The position numbers were made by a program, and so were the translations under genes. Source: Microlunatus parietis (GTDB lineage: Bacteria > Actinomycetota > Actinomycetes > Propionibacteriales > Propionibacteriaceae). From it: a stretch of 64,000 nt of DNA. Numbering within the stretch: position 1 is the first letter of the stretch; each line of letters begins with the position of its first letter. This document shows positions 1 to 64,000 of the stretch, one piece after another. The notes beneath the pieces were generated by a model. It had not been told where the DNA came from. It was given only the letters and a program-made list of their open reading frames with translations, and did not search any database. The DNA lies in contig NZ_JACCBU010000001.1 of the NCBI RefSeq assembly GCF_013407955.1, positions 4,030,001 to 4,094,000 of the forward strand, written 5' to 3'.

Positions 1-1634
1 CCGCGGTCGCCGCCGAGCCCGTGCCGGCGAGCGGACCGGACCCGTGGAACGACGCCCGGTTCAGTGATCATCTGTGGGCCAACACCAACGTCGGCGAGGC
101 GATCCCGGATGTGCTCACGCCGGCCTCCTGGTCGGCGGTGCAGTTGTTCATGGCCGGGACGATGCCGACGGCGAGCATCCCGGGCTACCTCGGCTACGGA
201 CGGATCGCCGGCCGGATCTATCTCGACCTGTCGATGCAGGCCAGCCTGCTCGGCGCGGTCGGCGTCGGCGAGGCCAGGTTCCGGTCCATGATCGGCACGG
301 TGTTCGGCCGGATCCCGGAGGACCTGCCGATCCCGAAGGCGGCCATCGGCCGGTGGCGGGCGATCCGGTCGTTGCTGCCGATCGTGATCTGGATGCGGAT
401 CCTGGTCCGCCGGAACGCCCCGAAGATCGATCAGTACGTCGCCGAACACCCCGCGCTTTGCGAACGGCGCCGGGCCGAGATCGCCGGGATCGAGGACCCG
501 AGCATGCTGGCCGCGCTGTGGACCGACACCCTCCGGCCGGAACTCGACCGGGCCAGCGAGATGCTCACCGCCGCGACCCGCAGCACCGGCATGGGGCCGA
601 TCACGACGCCGGAGAAGTTGGCCGCCCTGGTCGGCGAGGCGGAGGCGGCCAAGATCACCTCCGGGCTCGGCGCCAGCGCCGGCCAGCTGGCCAGCCTCGG
701 TCTGGTGGCCGGCCTTGATCAACTGGCCCGCGGCGAGCTCGACGTCGAGACCTTCAACCGGCGTTACGCCCACCGCGGGCCGCACGAGTTCGAACTGTCC
801 AGCCCGCGGCCGGCCGAGGACCCACACTGGATCGAGCAGCGGCTCGCCGAGCAGGGCGACGGGCCGGACTTCGCCACCATGATCACCCGGCAGCAGGAAC
901 AGCAACGCGAGGCGTGGGACCGGCTGGCCGCCGCACACCCGAAGCAGGCCACCCGGCTGCGCCCGCTGTTGGCGCGCTGGGCCAAGATGAGCCGGGACCG
1001 GGAGCAGACCCGCAGCGAGGTGGTCCGCTACTTCTGGGTGATCCGCGACTTCGTCCGGCGGGCCGGCGAGCTGCTCGGGATCGGCGACGACGCGTACTTC
1101 CTCGACCTGGACGAACTGATCGCCGCCCTGCGCTGCGCGCCGGTGGACGCGACGTTGATCATGGAGCGGCGGGACGCGTACGAGCACTACCGGGCGCTGC
1201 CCGCCCCGCCGAGTTTGATCTTGGGCCCGTTCGACCCGTACCGCTGGGCCGCGCAGCCGAACCGGCGGACCGACCTGTGGGCGCCCGGCCGGGCCGATGA
1301 TCACGAGACCGGCGCGAAGATCACGGGCTTCGCCGGCGCCGGCGGATCCGTCGAGGGCGTCGCCCGGGTGATCATCGACCCGGCCGAAGGTGACCGTCTG
1401 CAGCCGGGCGAGATCCTCGTCACGTCGATCACCAATGTTGGCTGGACTCCCTTGTTTCCCAGGGCTTCCGCGGTCGTCACCGACATCGGCGCACCGCTCT
1501 CCCACGCCGCGATCGTGGCCCGCGAGCTCGGCATCCCGGCCGTCGTCGGCACCGGTACGGCCACCATGCGGATCAGCTCCGGGGACCGGATCCGGGTGGA
1601 CGGGTCGGCCGGGACGGTCGAACTGCTGACGTGA
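1..1634 (+). CDS. PEP-utilising enzyme (PEP synthase / rifampin phosphotransferase type), 3' part
   Basis: The frame is open from base 3 and has no convincing start, so the N-terminal ATP-grasp part lies upstream of the window. The visible ~540 residues begin with the NVGEAIPDVLTP segment that follows the ATP-binding domain in this family, then a long helical region. They end in the PEP-utilising swivel domain. PLSHAAIVAREL there carries the phospho-carrier histidine (codon at 1503-1505), followed by GIPAVVGTG. Known members move phosphate from ATP or PEP to pyruvate, an antibiotic or another acceptor; the acceptor cannot be read here. The next gene is on the opposite strand and ends 11 bases away, so this is the last gene of its transcript. 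Confidence 0.85.
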   Translation, partial: AVAAEPVPASGPDPWNDARFSDHLWANTNVGEAIPDVLTPASWSAVQLFMAGTMPTASIPGYLGYGRIAGRIYLDLSMQASLLGAVGVGEARFRSMIGTVFGRIPEDLPIPKAAIGRWRAIRSLLPIVIWMRILVRRNAPKIDQYVAEHPALCERRRAEIAGIEDPSMLAALWTDTLRPELDRASEMLTAATRSTGMGPITTPEKLAALVGEAEAAKITSGLGASAGQLASLGLVAGLDQLARGELDVETFNRRYAHRGPHEFELSSPRPAEDPHWIEQRLAEQGDGPDFATMITRQQEQQREAWDRLAAAHPKQATRLRPLLARWAKMSRDREQTRSEVVRYFWVIRDFVRRAGELLGIGDDAYFLDLDELIAALRCAPVDATLIMERRDAYEHYRALPAPPSLILGPFDPYRWAAQPNRRTDLWAPGRADDHETGAKITGFAGAGGSVEGVARVIIDPAEGDRLQPGEILVTSITNVGWTPLFPRASAVVTDIGAPLSHAAIVARELGIPAVVGTGTATMRISSGDRIRVDGSAGTVELLT

Positions 1635-1644
1635 TCGTGAGGGG

Positions 1645-1998
1645 TTAAGCGAGCGGGCGCGAGAAGTCGAAGGTGACGCCCGGGACGCCCTCGACCTCGA
1701 CGACCGCAGACCGCTCGCCGTACCCCATGTCGACCGGGCCGCGGAGGATCCGCGCGCCGCGGCTGACGGCAGCCGCGGCATCGGCGTCGACATCTTCGGT
1801 GGCCAGGTGGACGACCAGGTGGGCGGTGGTGGCGCCGGGTTCGCCGGGCACGTTGATCCAGATTGGGATGCCGGACGGGGGCAACACCGAGGCGAACCTG
1901 CCGAAGTCGCTCTCGATCGTCCAGCCGAAGACGTCGCTGAGCGCGCGGACCGCGCGCGAGGGATCGTCCATGATCAGCGTCATTGCACGGATGGCCAT
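1645..1998 (-). CDS. VOC (glyoxalase/bleomycin-resistance fold) protein
   Basis: A 117-residue single-module VOC protein with two beta-alpha-beta-beta-beta halves: a start with TLIMDDPSRAVRALSDVFGW and a second half with HLVVHLATEDVDADAAAAVSRGA. It closes with the common final strand GVTFDFSRP. Such proteins bind a metal and act as dioxygenases, isomerases or ligand sequesterers; the substrate is not readable. It diverges from the DNA glycosylase gene across a 72-base spacer and is convergent with the PEP-utilising enzyme. Three more VOC genes occur in the window (5103, 20759, 35114), all on the minus strand. Confidence 0.8.
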   Translation of the reverse strand: MAIRAMTLIMDDPSRAVRALSDVFGWTIESDFGRFASVLPPSGIPIWINVPGEPGATTAHLVVHLATEDVDADAAAAVSRGARILRGPVDMGYGERSAVVEVEGVPGVTFDFSRPLA

Positions 1999-2070
1999 GG
2001 GTCAGACCTTAGTCCCTGACGACCTGACTACCATCATGATCATGATCCGACTCCGGGAGCGCCGCCGCCG

Positions 2071-2661
2071 ATGATCGATCTTGCCCGCCCGGTGGCGCAG
2101 GTGGCGCCCCGGCTGCTCAACGCGGTGCTGCGGAACGGTGACGTCGCGGTCCGGCTCACCGAGGTGGAGGCGTACGACGGCGGGAACGATCCCGCCTCGC
2201 ACGCATACCGCGGACTGACGCAGCGGAACGCGATCATGTTCGGCCCGCCCGGATTCCTCTACGTCTACTTCTCCTACGGCGTGCACTGGGCCGCGAACGT
2301 CGTCTGCGGCCCCGACGGGCAGTCGGCCGCGGTGCTGCTCCGGGCCGGCGAAGTGATCGACGGGATCGAGCTGGCCCGGAGCCGGCGGCTGTCGGCGAGG
2401 AAGGATCGTGATCTTGCTCGCGGCCCGGGCCGGCTCACCCAGGCGCTCGGCCTGACCGGTGAGCATCGAGGTGCCGACCTGTTCGGCGACGGGCCGGTCA
2501 GCCTCACGCTCGCGACCCGGCCGGCCCGCGGCGTGGCGCAGGGCCCGCGGGTGGGCGTCTCGGTCGCCGCGGACCGGCCGTGGCGGTTCTGGCTCGACGG
2601 TGATCCCAGCGTGTCGCCATACCGCAGAAGCCCCCGCGCTCCCGTACCGGAAAGGTCCTGA
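2071..2661 (+). CDS. mpg: DNA-3-methyladenine glycosylase (AAG/MPG family)
   Basis: This base-excision enzyme removes 3-methyladenine and other alkylated purines from DNA. The 196-residue length fits the bacterial AAG family. Diagnostic segments are EVEAY (residues 31-35, containing the general-base glutamate), SHAYRGLTQRNAIMFGPPG (43-61) and YVYFSYGVHWAANVVC (64-79), followed by AVLLRAGE. The start is ATG at 2071, where the frame loses similarity upstream. It diverges from the VOC gene. A second base-excision enzyme, Nei2, lies at 19056 but is not linked. Confidence 0.93.
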   Translation: MIDLARPVAQVAPRLLNAVLRNGDVAVRLTEVEAYDGGNDPASHAYRGLTQRNAIMFGPPGFLYVYFSYGVHWAANVVCGPDGQSAAVLLRAGEVIDGIELARSRRLSARKDRDLARGPGRLTQALGLTGEHRGADLFGDGPVSLTLATRPARGVAQGPRVGVSVAADRPWRFWLDGDPSVSPYRRSPRAPVPERS

Positions 2662-2781
2662 AAGGCCTGGTCCGGAGGACTTCCTGCAGGTTTTTTGCGG
2701 CCACGTTTGCCGAATCCGGCACCCGTGTGGTTAGACTGCCAGCGTTTGGTAACGGTTTGATAAACGCAGGAGGCAGATTTC

Positions 2782-3945
2782 GTGGTACGACCCCGCCGCG
2801 CGGCGCGACCGCCCATGATCGTCCGGATCGCCCGCATCGGGATTCCGGCCGTGGCTGCGGTAGCCCTGGCGACGGGGGTTGCTGTGGCGTATTGGCCCCA
2901 ACAAGAGTCAGTCACTGCGGAGCCACCAATCCCCTCGTCAGCGACACCGCTGACCGATTCCCGCGAGGACCGGCCGGATCGGAGCACCGACCGCCCGTCG
3001 ACACCGCCCACCACCGCTGACAAGGCCGCCAAGGAGAAGGCGGCCAAGGAGAAGGCGGCCAAGGAAAAGGCCGCCAAGCAGAAGGCCGCCGACAAGAAGG
3101 CGGCTGAAGAGCAGGCCGCCAAGGACAAGGCGGCCAAGGAGAAGGCCGAGCAGGAAGCCGCTGAGAAGAAGGCCCAGGAGAAGGAATCGGACGGCGACTC
3201 CGAGGGAGCGGGGTCGCAGAAGTCCGGTGACGGGTCCGAGAAATCGGGCAAGTCTGGGGACTCGGAGGAGAAGTCGGGGGACTCGGGATCCGAGGATGCG
3301 TACCGGGCGCCGACTGACTGGGAGGAAGTCGGCGACCGGTACGTGACCACGGCCCTCAACCTCCGCCTCGAGCCGTCGCCCGAGGGCAAGATCCTCAAGG
3401 TTCTGCCGGAGGGTGAGAAGGTCACCGCGACCTCGACCGAGGAGCGCGACTACACCCTCGTCATCTACTCGGGCGAGCCGCGCTGGCTGGCCACCGAGTA
3501 CCTGTCCAAGACGAAGCCGGAGCCGCGTGAGGACGACGGCGGCGACTCGTCGGGCGATGACGGGTTCTCCTCGGAGCCCTGCCCGAGCGGATCCGGAGTC
3601 GAGGACGGCCTGACCAAGGACGCGATCCGGGTGCACCGCGCGATCTGCCACAGGTTCCCGTCCATCACCGACTACGGCGGCGTCCGGGCTGCTGCGTACG
3701 GCTACCACGGCTCCGGCCGGGCGCTCGACGCGATGGTGGACGGCGATCTCGGCTGGGAGGTGGCCCGCTGGGTCCGCGCGAACGCCAAGGAGCTGGGTGT
3801 GATGGAAGTGATCTACTCCCAGAAGATCTGGACGGTCCAGCGCAGCAGCGAAGGTTGGCGTTCGATGGAGGATCGCGGCTCGGCGACCGCGAACCACTAC
3901 GACCACGTGCACGTCTCCGTGTACGGCAACGAAGGCACCGGATAA
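2782..3945 (+). CDS. Secreted or membrane-anchored SH3-domain protein with Lys/Ala-rich linker
   Basis: The start is GTG at 2782, fixed by AGGAGG at 2768-2773. Order of parts (387 residues): a basic N-terminus and one hydrophobic segment (about 20-38, signal or anchor); an extended linker of AAKEK-type repeats (80-135) then Ser/Gly/Asp-rich sequence; a bacterial SH3 domain (about 185-245, with ALNLRLEPSPEGKILKVL); and a C-terminal domain (about 265-385). That last domain is of the type common in secreted actinobacterial proteins (ARB_07466-like), with YHGSGRALDAM and HYDHVHVSV. The spaced His/Asp residues resemble metal-binding LAS peptidases, but activity is inference. The architecture suggests a peptidoglycan-associated role. 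A perfect hairpin follows the stop. Confidence 0.8.
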   Translation: MVRPRRAARPPMIVRIARIGIPAVAAVALATGVAVAYWPQQESVTAEPPIPSSATPLTDSREDRPDRSTDRPSTPPTTADKAAKEKAAKEKAAKEKAAKQKAADKKAAEEQAAKDKAAKEKAEQEAAEKKAQEKESDGDSEGAGSQKSGDGSEKSGKSGDSEEKSGDSGSEDAYRAPTDWEEVGDRYVTTALNLRLEPSPEGKILKVLPEGEKVTATSTEERDYTLVIYSGEPRWLATEYLSKTKPEPREDDGGDSSGDDGFSSEPCPSGSGVEDGLTKDAIRVHRAICHRFPSITDYGGVRAAAYGYHGSGRALDAMVDGDLGWEVARWVRANAKELGVMEVIYSQKIWTVQRSSEGWRSMEDRGSATANHYDHVHVSVYGNEGTG

Positions 3946-3960
3946 TCCAACGCCTGAGGA

Positions 3961-3993
3961 TCTGCCCGGCCGGAACATGTCCGGCCGGGCAGA
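3961..3993 (+). terminator. Perfect 14-bp hairpin after the SH3-protein gene
   Basis: Left arm 3961-3974 (TCTGCCCGGCCGGA), five-base loop, right arm 3980-3993, fully complementary. It starts 15 bases after the stop codon. There is no T-run, as is common for actinobacterial hairpin terminators. Confidence 0.75.
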
Positions 3994-4010
3994 GCCATGT
4001 CTGAACTTCC

Positions 4011-4040
4011 TTGTGTGTTAGCTCACACCGTGCCTACAGT
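4011..4040 (+). promoter_or_regulatory. Probable promoter giving a leaderless transcript
   Basis: TTGTGT at 4011-4016 and TACAGT at 4035-4040 with an 18-base spacer. The in-frame GTG at 4047 lies six bases beyond the -10 and no ribosome-binding site is visible, so a leaderless mRNA is likely. Confidence 0.45.
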
Positions 4041-4046
4041 TCAACT

Positions 4047-4511
4047 GTGGGCTGGCTGGTGCTCGGATACCTGGTGTTCGCCGGCCTGCTGTGCGGACTG
4101 GCGGCCCTCTGGTGGGCCGGTTCCCGGTGGCGCCGTCGCCGACGGCTCCAAGCTTCCGAGGCGGACCTGTTGGACCGAGTCGCCGAAGCCGTAAGACAGC
4201 GGGCCGAGCATCACCGCAACGTGTCCGCACTCCGGCACCAGTGCGGCATCCCGATCGAACGCCTGGCCGCCGACCTACGTCGGCTGCGCCGGATCGTCGC
4301 TGCCGATGCCGGCTCGTCGGCGGCCCACCAGCTCGGCAACCGCCTCGCCTACGACCGGCTGCTGGTCCAGTGCTGCGCCATGCTCGGCATCGAACACGAG
4401 CTGGACAGCGGCCTGGCCGGCCACGCCCGCGACATCGAGCGCCTCCGCGTCGAGGCCGAACTCGAACGCGCCGGCGTCGTCCTCTCCACCGGCTACGGCC
4501 GAGCCGCCTGA
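4047..4511 (+). CDS. Single-span membrane protein of unknown function
   Basis: I do not recognise a family. From GTG 4047 the product is 154 residues: an immediate hydrophobic segment (WLVLGYLVFAGLLCGLAALWW), a strongly basic stop-transfer (RWRRRRR), then a soluble alpha-helical cytoplasmic part rich in Glu, Arg and Leu, probably coiled coil. The GTG is preferred over one 36 bases upstream because it directly follows a good -10 element. The gene is flanked by a terminator and a 55-bp repeat, so it is transcribed alone. Confidence 0.55.
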   Translation: MGWLVLGYLVFAGLLCGLAALWWAGSRWRRRRRLQASEADLLDRVAEAVRQRAEHHRNVSALRHQCGIPIERLAADLRRLRRIVAADAGSSAAHQLGNRLAYDRLLVQCCAMLGIEHELDSGLAGHARDIERLRVEAELERAGVVLSTGYGRAA

Positions 4512-4521
4512 CAAACCCGCC

Positions 4522-4576
4522 GACCAGTCACAAAAGCAGGTGTTTTTGCGGCGTGTCGCTGCGTTGGTGACCGGTC
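4522..4576 (+). repeat. 55-bp intergenic palindromic repeat, family 1, copy 1
   Basis: Runs from GACCAGTCAC to GTGACCGGTC, so the ends are near-perfect inverted repeats built on the palindrome GACCGGTC. The inner part reads AAAAGCAGGTGTTTTTGCGG then CGTGTCGCTGCG. Two further 55-bp copies are at 16901-16955 (same strand) and 26684-26738 (opposite strand). This copy begins 10 bases after a stop codon. Confidence 0.85.
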
Positions 4577-5102
4577 GGCAGGGATGGCGCGGCCGGGAGT
4601 CGCGCCGTGGTGGAGGGAGTGGTGCGAAGGGAGTCCGCCCGGCAGGATCGGGCTGATGCTTGTCGGATTGCCTACGCGAAGGTCGGGCGGGGACTCCTCC
4701 GGGCGACGATCAGACCGGCCCAGGTTGACAGGGCGGTCAGGTCGCCGGGCAGGGCGCGGTCGGGCGGCCGGTCGCCAGCGCGATCCCGGCGTCGGTCGAG
4801 GCCGCTGGCTGCCGGTCGCGCGGCGATGCCCTCCGCACGCCGGTGAGCTGGCCCGGCTGCTCGGCCGGGACCGCTCCGATGGCTCGAGCTGATGGTCGGG
4901 CGGCCCGGCGTTCTCGCGGGGTCGGTCGGGACCGATGGTGGTGCGGGCCCGGACTCGTCGCGGCCGGGCTGATGGTGGGGGCCTCGCGTTGTCGCGGGTG
5001 CGCGGTGAAGCCCGCGTTGTCGCGAACATCTCTCGCTCTGGGCAGAACCCGCGCGATTCGGCCGGATGGGCCCACAGCGGGGACGTTCGCGACGCCTGTC
5101 GG
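4577..5102. other. Gene-free GC-rich stretch
   Basis: No reading frame on either strand has protein-like composition, a start or a ribosome-binding site. A direct repeat CGCGTTGTCGCG occurs near 4984 and 5012. Nothing else is recognised. Confidence 0.6.
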
Positions 5103-5447
5103 TCAGTCCGCGGGGACGGGATCCTGGAACAGGCTGAACTCCACGCCCTGGTCGTCGGTGCAGTGGGCGAACGCGCCGGAGGGGATCGTCACCGGGTCCT
5201 GGGCGGTGCCGCCGAGCTCACGTACTCGGGCGAGGGCGGTCTCGAGGTCGTCGACGGCGAAGTAGATCCGCGGGTGTCGCGACGCGTCGTCGTGCGGGGC
5301 GCCGCCCATCGGCTCGGGGCCGTCGATCATCGAGTAGCCCGGGAAGTTGCCCCCCTTGAATTTCCAGTCGAACAGCGTGCCCCAGAAGCGTTCCGTGGCG
5401 GCGATGTCGCGGCTCGGTACCTCGAAGTACGTGACGTTCCCGTTCAT
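5103..5447 (-). CDS. VOC family protein, MarR-linked
   Basis: A 114-residue VOC protein with VTYFEVPSRDIAATERFWG at the start, GYSMIDGP in the middle and RIYFAVDDLETALARVRELGG in the second half, ending GVEFSLFQDP. A purine-rich site (AAAGGAAG) precedes ATG 5447. It is transcribed divergently from a marR gene, and two identical-arm palindromes lie between them, so the MarR protein very probably controls it. The ligand is unknown; MarR-VOC pairs often respond to phenolic or reactive small molecules. Confidence 0.8.
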   Translation of the reverse strand: MNGNVTYFEVPSRDIAATERFWGTLFDWKFKGGNFPGYSMIDGPEPMGGAPHDDASRHPRIYFAVDDLETALARVRELGGTAQDPVTIPSGAFAHCTDDQGVEFSLFQDPVPAD

Positions 5448-5463
5448 GATCTTCCTTTCGGCG

Positions 5464-5506
5464 ATGTCAGTGTGCTGACATCGAGGCTATGTCAGACTAC
5501 TGACAT
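5464..5506. promoter_or_regulatory. Two MarR operators
   Basis: ATGTCAG-N4-CTGACAT occurs twice, at 5464-5481 and 5489-5506, with perfect 7-base arms and centres 25 bases apart. The second overlaps the marR start codon. Placement between divergent genes implies coordinate repression and autoregulation. Confidence 0.8.
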
Positions 5507-5963
5507 GGCGCAAGAGATGGTCGGAGACCTCGGGCTGTCGGTCGGGTACGTGCTCAAGCAGGTGCATGCGTCCCTGCGCACGGCGATGGACGAGGCGCTG
5601 CGGCCGCTGGACCTGACGGTTCCGCAATACGCCTGCCTCGAGCTGCTCGGCCGGCGTCCGGGACTCTCCAACTCCGAACTGGCCCGCGGTGCGTTCGTCA
5701 CCCGCCAGTCGATGAACCTCGTGGTCCGCCGGCTCCAAGATCACGGACTGCTCACCAGGCCCGATCAGGCACCCCACGGCCGGAGCCGGCCGACCGAGCT
5801 CACGCCCGACGGCCGGGCGCTGTTGCGGAGGGCGAGCGTCGCGGTCCGTGCTGTCGAGAAGCAGGTCTTCTCGCCCCTGTCGCCCGAGCGGCAACGCCGA
5901 CTCCGCGAAGACCTCGCCGCCTGCGTGACCGCCGCACCCCGGCCATCCGGACTGGAGGCCTGA
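5505..5963 (+). CDS. MarR family transcriptional regulator
   Basis: From ATG 5505 the product is 152 residues, the usual MarR length. Flanking dimerisation helices surround a winged helix-turn-helix. PQYACLELLGRRPGLSNSELARGAFVTRQSMNLVVRRLQDHGLL covers helices 3-4, and GRSRPTELTPDGRALL is the wing (quoted here as separate short segments of one domain: LSNSELARGAFVTRQSMNLV is the recognition part). The frame is open further upstream, but the ATG at 5505 matches the family N-terminus and overlaps an operator. The protein probably represses itself and the divergent VOC gene. Confidence 0.88.
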   Translation: MAQEMVGDLGLSVGYVLKQVHASLRTAMDEALRPLDLTVPQYACLELLGRRPGLSNSELARGAFVTRQSMNLVVRRLQDHGLLTRPDQAPHGRSRPTELTPDGRALLRRASVAVRAVEKQVFSPLSPERQRRLREDLAACVTAAPRPSGLEA

Positions 5964-6786
5964 CCGTCCGGGCAGAGTTGGGCCTGCGCCCGGCGTCAAG
6001 TGAGCTTGTTGCGGATTCGGCACGGTCGTGCGACCCCGCGGAGGTCTTTTGGTGCGGTGACGTCGTCGAGCGGACGCCCTGACCGGCGAATCCGGCCCGA
6101 ATGGAGGTCAACGCGTCCGCTGAGTGAAGGGGGAGTGGCGCGGCGCGCAGCTTGCTGTTGCTCAACGGGTTGTGGCACAAAATTGCACTTTGCTGCGGCT
6201 CGAGGGCCGAGAGATCGGTGACCCAGTGCAGCGAAGTGCAGAACCGTGCCATTCGCCGGCCCGCTGGATGGCGTCCACCCCACAACCCGACCCGCTGTGG
6301 ATTTCCGCCGCGACTGACCGGCTGAAACTCACTCCGGTCGTGTGCATCGAGTAGTCGTGTGCATCGAGTAAGGGCAGGGCCGCAAGATCGTCGGCGATCG
6401 CGCCTACGGATGGAATTCTGCAACGCGCTGAGGTGGCGCAGGAATTGCACCCGACGGCTGAGGTGCCGGGTCTGATCTTGGAGCGGTCGCGGAAGCGTGA
6501 ATCGTTGGCGGACACGGGGTCAGGAGGCGTGCCGGCCGGTTCGGGCGGACCGGGAACGGTCCGGGGGCTAGCGGTACGAGGCTCGTGAGCAGATCGGGCT
6601 GATCCTCGGGTCGGCCGCGGATGTCGGTGCCCGGGCACGGCGGGGGATCGGCCGGCGATGCGGGATGGCGGACGCAGCGGGACGCGGCGGTGCGGCCGGT
6701 TCGCTACGTGGTCGCGGGGGGGGGGCATGAGACTGGCCGCGTGGGCCGGGAGTCGGTGCCCGTCCCCCGCTTGCGCAACCCCCGCG
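5964..6786. other. Gene-free stretch with palindrome, tandem repeat and G10 tract
   Basis: About 820 bases with no supported gene. It holds a 79-bp imperfect palindrome (6173-6251), a 17-bp unit repeated in tandem (TCGTGTGCATCGAGTA at 6338 and 6355) and a run of ten G at 6716-6725. Base composition is less GC-rich around 6160-6360 than in neighbouring genes. Confidence 0.6.
6173..6251. repeat. 79-bp imperfect palindrome
   Basis: Begins TGGCACAAAATTGCACTTTG and ends in GTGCAGAACCGTGCCA. The arms (about 24 bases) match at roughly three quarters of positions. Size and layout resemble the 80-bp family at 25749, 60593 and 63238, but the sequence differs, and I saw no second copy. Confidence 0.6.
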
Positions 6787-7935
6787 TCAGGCCGGAGGCC
6801 CGAGGAGGTCGGCGACCTGGTCGGAGACCTGGCTGCGGAACGGGTTCAGCTCGGACCACTCCCGGGACGGGTGCACCCGGTTGGTCAGCAGCACCAGCAC
6901 AAGGTCTCGGGACGGGTCGATGGTGATCGACGTCCCGGTGTAGCCGGTGTGCCCGATCGCCGCGGTCTCGGCGAGCCGCCCCATGAAGCCGGTCTGGCCG
7001 ATCCGGAAGCCCAACCCCTGCTGGAAGTCGGGGTTCAGGCCGTCCGGGAGTTGCGGCCTGGCCATCTCGGCCAGGGTCTCCGATCGGAGGCCGAGGGCCG
7101 AGCCGTCGCCGGCGAGCCCGGTCAGCACGGCGCGGCCGAACGTGAGCAGGTCGGCGGCCGTACCGAAGATTCCGGCGTTCCCGGCGATCCCGCCGAGGGA
7201 GGCGGCGTTCTCGTCGTGCACGATGCCGCGGTGGTCCTGGGCCGGTTCGTCCGGCCCGGCCGGCGGCAGGTCCGCAGACCAGGCGATCGGCCGCATCTCG
7301 GTCGCCGCGATCCGCTCCCGGGGAATCCCGGCGGCCAACGGCCGATAGCCGGTCTCGATCAGCCCGAGCGGCCGGCAGATCCGGTTGATCACCGCGTGCG
7401 CGAGGTCGATGCCGGTGATCGCCTGGTAGAGCAGGCCGAGGTTGAGATAGCCGACGCACGAGTAGCGGAAGACCGTGCCCGGCGGTGATTCCAGGGGAGC
7501 CTCGAGGACCGCGCGGACCCGGGCGTCGGGGTCGGGCTCGTGCCACAGCCCGAGTACGGCAGCGAGACCACTCGTGTGCGTCAGCAACTGCCGTACGGTC
7601 ACCGAGGAACGCTCCCGGTCCGACCACGCCTCGAGGTAGTCCGCGACCGGCGCGTCCAGCTCCACCTGGTCCTGGTCCACCAGTTGCATGATCAAGATCG
7701 CGGTGAACAGCTTGGTCAGCGAGGCCAAGTCGAAGACGGTGTCGGTCGCCAGTGGCGTCCGCTGCTCTTCCGGCACCCGGGCGCCGTCCAGAGCCGCATA
7801 GCGGTACGCGTCGCCGACCATGATCACGTCGCGTTCCCCGCCATGATCGACGGCGCACACCGCACCGGGGAACAGGGGTCGGGGATGGGCCGCGAGCCCG
7901 CTGCGGAGCAACCGTGCCAACGGTTCGGTGTCCAT
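6787..7935 (-). CDS. Serine hydrolase, beta-lactamase class C / penicillin-binding-protein fold
   Basis: A 382-residue protein from ATG 7935. It has the SxxK motif in DLASLTKLFT (nucleophile serine), the YSCVGYLNLG region where the family's Tyr sits, and the third box HTGYTGTS. There is no signal peptide, so it is probably cytosolic, like many esterases and aminopeptidases of this fold. The frame runs open upstream to 8454, but that part lies antisense to nothing real and overlaps the next gene in another frame. It starts 11 bases after the SRPBCC gene ends, so the two may be co-transcribed. Confidence 0.85.
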   Translation of the reverse strand: MDTEPLARLLRSGLAAHPRPLFPGAVCAVDHGGERDVIMVGDAYRYAALDGARVPEEQRTPLATDTVFDLASLTKLFTAILIMQLVDQDQVELDAPVADYLEAWSDRERSSVTVRQLLTHTSGLAAVLGLWHEPDPDARVRAVLEAPLESPPGTVFRYSCVGYLNLGLLYQAITGIDLAHAVINRICRPLGLIETGYRPLAAGIPRERIAATEMRPIAWSADLPPAGPDEPAQDHRGIVHDENAASLGGIAGNAGIFGTAADLLTFGRAVLTGLAGDGSALGLRSETLAEMARPQLPDGLNPDFQQGLGFRIGQTGFMGRLAETAAIGHTGYTGTSITIDPSRDLVLVLLTNRVHPSREWSELNPFRSQVSDQVADLLGPPA

Positions 7936-7946
7936 GACGCTCGACC

Positions 7947-8447
7947 CTATCCCGACCCGGACCGGGCTGCCGCGAGCACCTCGGGATCGCTGCACCCGTT
8001 GGCGAAACCGGCGATCCGGCGGCGGATGTCCCGGCCGAGCAGCCAGCTGCCGAGCCGCTCCAGCACCGGCCGCGCCCAGGCCGGCCGGCAACTGAAGGTG
8101 TACTTCCAGGTGGCCACCGTGCCGCCCTCGCCGTCCGGTACGAAGCGCCAGCCGCCGCCGAACGTCTCGAAGAACCAGGGCCCGCGTTCCATGGTCATGC
8201 CGACGTTGCCGGTGTCCCGGCCCGGCGCCGGCGGGGCGTACGAGCCGTACCTGCTGATCATGGAAAGTCCGTGCCGGGACCGGGTGAAGGTACGAACGCC
8301 GCGGCCGGCCGTGGTGGCACCGTCGAGGAAGTGCTGGCGCCGGATGAACGGGTCCCAGCGGAGCCTGGTCGGCCCGGTGGTCTGGGACACCGCGAAGGCG
8401 GTCGCGGGGTCGACCGCGACCCGAACCCGGGCTTCCACCTGCGGCAT
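7947..8447 (-). CDS. SRPBCC (START-like) family protein
   Basis: A 166-residue protein from ATG 8447, preceded by GGGAGG. It has the polyketide-cyclase/START-like pattern: VEARVRVAVDPATAFAVSQ at the start, LRWDPFIRRQHFLDG, then paired strands ending WKYTFSCRP and a long C-terminal helix. Such proteins bind hydrophobic ligands in a deep cavity. It is probably upstream in a two-gene unit with the serine hydrolase. The ligand is unknown. Confidence 0.75.
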   Translation of the reverse strand: MPQVEARVRVAVDPATAFAVSQTTGPTRLRWDPFIRRQHFLDGATTAGRGVRTFTRSRHGLSMISRYGSYAPPAPGRDTGNVGMTMERGPWFFETFGGGWRFVPDGEGGTVATWKYTFSCRPAWARPVLERLGSWLLGRDIRRRIAGFANGCSDPEVLAAARSGSG

Positions 8448-8584
8448 CCGACACCTCCCAGCCGTGTGGGCGAGATCATAGCTGCCGGCTTCGGATCGGC
8501 TTGCCGGGCGAGGTAAGATTAATTCGAAATCGAAAGTTTCGACGCCGAAGCTGCCACTCACCAACCCCTGTGAAAGGACCACGC

Positions 8585-8740
8585 ATGTCACGCCTCGCGA
8601 AGGCTCTTCGAAGCCGCCGTGAGATCGTTCGGACCCGCCGCGAGATCACCCGCGCCATCAGCAACGCCGCCACTCCGGCGATGCGCGATGAGCTGATCAT
8701 GGTCGCGCAGCGTCACGGCGTCTTCAGCCCGCACCGCTGA
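8585..8740 (+). CDS. Small basic protein, 51 residues
   Basis: ATG 8585 has a good ribosome-binding site (GAAAGGA at 8572-8578). The product is rich in Arg and fully helical in appearance (SRREIVRTRREITRAISNAA, then MRDELIMVAQRHGVF). A possible -35/-10 pair lies at 8490-8495 and 8514-8519. A CGAAA...TTTCG inverted repeat sits at 8524-8541, and a strong intrinsic terminator follows the stop. A dedicated promoter-SD-terminator unit makes it a real gene. The function is unknown; it could bind nucleic acid or a ribosomal partner. Confidence 0.75.
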   Translation: MSRLAKALRSRREIVRTRREITRAISNAATPAMRDELIMVAQRHGVFSPHR

Positions 8741-8766
8741 TCGAACTTCCCTTCCTCCCCAGAAAG

Positions 8767-8800
8767 GGACTCCCGGCTCCGGCCGGGAGTCCTTTGTTTT
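8767..8800 (+). terminator. Intrinsic terminator of the small basic protein gene
   Basis: Perfect 11-bp stem (8767-8777 with 8782-8792, GGACTCCCGGC/GCCGGGAGTCC), four-base loop, then TTTGTTTT. The stem may also serve the convergent protease gene. Confidence 0.9.
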
Positions 8801-8809
8801 ACAGGCGAT

Positions 8810-9580
8810 TCAGCCGGCCAGTGCCATCAGCCGCTGAATCAGGCCCGGCAGTAGGAAGCTGATCCCGAGGACCAGTCCGGCGACGTTGGCGACCAGGAAC
8901 AGCAGCGACCAGGCCAGCGCCGGCAGCCGAGTCAGCCCGGCCAACTGGGCGGCGTCCGAACCGGCGGTCTGCGGATGGTTCCGGTGCCGGATCAGTTCGA
9001 TCACCGGCTTCGGCGCGGCGATCAGCAGAATCCAGGTGATCAAGTACGCGACCCCGGACTGGACCGTCGGCGGCGCGTACCAACTGATCGCCACCAGGCC
9101 GGCGCCGACTCCGAGAATCACCAGCAGCCCGTAGAAGTTCCGGATCTGCACCAGCAGTAGCGCGAGCAAGATCAACAACAGCCAGAGCAGGCCGACGCTG
9201 CGGCCGGCGGCGAGCAGCAGCGCCGCGCCGATGCCCACCACGGCCGGCCCGAGATAGCCGGCCGCGAGCATGATGATCATGCCCGGCCCGTCCGGCCTGC
9301 CGCTGGACAGCGTCACGCCGGACGTGTCCGAGTGCAGCCGGATGCCGTGCAGGCGGCGCCCGGTCAGCAGCGCCGCGACGCCGTGCGCGCCCTCGTGGGT
9401 GATCGTGATCAACAGCCGGGTGGCCGGCCAGACCGGCCGGAGCAGCACGGCCAGCGCGGCGATCGCGGCGATGACCAGGATCACCTCGCTCGGCGGCGCC
9501 GGCTGCACCGACACCGCCCGGTTGATGATCTCCCGCAACACCGTCCCGGCGGCCCGGGCGAACTCCTGCAGCGAATCCAA
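8810..9580 (-). CDS. M50-type integral membrane metalloprotease-like protein
   Basis: A 256-residue protein with about six membrane spans and the zinc motif HEGAH at residues 62-66 inside a hydrophobic segment. This is typical of M50B-like proteins found in actinobacteria; known M50 enzymes cleave substrates within the membrane. The apparent start is TTG at 9580, three bases after the dGTPase stop, so translation is probably coupled. The start choice is uncertain because no strong ribosome-binding site is visible. Confidence 0.75.
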   Translation of the reverse strand: MDSLQEFARAAGTVLREIINRAVSVQPAPPSEVILVIAAIAALAVLLRPVWPATRLLITITHEGAHGVAALLTGRRLHGIRLHSDTSGVTLSSGRPDGPGMIIMLAAGYLGPAVVGIGAALLLAAGRSVGLLWLLLILLALLLVQIRNFYGLLVILGVGAGLVAISWYAPPTVQSGVAYLITWILLIAAPKPVIELIRHRNHPQTAGSDAAQLAGLTRLPALAWSLLFLVANVAGLVLGISFLLPGLIQRLMALAG

Positions 9581-9583
9581 GGG

Positions 9584-11122
9584 TCAGACCGCCCCGCTCC
9601 ACAGGATGCTGTTGCCGCCGGAGAGCCGGGACGAGAACGCGACCGCCTGCTCGTCGGTCAGTCCGCTCACGTAGTCGATGATGCCGCGGCCCCGCCCCAT
9701 CCGGGCCAGCTCGCCGTCGCCGGTCCGCCCGCCCAGCCAGTCCGGGCGCTCCTCCGCCATCCTCCGGTACGCCAGCGTCGCCACCCGGACCAGATCGAGC
9801 AATCGCCGCGGCGCCCGGCCGGCGTCCAGCCGGTCCGACAGCCAGTCGTCCAGGGCGGCCACCAGCCGGGACAGGATCTCGGCCTGGCCGCGCTGGAACA
9901 TCGCGAGATCCGGCCGCTCCAGGATGAAGTAGGCGTGCACGAACTTGAGCACCTGGACCCGGTGCCAGGCCTCCGGGGTCGGCTCGACCCAGCCGGCCCT
10001 GATCTTCGGAGCCGGATCCAGCCGGGCGGCCGCGATGAACTCGTCGATCCAGCGCCCGGTGAAGCCCGAGATGGTCCGGTCTGCCGCCATCGACCCGTCG
10101 TACGGCCGGTCCAGCACCCCGTCGACGAACTCGTCGCCGACCCGGGCCACCGCCCCCGCGAAGAGCTCCTCGTCGAAGATCCAGCCGTCCCGGTCCCGCA
10201 ACCGGCGCCGCAGCCGCTCAAGTCCGGCGCCGGGCTTGCGGTCCAGTTGCTGCACGGCTTCGGATTCCAGGCCGGCCAGCGTCTTCCGGTCGGCCGCCCA
10301 GGCCCGGAACTCGGCCGACACGGGCGAGAACTGGAGCACTCCGGACCGGTGGAAATCCTCCAGGTCGTGCAGTGAGTAGGCGATGTCGTCGGCCAGATCC
10401 ATCACCGAACACTCGACGGTCTGCCGGCCCGGCCCGAGCATCGGAAAGGCGGCCCGCGCCGCGATCAACTCGGGCAGGTCGATCACGTACGCCGAGAACT
10501 TCGCCGACCCCGGACCGTCGATCCCGACCCGGGCCCCGCGCGGCGTCTCCGGCCAGCCGCTCGGATGCGGATCCGGTACGTCGAGCCGACCCCACGGATA
10601 CTTCAGCACGGCCGCCCGCACCGCCGCGGTCAGGTTCAGCCCCTCCTCGCCCGGGCCGCGGACCTCGAGCTCGGTGATGATCCGGTACGTCTGCGCGTTG
10701 CCCTCGAAGCCGTCGTGCAGGCCGAACCGCTGCCGGGCCAGCCGGTCCAGCACCCGCTCGCCCAGATGCCCGAACGGCGGATGGCCGAGATCGTGCGCAC
10801 TGGCCGCCGCCTGGACCACGACCTGATCCAGCCCGCCCAGCTCCCGCAGAAGTTCCGCCGGCTCGCTCCGGACCAGCCGCTCGGCCAGCGCCCGGGCGAC
10901 CGCGGTGACCTTGATCGTGTGGGTCAGCCGGTTGTGCACGACGCCCGCCGTCGCAGCCGAGGCGACCACCTGGGTCACCTCGGCCAGCCGGGAGAACGAC
11001 GGCGCGAAGCGGATCCGCTCTAGATCCGTCCGGTACGGCGACGTGCCCGTCGGCGCGCCGTCCCGGACGGGCTGCTCGGCCTGCTCGGCGCGCGCCCGGG
11101 CCTGCCGGCTGTCCGTACCCAT
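9584..11122 (-). CDS. dgt: dGTP triphosphohydrolase-like HD protein
   Basis: A 512-residue HD-domain phosphohydrolase of the dGTPase family, which splits dNTPs into the nucleoside and triphosphate. It has RIRFAPSFSRLAEVTQVV (family start), HNRLTHT (residues 63-69) and AHDLGHPPFGHLGE (109-122, the HD pair). DLADDIAYSLHDLED supplies the later metal Asp. A poorly conserved ~28-residue N-terminal extension is present. It is followed immediately by the M50 gene. In bacteria this family controls dNTP pools; a role in phage defence is known for some relatives but is not indicated here. Confidence 0.9.
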   Translation of the reverse strand: MGTDSRQARARAEQAEQPVRDGAPTGTSPYRTDLERIRFAPSFSRLAEVTQVVASAATAGVVHNRLTHTIKVTAVARALAERLVRSEPAELLRELGGLDQVVVQAAASAHDLGHPPFGHLGERVLDRLARQRFGLHDGFEGNAQTYRIITELEVRGPGEEGLNLTAAVRAAVLKYPWGRLDVPDPHPSGWPETPRGARVGIDGPGSAKFSAYVIDLPELIAARAAFPMLGPGRQTVECSVMDLADDIAYSLHDLEDFHRSGVLQFSPVSAEFRAWAADRKTLAGLESEAVQQLDRKPGAGLERLRRRLRDRDGWIFDEELFAGAVARVGDEFVDGVLDRPYDGSMAADRTISGFTGRWIDEFIAAARLDPAPKIRAGWVEPTPEAWHRVQVLKFVHAYFILERPDLAMFQRGQAEILSRLVAALDDWLSDRLDAGRAPRRLLDLVRVATLAYRRMAEERPDWLGGRTGDGELARMGRGRGIIDYVSGLTDEQAVAFSSRLSGGNSILWSGAV

Positions 11123-11179
11123 GATGGGGAATCTACTGGGACGCCGAACCCCGCAGCGCCAGCGGCCCGGATCGGATGG

Positions 11180-12589
11180 TCAGGCTCGCCGGCCGGCGAA
11201 CCCGAGGGCGGCGGTGACCAGCGCGAGCGCGGCCACAATGCCGATGAACAGGAAGGCCAGGTGGAACCCGGCCAACCCGGAACCGGCCACCAGCACGGTC
11301 GACACGGCGGCGACGCCGGCCGCACCGCCGACCTCGCGCATCGTCTCGACCAGCCCGGACGCCAGCCCCGAGTCCTTCTCGGAGACCCCGGCCAGCGCGC
11401 CGACCTGCAAGGCCGGAACACACAACCCGAAGCCGATTCCGGCGGCCAGGAACGACGGCAGCAGGTCGGTCCAGTAGCTGCCCGTCGCGGGCACCCGGCC
11501 CAGCCAGAACGCTCCGGCGGCGAACAGCCCGAGCCCGACGACGAGCAGCGGCCGGACCCCGACCAGGGCCGTCAGCCGGCCGCCGATCATGGCCACCGGG
11601 AAGATCGTCGCCGTGGTGGCCAGCCAGGCCAGGCCGGTCAGCTGCGGCGAGTAGCCGAGCACCTGCTGCATCAGCAGCGAGGCGATGAAGATGAACGACA
11701 GGAAGGCGCAGGTGGTCAGGAACGCCGCCGCGTTGGCCACCACGAGGGTCCGGTTCCGCCAGGTCGACGGCGGCACCAGCGGGTTGGCGCTGCGGCGTTC
11801 GATCCGTACGAAGACGATCAACAACGCCACGGCCGCGGCGGCCAGCGCCAGGGTCGACCAGGTCAGCCAGCCGTGACTGGCGCCGTGGTGCAGCGCGTAC
11901 ACGAGGAGCAGCAGGCCGCCGGTGACCGTCGTCGCGCCGGCCGTGTCGAGCCGGGCGGTCCGGCGGGTGACCCGGTCGGAGGCGAGGAAGACGGCGGCCA
12001 GCGTGATCATCAAGATCCCCGCCGGTACGTTGATCAAGAAGCCCCAGCGCCACCCCGGACCGCCGGTGAGCAGTCCGCTGGCCACCACCCCGACGGAGCC
12101 GGAGACGCCGCCGACGGCTCCGAAAATGCCGAGCGCGCGATTGCGCTCACGTCCCTCGGCGTAGCTGACCGCGAGCAGGGACAGCGCGGTCGGAGCGATC
12201 AGCGCGGCGCCGAAGCCTTGGACCGCCCGGGCCGCGATCAGCTGCCAGGCCTCGGCGGCGAGACCGGCCAGCAGCGATGAGACGGTGAAGACGGCGAGGC
12301 CCGCGATGAAGACCCGCTTCCGGCCCAACTGGTCGCCCAGCCGCCCGCCGAACAGCAGGAAGCCGCCGAGCAGCAGCCCGTAGGCGACGATCACCCACTG
12401 CACGGCGCCCTGGCCGACGCCGAGATCTCGCTGGATCGACGGCAGCGCGACGTTGACGATCGCCATGTCCAGGCCGACCATCGCGTCGGCCGCGCAGGCC
12501 AGCCCCAGCACGAGGCCGGCTGCGGCGCGCTTCGGCCTGGCCGTCGCGACGCTCGCGGCGGGTTCGGTCTGGATTGCGGTGCTGGACAT
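11180..12589 (-). CDS. MFS multidrug-type transporter, 14 spans (DHA2)
   Basis: A 469-residue proton-driven exporter of the EmrB/QacA group. It has DMAIVNVALPSIQRDL in span 1, the GGRLGDQLGRKRVF motif A after span 2 and the motif C-like glycine-rich span 5 (GAVGGVSGSVGVVASG). GGAATG 12589 is preceded by GGAGAA. There is no adjacent regulator: the next gene is divergent and belongs to a two-component operon about 280 bases away. The substrate cannot be predicted. Confidence 0.88.
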   Translation of the reverse strand: MSSTAIQTEPAASVATARPKRAAAGLVLGLACAADAMVGLDMAIVNVALPSIQRDLGVGQGAVQWVIVAYGLLLGGFLLFGGRLGDQLGRKRVFIAGLAVFTVSSLLAGLAAEAWQLIAARAVQGFGAALIAPTALSLLAVSYAEGRERNRALGIFGAVGGVSGSVGVVASGLLTGGPGWRWGFLINVPAGILMITLAAVFLASDRVTRRTARLDTAGATTVTGGLLLLVYALHHGASHGWLTWSTLALAAAAVALLIVFVRIERRSANPLVPPSTWRNRTLVVANAAAFLTTCAFLSFIFIASLLMQQVLGYSPQLTGLAWLATTATIFPVAMIGGRLTALVGVRPLLVVGLGLFAAGAFWLGRVPATGSYWTDLLPSFLAAGIGFGLCVPALQVGALAGVSEKDSGLASGLVETMREVGGAAGVAAVSTVLVAGSGLAGFHLAFLFIGIVAALALVTAALGFAGRRA

Positions 12590-12872
12590 CGGATTCTCCC
12601 TCCGTGAAGCCTTCTTTGCCCCACCGACGAAGGTCCCGGTCGCCAGATCGACACCGCCGCCGAGAAAGGCCGGGCGAATCCGCGAGCACGGCGGCGACTA
12701 CGTCGGGAAACGTAGTGACGGGCGGCGGGCCTGCGCCGGATGTTGAGCCGACGGCCGTTGCTCGACCGACGACAGCGGCGGCCCGCTCGGCGAGGATTTC
12801 GGAATGACAGAAGTCACTGGCCTGGCCGACCGGCCTCCGGGCAGGGTTGGCGTCAGCGAGGAGGGCGACGAG

Positions 12873-13409
12873 ATGGCGACCACGACGAAGAGCGCCGGGT
12901 CACCGATCCGGCTGCGGCTCAAGGCTCCGGTACGCAAGCTCGTGCTGTTGCTGCACATCATGTCCGCCGGGATCTGGATCGGGCTGGACGTGGCGATGGC
13001 CTTCGCGGTCTTCACCGGACTGACCACCGACGACCCGCAGCTGGCCGCGGCACTGTTCCAGGCTCTGGAGACGATCACCGTCATGCCGCTGCTCTGCGCC
13101 GGCCTGGTCTGCTTGATCACCGGCGTGCTCCTCGGCTGGGGTTCGCGGTACGGCATCGTCCGCTACTGGTGGGTGTTGATCAAGCTCGTGCTGAACCTGA
13201 TCTTGACCGCGCTGGTGCCGTTGTCGCTGATGAGCGGAGTGCAGGAGCTCGGCGCGTACGGGCGGTTGCTGGCCGCCGATCCGACCGCGACGGCGGACCT
13301 GAGCAACATCATCTACCCGCCGATCGTCTCGCCCACCGCGCTGACCATCGCGATGGTGCTGGCGGTCTTCAAGCCGTGGGGCCGGATCCGGAAGCGGCGC
13401 TCGGCGTGA
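12873..13409 (+). CDS. Four-span membrane protein linked to a two-component system
   Basis: From ATG 12873 (GGAGGG eight bases upstream) the product is 178 residues with four hydrophobic segments. The first is LVLLLHIMSAGIWIGLDVAM, resembling DUF2269/CopD-like integral membrane proteins that place a His in span 1. Its stop overlaps the kinase start by four bases (GTGA), so the three genes form one operon. It may be a sensory or target membrane partner of the kinase; that is inference from position. Confidence 0.75.
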   Translation: MATTTKSAGSPIRLRLKAPVRKLVLLLHIMSAGIWIGLDVAMAFAVFTGLTTDDPQLAAALFQALETITVMPLLCAGLVCLITGVLLGWGSRYGIVRYWWVLIKLVLNLILTALVPLSLMSGVQELGAYGRLLAADPTATADLSNIIYPPIVSPTALTIAMVLAVFKPWGRIRKRRSA

Positions 13410-14584
13410 TCAACGGAGCGGACCTGCGCTCACTGCCACGGCTGTTCTACCGGCACTGGTGGCAGGTGCTGACGCCGCTCAGCCTGATCATGCTCGGCTA
13501 TCCGATCCGGAACGCGGTCGAGGCCGGGCCGGCGCTGCCGACGTCCATGATCAGCTTCGCGGGTGCGGTGTTGTTCGCGGCCGGCTTCACGTACCTGATG
13601 TGCTGGCTGCGGCCCGCTCCGCTGCTGGTCGGCCCGCCGGCCGCGGCCGGCCTGTGGCTGCGCCGCGGCTTGATCATCGCTCTGGCCGTGCTGTTGATCA
13701 TGCTGGCCCAGGTCACCGGTCCGGCCTGGCTCTCGCTGTTCTTCCATGTCGGTATGGCCGTCGGGGTGATGCTGCCGGTCCGCGAGGCGTATCTCGGCGT
13801 GGCCGTGCTGGTCGTCGTCCTGCTCGTGCTGGGCTGGCCGTACGGGCTGTCGTTCCTGGGGTTGCCGGTCGGGTTGCTCGGCCTGTGGGGTGCCGCGACG
13901 ATCGGCCAGACCGCGAATCTGGCCGAGTTGATCATGGCCCGGCGACGGCTGGCCGAGCTGGCGGTGGCCGAGGAGCGGCTGCGGTTCGCCCGCGACCTGC
14001 ACGACCTGCTCGGCCACAGCCTCTCCTTGATCAGCCTGAAGACGGAGCTGGGCGAGCGGTTGATCGACGCCGATCCGGTACGGGCTCGCACGGAGATTGC
14101 CGACGCGCACGCGGTGGCCCGGCGCTCCCTGCGCGAGGTCCGCGAGGCGGTCGGCGGCTATCGCCGCCCGGTCCTCACCACCGAGCTCGACGGGGCCCGG
14201 GAACTGCTCGAATCGGCCGGCATCGAGACCGTGATCGATGATCAACTCGACGGCGACCCGATCCGGCACGACGCGGTGCTGGCCTGGGCCGTCCGGGAAG
14301 CGGTGACGAACGTGGTCCGGCACAGCGGCGCCGGTCGGTGCCGGATCGAGCTCCGGCGGTCCGGCCGGCTGATCTGCCTGGTCGTCGACGACGACGGCCG
14401 CGGGCCGGCCCGGACCCTGCCGAGCCAGGCCGGTCCGGGCAGTGGCCTGGCCGGACCGGGTAGCGGGCTGGCCGGGCTGGCGGAGCGGGTGCACCAAGCC
14501 GACGGCGCGACCCTGACCATCGAGGATCTCGGACCCGGCTTCCGGCTCCGGGTCACTGTGCCGGCCGAACCGGAGGTTCCATGA
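13406..14584 (+). CDS. Sensor histidine kinase, NarL/DesK type
   Basis: A 392-residue protein starting at GTG 13406. About six N-terminal membrane spans (residues 20-165) have almost no extracytoplasmic domain, suggesting sensing of the membrane itself. These are followed by a HisKA_3 dimerisation helix with ARDLHDLLGHSL (phospho-acceptor His199). The HATPase domain has REAVTNVVRHSG (N box) and VDDDGRGP (G1). A short internal duplication, GPGSGLA twice, lies in the ATP lid. It overlaps both neighbours by four bases (GTGA, ATGA), implying tight translational coupling. Confidence 0.92.
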   Translation: MINGADLRSLPRLFYRHWWQVLTPLSLIMLGYPIRNAVEAGPALPTSMISFAGAVLFAAGFTYLMCWLRPAPLLVGPPAAAGLWLRRGLIIALAVLLIMLAQVTGPAWLSLFFHVGMAVGVMLPVREAYLGVAVLVVVLLVLGWPYGLSFLGLPVGLLGLWGAATIGQTANLAELIMARRRLAELAVAEERLRFARDLHDLLGHSLSLISLKTELGERLIDADPVRARTEIADAHAVARRSLREVREAVGGYRRPVLTTELDGARELLESAGIETVIDDQLDGDPIRHDAVLAWAVREAVTNVVRHSGAGRCRIELRRSGRLICLVVDDDGRGPARTLPSQAGPGSGLAGPGSGLAGLAERVHQADGATLTIEDLGPGFRLRVTVPAEPEVP

Positions 14585-15189
14585 TCATCAAGGTGCTGAT
14601 CGCCGAGGACCAGGCGATGGTGCGCGGGGCGTTGTCCGCGCTGCTCTCGCTGGAGGGCGACATCGAGATCGTCGCGGAGGCGTCCCGCGGCGACGAGGTG
14701 CTGCCGGCCGCCCTGGCGGGCCGGCCGGATGTCGCGCTGCTGGACATCGAGATGCCCGGCACGGACGGGATCAGCGCGGCCGCCGAGTTGACCCGGCAGC
14801 TGCCCGGGACCAAGATCATCATGCTGACCACGTTCGGCCGGACCGGCTATCTGCGGCGGGCGATGGCGGCCGGCGCGGTCGGCTTCCTGCTCAAGGACGC
14901 GCCGGCGTCCGAGCTGGCCGAGGCGGTCCGGCAGGCCGCCGCGGGCGAGCGGGTGATCGACCCCGACCTCGCGATCACGGCGGTCCGCGACGGCGAGAAC
15001 CCCTTGACCGAAAGGGAACGGGACGTGCTCCGGGCTGCCTCCGACGGCGCCTCGATCAGCGCCGTCGCGGACCGGCTGCACCTGTCGCCGGGCACCGTAC
15101 GCAACTACCTGTCCAACGCGATCCGCAAGCTCGGCACCAGCAACCGGGTGGAGGCGGCCCGCCGTGCGGAGGTCAAGGGCTGGCTCTGA
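14581..15189 (+). CDS. Response regulator, NarL/LuxR type
   Basis: A 202-residue regulator. The receiver domain (1-120) has the acidic pocket IAEDQ, phospho-acceptor Asp55 in LLDIEMPG, the switch Thr in IIMLTTFG and Lys in FLLKDAP. The LuxR-type HTH (about 138-195) has LTERERDVLRAASDG and LSPGTVRNYLSNAIRKLG. Its ATG overlaps the kinase stop (ATGA). Its targets are not obvious; the likeliest nearby candidates are the MFS exporter or its own operon. Confidence 0.94.
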   Translation: MIIKVLIAEDQAMVRGALSALLSLEGDIEIVAEASRGDEVLPAALAGRPDVALLDIEMPGTDGISAAAELTRQLPGTKIIMLTTFGRTGYLRRAMAAGAVGFLLKDAPASELAEAVRQAAAGERVIDPDLAITAVRDGENPLTERERDVLRAASDGASISAVADRLHLSPGTVRNYLSNAIRKLGTSNRVEAARRAEVKGWL

Positions 15190-15225
15190 TCCCGGCCCGG
15201 ATCCGCCCCTGGCAGGATGGCCTCC

Positions 15226-16900
<1,675 letters not shown>

Positions 16901-16902
<2 letters not shown>

Positions 16903-16955
16903 CCAGTCACAAAAGCAGGCGTTTCTGCGGCGTGTCGCTGCAGAACTGACCGGTC
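16901..16955 (+). repeat. 55-bp intergenic palindromic repeat, family 1, copy 2
   Basis: Same length and orientation as copy 1 (4522). It begins inside the pgi stop codon (TGACCAGTC) and ends CTGACCGGTC. It differs from copy 1 at a handful of positions, mostly in the right half. Confidence 0.85.
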
Positions 16956-17473
16956 GATCAGAAGTTCGGTGGTCGGAAGGGTTATCGGTTCGGGTCGGCG
17001 GGAGTGCCATCGGTTCGGTTCGGGTTGACCCGAGTCGGCCGGGCAGGGCCTTGGCCTCGATCCGTGAATGGCCCGCCGACTGCGCGCCCCCCCATACCCG
17101 CTCGCTACGGCCCCTCGACCGGTGCCGGGCTCACTCCGAGCGGACCCAAATGGCTGTTCCGGGAATCCGTGCCCTTTGGGTCATCCACTCAATGTCCAGC
17201 CGATGCTCACCGCAACGGTGGCCGATCCACGGATTCTGTGGTTAGGGCCGGGAGGGCGGTCCGGTAAGGGAGCCGTGTAGGGCCGGGTCGTGTCATTCGG
17301 GCCCGGGAGTTCGGGTCGGGCCCTTCGGCCCGGGCCGGCGGGCTCGGAGTCCGAGTTCGGCCAGCACCCGCAACAGCAGTGGTACGGCCTCCGGTGCGCT
17401 GGATCGTCCCGGCTCGGGTCGCAGCGCGACCCGCGAGCCGGGGATCCACAGGGCGGGCCCGACCAGCCCTCGG
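16956..17473. other. Gene-free stretch with a hairpin
   Basis: No intact gene. An inverted repeat (GACCCAAATGGC at 17143-17154, GCCCTTTGGGTC at 17171-17182, 11 of 12 pairs) could form a hairpin. On the minus strand 17281-17473 encodes an open, protein-like stretch of about 55 codons (PALWIPGSRVALRPEPG, LLLRVLAELG) ending TGA, with no start. It may be the worn 3' end of a lost gene downstream of the Arg-rich protein gene. Confidence 0.5.
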
Positions 17474-18217
17474 TCAGTCGTCGGAATCGTCGTCCCGGTC
17501 GAGCTTCGGGCCCGTGGCGCGGAGCTTGTCGACCTCGGCCATGGCGTCGCGCAGTCCGGACAACCAGGACTCGGTGTGTTCGCCGACCAGCTTCACCGCC
17601 CAGGCCAGCGCCTCGGACCGGGACCGGGCGACGCCCGCGTCGACCAGGGTGTCCAGGACCTGCCGCTCGGGCTGCCGGAGCCGGGTCATCACCGGAACGG
17701 AGATGTGCGTGAACAGCGTGCGTACGTCCCCGAGTTCGGCGCCCCAGGACACCTTCCGCCGGTACCGGGCCTGAGCCTCGTCGGCGATCTGCATCCGGGT
17801 GCTGCGGGTGTCGGCGCGGAACCGGCTGATCCGGCCCTCCGCCGCCGCGGTGTCGTCGGTGGTGTCGTCGGGCAGCGTGCCGATGACGAGGATCTCCTCG
17901 CGGTCGACGCTGACCTCGACGTCGGAGAACCAGCCGTCGGGAAGTCGTCCCTCGAACCAGGCCTGAGCGTCGTCGGCCAGCGGCAGGTCAACGTTCTGCC
18001 AGCCGCCCGGGCGGCCGAAGCCACGTCCGCCACGACGTTCGTGGCGGCGACGTTCGCGGGGGTCGTCCTCGGTCCCCTCGGCGGTCGGATCTTCAGGTTC
18101 GCCGCGGCGGCGTCCCCGCCCGCGGCCTTCGCCGGCACCACGCCGGCGGTCGTCTCGTAGTCCGGGGCGCCCGCGGCGTTCCCGCGTGCCCTCGTCCCAT
18201 GGTGAGTGCCAGGTCAT
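17474..18217 (-). CDS. Conserved actinobacterial protein, Arg/Gly-rich N-terminus and RHH-like C-terminus
   Basis: A 247-residue protein from ATG 18217 (AAAGGAGAG upstream). Residues 1-75 are disordered and extremely basic (GRGRGRRRG, RERRRHERRGGRG), suggesting nucleic-acid contact. Residues 80-165 form a folded part (VDLPLADDAQAWFEGRLP, EVSVDREEILVIGTLP). Residues 180-212 (RQVLDTLVDAGVARSRSEAL) look like a ribbon-helix-helix motif. The tail is acidic. The function is not established; DNA binding is inference. Its promoter region contains a good sigma70-like pair, and a 23-bp perfect palindrome lies 80 bases upstream. Confidence 0.6.
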   Translation of the reverse strand: MTWHSPWDEGTRERRGRPGLRDDRRRGAGEGRGRGRRRGEPEDPTAEGTEDDPRERRRHERRGGRGFGRPGGWQNVDLPLADDAQAWFEGRLPDGWFSDVEVSVDREEILVIGTLPDDTTDDTAAAEGRISRFRADTRSTRMQIADEAQARYRRKVSWGAELGDVRTLFTHISVPVMTRLRQPERQVLDTLVDAGVARSRSEALAWAVKLVGEHTESWLSGLRDAMAEVDKLRATGPKLDRDDDSDD

Positions 18218-18247
18218 CTGACTCTCCTTTCGCGTTACTTGATTACA

Positions 18248-18275
18248 GCATTACACGCTTGCAGGCGCGCGTCAA
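18248..18275 (-). promoter_or_regulatory. Probable promoter of the Arg-rich protein gene
   Basis: On the minus strand, TTGACG (18275-18270), a 16-base spacer and TAATGC (18253-18248), about 31 bases before ATG 18217. The GTAAT element is repeated (TGTAATGCTGTAATC). Confidence 0.55.
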
Positions 18276-18297
18276 TCCTGGTAGGGGGGCCTCGTCG

Positions 18298-18320
18298 GTT
18301 TTTCACGTAACGTGAAAAAC
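18298..18320. promoter_or_regulatory. 23-bp perfect palindrome, operator-like
   Basis: GTTTTTCACGT-A-ACGTGAAAAAC: two perfect 11-base arms around one base, AT-rich in a GC-rich genome. It lies between the SanA-like gene end and the Arg-rich protein gene, upstream of the latter's promoter. There is no T-run geometry for a terminator. It is more likely a binding site for a dimeric regulator. Confidence 0.65.
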
Positions 18321-18379
18321 TGGCGCCTTACCAGAGATGCTTCTCGCGTAAAGCGCCAAGAAGGTTGGTGGAGTGGGAC

Positions 18380-19018
18380 TCAGGTGGCTGGTGTGGCGGG
18401 GTCGCGGCGGCTGATCAGGTCACCGGCCGCCTTCAGGTACGCGAGCTGTTCGCGCACGGAGCCGATCAGCCAGGGACGCCGGTGCCGGCGGACGGACCGG
18501 TCGCCGACGCCGTGGGCGACCAGCCCGAGGTGGCGGGCGATGCCGACCGCGCGGGCCAGGTGGTAGGTCTGAGTGACGATGATCAACTCGCGGCAGCCGT
18601 ACAAGGTCTTGGCGCGGAGGCACGAGTCGTAGGTGTCCAGCCCGGCCCGGTCGGCCATGATCACGTCCTCCGGGACACCGGCGTCGGTCAGGTAGTTGAT
18701 CATGGCGGCCGGCTCGTCGTACTCCGGGCGGAGGCCGTCGCCGGACACCAGCAGGCGCTCCACCTTGCCCAGTTCGAAGAGCCGCCGGCCGAGGTCCAGC
18801 CGGGCCGACAGGAACGAGGACGGGTGCCCGTCGGGGTGCACCTTGGCGCCGAGGATCATCGCGACCGGTGCCGCCGGTACGTCCTCGAGCGTGTGCACGT
18901 GGCCGACGGCGGCGCCGCGGACGTACCCGATCGAGGCGAGCAGTCCCAGCCCTCCCAACACCGCGCCGCCGGTCACGAGTCGGCCGAGGTTGTCGAGCAG
19001 GGGTGCCGGGCTGTTCAC
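18380..19018 (-). CDS. SanA/YdcF-like (DUF218) membrane-anchored protein
   Basis: From GTG 19018 the product is 212 residues: an N-terminal membrane anchor (VTGGAVLGGLGLLASIGYV), then the DUF218 fold with AMILGAKVHPDG, LLVSGDG, EPAAMINYLTDAGVP, TYDSCLRAKTLY and IIVTQTYHLARAVGIARHLG. Known relatives (SanA, ElyC, VanZ-unrelated) affect envelope integrity and undecaprenyl-phosphate metabolism. The frame is open far upstream, but the anchor defines the start. It diverges from nei2 with only 37 bases between. Confidence 0.85.
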   Translation of the reverse strand: MNSPAPLLDNLGRLVTGGAVLGGLGLLASIGYVRGAAVGHVHTLEDVPAAPVAMILGAKVHPDGHPSSFLSARLDLGRRLFELGKVERLLVSGDGLRPEYDEPAAMINYLTDAGVPEDVIMADRAGLDTYDSCLRAKTLYGCRELIIVTQTYHLARAVGIARHLGLVAHGVGDRSVRRHRRPWLIGSVREQLAYLKAAGDLISRRDPATPAT

Positions 19019-19055
19019 GCGTCCCACCCTAGGAGGGTGGGCCACAATGGGCGGC

Positions 19056-19838
19056 ATGCCCGAAGGCGACACGGTCTGGCTGGCCTGCCGGCGGCTGCAC
19101 GCCGCCCTGGCCGGCCGCCCGCTGGTCCGTGCCGAACTCCGGGTACCGACCCTGGCGACCGCCGACCTGGTCGGGCGTACGGTGCGCGAGGTGGTGTCCC
19201 GGGGCAAGCACCAGCTGTTCCGGTTCGACGACGGGCGGACCCTGCACAGCCATTTCCGGATGGACGGCACCTGGCGCATCTTCCCGAGCGGGCGACCGGT
19301 CCGGGGCGGTCCGGCGCACGAGATCCGGGCCCTGCTGGCCAACGCCGACCAGGTTGCCGTCGGCTACCGGCTGCCGGTGCTGGACCTGTTGCCGACCGCC
19401 GACGAGGACCTGGTCATCGGTCACCTCGGCCCAGACCTGCTCGGCCCGGACTGGGACCTCGACGAAGCGGTACGCAGATTCGGCGCAGACCCCGACCGGG
19501 CGATCGGCGAGGCGCTGCTCGACCAGCGCAACCTGGCCGGCCTTGGCACCTTCTACCGGGCCGAGATCTGTTTCCTGCAAGGGATCCATCCACGCCGCCC
19601 CGTCGCCGAGGTGCCGAACCTGCGCCGCCTGGTCGACCGGGCTCACCGGTTGATCATGGCCAATCGAGAGCGCCCCGAGCAGACCAGCACCGGTGATCTT
19701 CGCGCGGGCGCCCGCAGTTATGTGTACGGCCGCGCCGGCGAATCGTGCCGCCGCTGCCGGACCATGATCATGAGTGAGGAGTTCGGCCCGGACGGCCAGG
19801 AGCGGCGCAGCTACTGGTGCCCGACCTGCCAGCCCTGA
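19056..19838 (+). CDS. nei2: Fpg/Nei family DNA glycosylase-lyase (Nei2)
   Basis: A 260-residue base-excision enzyme for oxidised bases. The mature N-terminus must be PEGD, where Pro1 is the nucleophile and Glu2 the acid, so the start is ATG 19056. The ATG nine bases earlier has the better-placed AGGAGG but would bury the catalytic Pro. Other features are KHQLFRFDDGRTLHSHFRMDG (split over the beta-sandwich; short form HSHFRMDG), LDQRNLAGLGTFYRAE (H2TH) and a C-terminal zinc finger (CRRC...CPTC). The HTH/PIN pair follows 20 bases downstream. Confidence 0.93.
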   Translation: MPEGDTVWLACRRLHAALAGRPLVRAELRVPTLATADLVGRTVREVVSRGKHQLFRFDDGRTLHSHFRMDGTWRIFPSGRPVRGGPAHEIRALLANADQVAVGYRLPVLDLLPTADEDLVIGHLGPDLLGPDWDLDEAVRRFGADPDRAIGEALLDQRNLAGLGTFYRAEICFLQGIHPRRPVAEVPNLRRLVDRAHRLIMANRERPEQTSTGDLRAGARSYVYGRAGESCRRCRTMIMSEEFGPDGQERRSYWCPTCQP

Positions 19839-19858
19839 TCAAGGTGGCTTGAGCGATC

Positions 19859-20137
19859 GTGTTGCGCCTTGCCCGCGAACTGGTGGAGAAGACACCACGG
19901 ACCTCGACGCTCAGCGCGCATACTCCGGGGCGGCGGAGCGTGCCGGCGGATCTGTTGGGCCTGTCTCGTCCCACGCTCGTCAAAATGATCAAGGCAGGAG
20001 AGATCAAGGCTCACATGGTCGGCAGTCATCGACGGCTCAAGCTGGCCGATGTTCTGGACTTCCAGCGGGACCGCCTGGAGCAACAGCAGATCGCGTTCGA
20101 CAGATTGCGTGAACTGGAGCGGACGATTGCGGAGTGA
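19859..20137 (+). CDS. HTH (excisionase-type) antitoxin-like protein
   Basis: A 92-residue protein, GTG start. The MerR/excisionase-type HTH is at residues 28-68 (VPADLLGLSRPTLVKMIKAG, then GSHRRLKLADVLDF), followed by a basic helical tail. This is the usual antitoxin form paired with stand-alone PIN toxins in actinobacteria. Its stop overlaps the next gene's GTG by four bases. A weak AAGGTGG lies about 12 bases upstream. It remains intact although the toxin is broken. Confidence 0.8.
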   Translation: MLRLARELVEKTPRTSTLSAHTPGRRSVPADLLGLSRPTLVKMIKAGEIKAHMVGSHRRLKLADVLDFQRDRLEQQQIAFDRLRELERTIAE

Positions 20138-20736
20138 ACCAGCCTTCTCCGATGGTGGTCACGCGGGTGCTTGCGGATGCCAACGTGCTCTAGTCCAGGA
20201 CACTGCGAGATTGGCTCATCCTGTTGGAGTTGCGCTCCAAGGGTGGACTCTTCAAGAACTACTGGACTGAGGACATCCTCGCGGAGGTCGTCACCAACCT
20301 CCGCGAGGACCATCCCTCTTGGGATGGCGGGCAGATCACCGCGATCCGAGACGGCATCACCGGCGCGATGTCAGGCGGACGCGTGGCCGACTTCGTCATC
20401 GACGGGAGTTATCCCGGTCCCGATCCGAAGGACCAGCACGTGCACGCGGCCGCCATGGCCTGTGAAGCCAGTTATCTGATGACGGTCGACGGCGGGTTCC
20501 GATCGTCAACGATCGAGCTTGATGATCTGCCGTACGAGGTCTACAAGCCAGATGACTTCTTCGTTTTCGTCGATGACTCCTGGCCGTACATCGTGCGGAG
20601 GGTGACGGCGGAACAGGACAAGTACTGGAGCGCTATCCCGGGCTCGAAGTCCTTGGCGCAAGCGCTACGTGACGTGGGTTGCCCGAGTTTCGCCGTAAGG
20701 GTCTTGCAGCATCTATGTCAGCTGCCTGCGGCGTAA
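20134..20736 (+). pseudogene. PIN-domain toxin gene interrupted by an in-frame TAG
   Basis: Read from GTG 20134, the frame gives VTRVLADANVL, then TAG at 20191-20193, then SRTLRDWLILLELRSKGG and about 170 more residues. LADANVLYSRTLRDW is the normal start of this family, so TAC (Tyr) appears to have become TAG. The distal part keeps the acidic PIN residues (GPDPKDQHVHAAA, LMTVDGGF). An internal TTG at 20224 could restart translation but would lose the first catalytic Asp, so the RNase is presumably dead. The rest of the frame is intact, suggesting a recent event or a sequencing error. Confidence 0.85.
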
Positions 20737-20758
20737 CCCCCGATCTGGTGCCTCGAAG

Positions 20759-21169
20759 TCAGCCTTGATCATCTTCGAAGCACTCCCAGGCGATGTTGTC
20801 CGGGTCCCGGAACGAAACCAGTCGCGGTCCGAGCTCATCGTGCCGTGCTCCCTCGGTGTCGATGCCGTGGCTGCGGAGCCGCTCGACCAGCGGCTCGAGC
20901 AGCTCGCCCGGCATTGACAGCGAGACATGATCCAGTCCGATCCGGCGCTCACTGAATCGGTCGTCGGCAGCGGTGCCGGGAAGCGGCCGGACCAGCACGA
21001 TCCTGGTTCCGTCCGGCAGCCGCAGCCGCAGCTTCCCCGGATAGTCCGGTTCGGGCGGGAAGTCCTGATCGATCTCCAGGCCGAGCACCTCGCCGTAGAA
21101 CCAGCGTGCGCGATCAAGATCACGGACCCGGAGGGTCAGGTGATGGATGCCGCTGAACCCGAGTCCCAT
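20759..21169 (-). CDS. VOC family protein
   Basis: A 136-residue VOC protein close to lactoylglutathione-lyase-like members. IHHLTLRVRDLDRARWFYGE opens with the first metal-site His, and RIGLDHVSLSMPG carries the second. DPDNIAWECFED ends with the C-terminal Glu position. It is likely a metal-binding lyase or dioxygenase. It ends close to the 3' end of the broken PIN gene (convergent) and starts four bases before the end of the debranching-enzyme gene, which is upstream on the same strand, so the two may be co-transcribed. Confidence 0.85.
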   Translation of the reverse strand: MGLGFSGIHHLTLRVRDLDRARWFYGEVLGLEIDQDFPPEPDYPGKLRLRLPDGTRIVLVRPLPGTAADDRFSERRIGLDHVSLSMPGELLEPLVERLRSHGIDTEGARHDELGPRLVSFRDPDNIAWECFEDDQG

Positions 21170-21173
21170 GTCG

Positions 21174-23090
21174 TCAGGGCAGGGCGCCGAGGGCTTGAGC
21201 GACAGTGACGGCGGCTGCGGCGGACCAGGCCTGGGGGCGGCAGGCGGCGGGGTACGGGACCGGGCGGCCTTCGCCGGACCAGAGTTCCGGGAGCCGTTGC
21301 TCGAAGAGGACCGAGGCTCGGAGCAGGCCCTCGATCAGGCCGGTCGCGTGCTCGGCCTGGCCGGAGCGGACCAGGCCGTTGATCACGATCGCGGTGTCGT
21401 GCGGCCAGACCGAGCCGCAGTGGTAGCTGAGCGGCGAGTAGCCGCCGTCCTTGATCGACATCGTGCGCAGGCCCAGTCCGGAGTCGAGTTCCGGGGTGGC
21501 GATCATGCGGGCCACCTGGCGTTCCTCGTCGGAGTCCAAGATGCCGGTGCCGAGCAGGTGGCCGATGTTGCTGGTCAGCGAATCCACGCGACGCTTCGAC
21601 CCGTCCAGGGCCAGCGCCGGGTAGCGCTCACCGTCCCGCTCGCACCAGAGGGCGCCGCGGAACCGGTCGGCGAGAGCGGCTGCCCAGCTGCGGAAACGAT
21701 GAGCGCCGTCGAGACCCAGGAGGTCCAGCAGTTCGGCGCCCTTGATCGCGGCCTCGTACGCGTAGCCCTGCACCTCGGACAGGGCCACCGGCCCGTCGGC
21801 CTGGCTGCCGTCGCTGAACCGCACCGCGTCGCCGGAGTCCTTCCAGCCCTGGTTGGCCAGCCCGCGACCGCTGGCGTCGATGTATTCCAAGAACCCGTCG
21901 CCGTCGGCGTCACCGAAGTCGATCATCCAGGACAACGCGCCGGTCAGCGCCGGCGCGAGGGCGGTCAGTTCCTGCTCCGGAACCCCGCCGGCCCGCCAGG
22001 TGTCGTGCAGCAGGCAGACCCAGAGCGGCGTCGCGTCGATCGTCCCGTAGTAGCGCGGCGGCAGCCAGCTGTCCCCGTAACCCTGGGTGGCCCGGCGCAG
22101 CTCGTGGATGATCTTGCCCGGCTGCTCGCCGGTTTCCGGATCGTCCTTGCTGCCCTGCAGCCCGGCGAGGGTACGCAACGTACCCAGGGCGGGGCGATGA
22201 TCAACGGGCAGCAGCAGCCGGGCGGTCCACAGGCTGTCCCGGCCGAACAAGGTGAGATACCAGGGCGCCCCGGCCGCGAAGAAGGCGTCCGGCGGCGAGT
22301 CGGGCAACGCCATCCGCAGGGCGTCCAGGTCGGTCAACGCCAGCTCCAGCCAGCGACCCAGCCGCGGTTCAGGGCGGGTGGCCAGTCGTTCCCCGGCGGC
22401 CCGTACGTGATCATGAACGGCGAGCCCGGCGCTGCCCGCCGCGATGATCACCGGCTGTTGATCAGTGATCTCGGCTCGCCAGGCGCAGGTCACCGATCCG
22501 CGCGCCGGCACCGTGATCGGCCACTCGATGATCATGGTGCGGTGGTCGTCGGTTCGCCGCAGCCGGGCGTCGTCGGCGGTGATCGTGGTCGAGGTCCGTA
22601 CGTCGGCCCAGGTCACCGACCCGCCGTCGGGCTCCGGCAGCTCGATCGGCTCCACCGGAGTCCCGGACCGGATGGCGTCCATGCCCGCCTGGTCGGCCGC
22701 CAGCCGAAGCCGTACCAGACATTCCACCGGATCCTCGAGGACCGACGACACGGTGATCCGTTCGGTCACGGTGCCGGGTGCGACGGTGCGCTCCCGGTCG
22801 AGCCGGAGCACCGGGTCCGGGCTCGGCGCCACGCTCAGCTCGCGGAGCAGCGCGGTGAACGTCGCCGCGGTCCCGGAACCGAGGCGGGCGATCGACTCGC
22901 CGGCGCTCTCGCCACCGTCCGGCGCCACCACCGTCACCGTCGCCTCACTGATCACCCGGCAGTCTGCGTGCAGCACGCCATGCGCGGTCCGGGCGTCGGC
23001 CCGGATGGCCCCGTCGGCACCGGACAGCACCTGGGTCGGAGCGGCGACCAAGATCAGGACGTCGTGCAGCAACGGATGCAGTCGACTCAT
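21174..23090 (-). CDS. Glycogen-debranching-enzyme-like glycosidase (amylo-alpha-1,6-glucosidase type)
   Basis: A 638-residue protein. The N-terminal beta domain (about 1-240) is of the debranching N-terminal type (GVLHADCRVISEATVTV). A six-hairpin (alpha/alpha)6 barrel follows with WYLTLFGRDSLWTARLLLP, GTIDATPLWVCLLHDTW, DFGDADGDGFLEYIDASG, GLANQGWKDSGDA and SVWPHDTAIVINGLVRSG. The Asp/Glu pair in the barrel is consistent with an inverting glucosidase. No signal peptide, so it is intracellular. Probable role: glycogen or trehalose-linked glucan breakdown, or another alpha-glucan. ATG 23090 is preceded by only weak SD sequence. Confidence 0.85.
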   Translation of the reverse strand: MSRLHPLLHDVLILVAAPTQVLSGADGAIRADARTAHGVLHADCRVISEATVTVVAPDGGESAGESIARLGSGTAATFTALLRELSVAPSPDPVLRLDRERTVAPGTVTERITVSSVLEDPVECLVRLRLAADQAGMDAIRSGTPVEPIELPEPDGGSVTWADVRTSTTITADDARLRRTDDHRTMIIEWPITVPARGSVTCAWRAEITDQQPVIIAAGSAGLAVHDHVRAAGERLATRPEPRLGRWLELALTDLDALRMALPDSPPDAFFAAGAPWYLTLFGRDSLWTARLLLPVDHRPALGTLRTLAGLQGSKDDPETGEQPGKIIHELRRATQGYGDSWLPPRYYGTIDATPLWVCLLHDTWRAGGVPEQELTALAPALTGALSWMIDFGDADGDGFLEYIDASGRGLANQGWKDSGDAVRFSDGSQADGPVALSEVQGYAYEAAIKGAELLDLLGLDGAHRFRSWAAALADRFRGALWCERDGERYPALALDGSKRRVDSLTSNIGHLLGTGILDSDEERQVARMIATPELDSGLGLRTMSIKDGGYSPLSYHCGSVWPHDTAIVINGLVRSGQAEHATGLIEGLLRASVLFEQRLPELWSGEGRPVPYPAACRPQAWSAAAAVTVAQALGALP

Positions 23091-23209
23091 GTGTCGAGGC
23101 TATCTCCTACACTGGGCGCGAGTCCGAGAGACGCTGCAGCGAGGAGACCCGCCACGCTCGGACCGACCGGATGATCAGTCAAGGGCGTCTTCCACGAGAG
23201 GAGACGCAG

Positions 23210-23734
23210 ATGGATGATCAACGAGTGATCGACTACGCCGCCCCGACGGCGGACCAGCACGACGCGCTGCGGGCGATGGCCCGCCGCTGCTTCGCGGACA
23301 CGTTCGCCCGGCACTACGATCCGGAGCCGTTCGGTGCCTTCCTGGAAACCACTTACGGCCCGGACGGCGGCATGGCGCGCGACCTCCAGGACCCGGAACT
23401 ACGGTGGTTCGTCGCGGTCGGCGACGCCGGCCCGATCGGGTACGCGAAGCTGACCCCGCTCCGGGCTCCGGCCGAAGCTCCGCTGCCGGGCGCTCTGGAA
23501 CTGCAGCAGCTGTACGTACTCAAGGAATGGCACGGCACCGGCGTCGCCGATCGGCTGATGGAGTGGGCGTTGGCCGCCGCTGCCGAGGCACCGGAGGTCT
23601 ATCTGACCGTCTTCGACCACAACGAGCGGGCGAAGCGCTTCTACCGGCGCTATGGCTTCACTGAGGTCGGCCGGTGCACCTTCATGCTCGGCGACCGGGT
23701 CGACGACGACCGGATCTGGTGCCGGCGACCATGA
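23210..23734 (+). CDS. GNAT family N-acetyltransferase
   Basis: A 174-residue protein from ATG 23210 (GAGAGGAG upstream). Residues 90-115 give ELQQLYVLKEWHGTGVADRL, with motif A (Q/R-x-x-G-x-G/A variant HGTGVA) for acetyl-CoA. VYLTVFDHNERAKRFYRRYG is motif B. PLRAP.. resembles putative protein or small-molecule acetylases. It diverges from the debranching enzyme gene. The substrate is unknown. Confidence 0.88.
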   Translation: MDDQRVIDYAAPTADQHDALRAMARRCFADTFARHYDPEPFGAFLETTYGPDGGMARDLQDPELRWFVAVGDAGPIGYAKLTPLRAPAEAPLPGALELQQLYVLKEWHGTGVADRLMEWALAAAAEAPEVYLTVFDHNERAKRFYRRYGFTEVGRCTFMLGDRVDDDRIWCRRP

Positions 23735-23754
23735 TCAGCCGCCGGCACTCATGA

Positions 23755-24579
23755 TCAGTTGAACTCGTTCGGGTGCGGGTTGTTCCGGCCGTCGACGTTC
23801 ACCGCGTCGATCACTGCGATGTCGTCGGCGGACAGCTCGAACCCGAAGATGTCGAAGTTCTCCTCGATCCGGGCCGGCGTGACCGACTTCGGGAACACCA
23901 CGTAGCCCTTCTGGATGTGCCAGCGCAAGATCACCTGGGCCGGGGTGCGGCCGAGCTTGCCGGCCAACTCCTGGATCTGCGGGTTGGCCAGGTCCTTGGC
24001 CAGGCCGAGCGGGCTGTAGGACTGGGTGACGATGCCGAGCTCGTTGTTCACCGCGACGAGCGGCTCCTGGCTGAACGTCGGGTGCAGCTCGATCTGGTTC
24101 ACCGTGGGCACGGTAGAGCTCTCGGCCACGACGCGACGAAGATGATCTTCGAGGAAGTTGGAGACGCCGATCGACTTGGACCAGCCCTTCGACTTGATCT
24201 CCTCGAGCGCCAGCCAGGCCTCGACGTAGTTGTCCTTCTCCGGCGTCGGCCAGTGGATCAGGTAGAGATCGACGTACTCGAGACCGAGCTTCTCCAGGCT
24301 GGTCTGGATCGCGGCGAGCGCGTCGTCGTGGGCGTGCTTGTCGTTCCACAGCTTGGTGGTGACGAACAGTTCCTCGCGCGGGATGCCGGACTCGGCGATC
24401 GCGCGCCCGACGCCCTCCTCGTTGCCGTAGATCGCGGCGGTGTCGATGTGCCGGTAGCCGACCTCGAGCGCCTTGGCCACCGAGGTGACGATGTCCTCGG
24501 TCGAGACCTGCCATACGCCGAACCCGAGCTGCGGGATCTCGTTGCCGTCGTTGAGGGTGATCGTGGGCACCTGGCTCAT
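23755..24579 (-). CDS. Aldo/keto reductase (AKR5-like, 2,5-diketo-gluconate reductase type)
   Basis: A 274-residue NADPH-dependent carbonyl reductase from ATG 24579 (AAGGAG upstream). The catalytic tetrad is Asp46 and Tyr51 (HIDTAAIYGNEEGVG), Lys76 (TTKLWNDKH) and His109 (LYLIHWP). FPKSVTPARIEENFDIF is the NADPH-binding signature near the C-terminus. It is single-domain, cytosolic and probably monocistronic. It converges with the GNAT gene, 20 bases apart. Confidence 0.94.
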   Translation of the reverse strand: MSQVPTITLNDGNEIPQLGFGVWQVSTEDIVTSVAKALEVGYRHIDTAAIYGNEEGVGRAIAESGIPREELFVTTKLWNDKHAHDDALAAIQTSLEKLGLEYVDLYLIHWPTPEKDNYVEAWLALEEIKSKGWSKSIGVSNFLEDHLRRVVAESSTVPTVNQIELHPTFSQEPLVAVNNELGIVTQSYSPLGLAKDLANPQIQELAGKLGRTPAQVILRWHIQKGYVVFPKSVTPARIEENFDIFGFELSADDIAVIDAVNVDGRNNPHPNEFN

Positions 24580-24699
24580 GACCGTTGCTCCTTCTCGTGT
24601 CGGGTTGTCAGAGGTGAGTATTTCCGATCCGCGATGCGGAATCGACCCGGGTACGGCACGATGGTGCCCGCCACCGGAGCAGGAGTAGGGAGGATCGGA

Positions 24700-25332
24700 A
24701 TGTCCGGTCAGAGCCGACCGCAGCAGGGCGAGATGATCACGATGTTCACCGACACGTATCGGGCCGCGAACGCCGGCGGCCGGCAACCGCCCTGGGACTG
24801 GCAGGCGCCGCACCCGCATCTGGTCCGGTGGGTGCGGGAGAACAAGATCAGCGGCAGCGGCCGGTCGGCGATGATCGTCGGTTGCGGGTACGGGGACGAT
24901 GCGGCGTTCGTGGCCTCGCTGGGCTTCCGTACCACCGGGTTCGACTACGTGGCCGACGCGATCGAGGGTGCCCGGCGGCGCCATCCCGACGCCGGATTCG
25001 ATCTTCGGGTGGCCGACCTGTTCGCGCTGCCGCCGGAGTGGAACGGCGCCTTCGACCTCGTGGTGGAGAGCCTGACCGTGCAGTCCATTCCGCGCGAGCA
25101 GCGCAGCGACGCCACGGCCGCGATCGCCCGCCTGGCAGCTCCCGGCGGCACGGTGCTGGTGATCGCCTCGGCGCTCGACGACGCGGTGCGGGAACCGGGG
25201 CCGCCCTGGCCGCTGGACCGGGCCGACGTCGAACGGTTCGGCGAGTACGGCCTCGAACCGATCGCGATCAACCGCTGGGAACGCCCGGATCGCCCCGATC
25301 TGTCACCTTGGCTGGCCGAGTTCCGGCGGTAG
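24700..25332 (+). CDS. Class I SAM-dependent methyltransferase
   Basis: A 210-residue Rossmann methyltransferase from ATG 24700 (GGGAGG upstream). Motif I is MIVGCGYGDDAAFVASLG, followed by TTGFDYVADAIEGARRRHP and the motif II/III region FDLVVESLTVQSIP. The size and the WDWQAPHPHLVRWV opening resemble thiol- or thiopurine-type methyltransferases. The acceptor is unknown. It diverges from the aldo/keto reductase with about 120 bases between. Confidence 0.85.
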   Translation: MSGQSRPQQGEMITMFTDTYRAANAGGRQPPWDWQAPHPHLVRWVRENKISGSGRSAMIVGCGYGDDAAFVASLGFRTTGFDYVADAIEGARRRHPDAGFDLRVADLFALPPEWNGAFDLVVESLTVQSIPREQRSDATAAIARLAAPGGTVLVIASALDDAVREPGPPWPLDRADVERFGEYGLEPIAINRWERPDRPDLSPWLAEFRR

Positions 25333-26008
25333 GGGATCCTGCCGGATCGAGAGCGTGGGTTTGTCGACAACCGCACCCTGATTTCGCCAGCCAGACGTAC
25401 GAATGTCGACAACCCCACCATCGTTGGCGCCACATCGGGTCGACGCTGGATCGCTCCGTCCAGGCGTGCCACGCAGATCTTGCAGCCAGACCACGATCGG
25501 CCCGGTCCCCGACACTGAGCGGGTCCCGACACTGAACGGACGCCTTGACCTCGATCCGGCGGCAGGCGCAGGGCCAAGGATTCGCTCGGCGCACGCCCTG
25601 GCGAATCTGCGGGTCCCGGGCACCGTGTCCGGGCTCGCTCCACCTACCCAGGCCGCTGCCGATCACTCGCTGCCGAAGCCGCCGGCCTCTCGAGCCCAAC
25701 CTGGATCCGTGGACCCGTCGCCTCAGCCGCGCACCTGCCTCCAAAGTGATGTCGTTATTTCTCCACGGGCGAGCAACCGATCGCGACTGCCACGTGGAAA
25801 TGCCCCGTCCGTGGAGGAATTCCGACATGCCCGCCATCCGGGTCTGTGAGCGCCAGCGCGGAGCGTGGTGGCTGCGGCGTTGACGCTCGACCGCCGCTCG
25901 GGCACCGCTTTGCGTCGACAGTCCCTCGACCGGACGCCTTGCGGCCGGCACCGGGAGGGTATGTGGTGGTGTCGTCCGTGCGCCAGGCCGCCCGTCCGGG
26001 GAACCGGG
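25333..26008. other. Gene-free stretch with repeats
   Basis: About 675 bases without a supported gene. It contains TGTCGACAACC twice (near 25362 and 25403), a tandem CCCGACACTGAGCGG-like duplication (about 25507-25540) and an 80-bp palindromic repeat (25749-25828). The open frames here have shadow-like composition. Confidence 0.6.
25749..25828 (+). repeat. 80-bp palindromic repeat, family 2, copy 1
   Basis: Starts ATGTCGTTATTTCTCCACGG and ends GAGGAATTCCGACAT. The 20-base ends pair at 16 positions. It shares length, ends and the ATTTCTC block with copies at 60593-60672 and 63238-63317. Confidence 0.7.
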
Positions 26009-26602
26009 CTAAAGGCACTTCGGGTTGCGGACGCACTGGATCGCTCCGCCGGCGGCGGCGAACAGGAGGGCGATCCAGCCGATCCCGAGCAGCAGGCAGG
26101 TGACGGCCGCGAAGCCGGCGGCACCGGCGATGCCGAGCGAGCCGCGCTCGTTGCGCAGTTGAGCCGCCGCTTCCGGTGCGCCCGGCTGGTGGGCGATCTG
26201 CTCCAGGTAGTGGTAGCGGGCCCGGGTGGTGGCGATCAGCCAGATCAGCATGGCGATCAGCACGATCGCCAGCACGATCGGGACCGGCGCGGCGATGAAG
26301 ACCAGGGCCGACACCCCGGCGGCGATCATGCCGGCGTCGGGCTCGAGCTGCTCGGTGATCAGGTATTGGATCACCAGGCCGACCACGATCACGCCGAGGA
26401 CCACGGCCAGGAAGATCAACACCGGGCGCGCCCCACCGGTGACGTGGCGATAGCCGGCCAGCAGCGCCGGGTCGTGGGCGAGCGGCTCCTCCGACGCGAC
26501 CAGCCGTCGCCGCCCGAGCACGTACGCGGGCAGCAGCAGGGCGAGCACCGCGGCGCCTCCGACGAGGTTCACCAGGATGATGGCCAGCGGTCCGGTGTCC
26601 AT
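26009..26602 (-). CDS. Integral membrane protein of unknown function
   Basis: A 197-residue protein with about five hydrophobic spans (LAIILVNLVGGAAVLALLLP, VLIFLAVVLGVIVVGLVIQY and others) and short basic loops (GRRRL, TTRARYHYLEQ). I do not recognise a family. Two Cys lie near the C-terminus (CVRNPKC). The ATG at 26602 is clear. It diverges from the UbiA-type gene, with a 55-bp repeat and a G-rich tract in the 177-base gap. Confidence 0.6.
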   Translation of the reverse strand: MDTGPLAIILVNLVGGAAVLALLLPAYVLGRRRLVASEEPLAHDPALLAGYRHVTGGARPVLIFLAVVLGVIVVGLVIQYLITEQLEPDAGMIAAGVSALVFIAAPVPIVLAIVLIAMLIWLIATTRARYHYLEQIAHQPGAPEAAAQLRNERGSLGIAGAAGFAAVTCLLLGIGWIALLFAAAGGAIQCVRNPKCL

Positions 26603-26683
26603 GCCCGCATCGTCCCACTTCGCCGAATCAACCGCCCGAACGGCGCGGTCCGTAAGTCCGTCGACCTTGTCCGAAACCCCGGT

Positions 26684-26738
26684 GACCGGTCAGTTGTGCA
26701 CCGACACGCCGCAAAAACCGCTGCTTTGGTGACCGGTC
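26684..26738 (-). repeat. 55-bp intergenic palindromic repeat, family 1, copy 3
   Basis: Inverted relative to copies 1 and 2. On the minus strand it reads GACCGGTCACCAAAGCAG at one end and GCACAACTGACCGGTC at the other. Here both terminal palindromes are perfect GACCGGTC. It lies between divergent genes rather than after a stop codon. Confidence 0.85.
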
Positions 26739-26749
26739 GGCGGAGGTTT

Positions 26750-26780
26750 GGGTGGGGGTGGGGGATTAGGGTCGGGAGGG
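26750..26780 (+). other. G-quadruplex-type tract at the start of the UbiA-type gene
   Basis: Six G-runs (26750-52, 54-58, 60-64, 69-71, 74-76, 78-80) separated by 1-4 bases. The last G is the first base of the predicted GTG start. It also supplies a GGGAGGG ribosome-binding-like sequence. Confidence 0.6.
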
Positions 26781-27772
26781 TGGTGCGGACGAGGGAGAGG
26801 CGCTCGCCGTTGCTGTGGCAGCTGCTGCGGCCTGGCACGGCGATCCTGATCTTGCTGCAGGCTCTGCTCTGTCACCTGCTGCTCGGCCTGCCCGCGCCGC
26901 ATCCGCTGGGTTTCCTGGGCGGGTTGGTCCTGCTTGCGCTCTGGTACGCCCACGCGGTGGCGATCAACGACCTGAGCGACGCCGATACGGACGCGATCAA
27001 CCTGGCCGGGGCTGCGGACCGGCCGTTGATCAACCGGACCGCGAGCGTGGGCCGGCTGCGGCTGACCGGCTGGCTGCTGGCCGCGGCGGTGGTGATCATC
27101 GGGCTGCTGTTATCGCCGTGGCTCGGGTTGGCCGGCTTGATCATGGTGCTGCTCAACCTGGCCTACTCGCTGCCGCCGGTCCGGCTGTCCGGCCGCGGCG
27201 GTGCCGCCCAGCTGCTGCTCCCGATCGGGTACGTGATCTTCCCGGCCGTCGTGGTCTGGGCGATCTCGGGCCAGCCGCCGGTCGACGGGCGCGGCCTGAT
27301 CGGCGTGGCCGGGCTCTACCTGCTGCTCTGCGGAAGGCTGTTCCTCAAGGACATCCGCGACGTCGAGGGCGACCGGCGGACCGGGAAGCGGACCTTCCTG
27401 GTCCGGCACGGGCTGCCGGCCACGCTGGTCGCGTCGGCCGTGCTGCTGGTCCTCGGCGTGGTGATCATGGCGCTGGCGATCATGCCGCCGGCCCGGTACG
27501 CGCTGATCCTCGCGGCCGTGATCACGGCGGTCGGCGCGCCGCTGTTGTTGATCAAGGTCGGCCTGGCCGAAGGGCTGAACCGGCGGCTGCTCTGGGTCGG
27601 CCTGGTCGGCCGGCTGGCCAGCCTGTGGACGTTCTGCTGCACGGTGTCGCTGGCCGTGAGCCGCTGGAATCCAGGACCCTGGTGGCAGCAGGAGGTGGTG
27701 ACCGCGCTCGGCGTGATCATGTTCGCGTTCTCGTTCCTGCCGTACCGCGAGGAGCTCAGGCGAGCGCGCTGA
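26780..27772 (+). CDS. UbiA-family membrane prenyltransferase
   Basis: About 330 residues with roughly nine spans. Two Asp-rich motifs bind prenyl diphosphate or phosphate through Mg2+: NDLSDADTDAIN after span 2 and KDIRDVEGDRRTGKRT in the second half. LAYSLPPVRLSGRG after span 4 is typical of chlorophyll-synthase or geranylgeranyl-glyceryl-phosphate-type members. The start is GTG 26780 or 26783; the frame is open far upstream but not coding. Its 3' end overlaps the convergent polyprenol-kinase-like gene by 17 bases. The acceptor is unknown; an unusual isoprenoid lipid or quinone is possible. Confidence 0.85.
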   Translation: MVRTRERRSPLLWQLLRPGTAILILLQALLCHLLLGLPAPHPLGFLGGLVLLALWYAHAVAINDLSDADTDAINLAGAADRPLINRTASVGRLRLTGWLLAAAVVIIGLLLSPWLGLAGLIMVLLNLAYSLPPVRLSGRGGAAQLLLPIGYVIFPAVVVWAISGQPPVDGRGLIGVAGLYLLLCGRLFLKDIRDVEGDRRTGKRTFLVRHGLPATLVASAVLLVLGVVIMALAIMPPARYALILAAVITAVGAPLLLIKVGLAEGLNRRLLWVGLVGRLASLWTFCCTVSLAVSRWNPGPWWQQEVVTALGVIMFAFSFLPYREELRRAR

Positions 27773-28361
27773 TCAGGATCGCCGCGATCGCCGGCACGGT
27801 GAGGTTGTCGGTGCCGCGCGGGCTTACCAGCTCGGTGACCGTACAGCCCAGGGCAACCACGGCCGCCGGCATCGGACCGGCCGGCAGCGTGATCAGGAAC
27901 GCGACCACCAGAAAGGTGAGTGCCCCGCCGACCGAGCGGCCCAGCACGATGGTCCGGATCGGCCACCGCCGCCCGACCAGGTAGGCCGCGGTGTCGGCCA
28001 GGCCGAGGATCAGCACCGCCAAGACGAAGACGATCGCGTTGTCGGCCAGCAACGCGGCCAGTGCCACGCCGACCCCGAACAGCAGGTCGCCCCAGGATCC
28101 CTCGGCGCGCGAGCTCAGGCTGCGCAGCGGCAGGTAGCGGCGGGCCAGCAGCAGCGCCGCGGAGAACAGCAACCCGATCAGCACGTACCACCGGAAGTCG
28201 AGCCAGAGGCAGGACAGGACGGCGAGCAGCGCGGAGCCGACGTGGGCGATCTTGCGGCTCAGCTCGGGCGGCGGCTCCCACCGCCGGGCGACGACCTCGT
28301 TGATCGCCAGGAAGCCGGCCAGCAGCGCCACCGTGGTGACCACGGTGACCGCGGTGATCAT
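27756..28361 (-). CDS. Polyprenol/phytol kinase-like membrane protein (VTE5/SEC59/DGK1 type)
   Basis: A 201-residue protein with six to seven spans. The ELSRKIAHVGSALLAVL opening, AEGSWGDLLFGVGVALAALL, LGLADTAAYLVGRRWP, LGRSVGGALTFLVVAFL and TELVSPRGTDNLTVP match the CTP-dependent dolichol/phytol kinase and CDP-alcohol-related family. Its ATG overlaps the upstream kinase stop (ATGA), so it is the second gene of a two-gene operon. Together with UbiA it suggests an isoprenoid-phosphate pathway. Confidence 0.8.
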   Translation of the reverse strand: MITAVTVVTTVALLAGFLAINEVVARRWEPPPELSRKIAHVGSALLAVLSCLWLDFRWYVLIGLLFSAALLLARRYLPLRSLSSRAEGSWGDLLFGVGVALAALLADNAIVFVLAVLILGLADTAAYLVGRRWPIRTIVLGRSVGGALTFLVVAFLITLPAGPMPAAVVALGCTVTELVSPRGTDNLTVPAIAAILISALA

Positions 28362-28873
28362 GGCCAGACCTCGCGGATCCGGTCCAGGCACTCCGGTACG
28401 GGTTCGCGGGTGTCGACGACCAGGTCGGCGAGCCGGCGACCGTGGTCCAGCTCGGCGGCCAGCACCTCCGGCTCGGCCCGCTCCAGGTCGCCGCGTTCGC
28501 GCAGCCGCCGCAGCAGGTCCGGGACCGGAGCCTCGGCGGCGACCACATACAGGTCGGGATGCAGGGCCCGCAGCCGGTCCAGGACGACGGCCCGCAGGCA
28601 GGCCGCGACCGGGTGACCCGGTTCGGAGTCCAGCCGCGGCAGGGCGTAGTCGTGGCCGTAGTGCCGGTGCACCCCGAGCGCCGCCGACTTCCGCTCCGCG
28701 AACTCGGCCTCGTCGACGAATTCGTGGGTGTCGGAGGTCTCGCCCGGGCGGCGGGGTCGAGTGGTGAGCGTGCGTACGGTCCGCAGATCGGGCAACTGGG
28801 CGCTCAGGGCCCGGAGCAGGGTCGACTTGCCCGCCCCGCTCGGGCCGATCAGCACGAGAGCCGCGGCAGCCAT
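28358..28873 (-). CDS. P-loop nucleotide kinase, PhnN/guanylate-kinase-like
   Basis: A 171-residue protein. The Walker A is VLIGPSGAGKSTLLRAL (residues 7-23), followed by TTRPRRPGETSDTHEFVDEAEF in the guanylate-kinase-like substrate region (short form TLTTRPRRPGE). HRHYGHDYALP follows. PhnN makes PRPP from ribose 1,5-bisphosphate; guanylate kinase uses GMP. The small size and the HYGHDYALP segment favour PhnN. No phn genes are nearby. It is translationally coupled to the polyprenol-kinase-like gene and divergent from argS. Confidence 0.75.
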   Translation of the reverse strand: MAAAALVLIGPSGAGKSTLLRALSAQLPDLRTVRTLTTRPRRPGETSDTHEFVDEAEFAERKSAALGVHRHYGHDYALPRLDSEPGHPVAACLRAVVLDRLRALHPDLYVVAAEAPVPDLLRRLRERGDLERAEPEVLAAELDHGRRLADLVVDTREPVPECLDRIREVWP

Positions 28874-28944
28874 GAGCCGCACTGTACGGGGGCGATCGGA
28901 AACCGGGCGGAGCGGCCGTTCGGAGAGTGGAATACTTGCTTCCC

Positions 28945-30582
28945 GTGTCATCGATTCCCACCCTGCTGAGTTCCGCGGTCGAGGCGATTGCCGGCGTCGA
29001 CCCCGAGCTCCGGCCTGCCACGAAGCCGCAGTTCGGACACTTCCAGTCCAACGTCGCGCTCCGCCTGGCCAAGGCCGAGGGCAAGCCGCCGCGCGAGGTC
29101 GCGGCGCGGATCGTCGACACCCTCGACGTGTCGGAATGGTGCGAGCCGCTGGAGATCGCCGGCCCGGGCTTCATCAACTTCCGGATCAAGGCCGACGTGC
29201 TGGCTGCTGAGGCGAGCCGGCAACTGACCGACCCGGCGGTCGGAGTGGTGCCGACCGACATGCCGCAGCGGGTGGTGATCGACTACTCGGGCGCCAACGT
29301 GGCCAAGCAGATGCACGTCGGCCACCTTCGGTCGACGGTGATCGGGGACTGCTTCAACCGGGTGCTGACCGCGCTCGGCCACACGGTGATCCCGCAGAAC
29401 CACCTCGGCGACTGGGGCACCCAGTTCGGCATGCTGGTCGAGCAGATCCTCGAGGAGGGCCTGGACGCGTCCACGTTCGACCTGATCAAGGCCGAGGAGC
29501 TGTACCGGCGGGCCAACGAGCACTTCAAGGAAGACCCCGTGTTCGCCGACAAGGCGCGGAAGCGGGTGGTCGCGCTGCAGTCCGGCGACGAGCAGACGCT
29601 GTCCATCTGGCGACAGTTGATCACGCTCTCGGTGGCGGGCTTCAACGGCGTCTACGCGCGGCTCCACGTCAAGCTCACCGACGATGATCTTGCCGGCGAG
29701 TCGACGTACAACGATGATCTTGCGGTGGTCGCCCGCGAGCTGGAGGAGAGCGGCACGGCGGTGATCGACGACGGCGCGCTGTGCGTCTTCGTCGAGGGCT
29801 TCAACTCGCCCATGATCATCCGCAAGTCCGACGGCGGGTACGGCTACGGCATCACGGACCTGGCCGCGGTCCGGCACCGGGTCCGGGATCTGAAGGCCGA
29901 CCGGATGATCTACGTGGTCGGCACCGAGCAGACGTACCACTTCAACCAGGTCTTCGCGGTCTGCCGCAAGGCCGGCTATCTCCCGGACGACGTGGTCGCC
30001 GAGCACGCCGGTTACGGCCTGATCCTGGGCGCCGACGGCAAGCGGCTGCGGACCCGGGACGGCGGCACGATGAAGTTGATCAACCTGCTCGACGCGGCCG
30101 AGGAGAAGGCGTCACCCCCGATCGCGCTGGCGGCGATCAAGTACGCCGACCTGTCCAGCGGGCTGCAGAAGGACTACGTCTTTGACATCGACCGGATGGT
30201 CAAGGCGCAGGGCAACACCGGGCCCTATCTGCAGTACGCGCACGCCCGGTGCAGCCAGGTGCTCCGGAAGGCCGAGGCCGAGCAGTTCGACGTGCCGACC
30301 AAGATCACGGTGATCGACGAGCCGGCGGAGCAGACTCTCGCGCTCCAGTTGACCAAGTACGGCGAGACCGTCGCGGATGTGGCCGAGACGCTGCAACCGC
30401 ACCGGCTCTGCGGTTACCTGTACGACCTCGCGGTCGCCTACACCGACTTCTACGAGAACTGCCCGGTGCTCAAGGCCGAGGGCGAGATCCGGGCCTCCCG
30501 GCTCGCCCTCTGTCTGGCCACCAAGCGGGTCCTCGCCGCCGGCCTGGACCTGCTCGGAATCGAAGCCCTGGAACGGATGTAA
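28945..30582 (+). CDS. argS: Arginyl-tRNA synthetase
   Basis: It charges tRNA-Arg. The product is about 545 residues. An N-terminal Add-1 domain (about 1-95) is followed by YSGANVAKQMHVGHLRS, containing the HIGH-type motif, and LGDWGTQFGMLVEQI. YVVGTEQTYHFNQVF and the KMSK-equivalent LGADGKRLRTRDGGTMK come next, then the helical anticodon-binding domain (LSSGLQKDYVFDIDRMV). GTG 28945 is favoured, possibly leaderless (AATACT eight bases upstream); ATG 28927 in frame is an alternative. It diverges from the P-loop kinase gene. Confidence 0.97.
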   Translation: MSSIPTLLSSAVEAIAGVDPELRPATKPQFGHFQSNVALRLAKAEGKPPREVAARIVDTLDVSEWCEPLEIAGPGFINFRIKADVLAAEASRQLTDPAVGVVPTDMPQRVVIDYSGANVAKQMHVGHLRSTVIGDCFNRVLTALGHTVIPQNHLGDWGTQFGMLVEQILEEGLDASTFDLIKAEELYRRANEHFKEDPVFADKARKRVVALQSGDEQTLSIWRQLITLSVAGFNGVYARLHVKLTDDDLAGESTYNDDLAVVARELEESGTAVIDDGALCVFVEGFNSPMIIRKSDGGYGYGITDLAAVRHRVRDLKADRMIYVVGTEQTYHFNQVFAVCRKAGYLPDDVVAEHAGYGLILGADGKRLRTRDGGTMKLINLLDAAEEKASPPIALAAIKYADLSSGLQKDYVFDIDRMVKAQGNTGPYLQYAHARCSQVLRKAEAEQFDVPTKITVIDEPAEQTLALQLTKYGETVADVAETLQPHRLCGYLYDLAVAYTDFYENCPVLKAEGEIRASRLALCLATKRVLAAGLDLLGIEALERM

Positions 30583-30595
30583 CCAAACTCCGCGT

Positions 30596-30614
30596 CCTGA
30601 GCCTGTCGAAGGGC
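30596..30614 (+). repeat. CCTGAGCCTGTCGAAGGGC dispersed repeat
   Basis: The same 16-19-base word occurs at 49857 (with its inverse at 49889) and at 60549. Here it follows argS, and a degenerate inverse (AAGCTCAGGGTGCGTT) lies 35 bases on, so it was probably a terminator-like hairpin. Confidence 0.7.
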
Positions 30615-30645
30615 AGGTCACATGGGCTCGGCCCAACGACCAAGC

Positions 30646-31443
30646 TCAGGGTGCGTTGGGGCCTACGTGCTTGATCGGGTCCGGGTGCTCCTGGGCGTCG
30701 TTGGCGAGCCACGCGGCGCCGATGATGCCGGCCTTGTTGCGCAGCGTGGCCGGCACGATCGGGCTGTTCAGCTTGAGGTGGGGCAGGAACTCGTCGGAGT
30801 CCTTGCTGACGCCGCCGCCGACGACGATCAGGTCCGGCCAGAACAGGGCCTCGACGACCTCGTAGTAGCGCTGCAGCCGGACCGCGTACTCCTCGTACGA
30901 CATGCCCGTCTTGTCCTTCACGCTGGCCGCGGCCCGGCTTTCGGCGTCGTGGCCGTCGATCTCCAGGTGGCCCAGCTCGGAGTTGGGGATCAGCACGCCG
31001 CGGTAGATCAGCGCACTGCCGATCCCGGTGCCGAGGGTGGTCATCAGGACCAGGCCCGGATGCCCCTTCGCCGCGCCGTACTGCACCTCGGCGACCCCGG
31101 CCGCGTCGGCGTCGTTGACCAGCACGATCGGCCGGCCGAGTCGATCTTCGAAGATCTTCTCCGCGGGGGCGTCGATCCAGGACTTGTCGATGTTCGCGGC
31201 CGACCGAGTGCGCCCGTGGGTCACCACGGCCGGCACGGTGACCCCGATCGGTCCGTCGCCGATCTGGTCGGCGAAATGATCAACGATCTCGCTGACGACG
31301 GCCGCGACATTCTCCGGCGTCGACTCCTGCGGGGTCTCGATCCGGAGACGCTTCTCCGCGAACACACCTTCGGCGAGATCAACCGGGGCTCCCTTGATTC
31401 CGCTCCCGCCGATATCGATCCCCAACACTGGACGTTCGGTCAT
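30646..31443 (-). CDS. ppgK: Polyphosphate-dependent glucokinase (ROK family)
   Basis: It phosphorylates glucose with polyphosphate (and often ATP). A 265-residue ROK kinase. DIGGSGIKG (residues 10-18) binds phosphate, VNDADAAGVAEVQYGA contains the catalytic Asp, and TTLGTGIGSALIYRG and NSELGHLEIDG follow. The C-terminal VVGGGVSKDSDEF closes the nucleotide site. PpgK is typical of actinobacteria and of polyphosphate-accumulating genera. It starts 11 bases before the end of the PH-APH fusion gene, on the same strand, so it may be read with it. Confidence 0.94.
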   Translation of the reverse strand: MTERPVLGIDIGGSGIKGAPVDLAEGVFAEKRLRIETPQESTPENVAAVVSEIVDHFADQIGDGPIGVTVPAVVTHGRTRSAANIDKSWIDAPAEKIFEDRLGRPIVLVNDADAAGVAEVQYGAAKGHPGLVLMTTLGTGIGSALIYRGVLIPNSELGHLEIDGHDAESRAAASVKDKTGMSYEEYAVRLQRYYEVVEALFWPDLIVVGGGVSKDSDEFLPHLKLNSPIVPATLRNKAGIIGAAWLANDAQEHPDPIKHVGPNAP

Positions 31444-31453
31444 GCCGCTGAGC

Positions 31454-33823
31454 TTAGCGGCGCGTCTCGGTACCCCGGAGGTCGCGCCGCAGCTGTTCCA
31501 CGGACCAGTCATAGATGGCCGGATCCTCGGCGAAGTAGAAGGCGTAGAACCTGCGGTAGACCTCGATCCAGAACCGCGCCTCGTCGCCGAGCCGGGCGAC
31601 GGCGAGGTCGGTCAGCCACTCCTCGTCACCGGGATGCGCGGTCCTGGATTCCAGTCCGAGGAACGCGATCGCTCCCGCGACGTCCATCATCGGATCGGCG
31701 GCCAGCGTGTGCGGGCTGAAGTCGACCACGCCGGTGACGCACGCGGACCCGTCCGGTTCGCGACGGACCAGGACGTTGCCCGGGAAGTAGTCGCCGTGCA
31801 CCAGCGCCGGCCAGGTCTGCCGCCGGGCCAGCGCGTCGAACAGCTGCTGCCACCGCTCGGTCAGGTCCGGCAGGTCGGCCTCGAGCCGAGGCCGTACGGA
31901 CCCGACGGTCCGGTGCAGCTGTGCCGCCAGCAGGTCGGCCAGGGTGTCGAACCGGCGGGGCGCATCCGGGCCGATCAGCTGGGCGAAGCCGGCCACGGGT
32001 ACGGGCAGCCGCTGCAGATCCATCGCGGCGGTCAGATAGCGCTCCAGGCTCAGCCGGCGGAGGCCCTCATCCGGCGTCGCGGCGAGATGGTCGCGCAGCT
32101 CCTCGCCCTCGATCCGGTGCTCGACGGTGTAGCGCCGGCCGGCGAACTCGCCGGCGTCGAGCACCCGCGGGACCGCGTAGCCGAGATCCACGGCGGCCCA
32201 CAGGTCGGCCAGCGCCCGCCGCTGCGCCGCGACCTCGGGCCGGGCGCCGGGCGCCTGCAGCCGCAGCACCCGGTCGTCGTCGAGGGCGAACACCTGCGAC
32301 TCCGAACCACCGCCGAGCAGCGCCTCGGGCCCGATCCGGAACCGGTCCAACACGGCCAGTTCGTCGCGGTCGGTGGCACCGGGCCGGCCCGCGGACAGCC
32401 GTCGCTGGCGGTCCGCGGCACGGGCGGTCCGGGCCCGGTCGAGCTGGGTCAGCGCGAGCTCGCGGGCGGCGGTCTCGTCCAGTTGCCGGGCCACCGCGTT
32501 GACCGGGCCCTTCGGGGTGTCGACGTGGACGTCGGCCAGCCGCAGCCCCCGCTGCCAGGGGCCCTGCTCGATCCGTACCGACTGGCTCTTGGCGTGCGGC
32601 ACGATGTCGCGGCGATGGGTCAGCCAACCGTGCTCGGTGATCAGGACCCGGTCGTCGTAGCCGTACTTGAGGGTCCAGAAGTTGTACCAGGCCGGCCAGC
32701 GGGCCCGGCGCGGCGACGGATGCAACTCGATCGCCGACAGGTCGACGCCGGGCAGCACCCGGTCCAGGGTCACCTGAAGTTGATCTTTGTTGGCCACCGG
32801 CAGCAGCACGCTGGTGGCGTTGTTGTCGTTGTTCTCGCCCTCGGACGTGCCGTAGCCGAGGATGTCGACGTCGACCCGCCACCAGCCGAGCCGGCGCCAC
32901 AGCATCGGCTGCGACACCGAGAGCCCCTGGATCCGGTCCAACGGCACCGACTGACTGGTCAGGGCGGTCAGGCCGCGGGTGATCCGCAGGCCCCGGGACG
33001 ACTCGGCCAGGGTGAAGTTGAACATCGCGATCAGCCGGCGGCCGACCAGCGACACCAGACCGATCACCGCCGGCACCAGGCCGGGCAGCGCGTAGATGAT
33101 CACGCCGAGGACGCCGGTCACGACCAGCGCGCCGACGGTGAGGAAGGCGGTGATCAAGAACTCGCTGGACAGCAGGAAGCTGCCCACCAGCATCGCCGGA
33201 TTGATCACCACCAGCGGCCGGTCGGACTGGCGCAGGTCGGTGAAGGCGCTGGTCTTCTCGCCGTGCTCGGCACCGTGCAGGCTGCTCTGCTCACCGTGCG
33301 CGCGGACCAGCAGGTAGTCCCGCAGTCGGGCCGCCCGATCCCGTTGCAGATAACGGAGTTTGATCGTGTTGTCGCCGGCGCCGACCTCGAGCCGCAGCTC
33401 GACCAGGCCGAAGATCCGGGCCGCGAACGGCTGGATGATGTCCACCGACTGCAGCCGTTCGAACGGGACCTTCTTGGAACTCTTGAAGATCGCCCCGGTC
33501 TCGACCCGGAGCTCTTCGTCGTCGATGACGAACCGGGTGAAGTACCAACTGACGAAGCCGACGGCGGCGGCCAGGATGACGATCACCGCGATCCCCAGCA
33601 GCAGCCAGCGCAGCTCCGGCAGCACGAACCCGCCCCGGCCGTTGGACGAGTCCGGGATCAACTCGCGGCCGCCGGCCACAATGATCGCGACCAGCACGAG
33701 CCAGCCGCGGATGAACGGGGTCAGCGGGTGCGGACGTTCGGTCTGCTTGACCGCGGGCGCGCCCTCGACCACCGGCGCCAGCTCGGCCGGCGCGGTCGCC
33801 TGATCATGATCTTGGTCGGTCAT
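31454..33823 (-). CDS. Bacterial PH-domain (YdbT-like) membrane protein fused to an APH-type kinase
   Basis: A 789-residue protein. Residues 1-460 are YdbT-like: two N-terminal spans, a bPH2 module (FTRFVIDDEELRVETGAIF, KVPFERLQSVDI), a second pair of spans and two further bPH2 modules (VPLDRIQGLSVSQP). Residues about 500-789 are an aminoglycoside-phosphotransferase/choline-kinase fold. It has GSESQVFALDDDRVLRLQAP (nucleotide loop), ALVHGDYFPGNVLV (catalytic Asp678, Asn683) and VTGVVDFSPHT (metal Asp). No stop or start separates them. The usual YdbT ends before the kinase, so this is a fusion. The partner ydbS-like gene lies immediately upstream. Confidence 0.85.
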   Translation of the reverse strand: MTDQDHDQATAPAELAPVVEGAPAVKQTERPHPLTPFIRGWLVLVAIIVAGGRELIPDSSNGRGGFVLPELRWLLLGIAVIVILAAAVGFVSWYFTRFVIDDEELRVETGAIFKSSKKVPFERLQSVDIIQPFAARIFGLVELRLEVGAGDNTIKLRYLQRDRAARLRDYLLVRAHGEQSSLHGAEHGEKTSAFTDLRQSDRPLVVINPAMLVGSFLLSSEFLITAFLTVGALVVTGVLGVIIYALPGLVPAVIGLVSLVGRRLIAMFNFTLAESSRGLRITRGLTALTSQSVPLDRIQGLSVSQPMLWRRLGWWRVDVDILGYGTSEGENNDNNATSVLLPVANKDQLQVTLDRVLPGVDLSAIELHPSPRRARWPAWYNFWTLKYGYDDRVLITEHGWLTHRRDIVPHAKSQSVRIEQGPWQRGLRLADVHVDTPKGPVNAVARQLDETAARELALTQLDRARTARAADRQRRLSAGRPGATDRDELAVLDRFRIGPEALLGGGSESQVFALDDDRVLRLQAPGARPEVAAQRRALADLWAAVDLGYAVPRVLDAGEFAGRRYTVEHRIEGEELRDHLAATPDEGLRRLSLERYLTAAMDLQRLPVPVAGFAQLIGPDAPRRFDTLADLLAAQLHRTVGSVRPRLEADLPDLTERWQQLFDALARRQTWPALVHGDYFPGNVLVRREPDGSACVTGVVDFSPHTLAADPMMDVAGAIAFLGLESRTAHPGDEEWLTDLAVARLGDEARFWIEVYRRFYAFYFAEDPAIYDWSVEQLRRDLRGTETRR

Positions 33824-33841
33824 CGTCCGGGCTTCCGGCGA

Positions 33842-34330
33842 TCACAGGCCCGAGGCATGTGCCTCGCCCAGCTGGGTCAGGCTGTCCCGCAGGCGGGCCG
33901 CCTCATCCGGGACCAGGCCCGGGATGGTTGCGTTGGTGGATGCGCTGGCGGTGACCAGGGTGACGTGGGCCAGGCCGAGCGCCCGTTCCAGTGGGCCGGA
34001 CTCGACCTCGACCAACTGCATCCGCCCGTACGGCACCGCGACCAAGGTGCGGAACATGACGCCGTGCGTGATGTAGAGGTCGTCCTCGCGCTCCACGTAC
34101 CCCCAGGAGCGGTAGTGCCGTTCGACCAGCAGCCACCGGGGCACGGTGATCGCCAGGCCGATGGCGATCACGATCGCGCTGACCCACCAGAGCTGGGTCA
34201 GTACACCGAAGATCACCGCCGGAACGAGGAAGACGACCGCGGCGATTCCGGTGGTGAGGCGGCGCAAGGTCCGGTACGGGGGAGCGAGGCGCTTCCACTC
34301 GTACTGCGGGGGCGCGAACAGGTCATCCAT
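33842..34330 (-). CDS. Bacterial PH-domain (YdbS-like) membrane protein
   Basis: A 162-residue protein from ATG 34330 (GGGAG six bases upstream). It has a basic N-terminus, two spans (residues about 27-65) and a bPH2 domain with REDDLYITHGVMFRTLVAVP, GRMQLVEVESGPLERALG and LVTASASTNATIPGL. This matches YdbS, whose gene is normally followed by ydbT as here. In Bacillus the pair protects against antimicrobial peptides from related cells; the role here is unproven. 18 bases separate it from the fusion gene. Confidence 0.85.
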   Translation of the reverse strand: MDDLFAPPQYEWKRLAPPYRTLRRLTTGIAAVVFLVPAVIFGVLTQLWWVSAIVIAIGLAITVPRWLLVERHYRSWGYVEREDDLYITHGVMFRTLVAVPYGRMQLVEVESGPLERALGLAHVTLVTASASTNATIPGLVPDEAARLRDSLTQLGEAHASGL

Positions 34331-34367
34331 AGCGACTCCCACCCTAGTGTCCTACGCCTGACGCACG

Positions 34368-35027
34368 TCAGCGGCGCTTCTTGGGTCCCTTGACGCTGAC
34401 GCCGCCGAACAGCGACATCCCCTTGAGGACGATCACCGGTGCGCCGGGCACCGGATCGCCGAGCCGGGTGATGTCGGTGCCGCCGAAGACGCCCGCGGTC
34501 TGATCACGGACCTCGACGCCCTCCGGCACCAGGACGTCCATCCCGCCGAAGCACCAGAACCCGATGATCTCCACCACCGGAGCCTCGAAGACCGCGTCGC
34601 GAAGATCGAGTTCGACGCCGCCGAACACCGCGATCGCCGTGCTGGACTTGCGAATCCGCCACTTCCCCTTGCGCGACGCGCCACCGAAGATCGCGATCAT
34701 GGTGTCGCGTTCCTCGGCCGGGTGGGACTGGTCGATGGTGAAGTTGGACTGAGCTTGCGGTTGTGGCTGCGGCAGCGTGGGCGGGGTCACCGGAACGAGG
34801 TCGCTGGTGATCGGCACCAGGTCGTCGAACGTTCGCGCGCTCATCGCCTGCTCGAGACGCTCGTCGTATTCCTCGTGGGTGAGCCGGCCCTCCGCGAACG
34901 CCGTACCGAGCAGGTTCGCGACCTGCTCCCGGTCGGCGTCGGACGCGCGCAGGTTGCCACCGGCGATCGGTCCGACGTCGCGCGGCTCCCGACCGAACGG
35001 CTCCGGCACGTTGTTGCTCGCGGTCAC
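34368..35027 (-). CDS. DUF1707 / LiaF-like C-terminal domain protein
   Basis: From GTG 35027 the product is 219 residues. DUF1707 (LRASDADREQVANLLGTAFAEGRLTHEEYDERL, seen as LRASDADREQV and GRLTHEEYDERL) is at about 24-62. A Pro/Gln linker follows. Next comes a beta-helical cell-wall-stress (LiaF/DUF2154-type) domain with repeated F-G-G turns (IAIFGGASRKG, IAVFGGVELDL, GVFGGTDI, SLFGGVSVKG). Domains of this kind occur on envelope-stress regulators. There are no membrane spans, so it is cytosolic. It lies upstream of the ydbS/ydbT pair, which fits a shared envelope theme. Confidence 0.85.
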   Translation of the reverse strand: MTASNNVPEPFGREPRDVGPIAGGNLRASDADREQVANLLGTAFAEGRLTHEEYDERLEQAMSARTFDDLVPITSDLVPVTPPTLPQPQPQAQSNFTIDQSHPAEERDTMIAIFGGASRKGKWRIRKSSTAIAVFGGVELDLRDAVFEAPVVEIIGFWCFGGMDVLVPEGVEVRDQTAGVFGGTDITRLGDPVPGAPVIVLKGMSLFGGVSVKGPKKRR

Positions 35028-35113
35028 ACCCCGTACCGTAACGCGTTCCTTCCGAGGTCCGAACTGCTCGTCGGTCAGACAATGGAGGAACCCGGGCGAA
35101 CCCCGAGCGCGGA

Positions 35114-35458
35114 TCAATGCGGACGGCCGATGTCGAAGACGTTGCCCTCCGGATCGGCCAACGTGACCCAGGCCGTCCCGTACTCCTCGAACTCGCCGAC
35201 CTTCGTCGCGCCGAGCCCGATTGCCCGCTCGGCCGCGGCCTGGAAGTCGTCCGAGACGAGGTCGAGGTGCAGCCGGTTCTTGCCGGTACGGGGCTCGGGC
35301 ACGGCCAGGAACATCAGCGAAGGGAAGGCGCCGTCGCCGTGGATCTGGGCCATGAAGGGATTGCCGCCGTCGGCGACCGGCCGGCCGATCACGCCGGCGT
35401 AGAAGCCGGCCAGCTGGGTCGGGTCGGCGGAGTCGATCACGATCTGTCCGAGTTGCAT
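35114..35458 (-). CDS. VOC family protein, MerR-linked
   Basis: A 114-residue protein: QIVIDSADPTQLAGFYAGVIG opens the first half, RLHLDLVSDDFQAAAERAIG the second, and DPEGNVFDIGRPH ends it. It lies 19 bases downstream of the merR gene on the same strand, so the two are probably co-transcribed from the MerR-type promoter at 36289-36319. The ligand is not readable. Confidence 0.85.
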   Translation of the reverse strand: MQLGQIVIDSADPTQLAGFYAGVIGRPVADGGNPFMAQIHGDGAFPSLMFLAVPEPRTGKNRLHLDLVSDDFQAAAERAIGLGATKVGEFEEYGTAWVTLADPEGNVFDIGRPH

Positions 35459-35477
35459 GCTGAGTTGGTCCTTTCGG

Positions 35478-36281
35478 TCAGCCGGCGATGGGCCAGCAGA
35501 GTTCGGTGGTGTAGTCGGCCGGATCGGTCACGTCGCCCGGACCGACCAGGTAGAGCTCGCGCACGGGTCCGGGCGCGAGAGTCTCGCGTTCGGCGACGTA
35601 GCTGCCGAGCGCGGCGTAGGTACGGTCGATGTCGGTGAAGCTGCCGTGGTGCACGGTGGTCGCGAACCGGCCGGCTGGCAGCGTGAGCTCCCGCAGGCCC
35701 GGCGGCGCCGAGGTCGGGATCGGGACGTAGGCGACGACCTCGCCGATGCTGTCGGTGAAGAAGGAGTCGTCGTACGTCGCGGCGCCGGGGCCGATCGGTG
35801 CGATCCCGGCCGCGCCGAGGCTCTCGTACAGCCTCGGGAACGTCTGCGCGCACCAGAGGTCGATCACGCTGCGGTCGACCCGGTCCACGATCGCGGCGAC
35901 CCGCTGCTCCGGTTGATTCGTGGAGCGGAACTCGTACCCGATCCTGGGCTGGGAGAGCAGCCGGCGCAGCGACCCGACGATCTCCCGGGTCCGGTCCAGC
36001 TCCTCCTCCATCCGGCGCAGATGGTCGGCGATGATCGCGTTCCGCGCCTCCTCCGAGTCCGCCCGGACCACCGTCGCGATCTCCGGCAGCGGCATGTCCA
36101 GGTGGCGGAGTCTGGCGATGAGGAGGGCGGTCGGGACCTGCCCGATCCCGTACCGCCGATAGCTGGTCGTCGCATCCACCTCGGCCGGCTCCAGCAGCCC
36201 GATCTCGTGGTAGTGCCGGAGCATCTTGACGCTGAGATGAGTCAACCGGGAGAACTCCCCGATCGGTACCGATACGCTCAT
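35478..36281 (-). CDS. MerR family regulator with GyrI-like ligand domain
   Basis: A 267-residue protein. The MerR HTH (residues 5-75) has IGEFSRLTHLSVKMLRHYHE, GLLEPAEVDATTSYRRYG and ARLRHLDMPLPEI. A coiled-coil helix follows (90-125), then a GyrI-like effector-binding domain (about 130-267, ending TELCWPIAG). This BmrR-like layout binds lipophilic compounds. The gene's own promoter has a 19-base spacer carrying a perfect palindrome, so it is likely self-activated. The VOC gene follows in the same direction. Confidence 0.92.
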   Translation of the reverse strand: MSVSVPIGEFSRLTHLSVKMLRHYHEIGLLEPAEVDATTSYRRYGIGQVPTALLIARLRHLDMPLPEIATVVRADSEEARNAIIADHLRRMEEELDRTREIVGSLRRLLSQPRIGYEFRSTNQPEQRVAAIVDRVDRSVIDLWCAQTFPRLYESLGAAGIAPIGPGAATYDDSFFTDSIGEVVAYVPIPTSAPPGLRELTLPAGRFATTVHHGSFTDIDRTYAALGSYVAERETLAPGPVRELYLVGPGDVTDPADYTTELCWPIAG

Positions 36282-36288
36282 GACCGCA

Positions 36289-36319
36289 ACACTGCACCCT
36301 CCGACAATGGGAGGGTCAA
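36289..36319 (-). promoter_or_regulatory. MerR-type promoter with operator in a 19-base spacer
   Basis: On the minus strand: TTGACC (36319-36314), a 19-base spacer, CAGTGT (36294-36289). The spacer holds ACCCTCC-N7-GGAGGGT (36296-36316), a perfect 7-base dyad. The over-long spacer with a central dyad is the hallmark of MerR activation. The start codon lies eight bases beyond the -10 (leaderless). Confidence 0.8.
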
Positions 36320-36335
36320 GCAGCGCCCGGACGAG

Positions 36336-36366
36336 TTGGCTACACTGCTCTCTGCGCCGGTATGCT
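36336..36366 (+). promoter_or_regulatory. Possible tRNA-Gly promoter
   Basis: TTGGCT (36336-36341), 19 bases, TATGCT (36361-36366); the mature tRNA starts 11 bases later. Confidence 0.45.
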
Positions 36367-36376
36367 GCCGGTCAGC

Positions 36377-36450
36377 GCGGATGTAGTTCAATGGCAGAAC
36401 ATCAGCTTCCCAAGCTGAGAATGCGAGTTCGATTCTCGTCATCCGCTCCA
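36377..36450 (+). tRNA. tRNA-Gly (anticodon CCC)
   Basis: A complete cloverleaf: acceptor GCGGATG/CATCCGC, D-arm with GTTCAATGGCAGAAC, anticodon stem TCAGC/GCTGA around loop TTCCCAA (anticodon CCC), TψC arm GCGAG-TTCGATT-CTCGT, and encoded CCA. It reads GGG codons. Its 3' half is the attachment site of the adjacent island and is regenerated intact by the insertion. Confidence 0.95.
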
Positions 36451-36456
36451 AGATCG
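36407..36456 (+). repeat. Island attachment repeat (tRNA side)
   Basis: A 50-bp direct repeat covering the tRNA anticodon loop to six bases past CCA (TTCCCAAGCTGAG ... CCGCTCCAAGATCG). It is duplicated with one mismatch at 38306-38355. Confidence 0.9.
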
Positions 36457-36495
36457 AAACCCCTAGTGGCAGGCCAAATCGCCACTAGGGGTTTT
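36457..36495 (+). terminator. Strong intrinsic terminator after tRNA-Gly
   Basis: Perfect 14-bp stem AAACCCCTAGTGGC (36457-36470) / GCCACTAGGGGTTT (36481-36494), ten-base loop, then TTTTATT. It also faces the integrase 3' end 16 bases away and may act in both directions. Confidence 0.92.
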
Positions 36496-36510
36496 ATTCG
36501 AACATCGAGG

Positions 36511-37007
36511 CTAGCCAGTGTGCGTGCCCTCAACGTGCCCCGAACGACGGGAGTTCGCCGGTCGGGCGGTCTTGATCATGGCGTTCAACGACTCGGCGAT
36601 CACCCGGTCCCGGCTGTCACTCCGGTGCTGGTAGACGAGCGCGGCGTCAACGCTGGCGTGCCCCATCCGAGCCATCAGCTCGCGGGTGCTGGCGCCCGAG
36701 ATCGCCGCCAGGTGGTTACCGGTGTGCCGCAGGTCATGGATGTGAATCCCGGCCAGGCCGGCGTCCTTCAGGGCACGTGCCCAGATCTTCGAGAAGTTGG
36801 TCCGGGCCGGCGTCACACCGTACGGTCCGACGAACACGCGACGGAGACCGCCGAGCTCGCCGAAGGTCGCAAAGTGCTGCTCGACCTCGGGAACCAGCCA
36901 CTCAGGAAAGGTCACGGTGCGGATGCCGGCTGCCGTCTTTGGCGCCTTGATCACCTGGCGCGCACCGATCTGGGACACGGCCCGCTCAATCTGCCGGATT
37001 GACCTCT
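36511..37007 (-). pseudogene. Tyrosine recombinase (phage-type integrase), C-terminal fragment
   Basis: The 155-residue open part, starting near IERAVSQIGARQVIKAPKTA, contains the distal catalytic core: HDLRHTGNHLAAISGA (His, Arg), LMARMGHAS (His) and ALVYQHRS (the nucleophilic Tyr). The proximal catalytic Arg, core-binding and arm-binding domains are missing. An in-frame TAG stands just upstream (about 37008). Homology starts abruptly there, at the junction with a GC-rich inverted repeat, so the 5' two thirds were deleted. Position and orientation beside the tRNA fit the island's own integrase. Confidence 0.9.
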
Positions 37008-37105
37008 ACTAGATCAAGGCGCCGGCTCCGCCGGCGCGGCGGCGCGTGTCCTCGCTTCGCTGCGGGCCGCGCCGCTTCTGCATCCGCCTTGGCATTATTG
37101 ATCAC

Positions 37106-38020
37106 ATGATCAGCGACTCGCATCCGGTGCGCCACTACCTTGGCCGTTGGCGCCCCAAGACGTCTGATAGAACGGCGCCGCTCCACACGACGGATCAGCT
37201 GAGTTCGGCCGAAGTCAAGGCGATTCATCACGCGGAGAACGAGCTTCTCGATGCAAACACGAATTCTGCCTACTTCGTCCTACGGGACCAGCGGCGAGCA
37301 TTGGACCTGGTGCTGGCGGACGTCGTCAAGGAGTGGAGCAACCAGGATGCGGAATACATGGCCTTACGCCGGCGTGTCTCAACTGCATTGGAGAATTTTC
37401 TGTCCTCGCTCCGTGCGTTCGACGATAAGACGTGTGCGTCGTTATCCGCAAAATACGGCAAGGAGTCGAAGCCGTACCGAGTCTTCAAGGCTGCATTGAG
37501 CTTGGAATACGACAACCAGGCTGCCTACCGAATCGCGTACAAGCTGAGAAACTTCATGCAGCACGCTGGAACCGTCATGCGACTGGAGATCAACGAGAAA
37601 CTCGACGACTCAGGCGAGAGATCCGTGACCGCCAGCGCGATACTCCCACCGCAGGAGCTTCTGGCCTGGAATGGGTGGGGAAGCACGGTCAAGCGGGATC
37701 TCTCAGCCATGAGCGGGGTAATAGACGCCCAAATTCTGTGCGATCGGGTGACCGACTCGTGCGGAAGGGCGTACGCCAACGCCGTGCTTGCTCAGGAAGC
37801 CGCCTTGAAGGCCGCGGCTGACCTCCTTGTGAGCTATGAAGCGCGTGGGCCGCAGCCGATCGATGGCAGGCTAACGATACTTACCCTTCCTGAGCAGGTC
37901 GATGGTCTCAAAGGCTCATCGTGGACAGACGTAATGGTTGGCCTCGCTACCGGGCTAGATCGCTTTCTCGCCGAATGCAGGCGTGCAACCGAGAAATACG
38001 GACCCGTTGAAGTTGACTAA
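37106..38020 (+). CDS. HEPN-like protein, island cargo (candidate defence RNase)
   Basis: From ATG 37106 the product is 304 residues, almost entirely alpha-helical and soluble (a GTG at 37046 in frame would add 20 poor residues). I recognise no named family. Residues 145-155 read AYKLRNFMQHAG: Arg148-N-F-M-Q-His153 matches the HEPN RNase signature R-x4-6-H with a polar residue after Arg, placed at the end of a helix. This motif marks RNases of abortive-infection, toxin and CRISPR-associated systems. A second helical region (about 220-300) might be a sensor. Codon use is less GC-biased than its neighbours, consistent with transfer. It has no antitoxin-like partner. Confidence 0.6.
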   Translation: MISDSHPVRHYLGRWRPKTSDRTAPLHTTDQLSSAEVKAIHHAENELLDANTNSAYFVLRDQRRALDLVLADVVKEWSNQDAEYMALRRRVSTALENFLSSLRAFDDKTCASLSAKYGKESKPYRVFKAALSLEYDNQAAYRIAYKLRNFMQHAGTVMRLEINEKLDDSGERSVTASAILPPQELLAWNGWGSTVKRDLSAMSGVIDAQILCDRVTDSCGRAYANAVLAQEAALKAAADLLVSYEARGPQPIDGRLTILTLPEQVDGLKGSSWTDVMVGLATGLDRFLAECRRATEKYGPVEVD

Positions 38021-38305
38021 GCCAGAAGAAGTTACGTCCGCGTCCCCTCTCCGGACCAGTCTCCGGTCTCCGGTCCGCGTGTCAAGGGCGCTGCGCGTCC
38101 TTCGGATTTCACCCTTGACGCACGGCCCGGAGCCCTACGATTGGCGCCTACGAGGGGACGCGGCTGGTGTGGGCCGAGGATTCGAACAGCAGGTGTTCGG
38201 CGTGCCATTCCCGTGCCATTAGCCGGGTCCGACGAGGTCACTCCAGGCCAGCAGCGCCCATGATCGACTCGCCGGATCCGGATCGGACCGTCAGCCCTGG
38301 GCCGG

Positions 38306-38355
38306 TTCCCAAGCTGAGAATGCGAGTTCGATTCTCGTCATTCGCTCCAAGATCG
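38306..38355 (+). repeat. Island attachment repeat (distal side)
   Basis: TTCCCAAGCTGAGAATGCGA onward, 49 of 50 bases identical to 36407-36456 (C to T at 38342). The 5' half of a tRNA is absent, so this is not a second tRNA gene. Confidence 0.9.
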
Positions 38356-38361
38356 CAGCCC

Positions 38362-38400
38362 TTTGTGGCAGGCATGGCCTTCAGCGACTCTGCGATCACC
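38362..38400 (-). pseudogene. Remnant 3' end of a second integrase
   Basis: GGCATGGCCTTCAGCGACTC then TGCGATCACC parallels the 3' coding region of the island integrase at 36577-36612 (GGCGTTCAACGACTCGGCGA). On the minus strand it encodes VIAESLKAM, matching VIAESLNAM. A CCCTTTGTGGCAGGC block before it parallels CCCCTAGTGGCAGGC at 36459. It lies just outside the distal repeat, as expected for a tandem, older insertion at the same tRNA. Confidence 0.65.
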
Positions 38401-38404
38401 TTGA

Positions 38405-38977
38405 TCACTGAGGGATGGCGTTGTCGATGAGGACGGCAGCGATGGCGGCGGCGGTGGAGAAGGATTCACGGTTGAGGACTCGGGTGCGGGCCGAGGCACC
38501 GTCGAGCAGGAGCGCCAATTGTTCGCCGAGTTGCTCGGGGTCGCTGGCGCCCGCTTCGCGGGCGGTTTCGGTGAACTTCGCGGCGAGGGCGGTCTTGTAG
38601 TCGCGGGCGTACTGGGACGCGGGATGTTCGGGATCGTGGAGTTCGACGGCGGCCGCGATGTAGGGGCACAGGGGCGTGGACTCGGGCAGGTCGAAGGCGG
38701 CGAGGAGTCGTTCGCGGGGTGTCAGGTCGGTGCGGTCGAACACCCCGGGCATGACGTCGGGATCGAATCGACGCAGGTATTCGGCGACGAGTTCGTCCTT
38801 GCTGGTGAAGTGCTGGTAGGCCGTGCGCTTGGACACCTGGGCCACCGCGCAGAGTTGGTCCATGCCGGTGCGGTTGATGCCCTGAGCACGGAACAGTTGC
38901 TGTGACGCGCTGAGGATGCGCTCGCGCGCGCCGCGCCCGCGGCGCCGGCCCTGGGGGCCCTTCTCCAACTCCGTCAT
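38405..38977 (-). CDS. TetR family transcriptional regulator
   Basis: A 190-residue protein from ATG 38977. N-terminal HTH: RERILSASQQLFRAQGINRT, QVSKRTAYQHFTSKDELV. The ligand-binding C-terminus includes STPLCPYIAAAVELHDPEHP, a pattern seen in TetR proteins controlling oxidoreductase genes. It diverges from an SDR/F420-type oxidoreductase pair, with repeated operator-like words between. Its 3' end abuts the integrase remnant, so the second insertion reached the very end of this gene. Confidence 0.9.
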   Translation of the reverse strand: MTELEKGPQGRRRGRGARERILSASQQLFRAQGINRTGMDQLCAVAQVSKRTAYQHFTSKDELVAEYLRRFDPDVMPGVFDRTDLTPRERLLAAFDLPESTPLCPYIAAAVELHDPEHPASQYARDYKTALAAKFTETAREAGASDPEQLGEQLALLLDGASARTRVLNRESFSTAAAIAAVLIDNAIPQ

Positions 38978-38984
38978 GGGCTCA

Positions 38985-39079
38985 GTGTAAACCGCTTGGG
39001 TACGAATCGGTGTACATAGCTTGCGCCGCAGTGCGGGGCTCCGGTACGTTATGCAAACAGCACGGTGTACATAACTTGC
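38985..39079. promoter_or_regulatory. Direct repeats in the TetR/SDR control region
   Basis: CGGTGTACATAGCTTGC (39008-39024) and CGGTGTACATAACTTGC (39063-39079) differ at one base. A weaker third copy, GTGTAAACCGCTTG, is at 38985-38998. An inverted related word, GTACGTTATGCAAAC, lies at 39044-39058. They are probable TetR sites covering both promoters. Confidence 0.65.
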
Positions 39080-39116
39080 CGACTGTCCCGAACACCCGAA
39101 TCCAAGAGGAGTGACC

Positions 39117-39851
39117 GTGGGAAAGCTCGATGGCAAGGTCGCGGTGATCACCGGCGGATCGACCGGCATGGCGCTGGCCGGAGCCAAGCTGTTCGTCGAG
39201 GAAGGGGCGTACGTCTTCATCCAGGCCCGGCGCCAGGTTGCCCTGGACGAAGCCGTCAAGCTGATCGGTCGCAACGTCACCGCCGTGCAGGGCGACGCCG
39301 CCGACCTGGACGACCTGGACCGGCTGTACGACACCGTCAAGCGGGAGAAGGGCTCGATCGACGTGCTGTGGGCCAGTGCCGGGATGGGCGAACCGGCCGT
39401 CCTCGGCGAGATCACCGAGGAACAGTTCAACCGGGCCTTCTCGCTCAACGCGCGCGGCACCCTGTTCACTGTGCAGAAGGCGCTGCCGCTGATCAACGAC
39501 AACGGCTCGATCTTCATGACCGGATCCAACGCCGCACTCGGCGCCTTCCCCGGCTGGAGCCTTTATGCCGGAAGCAAAGCCGTCCAGCAGGCCTGGGCCC
39601 GCGTCTGGCTCAACGAATTGCGGGACCGCAAGATCCGGGTCAACGTGCTGACCCCCGGCCAGGTCGCCACCGCCAAACAGGAAGAGCTGTTCGACGAGGC
39701 CTCAAGATCAGCTTTCGAGTCGCTGATCCCCCGCGGAAAGATGGGCCGCCCCGAAGAAATCGCCACCGTCGCTCTGTTCCTCGCCTCCGACGATTCCAGC
39801 TACGTCAACGGCCTGGAACTGGTCGCCGACGGCGGCACCACCGCGATCTGA
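39117..39851 (+). CDS. Short-chain dehydrogenase/reductase
   Basis: A 244-residue NAD(P)-dependent Rossmann enzyme. The cofactor motif is VITGGSTGMALAGAKLF (a variant of TGxxxGxG), with LWASAGMGEP for the NAG-equivalent strand. The catalytic Ser is in IFMTGSNAALGA and Tyr-x3-Lys in YAGSKAVQQAW. GTG 39117 follows AGAGGAG (39105-39111). It is probably controlled by the divergent TetR and co-transcribed with the next gene, 41 bases downstream. The substrate is unknown. Confidence 0.92.
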   Translation: MGKLDGKVAVITGGSTGMALAGAKLFVEEGAYVFIQARRQVALDEAVKLIGRNVTAVQGDAADLDDLDRLYDTVKREKGSIDVLWASAGMGEPAVLGEITEEQFNRAFSLNARGTLFTVQKALPLINDNGSIFMTGSNAALGAFPGWSLYAGSKAVQQAWARVWLNELRDRKIRVNVLTPGQVATAKQEELFDEASRSAFESLIPRGKMGRPEEIATVALFLASDDSSYVNGLELVADGGTTAI

Positions 39852-39892
39852 CCACCCACCCGAAGACCAAGATCAGGAAGCGAGCACAGCTC

Positions 39893-40516
39893 ATGGGAAG
39901 CATCAGCATCATCGGTACGGGGAACATGGCCCGCGCCATCGGCACGCTGGCGATCGCGGGCGGCAACACCGTCGAGGTCATGGGCCGCGATCAGTCCAAG
40001 GTCGACGACCTGGTCGAGGCTCTCGGCCGCGGCGCGGCGACGGGAAAGTGGGCCGCAGCTCCGGTCGGGGACATCGTCATCACGGCCCTGCTGGCCGACG
40101 GTGTCGTCCCGGTTGTCGTCGAGTACGGTGACGCCCTCGCGGACAAGATCATCGTCGACATCAGCAACCCCTTCAACGCCACGATCGACGGGCTGGCCCA
40201 CGGCGAGGAGACCTCGATCGCGCAGGAGGTCGCCAAGGTGGCCCCGGCCGGCGCCAGCGTGGTGAAGGCCTTCAACACCGTCTTCCGCAATGTTCTGGAG
40301 AAGGGCCGGCCCGCCGTCTTCCTCGCCGGCGACGGTACGCAGGCCAAGGCGAGCGTGAAGGCCTTCATCGAGAGCATCGGGCTGCGCCCGCTGGACGTCG
40401 GCGGCCTGAAGATGGCGCACTGGCTGGAAGGTATGGGCCTCGTCACGATGGGGCTCGCCGGCAACGGGGTGGGCCACTGGGACTTCGCCCTTGGCGTCAA
40501 CGAATGGGGCGGCTGA
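39893..40516 (+). CDS. NADPH-dependent F420 reductase-like / NADP oxidoreductase
   Basis: A 207-residue protein. The N-terminal Rossmann motif is ISIIGTGNMARAIGTLAIAGG, followed by VMGRDQSKVDDLVEALG and IVDISNPFNATIDGL. VVKAFNTVFRNVL and FLAGDG match the FNO/NADP-oxidoreductase coenzyme-F420-dependent family. It may reduce F420 or simply act as an NADP-binding reductase partner. It is downstream of the SDR gene in one transcript. Its last 20 bases overlap the convergent HIT gene. Confidence 0.85.
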   Translation: MGSISIIGTGNMARAIGTLAIAGGNTVEVMGRDQSKVDDLVEALGRGAATGKWAAAPVGDIVITALLADGVVPVVVEYGDALADKIIVDISNPFNATIDGLAHGEETSIAQEVAKVAPAGASVVKAFNTVFRNVLEKGRPAVFLAGDGTQAKASVKAFIESIGLRPLDVGGLKMAHWLEGMGLVTMGLAGNGVGHWDFALGVNEWGG

Positions 40517-40922
40517 GCAACCCGGCAAGAGCGTCCAGTTCGTCCGGCGACGGGTAGTGCGGTCGATCCCGGTAGATGCGCAGCACCCCGTCCTCGGCAT
40601 AGCGCGCCATGACGTGCAGGTGGACGTGCGGCACTTCTTGATCGGCGCCGGGCCCGTTCGACGACCAGACGCTGATGCCCTCCGCTGCCACCGTCGTCCG
40701 CAGGCTCCCCGAGACCCGGACCACGGTTCTCATCACGGCGGCCGAGAGTTCATCCGGCAGGTCGTAGAGGAACTCGACATGCGGCTTCGGCACCACCAGG
40801 ATGTGCCCGCCGTGCGGCCAGCTCGGCTGTCGTCGATCCACGAACGCCATGGTGGTCGCGTCCTCGCAGACGATGCTCGCCCTCGCTCGGCCGGCGACGA
40901 TGTCACAGAACACGCACTCCAC
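40497..40922 (-). CDS. HIT family hydrolase
   Basis: A 141-residue histidine-triad protein. CVFCDIVAGRARASIVCEDA is the family start, with one Cys pair that may bind zinc. HILVVPKPHVEF follows, then the triad HVHLHV at about residues 98-103. Members remove nucleotides from phosphoramidates, dinucleoside polyphosphates or adducts. The start codon is GTG 40922. It lies ten bases after the TPR gene on the same strand. A second HIT gene is at 48703. Confidence 0.9.
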   Translation of the reverse strand: MECVFCDIVAGRARASIVCEDATTMAFVDRRQPSWPHGGHILVVPKPHVEFLYDLPDELSAAVMRTVVRVSGSLRTTVAAEGISVWSSNGPGADQEVPHVHLHVMARYAEDGVLRIYRDRPHYPSPDELDALAGLLSRPIR

Positions 40923-40931
40923 GGGGCAACC

Positions 40932-41405
40932 CTAAGGCGATGACCAGTGCTGGCTCAGCTGAATCGTCAGCCGGTCCAGGCTGTCCCTGATCAACCGGCC
41001 GTAGTCGTCGTCGCCGAGCTCGCCGATCGACTCCCGTGCCTGCCGAAGATGATCACGGGCACGATCAAGATCATCGAGCCTGCGGTAGCAGTCGGCGAGG
41101 TTGAGGTGGAGGGACGGATACAGGCCGGCCACCGGCAGGGCGACGCCGGCTTCCTGGGCTCGGTCCTCCTCGATCCGGTCAGCGGCGGCCAGGGCTTTGA
41201 GGTCCCAGGTCAGCTCCTGGTGCGGGTCGTCCTGGGCGTCGGCCATCGTGTGGGCGAGTACGCAGACGTGCAGCGGATCGCCTTCCTCGCCGCCGATCTC
41301 GTCCCAGAGTTCGGTGAGCAGGTCGCGGGCCGCCTCGCGTTGTCCCTGATGATGATTCAGTGCGGCGGCCTCGCCGATCTTGGCCAGGATCGGGTCAGTG
41401 ATCAT
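40932..41405 (-). CDS. Tetratricopeptide-like protein
   Basis: A 157-residue helical-repeat protein found widely in actinobacteria. It shows REAARDLLTELWDEIGGEEG, DPLHVCVLAHTMADAQDDP, ELTWDLKALAAADRI and YPSLHLNLADCYRRLDDLDR, which fold as TPR-like helix pairs. ATG 41405 lies inside the 3' end of the DinB gene (11-base overlap), so translation is coupled. The function is unknown, probably protein-protein binding. Confidence 0.75.
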   Translation of the reverse strand: MITDPILAKIGEAAALNHHQGQREAARDLLTELWDEIGGEEGDPLHVCVLAHTMADAQDDPHQELTWDLKALAAADRIEEDRAQEAGVALPVAGLYPSLHLNLADCYRRLDDLDRARDHLRQARESIGELGDDDYGRLIRDSLDRLTIQLSQHWSSP

Positions 41406-41961
41406 CGTCGCGGAACCTCTCAGCTGCAGTCTGGATCTCGGCATGCCTACTCTGCCAGTGTTCGGCGCCGGCTGAGTCGTGGTCACCCACTCGGCCGTCG
41501 ATCAGCTCGCGGACGATGTCGGCGTGCCCGCCGTGTGCTGCGGTCTCGCTGATCATCCTGATCATGAGGGCGGCCAGGGTCGTCTCCTGTTGGTTCCAGT
41601 GCGCGACCCGGCCCCGGCTGTCCAGGGCGAGTTCGGCGATGGTCGAGTCGGCGTGGGCGCAGGCCTTTCGGTAGGCGTCCAGGATGTAGTCGCTGGTCTC
41701 GTCGGGGGTGGCCCACAGATCGATCTCCGTGTACGGGTCGTCGCGGAACCAGGTCGGCCGCTCCACCGGCGGGCGGCCGAACGACTCGCCGAGATACCCG
41801 TACTCCTCGCCGGCGAGATGCTTGACCAGGCCGAGCAGGTTGGTGCCGGTCGGGGTCAGCGGCCGGCGGAGATCGTACTCCGAGAGCCCGTCGAGCCGTC
41901 CGATGATCTTGGACCGGGCGGCCCGCAGGGCTGCCCACAGCTCATCCTTGAGGTCGGTCAT
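41395..41961 (-). CDS. DinB / mycothiol-transferase-like protein (DUF664)
   Basis: A 188-residue four-helix-bundle protein from ATG 41961 (GAGGAG upstream). TGTNLLGLVKHLAGEEYGYL carries the first metal His, and MISETAAHGGHADIVRELID the other two, the usual three-His site of DinB/DUF664 proteins. Relatives transfer mycothiol, bacillithiol or glutathione to electrophiles. The paralogue at 42436 has the same layout. It is upstream partner of the TPR gene. Confidence 0.9.
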   Translation of the reverse strand: MTDLKDELWAALRAARSKIIGRLDGLSEYDLRRPLTPTGTNLLGLVKHLAGEEYGYLGESFGRPPVERPTWFRDDPYTEIDLWATPDETSDYILDAYRKACAHADSTIAELALDSRGRVAHWNQQETTLAALMIRMISETAAHGGHADIVRELIDGRVGDHDSAGAEHWQSRHAEIQTAAERFRDDDH

Positions 41962-42044
41962 CCGGACTCCTCGGCTCGGCATGGCTGTCGCAGAACTGAC
42001 GATAGTTTCCGTTCCATCGTTGGAAACCCGCTAGTTTGCGAACT

Positions 42045-42419
42045 ATGGTCAAATTTGCGACACCGCTTGCGTCAGCTCCGGTGATTCGTCGGGCCGCTGC
42101 GGCCGATGCGGACCGGCTGGCGTCGTTGCGTCGAGACTACGGGGCGGAACGCCGCGCCCTCGCTCCCGATTCCGATCCCGGCTTCGAGGAGCGGTTCGAC
42201 GAATGGTTCCGGCGCACGGAGGGCTGGTCCTTCTCCTGGCTCGCCGAGGTCGGTCCGAAGGCGGTCGGATTGCTGACCATGTTCGCGATCCCGCGGATGC
42301 CGACTCCGGGTCGGGACGCCGGGCAGCTGGCCTACCTCGGGCGGCTCTTCGTACTTCCGGAACATCGTGGTGCCGGGTTCGGTTCGGCGGATCGCTATCT
42401 CGTCTGGAGCGCGAACTGA
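42045..42419 (+). pseudogene. GNAT acetyltransferase, C-terminally truncated
   Basis: ATG 42045 opens 124 residues with GNAT features: VIRRAAAADADRLASLRRDY, then FSWLAEVGPKAVGLLTMFA, then YLGRLFVLPEHRGAGFGSAD, which contains the acetyl-CoA loop. Normal members continue for 40-60 residues with helix alpha-3 and motif B, but here the frame ends at LVWSAN. The plus-1 frame continues as LSRLERELILGQAG, so a frameshift or deletion removed the end. A GTTTCC/GGAAAC inverted repeat lies upstream (42005-42027). Confidence 0.7.
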
Positions 42420-42435
42420 TTCTCGGACAAGCCGG

Positions 42436-42948
42436 TCAGCTAGGGAAGGTGCCGGTGCGGCCGTCGATCAGTTCGCGGAGGATGTCCAGGTGGCCGGCGT
42501 GGCGGATGGTGTCCTCGAGGACGTGCAGGATGATCCAGCGGAGGGAGACCGGCTCGCCGGTCCCGAGGCCGGGCGGCGTCGCGCGTTGATCATCGAGCGG
42601 GAAGTCCATGATCACCGAGTCGGCGGCCTCGCGGGCCCGGGCGTAGTAGGCCAGGATGTCGGCCGTGGTCTCGTCGGGCCGGATCCGGGCGTCGGCGTCG
42701 CAGTCCTCCGGGTCCCAGGCGATCCATTCCGACGGCCGTCCGTACGGTTCGCAGAACCAGCCGAACTGGATCGAGGCCAGGTGCTTCACCAGGCCGAGCG
42801 GATTGGTTCCCGAAGGCACCAGCGGGCGGCGTAGTTGATCATCGTCGAGACCGTCCAACTTCCACAGGACGGCGTCCCGGTGTCGATCAAGGCTCGCGAC
42901 CAGGCTCGTCTTCTCGTCGCCGAACGGTGGCACCTCGCGTCGCACCAT
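42436..42948 (-). CDS. DinB / mycothiol-transferase-like protein (DUF664)
   Basis: A 170-residue paralogue of the 41395 gene. SGTNPLGLVKHLASIQFGWF provides the first His, and LHVLEDTIRHAGHLDILREL the others, with ELIDGRTGTFPS ending it as is typical. ATG 42948 sits nine bases from AGGAG, and its first codons overlap the upstream gene's stop (42954). It likely detoxifies electrophiles with mycothiol, or is an unlinked metal-binding relative. Confidence 0.9.
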   Translation of the reverse strand: MVRREVPPFGDEKTSLVASLDRHRDAVLWKLDGLDDDQLRRPLVPSGTNPLGLVKHLASIQFGWFCEPYGRPSEWIAWDPEDCDADARIRPDETTADILAYYARAREAADSVIMDFPLDDQRATPPGLGTGEPVSLRWIILHVLEDTIRHAGHLDILRELIDGRTGTFPS

Positions 42949-42953
42949 CGTGA

Positions 42954-43457
42954 TCACTCCTCGTCGCGGATCGGCCAGAGGGCCTCGATGAGGTGATCAT
43001 CCGGCTCCAGGTTCCAGTCTGGTGCGGTGTGGTAGATCCAGCGCGGGGCATCGGTCAAGGCAAGCCCCTGGGCGTCGGCGTACGTGCGCAGTTGATCAAC
43101 GACGGGTTCGCTGGAGGTCAGGTGGATGTCGTCGCGGTAGAGAATCGAGAGGGCGGTCCCGGCCGGCAGGGTCAGCGCCTCGACCTCCCCTGCGGATCGG
43201 CCGGGCCGGTCCACCGGCACGGCGGCCTCACCGGGGATGAGCCCAGCCTCCGTGGCAGGCCAGGTGCAGATGGAGACGGTGCCAGCCTGGGTCAGGCCTT
43301 GTCGCGCCATTTCCTCGAACACTCGGCCCAGCGCCTGCCCGGCCCCAGAGTCGGGGTCGCCCGGATTCCAGAGTTCGCGCAACCGGAGTACCGGCTGGGC
43401 CCTGAGCCGGCGGCGCATGACCTCGGACACCGCGAGCGGTCTCGGCTCCTCAGGCAT
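42954..43457 (-). CDS. GyrI-like small-molecule-binding protein
   Basis: A 167-residue protein that resembles the effector domain of AraC/MerR regulators (GyrI-like, Rob C-terminal type) without a DNA-binding part. AGTVSICTWPATEAGLIPGE, LPAGTALSILYRDDIHLTSS and PRWIYHTAPDWNLEPDDHLI fit its strands. It ends with LWPIRDE. It overlaps the ribosome-binding site of the DinB gene downstream, so the two are co-transcribed. It may bind a lipophilic toxin. Confidence 0.7.
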   Translation of the reverse strand: MPEEPRPLAVSEVMRRRLRAQPVLRLRELWNPGDPDSGAGQALGRVFEEMARQGLTQAGTVSICTWPATEAGLIPGEAAVPVDRPGRSAGEVEALTLPAGTALSILYRDDIHLTSSEPVVDQLRTYADAQGLALTDAPRWIYHTAPDWNLEPDDHLIEALWPIRDEE

Positions 43458-43537
43458 GCGACTCACGGTGTCAGGCGGGCACAATCGGGTCAAGACCAAG
43501 CGGCGTTCCCGACAATCGGTGGTTCCGGGGAGTGCGG

Positions 43538-43910
43538 ATGAAAGAGATCGAGCCGGTGATCGGCGCTGAGGTGACTCTTCGGCAGCGCAAGTGGGACGCG
43601 CCCCGAATCGCACGGCGATGTATGCCGACATCACGACCTTGCCGGAGTTCGGCGATCGTGGCTCCGGGTGGACCCTCACCGCCGTCGACCTGGACCTCGA
43701 CGTCGTTCGCGGGGTGGAGGGGCGGACGTGGATGAAGATGAGGATGAGTTCGCCGCGCACATCGTTCGGTACGGCTATCCGGAGGAGTTGGTGGCAAGAA
43801 CTCGGGCGACCGCGGACGAGGTGCTGATCGCGGCTCGAGACGGGTTCGAGCCGTTCGGCACGGCTTGGCGATCATGGGTCGACCGGGCAGGCACCGTCCT
43901 CGGCGCCTGA
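43538..43910 (+). pseudogene. DUF402 family gene, frameshifted
   Basis: Three pieces of one DUF402 protein lie in different frames. EVTLRQRKWDAPR (frame of 43538) is the normal N-terminus. MYADITTLPEFGDRGSGWTL then TAVDLDLDVVRGVEGRTW (frame of 43591) is the core. VDEDEDEFAAHIVRYGYPEE then VLIAARDGFEPFGTAW (frame of 43668) is the C-terminus. At least two frameshifts and an internal deletion of the segment before YADIT have occurred. An intact DUF402 gene is at 49244. Confidence 0.75.
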
Positions 43911-43920
43911 CATCTCAAGA

Positions 43921-44460
43921 TCAAAGTTCCAGCCGCAGCCGGGTGATGAAGTCCCGGCAGTACGCGAGCCCATCGATCGCCAGCGCCCGACCGCGCGGGG
44001 TCAGGAACCGGGTCATCCTGAGGTTCCGTTCGAAGATCGCCAACGTCTTCTCGTAGCTCTGCCCGTCCGCGCCACCACGCGTGAACGCCTTCGCGACCCC
44101 GAACGCGCCGAGCCGCTCGAGGTGGTTCGCGTCATGGACGATCTTCTCCGCCGACGTCATCGGCATCACGTGGTGCCGGCCGAGGGCGACGAAGCCCTCG
44201 GCCACCTGCTCGGCAGTCCAGCCGTTCATGATCAGGAAGGCCTCGGTCTCGGCCCGGAACGCCTCGTCTCGGCGGATCCGGTCAGCGAGGCCGTGGAAGC
44301 AGGCCAGGAAGTACAGCAGACGCGGCTGCGGTTCCGGCTCGACGCCGCGGGACAGATCGGGCAGCCGCCGCAGGATCCGGCGGATGTGGTCCGCGTTATG
44401 GGCCGGGTCGCGGTCCGCGTAATGCGGCAGCGCGAAGCTCTCGTACGGTTCGGCGGACAT
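43921..44460 (-). CDS. HD-like metal phosphohydrolase, possible catalytic Asp loss
   Basis: A 179-residue helical protein. HYADRDPAHNADHIRRILRR, LLYFLACFHGLADR, LGRHHVMP and IVHDANHLERLGAFGVAKAF follow the HD-fold order of metal ligands. However, the classic His-Asp pair reads His-Gly (CFHG). The later VHDANHLE supplies an Asp. It may have altered chemistry. ATG 44460 or 44469 could be the start; neither has a clear ribosome-binding site. Confidence 0.65.
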   Translation of the reverse strand: MSAEPYESFALPHYADRDPAHNADHIRRILRRLPDLSRGVEPEPQPRLLYFLACFHGLADRIRRDEAFRAETEAFLIMNGWTAEQVAEGFVALGRHHVMPMTSAEKIVHDANHLERLGAFGVAKAFTRGGADGQSYEKTLAIFERNLRMTRFLTPRGRALAIDGLAYCRDFITRLRLEL

Positions 44461-44493
44461 GGCCACCATGGTGGCCCACCCGGTCCGCGGGAC

Positions 44494-45162
44494 CTAGTTG
44501 GACTTGGACCGGGCGTAGCTGCGGCCGTTGGTCGAGGCTCCTCGCTTCGGTCCGCGCAGGGTGGCCGCCGGCGCCGATTCCCCGCCGAGCTCGGTGCGGA
44601 CGAGGCTCTCGTACCAATTCTTCGGTACGGTCCCGCCGGACAACTCCTTGATCCGCTGCTCGCCGACCTCCAGCAGGAACCCGGACAGCTTCCGGCACGA
44701 CTCGGACCAGATGTCGAACTCCTCCTGGCTCTCCAGGATCGGGCAATCGCCGACCGCCCTGACGATCCGGGCCGTGGCGTCGCTGACCGGGCCGGGCGAG
44801 CTCAGCCGTGCGGTCGCGTACGTCTCCATCACCGACGCCTGCGACTCGGTGATCGCCAGCGTCACCTCGAAGCTGGCCTTCCGGCCGAGGTTGGCGTCGG
44901 TCCGCAGCAACAGCGCCTGCCGGGAGTAGTCCTGCAGATCGCGGAACAGTGACGTGCAGACCTCCCGGACGCGCTCGATCTCGCTGAGCGTCGCGGTCTG
45001 AGCCCGATCCTGAGCGGCCCGGACCAGATCCGCCTTCCGCTGCGCCGCGGCCGCCCAGGCCGCGCCGATCAGGCCGAGGATCACGCCGACGAGGACACCA
45101 AGCGGACCGACCAACCACGGCGCTTGGGTCTGCAACAGCAACGTCCAGATGTCCCCCGGCAT
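44494..45162 (-). CDS. Membrane-anchored coiled-coil protein of unknown function
   Basis: A 222-residue protein: a single N-terminal span (WLVGPLGVLVGVILGLIGAA), then a long helical cytoplasmic region (QRKADLVRAAQDRAQTATLS onward) and a basic C-terminus (RGPKRGAS, RSYARSKSN). No known domain is recognised. A TACTGT element about seven bases upstream of ATG 45162 suggests a leaderless transcript. Confidence 0.6.
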   Translation of the reverse strand: MPGDIWTLLLQTQAPWLVGPLGVLVGVILGLIGAAWAAAAQRKADLVRAAQDRAQTATLSEIERVREVCTSLFRDLQDYSRQALLLRTDANLGRKASFEVTLAITESQASVMETYATARLSSPGPVSDATARIVRAVGDCPILESQEEFDIWSESCRKLSGFLLEVGEQRIKELSGGTVPKNWYESLVRTELGGESAPAATLRGPKRGASTNGRSYARSKSN

Positions 45163-45349
45163 GGGTCATACAGTAGAGCGGTTTCACCGGATGGTGCACG
45201 GTGTGGCCGGGAACATCTTGCGGAGCAGTCACTCCGCCATCCGTTAACCAAGGGTGTGACTTGGTTCACTTCCGGGTCTAGGCAAGTCCACTTCGGTGCC
45301 GTAGGTTCCTGTCCTGGGGGGGTGGCAAATCTCTACCGAAGGAGTGGGC

Positions 45350-46096
45350 ATGATGGGAAGTGTTCACCTGCGCCGTCTGGCGCGGTCTGCGGCCGTCGCT
45401 CTTACTGCGGTCTCACTCGCATTCACGTTCGTGCAACCTGCCCAGGCGGCACCGGCCGGGCTGCCCGGCATCGACGTCTCACACTGGCAGGGCTCGATCA
45501 ACTGGACCTCGGTCAAAAACGCGGGCATCAAGTTCGCCTACATCAAGGCGACGGAGTCCACGACCTACAAGGATCCGCGGTTCAACTACAACTATCCGAG
45601 CGCACACGCCGCTGGGGTCATCCGCGGCGCCTACCACTTCGCCCGGCCGAACGGTGACCCGGTCACCGACGGCCGCGCCGAAGCGAACTACTTCGCGTCC
45701 AACGGCGGTGCTTGGAGCGCCGACAACCTGACGCTGCCCGGTGCCCTCGACCTGGAGGGCTCGTGCACGCTGAGCCAGTCCGCGACGCGGACCTGGATCA
45801 AGAGCTTCTACGACACCTACAAGGCGCGGACCGGTCGGGACGTCGTCATCTACACCTCGCGCAGCTGGTGGAACGCCTGCACCGGCGGCACGAGCCAATT
45901 CGCCCCGCTGACGCCGCTCTGGGTGGCCAGCTGGACGTCGGCGTCCAGCCCGACCATGCCGACCGGCTTCAGCACCTACACGTTCTGGCAGTGGACCGAC
46001 TCCGGCTCCGTCTCCGGCATCTCCGGAGCGGTGGACCGGAACGTGTTCAACGGCAGCGACGCCCGGCTCCGGGCGCTCGCGAACAACACCCCGTAG
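45350..46096 (+). CDS. Secreted GH25 lysozyme
   Basis: A signal peptide (LRRLARSAAVALTAVSLAFT, cleavage near AQA-AP) precedes a GH25 muramidase domain. Catalytic Asp is in PGIDVSHWQGSINW and Glu in GALDLEGSC; YIKATEST and GAYHFARPNGDPV are family signatures, and the end is VDRNVFNGS. It hydrolyses the MurNAc-GlcNAc bond of peptidoglycan outside the cell. AAGGAG (45339-45344) serves ATG 45350 or 45353. The nucleotidyltransferase gene starts ten bases after its stop. Confidence 0.93.
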   Translation: MMGSVHLRRLARSAAVALTAVSLAFTFVQPAQAAPAGLPGIDVSHWQGSINWTSVKNAGIKFAYIKATESTTYKDPRFNYNYPSAHAAGVIRGAYHFARPNGDPVTDGRAEANYFASNGGAWSADNLTLPGALDLEGSCTLSQSATRTWIKSFYDTYKARTGRDVVIYTSRSWWNACTGGTSQFAPLTPLWVASWTSASSPTMPTGFSTYTFWQWTDSGSVSGISGAVDRNVFNGSDARLRALANNTP

Positions 46097-46105
46097 TATC
46101 GATCG

Positions 46106-46903
46106 ATGGGCCCTGAGCTGATCGAGTCGACCGGTGATCGCCGGTGCGACCTGATCACTCAGGGTCTGATCGGAATCTTCGAGATCGCCTTCCCAGACAG
46201 GGTTCTGGGCGTCTACCTCCGCGGGAGTCATGCCAGCGGCGCGAGCATCGACGGCAGTGATCTTGATCTGTACGTCCTGTTCCATGATCAGTTCGTCGAT
46301 CGGGCCGAATTCGACCGGGCGCGGGCGCTGGCTGATCACTGCGCTCGACTGAGCCCGGTCCTGCTGGAGATCATCGTGATCGGTGAGCGAGTCCTCCGGC
46401 TCCCGGAGGCGGTCAGTACGGCCTTGGACTTCAAGCTCGGCACGAGACTGGTGTACGGGACGGACGTCCGCCCGGGTCTGCCGGAGTTCGAGCCGGACAG
46501 CTACCGGCGGTCCGTGATCCACACGCCGTTCAACAGTTACCGCTTTCCCAGTCAGCGCGGCGATGCCGGTGCGCTCACGTACCCGCTCGAGCACCTCGAT
46601 CCGGCCGGCGCGTTCTTCGGCTTCGAGCAGTGGGCGATGCCGGGACCGGACGGGATCGAGCGCCCGAGCACCAAGCTGTTGGTGGCGACCGTCGGCTGGA
46701 CCGCGACGGCGATCATCGCGCTGCGCACCGGCCTCTATGTTCGCGACAAGGCGGCCTGCGCCGACCTGTATCGCCGCGAGGTGGCCGACGAGATGCTCTA
46801 CCGCGACTACCAGGAGGCAGAGCTGGCCTCCGGCGATCCGGACCGGCAGCGACTCGCCGAGCGGCGCTTGGCCGAGGTCAGCTGGCCGGACCCAGTGTCC
46901 TGA
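46106..46903 (+). CDS. Aminoglycoside-nucleotidyltransferase-like protein
   Basis: A 265-residue protein. LRGSHASGASIDGSDLDLYV (residues 38-57) is the pol-beta nucleotidyltransferase signature GS-x(10)-DxD, with Asp52 and Asp54 as metal ligands. A helical C-terminal half resembles ANT(4')/KNTase-type enzymes (TKLLVATVGWTATAIIALRT). It may adenylate an aminoglycoside or another small molecule. Its 3' end overlaps the convergent APH gene by 26 bases; both are antibiotic-modifying-enzyme folds. Confidence 0.8.
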   Translation: MGPELIESTGDRRCDLITQGLIGIFEIAFPDRVLGVYLRGSHASGASIDGSDLDLYVLFHDQFVDRAEFDRARALADHCARLSPVLLEIIVIGERVLRLPEAVSTALDFKLGTRLVYGTDVRPGLPEFEPDSYRRSVIHTPFNSYRFPSQRGDAGALTYPLEHLDPAGAFFGFEQWAMPGPDGIERPSTKLLVATVGWTATAIIALRTGLYVRDKAACADLYRREVADEMLYRDYQEAELASGDPDRQRLAERRLAEVSWPDPVS

Positions 46904-47840
46904 GTTCGCGGAGCGCGCGGCGCATCAGGGACACGTTGCGCTCGGTCGCGGCCCGGTCGCCGATAGCCACATGGTGCGCGACGTGGCCGATCCGCTGGGA
47001 GAGGGTCACCGTCGCGAGGTCGCGGCGCAACTCGTCGTCCAGTGGGCGGCCGTAGCCGGCGAGGATCGCGGCGAAATCCTCGTCCTCGAAGGTGTTGTAG
47101 AGGTACGTCAGCTCGCCGAGCCGTGAGCCGCCGTGCCACATGCCCCAGTCGATCAAGCAGCTCACCCGGCCGTCCTCGACGAAGACGTGCTCGGGGCTGA
47201 GATCGCCGTGACAGAGGACGAATCCGGCGGCCGGCGGCTCCGGCGAGGCCTCCAGGGCCGCGAACGTCGCCTCGATCTCGGCCGCCGACAGTCCCGCGGT
47301 CACGAGTCGATCATGCTCGGCTCTTCGCTCCTGAACGTATCCTTCCCGCAGTTCGGACGGATCAGGCCATCGGCCCTCGTCGTCAGGGCGCCAGATGCCG
47401 GGCGTCCTGACCTCGTGCAGCCGGGTCACGACGCGGCCGAGGTCGGCGAGGGTCGCCCTGCGCTCGTTATCCGGCAGTTCCTCGGCGACCTGCAGGAACT
47501 GATGTCCCGGAGCAGGCGTGATCACCATGGCCGACTGCTCCCGTTGATCACCGGAGATCGTGTCGACTCCGAGGACCTCCGGGACCGGGATTCCGTGATC
47601 ACGCGCCTGGTCCATGGCCCACAGTTCGTTCGTGAAACCGTCCTCCCTGCGCCTGATCCGTACGAAGACGCAGGCCCCGGTGGCCAGCGTCACCCGGTAC
47701 ACCTCGTTGTCGTACCCGCGCGCGATCCGGTCCAACTCGAGGGCCTCGGCGCCGGTCGTACGGCGCACGAAATCCGTCACCGCGACACGCGGGGTCGCGA
47801 AGCGCCGATGCAGATCAACCAGGAATTCGGAGGGCGCCAT
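46878..47840 (-). CDS. APH-family phosphotransferase
   Basis: A 320-residue kinase of the aminoglycoside/macrolide phosphotransferase fold. GYDNEVYRVTLATGACVFVR is the nucleotide loop with the ATP Lys replaced by Arg, LCHGDLSPEHVFVEDG holds the catalytic Asp213, and CLIDWGMW the metal Asp. The Asn of the HxDxxxxN motif is His218, a variant found in this subfamily. The target is unknown. It converges with the nucleotidyltransferase gene. Confidence 0.85.
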   Translation of the reverse strand: MAPSEFLVDLHRRFATPRVAVTDFVRRTTGAEALELDRIARGYDNEVYRVTLATGACVFVRIRRREDGFTNELWAMDQARDHGIPVPEVLGVDTISGDQREQSAMVITPAPGHQFLQVAEELPDNERRATLADLGRVVTRLHEVRTPGIWRPDDEGRWPDPSELREGYVQERRAEHDRLVTAGLSAAEIEATFAALEASPEPPAAGFVLCHGDLSPEHVFVEDGRVSCLIDWGMWHGGSRLGELTYLYNTFEDEDFAAILAGYGRPLDDELRRDLATVTLSQRIGHVAHHVAIGDRAATERNVSLMRRALRELRTLGPAS

Positions 47841-47953
47841 GGCACCATCAAGTCACACCGGGTTGCCGTCTGGCCAGGGCTTTTAGCGTTGACGCCGGGT
47901 CCGGCGGGGCTCCAGGGTGTGTGGTGTTCACCGTCGATGCTTGGGGGCGATGG

Positions 47954-48685
47954 ATGGAAGTCAGTCAGTTCACGACGCAGGAACTCTCGACGAAGACCTG
48001 GCGCGATTACGAGCGGTTCTTCCGGGTCAACGGACGCGGCAGCTGCGGCTGTATGCGCTATCCGTACGGGCGACCGCCGGCCACCGCCGAACCCGCGGTC
48101 GGCAAGGAGCTGCCGAGCCGTGATCTTCGCCGGGACCAGAACCTCGACGAGATGCGGGCGTTGATCAAGCAGGGCCGGGCGCGCGGCATCCTGGTGTACG
48201 GCGCCGGCCAGGTGATCGGCTGGTGCCAGTACGGCCGGGTCGAGGATCTGCCGATCACGCGGACCAGCAGCACTCCGGACTGGATGGTCGCCGCCCACCC
48301 GACCTCCGACTGGCGGATCACCTGCTTCCTCACCCTGCTGCCGTTCCGGCGCCAGGGAGTCGCCACGCTCGCGCTGGCCGTGGCCGTGCAGTCGATCCGG
48401 CGGCAGGGCGGCGGCTGGATCGAGGCCCGGCCGGTGGTCCATTGTCATTACGATCCCGAGCTCGGCAAGGCCCGCCGGGAGTTTGGGCCGCGGTCCCGCG
48501 AGGTCGCCGGACACCTCGAGGTCTGGCCGGTCCAGAACGTGCCCCGGGTCGGCTGGGTGCGGGCCGCCGAGGCGGGCGTGCGGACCGCGCCACACCGGGG
48601 CCTGATGTCGATGTTCGAGCGCCTCGGCTTCACCGTGGCCGGACGGGACGGCGAGACCGGCGTCCTGATGCGATTACACGTCTGA
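47954..48685 (+). CDS. GNAT-like acetyltransferase with Cys-rich N-terminus
   Basis: About 243 residues from ATG 47954 (an in-frame GTG at 47921 is possible). NGRGSCGCMRYPYG near the start is a conserved Cys-rich patch of this subfamily. ITCFLTLLPFRRQGVATLAL carries the acetyl-CoA loop (RRQGVA). HRGLMSMFERLGFTVAGRDG is motif B. The last strand is VLMRLHV. It diverges from the APH gene. The substrate is unknown. Confidence 0.8.
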   Translation: MEVSQFTTQELSTKTWRDYERFFRVNGRGSCGCMRYPYGRPPATAEPAVGKELPSRDLRRDQNLDEMRALIKQGRARGILVYGAGQVIGWCQYGRVEDLPITRTSSTPDWMVAAHPTSDWRITCFLTLLPFRRQGVATLALAVAVQSIRRQGGGWIEARPVVHCHYDPELGKARREFGPRSREVAGHLEVWPVQNVPRVGWVRAAEAGVRTAPHRGLMSMFERLGFTVAGRDGETGVLMRLHV

Positions 48686-48702
48686 TGCGGTTGCACGTCT
48701 GA

Positions 48703-49152
48703 TCATGATCGCGGCCAGGCGGCACGCATCCGGTCCGCGTAGCGGCGCATCCGGTCCGCGTCGACCCAGTCGCCCAGCGAACCGTACAGGCGGTCGTCGA
48801 CGAATCGCGGGAAGACGTGCACGTGGTAGTGCCAGACGTCCTGGTTGCCGGCCGGCTCGTTGTGCTGCCGGGTCGAGACTCCGGGGCAGTCGAACGCGGT
48901 CTTGAGTGCCAGCGCGGTGTCCCGGATCGCTCGCTGCAAAGGGGTTCCGAGCTCCGGCGGCAGGTCGTAGACGTTCTCGAAATGATCATGCGGTACGACC
49001 AGCGCGGCGCCCGGGTTGTTCGGCCACCACTTCGGGTTGAGCCGGACCGTGACTCGCTCGTAGCGGTGCAGGACCTCCATCGGGCGGGTGGCCAGCGCCG
49101 GGTCCTCGCGGCAGAACGGGCAGTCGTAGCCGGCCGGCTCGTGGTTGTACAT
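48703..49152 (-). CDS. HIT family hydrolase
   Basis: A 149-residue protein from ATG 49152 (GGTCGGGG upstream). A zinc-type CPFC lies at residues 11-14, ALVVPHDHFENVYDLP in the middle, and the triad is HYHVHVFPRF. It is closer to the GalT/Ap4A branch than the 40497 protein. It hydrolyses nucleotide phosphoramidates or polyphosphates. A 75-bp palindrome separates it from the DUF402 gene. Confidence 0.9.
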   Translation of the reverse strand: MYNHEPAGYDCPFCREDPALATRPMEVLHRYERVTVRLNPKWWPNNPGAALVVPHDHFENVYDLPPELGTPLQRAIRDTALALKTAFDCPGVSTRQHNEPAGNQDVWHYHVHVFPRFVDDRLYGSLGDWVDADRMRRYADRMRAAWPRS

Positions 49153-49170
49153 GCCCCGACCGTAGGTGAT

Positions 49171-49245
49171 GACCGGAATCCAGCGCACTCTGCTCATCCG
49201 GGCCAGAATCGGGCCGAATCGGCCGGAGTGCGCTGGATTTCGGTC
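49171..49245. repeat. 75-bp imperfect palindrome
   Basis: Left arm GACCGGAATCCAGCGCACTC (49171-49190), right arm 49226-49245 its complement at 19 of 20 positions, 35-base interior. The right arm enters the stop codon of the DUF402 gene. It could act as a terminator for that gene; no second copy was seen. Confidence 0.75.
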
Positions 49246-49843
49246 AGTCGGGCCAGGTGACCGCGGGACCGAAGAGGCCCGGGAGTTCCCTCAGGGGTCG
49301 GAGGGCGGCGGGCGGGAAGTCGGTCCAGCCGGCCTGCGGAAACCGATCGTGGTGCAGGTGCCGATCAAGGAACCGTTGCCAGCGCCGCAGCCCGTCCGCT
49401 GCGTCACTGATGCTGATCTTGCCAGCCTCGATCGCGTCGCCGAACTCGTCCAGATCCAGCATCCGGTAGTGCCGGCTATCGGAGGGCACCATCACGTCGA
49501 TGAAGAGGTCGCGCAACAGGAACGTTCCCGGTTCGGGTTGGTCCACCGTGATCAGATCGATGTACCAGGTCTCCTCTTCGGTCGCCGGGATCTCGATCCG
49601 GGTCCCGTCCCGGAGCAGCGCCCGCCTCCAGCTGGGGATGCTGAGGCTGATCCCGAGATCGAGCAGCACGTAGATCCGCTCCACCCGGGATCGGCCCGGC
49701 CACGGTTCGAAGCGATCCGGCGCCCGCATCTCGTACGCCAGCACGTCGCCGCGGCGCATCCCGGGCAATGGTCCGAACAGATCGCCCGGGTCGTCCTTGT
49801 GGCCACCGCGGTAGACCTCGACCCGCTGCGCCTCGATCACCAC
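49244..49843 (-). CDS. DUF402 family protein
   Basis: About 199 residues from GTG 49843 (GTG 49840 is an alternative). It has WYIDLITVDQPEPGTFLLRD, the metal-binding core LFIDVMVPSDSRHYRMLDLD, and EFGDAIEAGKISISDAADGL. DUF402 proteins bind Mg2+ and act as nucleoside-diphosphate-type or FomD-like phosphohydrolases in known cases. A decayed relative is at 43538. The 3' end touches a palindrome. Confidence 0.85.
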   Translation of the reverse strand: MVIEAQRVEVYRGGHKDDPGDLFGPLPGMRRGDVLAYEMRAPDRFEPWPGRSRVERIYVLLDLGISLSIPSWRRALLRDGTRIEIPATEEETWYIDLITVDQPEPGTFLLRDLFIDVMVPSDSRHYRMLDLDEFGDAIEAGKISISDAADGLRRWQRFLDRHLHHDRFPQAGWTDFPPAALRPLRELPGLFGPAVTWPD

Positions 49844-49856
49844 CGTGACGGTAGCA

Positions 49857-49904
49857 CTGAGCCTGTCGAAGGACTTGATCAACTTGGCCCTTCGACAGGC
49901 TCAG
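49857..49904. terminator. Perfect 16-bp hairpin of the CTGAGCCTGTCGAAGG repeat
   Basis: CTGAGCCTGTCGAAGG (49857-49872) and its exact complement (49889-49904) with a 16-base loop containing TTGATCAA. It lies in the 75-base gap between two minus-strand genes, ending transcription of the DHFR-like gene. The word recurs at 30596 and 60549. Confidence 0.8.
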
Positions 49905-49918
49905 GGTGCATTTGTCCT

Positions 49919-50473
49919 TCAGGCGGCTTTCGGGCCGTAGACCAGGTGCACGACGCCGTTGTCGTAGGTGGTCGACTCGACCAGCGACAGGGTGAGCTTG
50001 TCGGAGCCGTCGGGGAACAGCCGGGCGCCGGTGCCGAGGACGACCGGGTAGGTCAGCAGATGCAGTTCGTCGACCAGGCCATCGGCGAGCAGGGCGCGGA
50101 CCAGCGTGCCGCTGCCGCTGATGTAGATGCCTTCGTGCTGGTCCTTCAGTTCACGGATCCTGTCCGCGTCGTAGCCACCGATCACCGACGAGTTCTGCCA
50201 CTGTTCCTCGGGGTTCTCCAGGGTCGAGGACACGACGTACTTGGGGCTGTTGTTGAAGAACGGCGCGCCCGGGTCGTCCTCCGGGGTGCGGTCCTTCCAG
50301 GCCGGGGCGAAGCCCTCGAAGGTGTTCTTGCCGAGCAGGATGGCGTCACTGCTGCTGGTGACGGCGCCCATCCGCTCGAACATCGCGTCGGTCCAGCCGA
50401 AGTCGAAGGTGAAGCTCGGGTCCTCGTAGCTTCCGTCGAGGCTGACGAACTCGTGCACGCGGATCTTGCCCAT
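49919..50473 (-). CDS. Dihydrofolate-reductase-fold protein (RibD C-terminal type)
   Basis: A 184-residue protein from ATG 50473 (AAGGAG eight bases upstream). IRVHEFVSLDGSYEDP is the strand-1/loop of this family, AILLGKNTFEGFAPAW the NADPH-side helix, and YISGSGTLVRALLADGLVDE the second. YPVVLGTGARLFPDGSDK is the other cofactor segment. Such proteins are NADPH reductases of unknown substrate, not true folate enzymes. A hairpin follows. Confidence 0.9.
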   Translation of the reverse strand: MGKIRVHEFVSLDGSYEDPSFTFDFGWTDAMFERMGAVTSSSDAILLGKNTFEGFAPAWKDRTPEDDPGAPFFNNSPKYVVSSTLENPEEQWQNSSVIGGYDADRIRELKDQHEGIYISGSGTLVRALLADGLVDELHLLTYPVVLGTGARLFPDGSDKLTLSLVESTTYDNGVVHLVYGPKAA

Positions 50474-50542
50474 GATCATTTCTCCTTGAGATTTCCCTTT
50501 GTCCTTGCTTGTGCTGGTTGAGACCGGGGCGGTCTCGGAAAC

Positions 50543-51478
50543 TCATCGGGCCGGTTCGAGATTCTCCAGATCGCCCGGTACGAGCAGCTTCAGGTCATGT
50601 TGATCGGTCGCCAGCGCGGCCCGCAGCGGCCGGGCGTGCGCGCTGCCGACGACAGCCAGCACTCGGCCGCCAGGGACGAGGCCGGTCGCCTCCCGTAACC
50701 GGGCCGCCATCGCGAGATTCCGGGTCCGCCATTGGGCCAACCGGACCCGGACCACACCGCTCGGATCCGGGTAGCCGGCTCGACCACCGCTCTCCAGATG
50801 TTCCCAGTAGTCCGCGTACGGGCTCGTCCCGACGTCCACCCACTTGCGCCAATGATCATGGTCCGTCGAGCCTGCGGGGAGCCGGGTCCCCTCCCGGATC
50901 GTGCGGTAGTACGCCTCCTCGGTGTCGTCCCAGCCGTCCGGGCAGTGCTCCAGCAGCTCGACGCCGGCGTGATCATCGAAGTGAACCAGGTACGGGTGGC
51001 CCAGCTCGCGCGCGATCGCGACGCCGACCCGAATCCGTTCCGACGGCGCCTGCTCCAGCTCGGCCAGCGCCTCGACGGCCGCCACCGGCAGGTCCGCCTC
51101 CCGCCACGGCAACAGCAGTGCGTTCTCGGGTTCACGGGCGAGCAGCCAGCCGATCACCCGGTCGGTCAAGGATGCATCGACGTCGAGCGCGACCCGCCGC
51201 GCCCGCCACACCGACCAGGGTCGGAGCCCGGACACGGTGGCGGCGCAGGCACGGGCGATGGCGGCGCCGCCGACCGGGAAGTCGGCGAAGGCGCCGCCGC
51301 GCTCCTCGTACTCGACGACGAGGTGACCGGGCAGGTTCTCGATCGCGATCAGGTCGGGGCGCCAGGCCAGCAGCCGGTCCCGGCCGGCGGCGATCGCCGC
51401 ATCGGGTACGTCGGCGGTCAGGTGGGCCATGCCGACGATCAATACCTCGGTCGGCCCCGAACTCCGATGGTCGATCAT
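50543..51478 (-). CDS. TraB/PrgY-like protein (DUF5694)
   Basis: A 311-residue cytosolic protein. EVLIVGMAHLTADVPDA at the start, DLIAIENLPGHLVVEYEERG (conserved Glu), SWALIGNED-type helices, and VLAVVGSAHARPLRAAL near the end carry the G-x-x-H and Glu motifs of the TraB/erythromycin-esterase-like superfamily. Metal-dependent hydrolysis is inferred for the group. It diverges from the sugar-transporter operon. ATG 51478 is clear. Confidence 0.75.
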   Translation of the reverse strand: MIDHRSSGPTEVLIVGMAHLTADVPDAAIAAGRDRLLAWRPDLIAIENLPGHLVVEYEERGGAFADFPVGGAAIARACAATVSGLRPWSVWRARRVALDVDASLTDRVIGWLLAREPENALLLPWREADLPVAAVEALAELEQAPSERIRVGVAIARELGHPYLVHFDDHAGVELLEHCPDGWDDTEEAYYRTIREGTRLPAGSTDHDHWRKWVDVGTSPYADYWEHLESGGRAGYPDPSGVVRVRLAQWRTRNLAMAARLREATGLVPGGRVLAVVGSAHARPLRAALATDQHDLKLLVPGDLENLEPAR

Positions 51479-51523
51479 GCGCAGACCCTAACGGGCCGAG
51501 GACGATCCCAGAAACGAAGACAG

Positions 51524-51567
51524 GATATGTAACCATCTTGACTAACTCCGTCGCGGTCGGTTTTGAT
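51524..51567 (+). promoter_or_regulatory. Promoter of the carbohydrate operon
   Basis: TTGACT (51538-51543), a 17-18-base spacer and TTTTGAT (51561-51567). GATATG at 51524-51529 just upstream also occurs (inverted, CATATC) before the ROK gene at 59328, so it may be half of the ROK regulator's site. Confidence 0.6.
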
Positions 51568-51594
51568 GAGGGCACTCGCGAGGGAGGCGGAGAG

Positions 51595-52593
51595 TTGGAC
51601 CGGCTGACGCTGTCACGGGAGACTTCGCGGGCGTCGTCCGACGCGCCCGGTGACCGGCCACCCACCGCTGATCACCGACGCGTCGCCAGGCGGCGGACGT
51701 TGAAGCGTCGACTCTGGCAGGCGCGCTGGTGCTACCTGTTCATCCTGCCCGGGCTGATCTACTTCGTGATCTTCCGGTACGTTCCGCTGCTCGGCAACGC
51801 CGTGGCCTGGCAGGACTACAGCCCCTACCTCGGCGTCGCCGGCAGCCCGTGGGTCGCCTGGGACAACTTCGAGCGGCTGATCACCGACCCCGAGGTCGCC
51901 GACGCCTTGATCAACACGCTGGTGCTGAGCCTGCTCCAGATCGTGTTCGCGTTCCCGGCCCCGCTGCTGCTGGCGCTGCTGCTGAACAGCATCATCAGCG
52001 ACAAGATCAAGCGGTTCGTCCAGTCGGTGGTCTACCTGCCGCACTTCATCGGCTGGGTGATCGTGGTCTCGATCTGGCAGGCCCTGTTCGGCGGCACCGG
52101 GGCGATCAGTGAGGTGCTGTCCGGGCTGCTCGACCGCCCGGTGAATCTGATGACCAACCCGGACACGTTCGCGCTGTTGATCACCTCCCAGGTGATCTGG
52201 AAGGAGATCGGCTGGGGAACGATCATCTTCCTGGCCGCGATGGCCCTGGTCCCGGTGGAGCGGTACGAGGCGGCCGCGGTGGACGGTGCCGGCGGCTGGC
52301 GCCGGATGTGGCACATCACGCTGCCCGGGATCACGCCGGTGATCGTGCTGTTGTTGATCTTGCGGCTCGGCTCGGTGCTGACGGTCGGCTTCGAGCAGAT
52401 CATCCTGCAGCAGGACGCGGTCGGCGCCGACGTGGCGCAGGTGCTGGACACGTTCGTCTACTACCGGGGTGTCCTCGGCGGTGACTGGGGCCTGGCCACG
52501 GCGGCCGGGCTGGTCAAGGGCCTGGTCGGCACCGTCCTGGTGCTCGGTGCCAACTGGCTGGCCAAGCGGCTCGGCGGCGAGGGGGCGTTCTGA
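51595..52593 (+). CDS. Carbohydrate ABC transporter permease (LplB type)
   Basis: Starting at TTG 51595 (AGGGAGGCGGAG upstream, inside the frame that is otherwise open), the product is 332 residues. The N-terminus is cytosolic and basic, followed by six spans (YLFILPGLIYFVIFRYVPLL first). The EAA loop is YEAAAVDGAGGWRRMWHITL, where it contacts the ATPase. This is the LplB/YtcP-type family used with lipoprotein binding proteins. No ATP-binding subunit is encoded here; a shared one (MsiK-like) elsewhere is likely. Confidence 0.88.
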   Translation: MDRLTLSRETSRASSDAPGDRPPTADHRRVARRRTLKRRLWQARWCYLFILPGLIYFVIFRYVPLLGNAVAWQDYSPYLGVAGSPWVAWDNFERLITDPEVADALINTLVLSLLQIVFAFPAPLLLALLLNSIISDKIKRFVQSVVYLPHFIGWVIVVSIWQALFGGTGAISEVLSGLLDRPVNLMTNPDTFALLITSQVIWKEIGWGTIIFLAAMALVPVERYEAAAVDGAGGWRRMWHITLPGITPVIVLLLILRLGSVLTVGFEQIILQQDAVGADVAQVLDTFVYYRGVLGGDWGLATAAGLVKGLVGTVLVLGANWLAKRLGGEGAF

Positions 52594-53459
52594 TGAGCGT
52601 CGCCGTCGCGGTCCGGCCGCGCTGGAATCAGCCGACCCTCACCTCCACGGTGCTCAAGGCCGTCGTGCTGGCGGTCACCGTCGTGGTGATGATCTATCCC
52701 TTCCTGTACGTGATCGCGCAGAGCTTCGCCGCACCGCCCGGGGAGAGCGGCCCGTCGCTCGACGCCTACCTGTCGGTGCTGTCCGGCGGCATCGTGGTCC
52801 GGGCCCTGCTGGTCAGCATCGGCGTCACCGTGGTCGGCACCCTGCTCAGCGTGGTGCTGACCATCCTGCTCGCGTACGGCCTGATGAACACCCGCGAGGT
52901 CCCGGGCGGCCGGGTGATCTTGTACCTGGTCCTGTTCACCATGCTGTTCGGGGCGGGGATCATCCCGAACTACCTGCTGGTCAAGGAACTCGGGCTGCTC
53001 GACACGTACGCCTCGCTGATCCTGCCCGGTGCGATCAGCGCGTTCAACATGGTCGTGGTGCGCAACTTCTTCCAGGGCATCCCGGCGGAACTGATCGAGT
53101 GCGCCCGGATCGACGGCGCGAACGACTGGCAGATCCTGTCCATGATCATGGTGCCGCTGTCCAAGGGTGTGATCGCGGTGATCGCGCTGTTCTACGGCGT
53201 CGCGTACTGGAACGACTTCTTCAGCGCGATGATCTATCTCAACGACACGGCCAAGTGGCCGGTGCAACTCGTGCTCAACCAGTACGTCCTCCAGGGCACC
53301 CCGCTGACCCAGCTGCAGAACCCGGCCGCACCGCCACCGCCGGCGAAGTCGGTCCAGATGGCCGTGGTCGTGCTGGCCACCGTGCCCATCCTCGTCGTCT
53401 ATCCCTTCCTCCAGCGGTTCTTCACCAAGGGCGTCCTCACCGGCGCGGTCAAGGGCTGA
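52593..53459 (+). CDS. Carbohydrate ABC transporter permease (LplC type)
   Basis: A 288-residue partner permease. ATG 52593 overlaps the previous stop (TGATG), so the two are coupled. Six spans, with TVVVMIYPFLYVIAQSFAAP first and the EAA loop LIECARIDGANDWQILSMIM. With the LplB protein it forms the heterodimeric membrane channel. The end, KGVLTGAVKG, is the usual LplC terminus. Confidence 0.92.
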   Translation: MSVAVAVRPRWNQPTLTSTVLKAVVLAVTVVVMIYPFLYVIAQSFAAPPGESGPSLDAYLSVLSGGIVVRALLVSIGVTVVGTLLSVVLTILLAYGLMNTREVPGGRVILYLVLFTMLFGAGIIPNYLLVKELGLLDTYASLILPGAISAFNMVVVRNFFQGIPAELIECARIDGANDWQILSMIMVPLSKGVIAVIALFYGVAYWNDFFSAMIYLNDTAKWPVQLVLNQYVLQGTPLTQLQNPAAPPPPAKSVQMAVVVLATVPILVVYPFLQRFFTKGVLTGAVKG

Positions 53460-53477
53460 CCAGACAAGGAGTTTTCC

Positions 53478-55142
53478 ATGATCAACGAATCGTTGCCGCA
53501 GAGCCGACTGTCCCGCCGCGGCGTGTTGGGCCTCGGCGCCGGACTGGCCGCGTTGGCCGGCTGCCGTACCCAGCCGAAGGATCCGGCCCCGGGCTCCGAG
53601 CCGACCGCCAGGTTCGTCGCACCGAACTATGTGCCGCCGGACCAGGTGCCCGGCGCCATGATCAGCGACATCGACGGCGTCTCCCCCGCCTACAGCCAGT
53701 ATCCAAGCGAACAAGCGAAATCGGTCACCGAGACGCCCGGCAGTGGCGCCGAGGTGTCCACGTTCCAGGTGCTGTTCCAGGCCCCGCCGCCGACGAACAA
53801 CCCGTGGCTGACCGAGTTCGAACGGCGGCTCGGGGCCAAGATCAACGCGACCTTCGGCGCCGGCGACGCGTACGGCCAGAAGGTCCAGACGCTGATGGCC
53901 AGCGGTGATCTTCCGGACATCTGTTTCGTGGAACGCAGCGCCGCGCCGTCGGTGGTGAAGCCGATGCAGCAGGGCGCGTTCACCGATCTCAGCGAGCTGC
54001 TGGCCGGGTCCGGCATCGACGCGTACCCCAACCTGGCCCGGTTGCCCACCTATGCCTGGAAGAACTCCAGCATCAACGGCCGCATCCTCGGCGTCCCGCG
54101 GGCGCTGCCGCTGGTGAACGGCGTGACGATGTACCGCGCGGACTGGGCGGCCGACCTCGGCCTCGCCGAGCCGCCGAAGAACGCCGAGGAGGTGAAGGAG
54201 CTGCTGGTCGGGTTCACCAAGGGTGATCATCGCGGCAAGTCCAAGGGGGACTGTTGGGGGCTGGCCACCCTAGGCAACGGGGTCAGCTGGGCGATGGAGA
54301 TGTTCCGGGTGCCGAACGACTGGCGGTTGAACGACGACGGCACGCTGACCAACGTGATCGAGACCGACGAGTACGAGGCCGCGATCAACTGGCTGGTCGA
54401 GCTGTGGAAGGCCGGCGCGTTCCATCCGGACGCCGCGACCCTGCCGACACTGGATTCGCAGGACCTGTTCATGAGCGGGCGGATCGGGCTGATGCCGGCC
54501 GGGATCGCGCCGCACTACCGCAGTATGGTGCCGACGCTGCGGAAGAACGACCCGTCGGCCGAGGTGGTGGCGGTCAGTCCGCCGGGGCATGACGGCGGCG
54601 ACCCGGTCGTCCACCAGGGCGGCGGCTACTTCGGCATCGCCGCGATCCCGTCCGAGGTCGGCAAGGATCAGGCGCGGCTGGCGGAGTTGCTGCGCGTGAT
54701 CAACTACTGGTGCGCCCCGTTCGGCAGCGAGGAGCACACGTTCATCAACTACGGGATCGAGGGCCGGCACTTCACCTATGACGACCGCGGCACCCCGATC
54801 GCCGTCGACGGTGACCGGCCGTTGACCGAGGTGGCCGGTCCGTCGTTCCTGGTGCAGCCGCTGGAGGCGGTGTTCTTCTTTCCCGGCGACGACAAGGCCG
54901 CGACCGAGGCGCAGCAGGCGATCGCCAAGGCCGTGCCGCTGTCGATCGAGAACCCGGTCCGCAGCCTGATCTCGGAGACCGACATCCGGCAGTCCGCCGC
55001 GCTCGGTCAGCTCACTGACGACTATCTCTTCGGGATCATCACCGGCCGGCGGCCGATCAGCCAGCTGGCCGAGTGGCGGGAGCGCTGGCGCAGCCGCGGC
55101 GGCGACACGATCCGGAAAGAGTTCGAGGCCGGCCTGGCATGA
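53478..55142 (+). CDS. Sugar-binding lipoprotein (LplA type), Tat-exported
   Basis: A 554-residue extracytoplasmic solute-binding protein from ATG 53478 (AAGGAG upstream). The N-terminus has a twin-arginine motif (SRRGVLGLGAGLAALAGC) merged with a lipobox (LAGC), giving a Tat lipoprotein. VSTFQVLFQAPPPTNNPWLT and QTLMASGDLPDICFVER follow, as in the LplA/YtcQ family. It captures the oligosaccharide outside and passes it to the two permeases. Its stop overlaps the rhamnosidase start. Confidence 0.92.
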   Translation: MINESLPQSRLSRRGVLGLGAGLAALAGCRTQPKDPAPGSEPTARFVAPNYVPPDQVPGAMISDIDGVSPAYSQYPSEQAKSVTETPGSGAEVSTFQVLFQAPPPTNNPWLTEFERRLGAKINATFGAGDAYGQKVQTLMASGDLPDICFVERSAAPSVVKPMQQGAFTDLSELLAGSGIDAYPNLARLPTYAWKNSSINGRILGVPRALPLVNGVTMYRADWAADLGLAEPPKNAEEVKELLVGFTKGDHRGKSKGDCWGLATLGNGVSWAMEMFRVPNDWRLNDDGTLTNVIETDEYEAAINWLVELWKAGAFHPDAATLPTLDSQDLFMSGRIGLMPAGIAPHYRSMVPTLRKNDPSAEVVAVSPPGHDGGDPVVHQGGGYFGIAAIPSEVGKDQARLAELLRVINYWCAPFGSEEHTFINYGIEGRHFTYDDRGTPIAVDGDRPLTEVAGPSFLVQPLEAVFFFPGDDKAATEAQQAIAKAVPLSIENPVRSLISETDIRQSAALGQLTDDYLFGIITGRRPISQLAEWRERWRSRGGDTIRKEFEAGLA

Positions 55143-57367
55143 TCAACTCCGATCCCGAGGAACAGCGCGACGACCCGCCGGCGCACGGCGCGCACTGGAT
55201 CACCGCGCCGGCCTGGCGCGCCGATCCGGCCGGTCCGCTGCCGGTGCTCGGCACCGTGTTCCACTGTGCGGCGACGCCGGTGTCGGCGGTGCTGCGGATC
55301 GCCGGGCTCGGGGTGTTCTCGGCGTCGATCAACGACGGCGCCGCTTCGGCTGACCTTTTGGAGCCGGGCTACACCGACTATGCCCAGCGGGCCGAGTTCT
55401 GCCGCTACGACGTGACCCACCTGATCACGCCCGGCGACAACGTGATCATGATCGAACTCGGGCCCGGGCTGTATCGTTCGCAGCGGCTGGACGACCGCTG
55501 GACCAAGATCAAGACCGAGTACGGTGAGCTGGCGGCCTGTGCGTCGCTGACCCTCGAGTACCAGGACCGTCCGGCGACGACGGTGATCACCGGGATCGAC
55601 TGGGGCGCGACGGTCGGCCAGACCCGGTCCTCCAACTGGACCGGTGGCGAGGACTTCGACGCCGGGCTGCCGTTGGACGCGTCGGTCGACGGGATCCCGG
55701 GCTGGCCCCGCGCCGTCATCGCGGCCGTGCCGCCCCGGCTGCGGCTTAGCGCCAAGACCACGCCGCCGCTCCGGGTCCGCGAGGTGCTCGACCCCGTTGA
55801 GCTGCGTACGGTCGCACCGGGGGCCCAGGTGATCGACTTCGGGGTCAACTTCGCCGGCTGGGCCGAAGTCGATCTTCCGCCCGGCGCCCGGGTGAAGCTG
55901 CGGCCCGCCGAACTGCTGCACCCGGACGGCACGATCGATCCGCGGACCGAGGGCTGGGATCCCGTCTATCACACGGTCGCCGCCGGCGCGCGGCCGCTGA
56001 CCTGGCATCCGCGGTTCTGCTACAACGGCCTGCGCTACCTGGAGATCAGCGGCCTCGACAGCCCGCTCGGGGCCGAGAACGTCCGCGGCCTGGTGATCTC
56101 CGCCGACGCCCGGTCGGCCGGCGACTTCGCCTGCTCCGACGACAAGATCACCGCGCTGCACACGATCATCCGCCGCGCCGTCACGTCCAACATGTTCTCG
56201 GTGTTCACCGACTGCCCGCACCGGGAGAAGCTCAACTTCCTCGAGGAACTGCACCTCGCCTTCCCCGTGTTGCGGTGGAACTACGACGTGCTGGCGATCC
56301 TGGCCAACACGCTGCGGTTGATCCGGGAGGCGCAGGGCCAGGACGGTCACCTGCCGCTGTACGTGCCGGAGTGGGACCCGTTCCCGGATCCCTGGCGCGG
56401 CGACGTGAACTGGGGCGGCGCGGTGATCATGCTGCCCTGGCTGCTGCACCGGGCCTACGCCGACGAGTCCGTACTGCGGGACAACGAGGAGGCCATGGGC
56501 CGGTACGCCCGGCACCTGCTGGACAGCCGGGTCGACGGGCTGATCCGGTACGGGGACTGGGACGGCCGGGAGTTCCGTGCCGTACCCCTGGTCAGCACGG
56601 CGACCCTGGCCAGACTGCTCGGCGTGCTCGCCGACGCCCTGGACCGGCTCGGCCGGCTCGCGGACGCGGCGTTGTGGCGCAACGAGGCCCGGCTGGTGAC
56701 CGAACGGGTGCGCTCCGAGTTCTGGAATGATCATGACCTGACCGTTGGCGGCGACACCCTCGGCGAGCTCGCCATCGCCGCCCGGTACGGGATCGTGCCG
56801 CCGGGCCGGGTCGCCGATGTGGTGGACCGGCTGGAGCGGCGGATCATCGACGACGGCTATGTGGCCGATGTGGGCGAGGTCGGCCTGCCGGCGCTGCTGG
56901 AACTGCTGGCCGAGCATGATCGCCACGAGACGATCTTCCGGTTCGCGCGGCAGGAGGAGCGGCCCGGCTACGGCTTCCAGCTGCGGCACGGCGCGACCTC
57001 GCTGACCGAGACCTGGGACGGCCCGACCTACGGAATCAGCCAGAACCACTTCATGCTCGGCGCCATCGACGACTGGTTCTTCGCCCACCTGGCCGGGCTG
57101 CAGCAGGCGCCGGGTGATGTCGGCTTCCGGGAGTTGATCATCCGGCCGCGGCCGTGCGGCGGCATCGACTGGGCTCGCGCCAGCTACCGCACCGAGCGCG
57201 GGAACTTCGCCGTCGAGTGGCGGATCGACGGCGACGCGTTCCGGCTGCAGGCAGCGATCCCGGACGGTTCGGCCTGCCTGATCGAGACCCCGGACGGGCA
57301 TCGACAACGGGTCGGCGGCGGGACACACCTGATCACCAGACCGGCCACAGTGGAGGCGACGCGATGA
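55139..57367 (+). CDS. GH78 alpha-L-rhamnosidase-like glycosidase
   Basis: A 742-residue protein without signal peptide. N-terminal beta domains with an AVLRIAGLGVFSASINDG segment of bacterial rhamnosidases (about 45-62) precede the (alpha/alpha)6 catalytic domain. DCPHREKLNFLEELHLAFP (residues 358-376) carries the general-acid region, YVPEWDPFPDPW and LTETWDGPTYGI the others, and the C-terminal IIRPRPCGGIDWARASYRT is the usual beta-sandwich. ATG 55139 overlaps the previous stop (ATGA). It probably removes alpha-L-rhamnose from imported oligosaccharide; related uronate hydrolysis cannot be ruled out. Confidence 0.85.
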   Translation: MINSDPEEQRDDPPAHGAHWITAPAWRADPAGPLPVLGTVFHCAATPVSAVLRIAGLGVFSASINDGAASADLLEPGYTDYAQRAEFCRYDVTHLITPGDNVIMIELGPGLYRSQRLDDRWTKIKTEYGELAACASLTLEYQDRPATTVITGIDWGATVGQTRSSNWTGGEDFDAGLPLDASVDGIPGWPRAVIAAVPPRLRLSAKTTPPLRVREVLDPVELRTVAPGAQVIDFGVNFAGWAEVDLPPGARVKLRPAELLHPDGTIDPRTEGWDPVYHTVAAGARPLTWHPRFCYNGLRYLEISGLDSPLGAENVRGLVISADARSAGDFACSDDKITALHTIIRRAVTSNMFSVFTDCPHREKLNFLEELHLAFPVLRWNYDVLAILANTLRLIREAQGQDGHLPLYVPEWDPFPDPWRGDVNWGGAVIMLPWLLHRAYADESVLRDNEEAMGRYARHLLDSRVDGLIRYGDWDGREFRAVPLVSTATLARLLGVLADALDRLGRLADAALWRNEARLVTERVRSEFWNDHDLTVGGDTLGELAIAARYGIVPPGRVADVVDRLERRIIDDGYVADVGEVGLPALLELLAEHDRHETIFRFARQEERPGYGFQLRHGATSLTETWDGPTYGISQNHFMLGAIDDWFFAHLAGLQQAPGDVGFRELIIRPRPCGGIDWARASYRTERGNFAVEWRIDGDAFRLQAAIPDGSACLIETPDGHRQRVGGGTHLITRPATVEATR

Positions 57368-59289
57368 GTTCGAAGACTTCGGCGACCATCCCGGCGACCG
57401 TGCCGGCGCTGCGCGAGTGGACGCCCGGCGACGGGCGGCTGCTGCTCGGCAGTCCCGGCGCGATCGGCCACTCCGGCGGTGCGGCGGCCGAGGTGGCCGA
57501 GCTGCTGGCCGACGACCTGCTGCTGTTCCGCGGCGCGCGGCCGGTGATCGTCGCCGATCCGGCGAGCGCGGAGATCCGGCTGATCTTGGACCCGGGCCGC
57601 CTCGATGAGCTTGGTGCCGAGGGCTACCGGCTGGACATCGGCGACACGGTCCAGGTCGTGGCGGCCGGGCGTTCCGGCCTGCTCTACGGTTCCCAGACGA
57701 TCGGCCAGTTGATCAAGCAGGATCAGCAGCGACGGGCCCTGCCGCGCGGCTGGGCGGTGGACCGGCCGCTCTGCGCCGTGCGGGGTCAGATGATCGACGT
57801 CGGCCGGAAGTTCCTGCCGTTGACGTACCTGCGGTCGGAGATCCGCCGGATGGCCTGGCTGAAGCTGAACAGCCTGCAGTTGCACCTGACCGAATGGAAC
57901 GGCTTCCGGTTCGAGAGCCTCGAGTTCCCCGGCCTGGCCTCGGCCGACCACTACACCCAGGCCGAGCTGCGCGACCTGGACGCCTACGCCGCACAGTGGG
58001 GCGTCACGATCGTGCCCGAGATCGACCTGCCCGGCCACGCCGTCTGGCTGACCCGCTACGAGCCTCGGCTCCGGCTGCGATCACCCGCGATGGACTACGC
58101 CGGCTGGCCGGGCGGCCTCGGCGGCGGCTGGACCCTCGACCTCACCTCGGAGTTCGCCCGCGACTTCGTCCGGACGTTGATCATCGAGCTGGCCGGCGTC
58201 TTCCGGGGCGAGTACGTCCACATCGGCGGCGACGAGATTCCCTTGCAGACGGCGGAGAAGCAGGATCCCGAGCTGCTGGCGTACGCGCAATCCAAGGGGT
58301 TCCGCTACTCCGGCGACGCCTTGATCGACTTCGCCAATGATCTTGCCGCCACGCTGCGCGAGCACGGCAAGCGCACCGAGCTCTGGGAGTGGTGGACCTA
58401 CGGTGATCAGCCCGCCAGCATCGAACCCCACCCGGAGATCCGGATCAGCAAGTGGCTGGACGGTGACCCGGCGGACCTGACCAGGCGCGGTTACCGGACG
58501 GTCGGCGTGAACTGGGGCGGCAACTACGTCACCCCCGGCTACAGCACCACGCCGACCGGCACCTCGCCGCAGGGGTGGGAGGGCCACATGCCGGCCGAGC
58601 GGATCTACGCCGACGACGACTATCCCAGCGACGATCTGCTGGAGGGACACCGGCTCGGCCGGTGGATGGACAAGGCTGAGGCCCGCTCGACCTCCTGGGT
58701 GCACTTCTTCTCGCACCGGCCGCTGCAGGTGCTGGCCGACCGGACCTGGGGCGGCCCGGCCGCCGCGTCGGCCACCGACTTCTACGCCCGCGCCGACGCG
58801 ATCGGTGCGGCCGACGACGAACGTACAGCCGTCCCGGTCCGGGACTGCCGGGTCGTCGAGGTGAGCAGCGAGGAGGTCAAGGACGAGGACGGGTCCGCGC
58901 AGCACCTGCTCGATCCGAACCCGCAGACCCAATGGGTCACGCAGTACCGCAACGACCTGATGATCACGCCGCACCAGGTCGTGATCGACACGGGCGAAGT
59001 GCGGCCGCTGGCCGGCGTCGAGGTGTGGCCGCGCCAGGACGGCAAGATCGTCGAGGACTTCCACCACACGAAGGCGCGGCCGCGGGCGATCCGGATCGAG
59101 GTGAGCACGGACCGGCACAGCTGGCACGAGGCCTGGTCCGGGACGTTGGCCAACGAGCAGCCGGCCCAGTCCGTACGCTTCCCGGAGCTGCCCGGCCGCT
59201 ACCTGAAGTTGATCATCGACAGCGACTGGGACAACCTGTTCATCGCCGCGATCGCGTACCTGTCGATCCTGCAGAGCCGCCGGCCCTGA
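57364..59289 (+). CDS. GH20 beta-N-acetylhexosaminidase-like glycosidase with CBM32-like domain
   Basis: A 641-residue protein without signal peptide. GH20b-type N-terminal domain (about 1-135), then the GH20 barrel with RGQMIDVGRKFLPLTYLRSE and the catalytic pair Asp290-Glu291 in YVHIGGDEIP. The barrel tyrosine and tryptophan segments ELWEWWTYGDQPAS and TSWVHFFSHRP follow. Residues about 510-641 form an F5/8-type C (CBM32-like) module (NPQTQWVTQYRN). It cleaves terminal beta-GlcNAc or GalNAc. It overlaps GH78 by four bases (ATGA). Confidence 0.85.
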   Translation: MSSKTSATIPATVPALREWTPGDGRLLLGSPGAIGHSGGAAAEVAELLADDLLLFRGARPVIVADPASAEIRLILDPGRLDELGAEGYRLDIGDTVQVVAAGRSGLLYGSQTIGQLIKQDQQRRALPRGWAVDRPLCAVRGQMIDVGRKFLPLTYLRSEIRRMAWLKLNSLQLHLTEWNGFRFESLEFPGLASADHYTQAELRDLDAYAAQWGVTIVPEIDLPGHAVWLTRYEPRLRLRSPAMDYAGWPGGLGGGWTLDLTSEFARDFVRTLIIELAGVFRGEYVHIGGDEIPLQTAEKQDPELLAYAQSKGFRYSGDALIDFANDLAATLREHGKRTELWEWWTYGDQPASIEPHPEIRISKWLDGDPADLTRRGYRTVGVNWGGNYVTPGYSTTPTGTSPQGWEGHMPAERIYADDDYPSDDLLEGHRLGRWMDKAEARSTSWVHFFSHRPLQVLADRTWGGPAAASATDFYARADAIGAADDERTAVPVRDCRVVEVSSEEVKDEDGSAQHLLDPNPQTQWVTQYRNDLMITPHQVVIDTGEVRPLAGVEVWPRQDGKIVEDFHHTKARPRAIRIEVSTDRHSWHEAWSGTLANEQPAQSVRFPELPGRYLKLIIDSDWDNLFIAAIAYLSILQSRRP

Positions 59290-59313
59290 CGGGTCTGGCG
59301 AACCGGGCTCGGT

Positions 59314-59333
59314 GATACGAATAACCGCATATC
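59314..59333. promoter_or_regulatory. Possible ROK operator
   Basis: GATACG (59314-59319), N8, CATATC (59328-59333): imperfect dyad in the 88-base gap before the ROK gene. It shares the GATATG half with the operon promoter at 51524. Confidence 0.4.
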
Positions 59334-59377
59334 GTGGGATCGACTGATCGTCGAGCGGAGCGGAAGGGGTTGGCCAG

Positions 59378-60535
59378 ATGCAGGAGCGGTCCGGCAGACC
59401 GACGCTGACGCTCAAGGATGCGATCGATGTCTACGGGGCCGAGACGTCGCTGCTGCGACACCTCAACCGCAACGAGGTGCTGCGGTTTCTGCGCACCTCC
59501 GGCGAGGCGCACGGCATCTCGGCGGTCGCCCGGGAGACCGAGCTGTCCAGGCCGACCGTTGATCTTGCGTTGCGGGACCTGGCCGATCGGGGTCTGGTGC
59601 TGGAGACGACCCAGACCGTCAGTTCACCGCGCGGCGGCCGGCCGGCCCGCGAGTTCCGGTTCGACGCCTGGGCGGGCTGCCTTGCTGCGGTGACCGTGAC
59701 GAACCACGAACTGCTGGTGGTGATCGCCGATCTGCGTGATCAGGTGATCGGTGAGCGGCGGTTCAGGTTCGACGACCTGAACGCGGAACCGGACCCGCCG
59801 GGGTGCATCAAGGCCGCTGTTGATCATGCGCTGAATGAGTGTGCCCAGTCGCCGGCGGGGCTGCGGATCGCCGTGATCGGGGTGCGCGGGATCGTCTCCG
59901 CGACCGGGGTGGTCGAGGTCTCCGGCGAGCTGCCGTCGCTGGTCGGCGAGGACGCGCACCGGCGGCTGACCGAGGCGTTCGACTGCCCGGTCCTGATCGA
60001 GAACGACGCGAACCTGGCCACCCTGGCCGAGCACCGCAATCTGGCCGGGCCGGACAACGTGGTCGGCCTGCTGATCGGGGAGGGCCTCGGCTGCGGGCTG
60101 GTGCTGAACGGCGAGCTCTACCGCGGTGCCCACGGCGCGGCCGGCGAGTTCTTCGGCGAGGACACCTCCCGGTCCTGGACGGCGACGAACCGGGCGATCC
60201 GCGACTACGCGAAGCAACGTGATCAGTCGTTCGCCGCGATCTTCCGGACGGCCCGGCTGAAGCCCGGGCGGGCCCGGACCCTGGTCGCCCGCTACGCCGG
60301 AGAGATCGCCGAGCGGGTCGGCTCGCTGCTGGTGCTCGATCCTCCGGTGATCGTCGTCGGCGGCGAGATCGTCGAGGCCGGCGACGTCTTCCTCGACCCG
60401 TTCCGGGCCGCCCTGAAGCCGTACCTCTACGGAGACACCAAGATCATCTACTCCGACCTCGGCGCCGACTGCCTGCGCAGTGGCGCGCTGCAGGTCGCGG
60501 CGGACTGGATGGAACGGCAGCTGTTCCAGGTCTGA
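59378..60535 (+). CDS. ROK family transcriptional regulator
   Basis: A 385-residue protein. A winged HTH (residues 25-80: LRHLNRNEVLRFLRTSGEAH, LSRPTVDLALRDLADRGLVL) is followed by a ROK sugar-kinase-like domain with LIENDANLATLAEHRNL and EGLGCGLVLNGELYRGAHGA (the ROK loop). The zinc-binding CxCGxxGC is missing. Its position right after the hydrolases, in the same direction, makes it the likely repressor or sensor of the operon, binding a released sugar. Confidence 0.92.
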   Translation: MQERSGRPTLTLKDAIDVYGAETSLLRHLNRNEVLRFLRTSGEAHGISAVARETELSRPTVDLALRDLADRGLVLETTQTVSSPRGGRPAREFRFDAWAGCLAAVTVTNHELLVVIADLRDQVIGERRFRFDDLNAEPDPPGCIKAAVDHALNECAQSPAGLRIAVIGVRGIVSATGVVEVSGELPSLVGEDAHRRLTEAFDCPVLIENDANLATLAEHRNLAGPDNVVGLLIGEGLGCGLVLNGELYRGAHGAAGEFFGEDTSRSWTATNRAIRDYAKQRDQSFAAIFRTARLKPGRARTLVARYAGEIAERVGSLLVLDPPVIVVGGEIVEAGDVFLDPFRAALKPYLYGDTKIIYSDLGADCLRSGALQVAADWMERQLFQV

Positions 60536-60548
60536 TCACCCTTGTGCC

Positions 60549-60565
60549 CCGAGCCTGTCGAAGGG
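60549..60565 (+). repeat. CCGAGCCTGTCGAAGGGC dispersed repeat
   Basis: A one-arm copy of the word at 30596 and 49857, 13 bases after the ROK stop. Confidence 0.65.
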
Positions 60566-60592
60566 CGAGGGTCGATGTGGCTTGCCCGGGTG

Positions 60593-60672
60593 AAGTCGCG
60601 AAACCTCTTGGTGTCGACCGCAACGGGCCGGTACAACGTTGCAGCCGTCGATGCGAAGAGAAATCGCGACAC
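60593..60672 (-). repeat. 80-bp palindromic repeat, family 2, copy 2
   Basis: AAGTCGCGAAACCTCTTG at one end, AAGAGAAATCGCGACAC at the other. It is the inverse of copy 3 (63238-63317) at most positions. Both contain GTCGACCGCAACGGG and CAACGTTGC internally. The rest of the 228-base gap before lysR is featureless. Confidence 0.8.
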
Positions 60673-60763
60673 GGCTCCACCGCATCCGCGACTGCGCCCA
60701 CACCTCGGCCACGCCGGCCGCGGTTCGGGGACTCGACTCAGCTGTTTCGGTTCGGGTGTGGGC

Positions 60764-61648
60764 TCAGGGATCGTCGGTACGGATGCCGCAGGTCTCGAGG
60801 AACCGGACAGCCGTAGGGATCGGGCGGTCGCCGAGCCAGGCCGCGGCGACCGGCAAGTCGGGAGCGTCGACGACCGGGCGGTAGGCAACGCCGGGCCGGC
60901 CGGCGGAGGCGATCCCGGCGGTGACGAAGCCGACGCCGGCACCGGCGGCGACGAGGCTGACCAGGACCGGCATCGGATAGACCTCCTGGACGATCTCGGG
61001 CCGCACTCCGGCTCGGCTGAACCCGGCGATCAGCCGGTCGTAGATCACCGGGCCGATCACCCGCGGTCCGACCAGCCACGGCTCACCGGCGAGGTCGGCG
61101 AACGTGAGCCGCTCCTGGGCGAGCAGCGGGTGGCCGTCCGGCAGCGCAAGCAGCAGCGGCTCGCTGCGCCAGTCGGCCACGGCCAGCCGGGGACCGCTGA
61201 CCGGCGGATGCAGCACGCCCAGGTCGATCCGGCCCTCGGCCAGGGCCCGTTCGACGCTCGGGCTGTCCACCTCGGTCAGCTCGAGGACGACGTCGGGATG
61301 GCGGCGACGGAACTCCTGCACCCGGCGCGGAAGCTCGGTGAAGCCCGCGATCACCGTGAACCCGAGCCGCAGCCGGCCGGCCTCGCCGGTGACCGCCCGG
61401 CGGGCCAGCGTCACGCCGGTCCGAGCGGCCTCGAGCATCGCCCGGGCCAACGGTAGGAACGTGCGGCCCGCCTCGGTCAGCGCGACCTGGCGCCGGTTGC
61501 GGTCGAGCAGCCGCGCACCCACTTCGCGTTCCAGGGCAGCGATCCGGCCGCTCAGCGCCGGCTGGCTCAGGTGCAGCTCGGTCGCCGCCTGCCCGAAGTG
61601 CAGCCGCTCGGCGACCGCGACGAAACCTTCCACGGCACGGGTGTCCAT
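60764..61648 (-). CDS. LysR family transcriptional regulator
   Basis: A 294-residue protein from ATG 61648. The N-terminal HTH has FVAVAERLHFGQAATELHLS and QPALSGRIAALEREVGARLL. The effector domain contains RLRLGFTVIAGFTELPRRVQ and HPLLAQERLTFADLAGEPW. It is transcribed divergently from the beta-propeller gene and probably controls it. The effector is unknown. Confidence 0.93.
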   Translation of the reverse strand: MDTRAVEGFVAVAERLHFGQAATELHLSQPALSGRIAALEREVGARLLDRNRRQVALTEAGRTFLPLARAMLEAARTGVTLARRAVTGEAGRLRLGFTVIAGFTELPRRVQEFRRRHPDVVLELTEVDSPSVERALAEGRIDLGVLHPPVSGPRLAVADWRSEPLLLALPDGHPLLAQERLTFADLAGEPWLVGPRVIGPVIYDRLIAGFSRAGVRPEIVQEVYPMPVLVSLVAAGAGVGFVTAGIASAGRPGVAYRPVVDAPDLPVAAAWLGDRPIPTAVRFLETCGIRTDDP

Positions 61649-61774
61649 GGCAGCGAGGCTACGTCGGTGATCGGCATCTCCGATCACCGTTGGCCGGATT
61701 CCGATTGTTCGGCGAACACGGCGCTGGTCGGCTGGGCGGTAGTGAATCGTCCGACCGAACGAGGTGGAGTCGTC

Positions 61775-63088
61775 ATGTCCCGTTCCCTGCCGCGCGTCGC
61801 GGCCGTCCTGATCACGCTGCCCGCCCTCGCCCTGCCCGGGACCGTCGCGGCGGCGGAACGTGATCATGGTCCGGCGCCGACCATCCCGATGTTCGTCACG
61901 GTCGCCGACGCGGAGCATGCGGCGAGCACGTCGACGGCGTGCTCACCCCGGAGACGGCCGGTCACCGCGACCTGCTCACGGTCTCCCGGCTGATCCGCGG
62001 CGAGGTGCGGTCGGCGTCGGTCGCCGCGTCCAACTCGGTGACCGCGCCACCGGAAGTGCTGGCGCTGAGTCCCGGCGGCCGGATCGCGTACGTGCTCGAA
62101 CGGCTGGGCGGCCGGAGCCCGGGCGACACCCTGGCCAGCCAGCTCCCGGCCGGTCGGACGCTGACCGCGATCGACCTGACCGACCCCGCAGCGCCCAAGA
62201 TCATCGGCGGCACCGCCGTGGCGTCGACGCCGGAGGCCCTCGCGGTCAACCCGGACGGCCGGACCGTCGCCCTGGTTGCGAACGATTCCGAGCGGTCGGT
62301 GCTCCAGCTGCTGCCGGTCGGCGCCGACGGGCGGCCCGGTTCGCCGCGCACGTACGATCTCGCGGGGCTCGGCCTGACCGATCCGGCGGGCGGTGATCTT
62401 GTCACCCAGGTGCAGTGGCACCCGTCCGGCCGCTATCTGGCGATCAACGTCACCGATCAGAACCGGGTCGGCTTCTTCGAGGTGGAACGCGATGGTGATG
62501 TCGTCCCGTGGGGCGCGCCGGTGATCACCGGTACGGATCCGTTCGTCGGCCGGTTCACGCCCGACGGCCGGCACTACCTGACCGCGAACTGGGGCCGTGA
62601 TCTTGAAGCGCCGGACATCGAGGGCCGGCTGCCCGACGTGCCGTCGACCGTACAGGCGATCAAGCTGGCGGCGCCCGGGGACCCGCGGGCCCGGCACCGG
62701 CCCGGTCCGGAGGCGGACACCGACCGGTCGTCCGAGGGGCTCGCGATCAGCCCGGACGGGCGGCTCGTGTGAACATGGCGGCACCGCCCTGCCCGCGGAC
62801 AGCCCCGAGCATGATCAACAGGCGACCGTGTCGCTGCTCCGGTTCGACTCGCGGACCGGGCGATTCAGCAAGGTGGGCGACTATCCGCTGGACGGCCGGC
62901 TGCCGGAGGGCGGGACGTTCGACCCGACCGGCCGCTGGTTCCTGGCCACCGTGTACGAACCCGCCCGCCCGGACGGGCCCGGCTCGGGCGTCCAGGTCTA
63001 TCGGGTGCTGCCCGGTGACCGGGGTCTGCAACCGGTCCAGCGGATCCCGCTGCCGCACGGCACCCACCACGTCGTCGTCCCGCGCTAG
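61775..63088 (+). pseudogene. Secreted beta-propeller (YncE/lactonase-like) gene with two frameshifts
   Basis: ATG 61775 begins a signal peptide (LPRVAAVLITLPALALPGTV, AAA-ER) and TIPMFVTVADAEHA. The frame then shifts near 61920 to TPETAGHRDLLTVSRL and the propeller blades (ALSPGGRIAYVLERLG, ALAVNPDGRTVALVANDSER, RFTPDGRHYLTANWGRDLE). It ends at TGA 62770 after GLAISPDGRLV. The original frame resumes with SLLRFDSRTGRFSKVGDYPL and VQRIPLPHGTHHVVV. The two shifts cancel, so the gene was once about 430 codons. It was LysR-linked. Confidence 0.8.
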
Positions 63089-63395
63089 CTGGGTCGAACG
63101 CGCACTGAGCGTGCCAGGCCAGGTCAGCTTTCGCGGGTACTGCCGGTCAAGCGGTCCGTTCGGTGATGGCGAAGCTGCGCTGGTGAGGCAACGGTCCCGG
63201 TATGCCGGGGGGCGGTCGCGTGTGCGGACGTCGGGGCGTGTCGCGATTTCTCTTCGCGTCAAGGGTCGCAACGTTGCACCTACCCGTTGCGGTCGACCCC
63301 AAGAGGTTTCGCGACATCGCTCGGCAGGAACAGCGGCCGGTGGTTCGGGGTCGGCTTGTGGCGGGTAACGGTGGCGCGGGTTCGCCTGCACCGAA
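63089..63395. other. Gene-free stretch with an 80-bp repeat
   Basis: 307 bases between convergent genes. Apart from the family-2 repeat at 63238-63317, nothing is recognised. Confidence 0.6.
63238..63317 (+). repeat. 80-bp palindromic repeat, family 2, copy 3
   Basis: GTGTCGCGATTTCTCTTCGC at one end and AAGAGGTTTCGCGACAT at the other. The ends are imperfect inverted repeats. See 25749 and 60593. Confidence 0.8.
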
Positions 63396-64000
63396 CTAGG
63401 AGGGTGCGAAGCCGGCCTCGGCCAGGCGCAGGGCGCGGTGCATGGCGCGGCGCCGTGCGAGCCGGGTCCGGTCGGGAGTTTGATCATGGACGGCGGCTGC
63501 GGTGACCGCGCCGATGGCGGCGCCGAGTTGGATGGCGGCCCGGTTGGCGCCCGGCGTCTGGGGCCCGAATCGTGCCCGGACCGCTTCCAGGACGGCGAGT
63601 TGCAGACCCTGCAGCCGGCGGACCAGGGAGGCCGGCGCGCCGTGGCCGCGGCGGGCCAGTTCGGCCCGGACCGGGGCGAGACGGTCGGCCTCGTCGCCGA
63701 TCGGGTCGGCGGCATCGATCATCGCGATCATGGCCGCGTGGACGGCCTGCCAGGGTGTCGCGTCGTCGGGCAGTGCGTCGACCGCGGCGACGGCGAGCTC
63801 CGCGTAGCGCTCGACGTGATGGAACAGGATGTCCTCCTTCGCCGTGAAATGGACGAAGAAGGTCCGCGGCGACACCCCGGCCAGCCGGGCGATCGCGGCG
63901 ACCGACGTCTCGTCGAAGCCGTCCCGCAGGAACAGCGTGGTCGCCGCCTCGACCAAAGCCCGGCGGGTCGCCTGCCGCTTTCGCTCCCGCAAACCCTTTG
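63396..64000 (-). CDS. TetR family regulator, 5' end beyond the window
   Basis: At least 200 residues. The visible N-terminus GLRERKRQATRRALVEAATT is the usual first helix of TetR proteins, so only a few codons and the start lie past base 64000. The HTH continues as SVAAIARLAGVSPRTFFVHF and TAKEDILFHHVERY. The C-terminal ligand domain is less conserved. Target genes are presumably outside the window. Confidence 0.9.
   Translation of the reverse strand, partial: KGLRERKRQATRRALVEAATTLFLRDGFDETSVAAIARLAGVSPRTFFVHFTAKEDILFHHVERYAELAVAAVDALPDDATPWQAVHAAMIAMIDAADPIGDEADRLAPVRAELARRGHGAPASLVRRLQGLQLAVLEAVRARFGPQTPGANRAAIQLGAAIGAVTAAAVHDQTPDRTRLARRRAMHRALRLAEAGFAPS

Follow-up and report, generated by a model that had tools for sequence, protein, structure and literature searches.

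The window analysed here, a 64,000-nucleotide stretch of the Microlunatus parietis genome (contig NZ_JACCBU010000001.1, positions 4,030,001 to 4,094,000), contains a small island integrated at a tRNA-Gly gene with the anticodon CCC, which is the only tRNA gene that ARAGORN detected in the window (Table 1). The island is bounded by two direct repeats that are identical at 63 of 68 bases (92.6%). Between the repeats lie a gene encoding a protein of 304 residues and a fragment of a tyrosine integrase gene. The latter comprises 155 codons and matches PF00589 (E 8.7e-8) and positions 328-455 of the 611 positions of phrog_1 (E 7.8e-22). A sequence-only reading of this locus had described the 304-residue protein as the only cargo of a tRNA island, and the intact reading frame, the RNFMQH motif at residues 148-153, the island setting and the deviant codon use were all found as described. 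The statement on the cargo holds for genes of normal size: the remaining open reading frames (ORFs) of at least 50 aa between the repeats either overlap the two genes or are no longer than 87 aa, and a very small partner gene may be present among them. What remains of the element is an island in decay, in which one gene of normal size is still whole. The same open frame offers an alternative GTG start at 37046, which would yield 324 aa.

The composition of the gene differs from that of its surroundings. Its GC content is 58%, compared with 69% for the window, and its GC3 is 0.69, below the minimum of 0.75 (mean 0.88) among 36 window genes. The codon log-likelihood per synonymous codon was −1.384 for the gene, lower than the minimum of −1.210 (mean −0.871) among these 36 genes, in agreement with the earlier remark that its codon use is unlike that of its neighbors. 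The gene is of foreign origin and was brought in by an integrative element that has since decayed. Directly beyond the right repeat, 28 bp resemble the 3′ end of the integrase gene at 89%, which indicates that the tRNA-Gly site was probably used at least twice; judged from this similarity, this remnant is probably the scar of a second integration, with two successive integrations at tRNA-Gly. In another genome of the genus (G1104), the tRNA site matched the window at 87% over 228 of 231 bases, and the match ended at 36607, approximately 97 bp into the integrase 3′ end. No family member was found in that genome at E 0.001.

Table 1. Features of the tRNA-Gly island and of the protein encoded within it (window positions).
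Feature	Position	Strand	Basis
tRNA-Gly (anticodon CCC), intact, island integration site	36377..36450	+	ARAGORN
Left direct repeat, attL-like: tRNA 3′ part and flank	36407..36474	+	68-bp match to 38306-38373
Tyrosine integrase, C-terminal fragment, N-terminal part missing	36511..36978	-	PF00589 and phrog_1
Member of an uncharacterised family; HEPN-like core predicted	37106..38020	+	ATG start, 304 aa, no internal stop
Predicted HEPN-like core, residues 55-228	37268..37789	+	Predicted secondary structure; span of PDB HEPN matches
Asp107 codon, acidic residue of helix 2	37424..37426	+	Alignment
R148-N149-F-M-Q-H153, R-x4-H motif, end of helix 3	37547..37564	+	Alignment and model
Right direct repeat, attR-like, tRNA-Gly 3′ end	38306..38373	+	Match to left repeat
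28-bp remnant like the integrase 3′ end (89%)	38373..38400	-	Directly beyond the right repeat

The sequence-only reading assigned the protein to the HEPN ribonucleases on account of Arg148 and His153, while cautioning that the motif alone is weak evidence. This caution was well placed, as R-x4-6-H occurred in 76% of 3000 shuffles of the window protein, R[NDH]-x3-5-H in 17%, and RN-x3-H in 1%. The motif by itself was therefore rejected as evidence for HEPN, and its weight comes from the relatives. Ten sequences that had not been picked by their motif were compared, namely the window protein, six relatives found by similarity to it (L002-L006 and L107), two found with phrog_30874 (L008 and L009), and L113, which was found with a family profile (A6) that itself holds pattern-selected members. 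Column 153 was His in 10 of 10 and was the only column identical in all ten, and column 148 was Arg in 9 of 10, the single exception being L005, a masked and incomplete record with Ser. Column 149 contained Asn in eight sequences, Asp in one, and Gln in one, whereas column 107 contained Asp in eight and Glu in two. An acidic residue at position 107 was thus present in all ten of these sequences, and in 28 of 32 overall. Residue 155 is a Gly, as in 29 of 33 aligned sequences, and no HxY follows the motif. In a further comparison, of the window protein with 23 relatives chosen by the pattern (L012 and L024 were omitted as repeats of L004 and L008), His153 was kept in 24 of 24, as were nine other columns, several of which lie inside the search pattern.

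Searches against known families assigned the protein to none of them. The window protein had no credible family in Pfam, PADLOC, or NCBIfam at E up to 1, nor did eight members at E up to 0.1. When 24 members were compared with Pfam at E up to 1, a range in which the HMMER filters drop most matches above about E 0.1, 17 families were matched and none of these was a HEPN model; HEPN_AbiU2, HEPN_Apea, HEPN_RiboL-PSP, and HEPN_Cthe2314 were all absent. Weak matches to DUF6664 (0.056), ZorA (0.0044), AbiEii (0.047), CCCAP (0.0029), and XRN_N (0.0056), each in one or two members, were dismissed as not credible. In a sequence search of the PDB, the window protein had no match at E up to 1 and the family profile none below 0.1. 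Furthermore, hhalign gave probabilities below 1% against shallow templates of HepT (14 of 16 extracted sequences, two fragments having been dropped), Tha-1 (one sequence), HEPN_Apea (two), and HEPN_RiboL-PSP (two). As a positive control, hhalign paired two sub-alignments of the family at 99.9%, and paired them with the single window sequence at 98.0 and 95.6%. A profile match was obtained with phrog_30874, a phage family of unassigned function, in which residues 94-214, including the motif, matched profile positions 87-196 of 279 (E 3.2e-9). The absence of a match to the modelled HEPN families makes this protein a HEPN candidate outside the Pfam, NCBIfam, and PADLOC families scanned. Among the papers searched, none joined pBS32 with HEPN or Microlunatus with HEPN, and the family may have been published before.

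An AlphaFold2 model of the window protein, built with 24 family sequences, had a pLDDT of 89 and a pTM of 0.83. It contained two strands (8-15 and 27-32) and five helices (34-51, 55-77, 84-117, 122-137, and 139-154) up to the motif, followed by a hairpin (159-166/172-180), helices 182-186, 193-201, 208-228, and 231-247, two strands, and two helices. According to the available text of PMC3710099, HEPN domains carry the R-x4-6-H motif at the end of helix 3, the residue after the Arg is typically polar (mostly N, D, or H), helices 2 and 3 are often separated by an insert, and many families, but not all, have an acidic residue, located in helix 2 when present. As read from the model, the core would consist of helix 1 (55-77), helix 2 (84-117), an insert (122-137), helix 3 (139-154), and helix 4 (208-228), with the predicted beta hairpin (159-180) between helices 3 and 4. 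The model of a Flavobacterium relative (L014; pLDDT 91.7) had the same overall order, except that its first two long helices were joined (26-72); R143 and H148 were at the end of a helix (134-149) that is preceded by a helical insert, as in the window model. The models and the alignment thus fit four HEPN traits, namely motif position, an insert between helices 2 and 3, the acid in helix 2, and a polar residue after the Arg.

Structural comparison pointed in the same direction and was suggestive only. The three best VIA-align matches of the L014 model among 975 chains were all HEPN toxins, namely 7ae6 (Z 9.1; 126 of 143 residues aligned, rmsd 3.6), 7ae8 (Z 8.6), and 7ae2 (Z 8.6). With 7ae9 at rank 6, the HEPN toxins spanned Z 9.1-8.2, and the HepT entries 6m6u and 6m6w followed at ranks 19 and 28, and Csx1 at rank 47. 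Unrelated bundles were among the top five at Z 8.4 and 8.3, and from Z 8.4 downward such bundles were tied with several HEPN entries. For the window model, the HEPN toxin 7ae8 ranked third (Z 6.6, 125 aligned, rmsd 5.1), 7ae9 ranked 11 (Z 6.1), and 3jrt, the integron-cassette HEPN protein of PMC3710099 as its available text describes it, ranked 25 (Z 5.3), while the best match was LGN/Inscuteable (Z 8.0). All of these HEPN Z-scores are below approximately 13, a range in which helical bundles may share a common arrangement only; the absence of a family from the VIA-align lists does not exclude it. Foldseek identified nothing below E 0.001 in the PDB with either model, and nothing below 0.001 among viral models. 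The LGN/Inscuteable match of the window model, together with the lack of a profile link to HEPN families and of a significant Foldseek match, would suit a helical bundle unrelated to HEPN, with R-x4-H in a structural role. However, the motif, the polar residue after the Arg, the acid in helix 2, and the position of the motif fit together, and HEPN toxins lead the list for L014; such a bundle is thus quite unlikely, and a HEPN-like fold is probable from these models. The HEPN part of the earlier interpretation is supported on this basis. Neither of the two findings that the sequence-only reading had named as refuting it was made: the predicted fold shows a HEPN-like arrangement of four helices, and Arg and His are retained in the relatives (9 and 10 of the ten sequences, respectively).

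The family is scattered and mobile. Four relatives of the window protein were detected in 395 other genomes of the phylum, and a search of 390 further genomes of its order yielded none. The family profile identified at least five relatives in 395 genomes, with at most four candidates per genome scored, and the phrog_30874 profile identified two in 393 other genomes of the class. A scan of the genomes of 84,980 species with one short motif pattern yielded 25 loci from 37 pattern matches; because the Arg is part of this pattern, the scan is uninformative on the conservation of that residue, and its count of the family is too low. The hosts included Actinomycetota (Streptomyces, Frankia, Micromonospora, and Yinghuangia among them), Bacteroidota such as Flavobacterium, three Pseudomonas, an Ignavibacteriae metagenome-assembled genome (MAG), and a Methanosarcina MAG. 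One actinomycetote locus of the scan (L012) was the same as that found in the phylum search (L004). Among 72,556 plasmid records, 37 contained a member, including 36 from Bacillus (NCIB 3610 among these) and one Rhodococcus plasmid, and the plasmid relatives examined lie among phage-type or plasmid genes. The NCIB 3610 member, EJJ34_RS22820 (L002, 4084-4923), is annotated as a hypothetical protein, carries RNLAQH, and is located near genes for a DNA ligase, a TPR protein, and a terminase. Of 49 pattern matches in viral contigs, two were confirmed, and the one examined is close to the B. subtilis form; a search of viral contigs with a single protein returned no relative.

This distribution bears on the possibility that the protein is a HEPN RNase working for a mobile element instead of defending the host, for example in superinfection exclusion, in maintenance of the element, or in RNA processing. 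The phage-plasmid surroundings of the B. subtilis relative, the match to phrog_30874, and the position of the window copy in an integrase island are all consistent with such a role. On the other hand, tblastn with two family members detected none in 50,697 phage records, and relatives were also found beside restriction-modification (RM), SIR2-HerA, DISARM, and PD-T4-1 genes; an element-serving RNase is therefore considered unlikely.

The genes around the 25 relatives, which were called by a simple script, provided further information on this point. The 124 neighbors within three genes at 23 loci (L020 and L027 were omitted as near-duplicates of L021) matched 205 PADLOC families among 61 proteins and 40 among the other 63 at E 1e-5, whereas 59 window genes used as a control matched four families in at most five proteins; these counts refer to families rather than proteins, many models match one protein, and the control comes from a single region in a single genome. 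Type I RM (an HsdM gene) adjoins the gene in L015, PD-T4-1 and an SspA/DndA-like gene adjoin that in L019, and a NucC-like nuclease gene adjoins that in L028. SIR2 and HerA genes occur just upstream of the L018 gene with one short ORF between, and DrmA (DISARM) is two genes away from that of L034. HamA, AbiTii, ThsB, DrmB, MTase_II, and PD-T7-4 were also among the PADLOC matches listed, without assignment to a locus. In a hand-picked set of ten neighbors, four matched PADLOC and six had no model. Comparison of five neighbors with the PDB by sequence confirmed HsdM at L015, indicated an RTX-like repeat protein at L012, a tRNA-dihydrouridine synthase at L022, and a weakly recombinase-like protein at L024, and gave no match at L017; the neighbors at L012, L022, and L024 are not defensive. 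The presence of defence genes beside several relatives supports the defence role that the sequence-only reading had put forward, which is plausible. As a separate observation, the synthase gene adjoining the Pseudomonas relative L022 (8385-9377) had its best PDB match at E 3.6e-80, and dusA is a known integration site for islands.

The same neighborhoods contained no recurrent partner. Within six genes of the 25 relatives, the neighbors (ORFs of at least 60 aa; L020, L021, and L027 were not compared among themselves) formed eight clusters of related proteins, each from two or three loci and none directly adjoining the family gene. An upstream gene of approximately 300-380 codons in many relatives resembled a partner by size, but BLAST indicated that the encoded proteins are mutually unrelated, and it was discarded. 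As no cluster lies directly beside the gene, no obligate partner was seen, and this lack of a shared immediate neighbor supports the single-gene system that had been proposed, which is likewise plausible.

The abortive-infection HEPN families AbiF, AbiD, AbiU2, AbiJ, and others carry R-x4-6-H, and several occur with RM operons (PMC3710099, available text). HepT (PF01934; 7ae6, 7ae8, and 7ae2) shares R-x4-H with the family and provided the best structural match of L014, but it is a short protein that is paired with an MNT antitoxin, whereas the window protein has approximately 300 aa and no partner was seen. The family had no PF01934 match, and the window protein lacks R-x4-H-x-Y. Besides the two genes, the island contains no free-standing ORF above 87 aa. 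The window protein could still act as the toxin in a toxin-antitoxin system, with an antitoxin that has disappeared or that is a small gene or RNA which escaped notice, given that HepT-type HEPN toxins belong to such pairs and that the truncated island could have lost the partner. However, the eight neighbor clusters hold at most three loci each and none adjoins the gene, and HxY after the motif is missing; this possibility is very unlikely.

The closest parallel is Tha of Staphylococcus phages (Tha-1 and Tha-2), a prophage protein of 301 aa with R265NSIMH270 in Tha-1. In the available text of PMC11087260, Tha is reported to be a non-specific RNase that is triggered by phage tail proteins and has an Abi-like outcome, with H270A as its catalytic mutant and with growth unchanged upon expression from a plasmid. 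The window protein resembles Tha, as described there, in being a single protein of approximately 300 aa on a mobile element with an R-N-x3-H motif. In contrast, the HEPN domain of Tha is C-terminal (184-296 of 301) and follows a predicted N-terminus of low confidence (PMC11087260, available text), whereas the predicted core of the window protein is central, with the motif at 148-153 of 304, beta strands before it, and a hairpin after it. The hhalign probability against Tha-1 was likewise under 1%, with a single-sequence template. Two proteins of HEPN_Apea (PF18739) carry RNYFIH and RNYLTH, like RNYAQH in the family, but hhalign to these two was under 1% and no Pfam HEPN family was matched. One-protein HEPN defence also occurs among the four HEPN systems of DefensePredictor in the available text of PMC13092281, for example DS-11, which combines CBS and HEPN in one protein; the present family has no Pfam CBS match, and this comparison is by description, so that sequence overlap is possible.

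These results suggest that the gene encodes a standalone, metal-independent HEPN-fold endoribonuclease of an uncharacterised family, acting as an abortive-infection effector and derived from the decayed tRNA-Gly element, a reading that we hold to be somewhat probable. RNase activity, a dimer, self-inhibition, a trigger, and an abortive outcome are steps that we infer beyond the predicted fold, with the logic of Tha as a working model for the family. The newly made protein would be inactive, no gene for an antitoxin having been seen. A phage-derived or infection-induced signal would then be sensed outside the four-helix core, and two subunits would bring Arg148, Asn149, and His153 together, with the aid of Asp107, to form an RNase site in the cleft that separates the subunits. 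Cleavage of RNA would stop the growth of the infected cell before phage release. The sequence-only reading had located the sensor in the C-terminal helical half, a placement that is not supported, as helix 208-228 in that half is probably the fourth HEPN helix. In the model, candidates for the sensor are instead the strands at the N-terminus (8-32), the hairpin that follows the motif (159-180), and the variable end.

A broader proposal, for which the chances appear evenly balanced, is that the relatives constitute a HEPN family not described before, whose members are self-sufficient immune effectors encoded by one gene, each a protein of approximately 280-420 residues that both senses infection and cuts RNA. 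Mobile elements would have carried this family into several bacterial phyla and an archaeon. If true, the HEPN defence RNases would gain a widely scattered family that is not modelled in any of the scanned libraries and that has a representative on the B. subtilis NCIB 3610 phage-plasmid. As no shared partner was seen, it also raises the question of how a solitary RNase stays off until infection.

Two further features distinguish some relatives from the window protein. A second R-x4-H (R-x-x-[LI]-D-H) occurs in helix 2 of 14 of 22 aligned members, such as L014, L013, L015, and L018, and from these sequences a composite active site with two motifs per subunit is possible; at this site the window protein has R-A-F-D-D-K, with Lys replacing the second His. 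Furthermore, actinomycete members of approximately 380 residues or more (L020, L023, L024, L028, L030, L031, L033, and L034) share a C-terminal extension with conserved blocks that is absent from the window protein and that possibly functions as a sensor or a partner-binding part.
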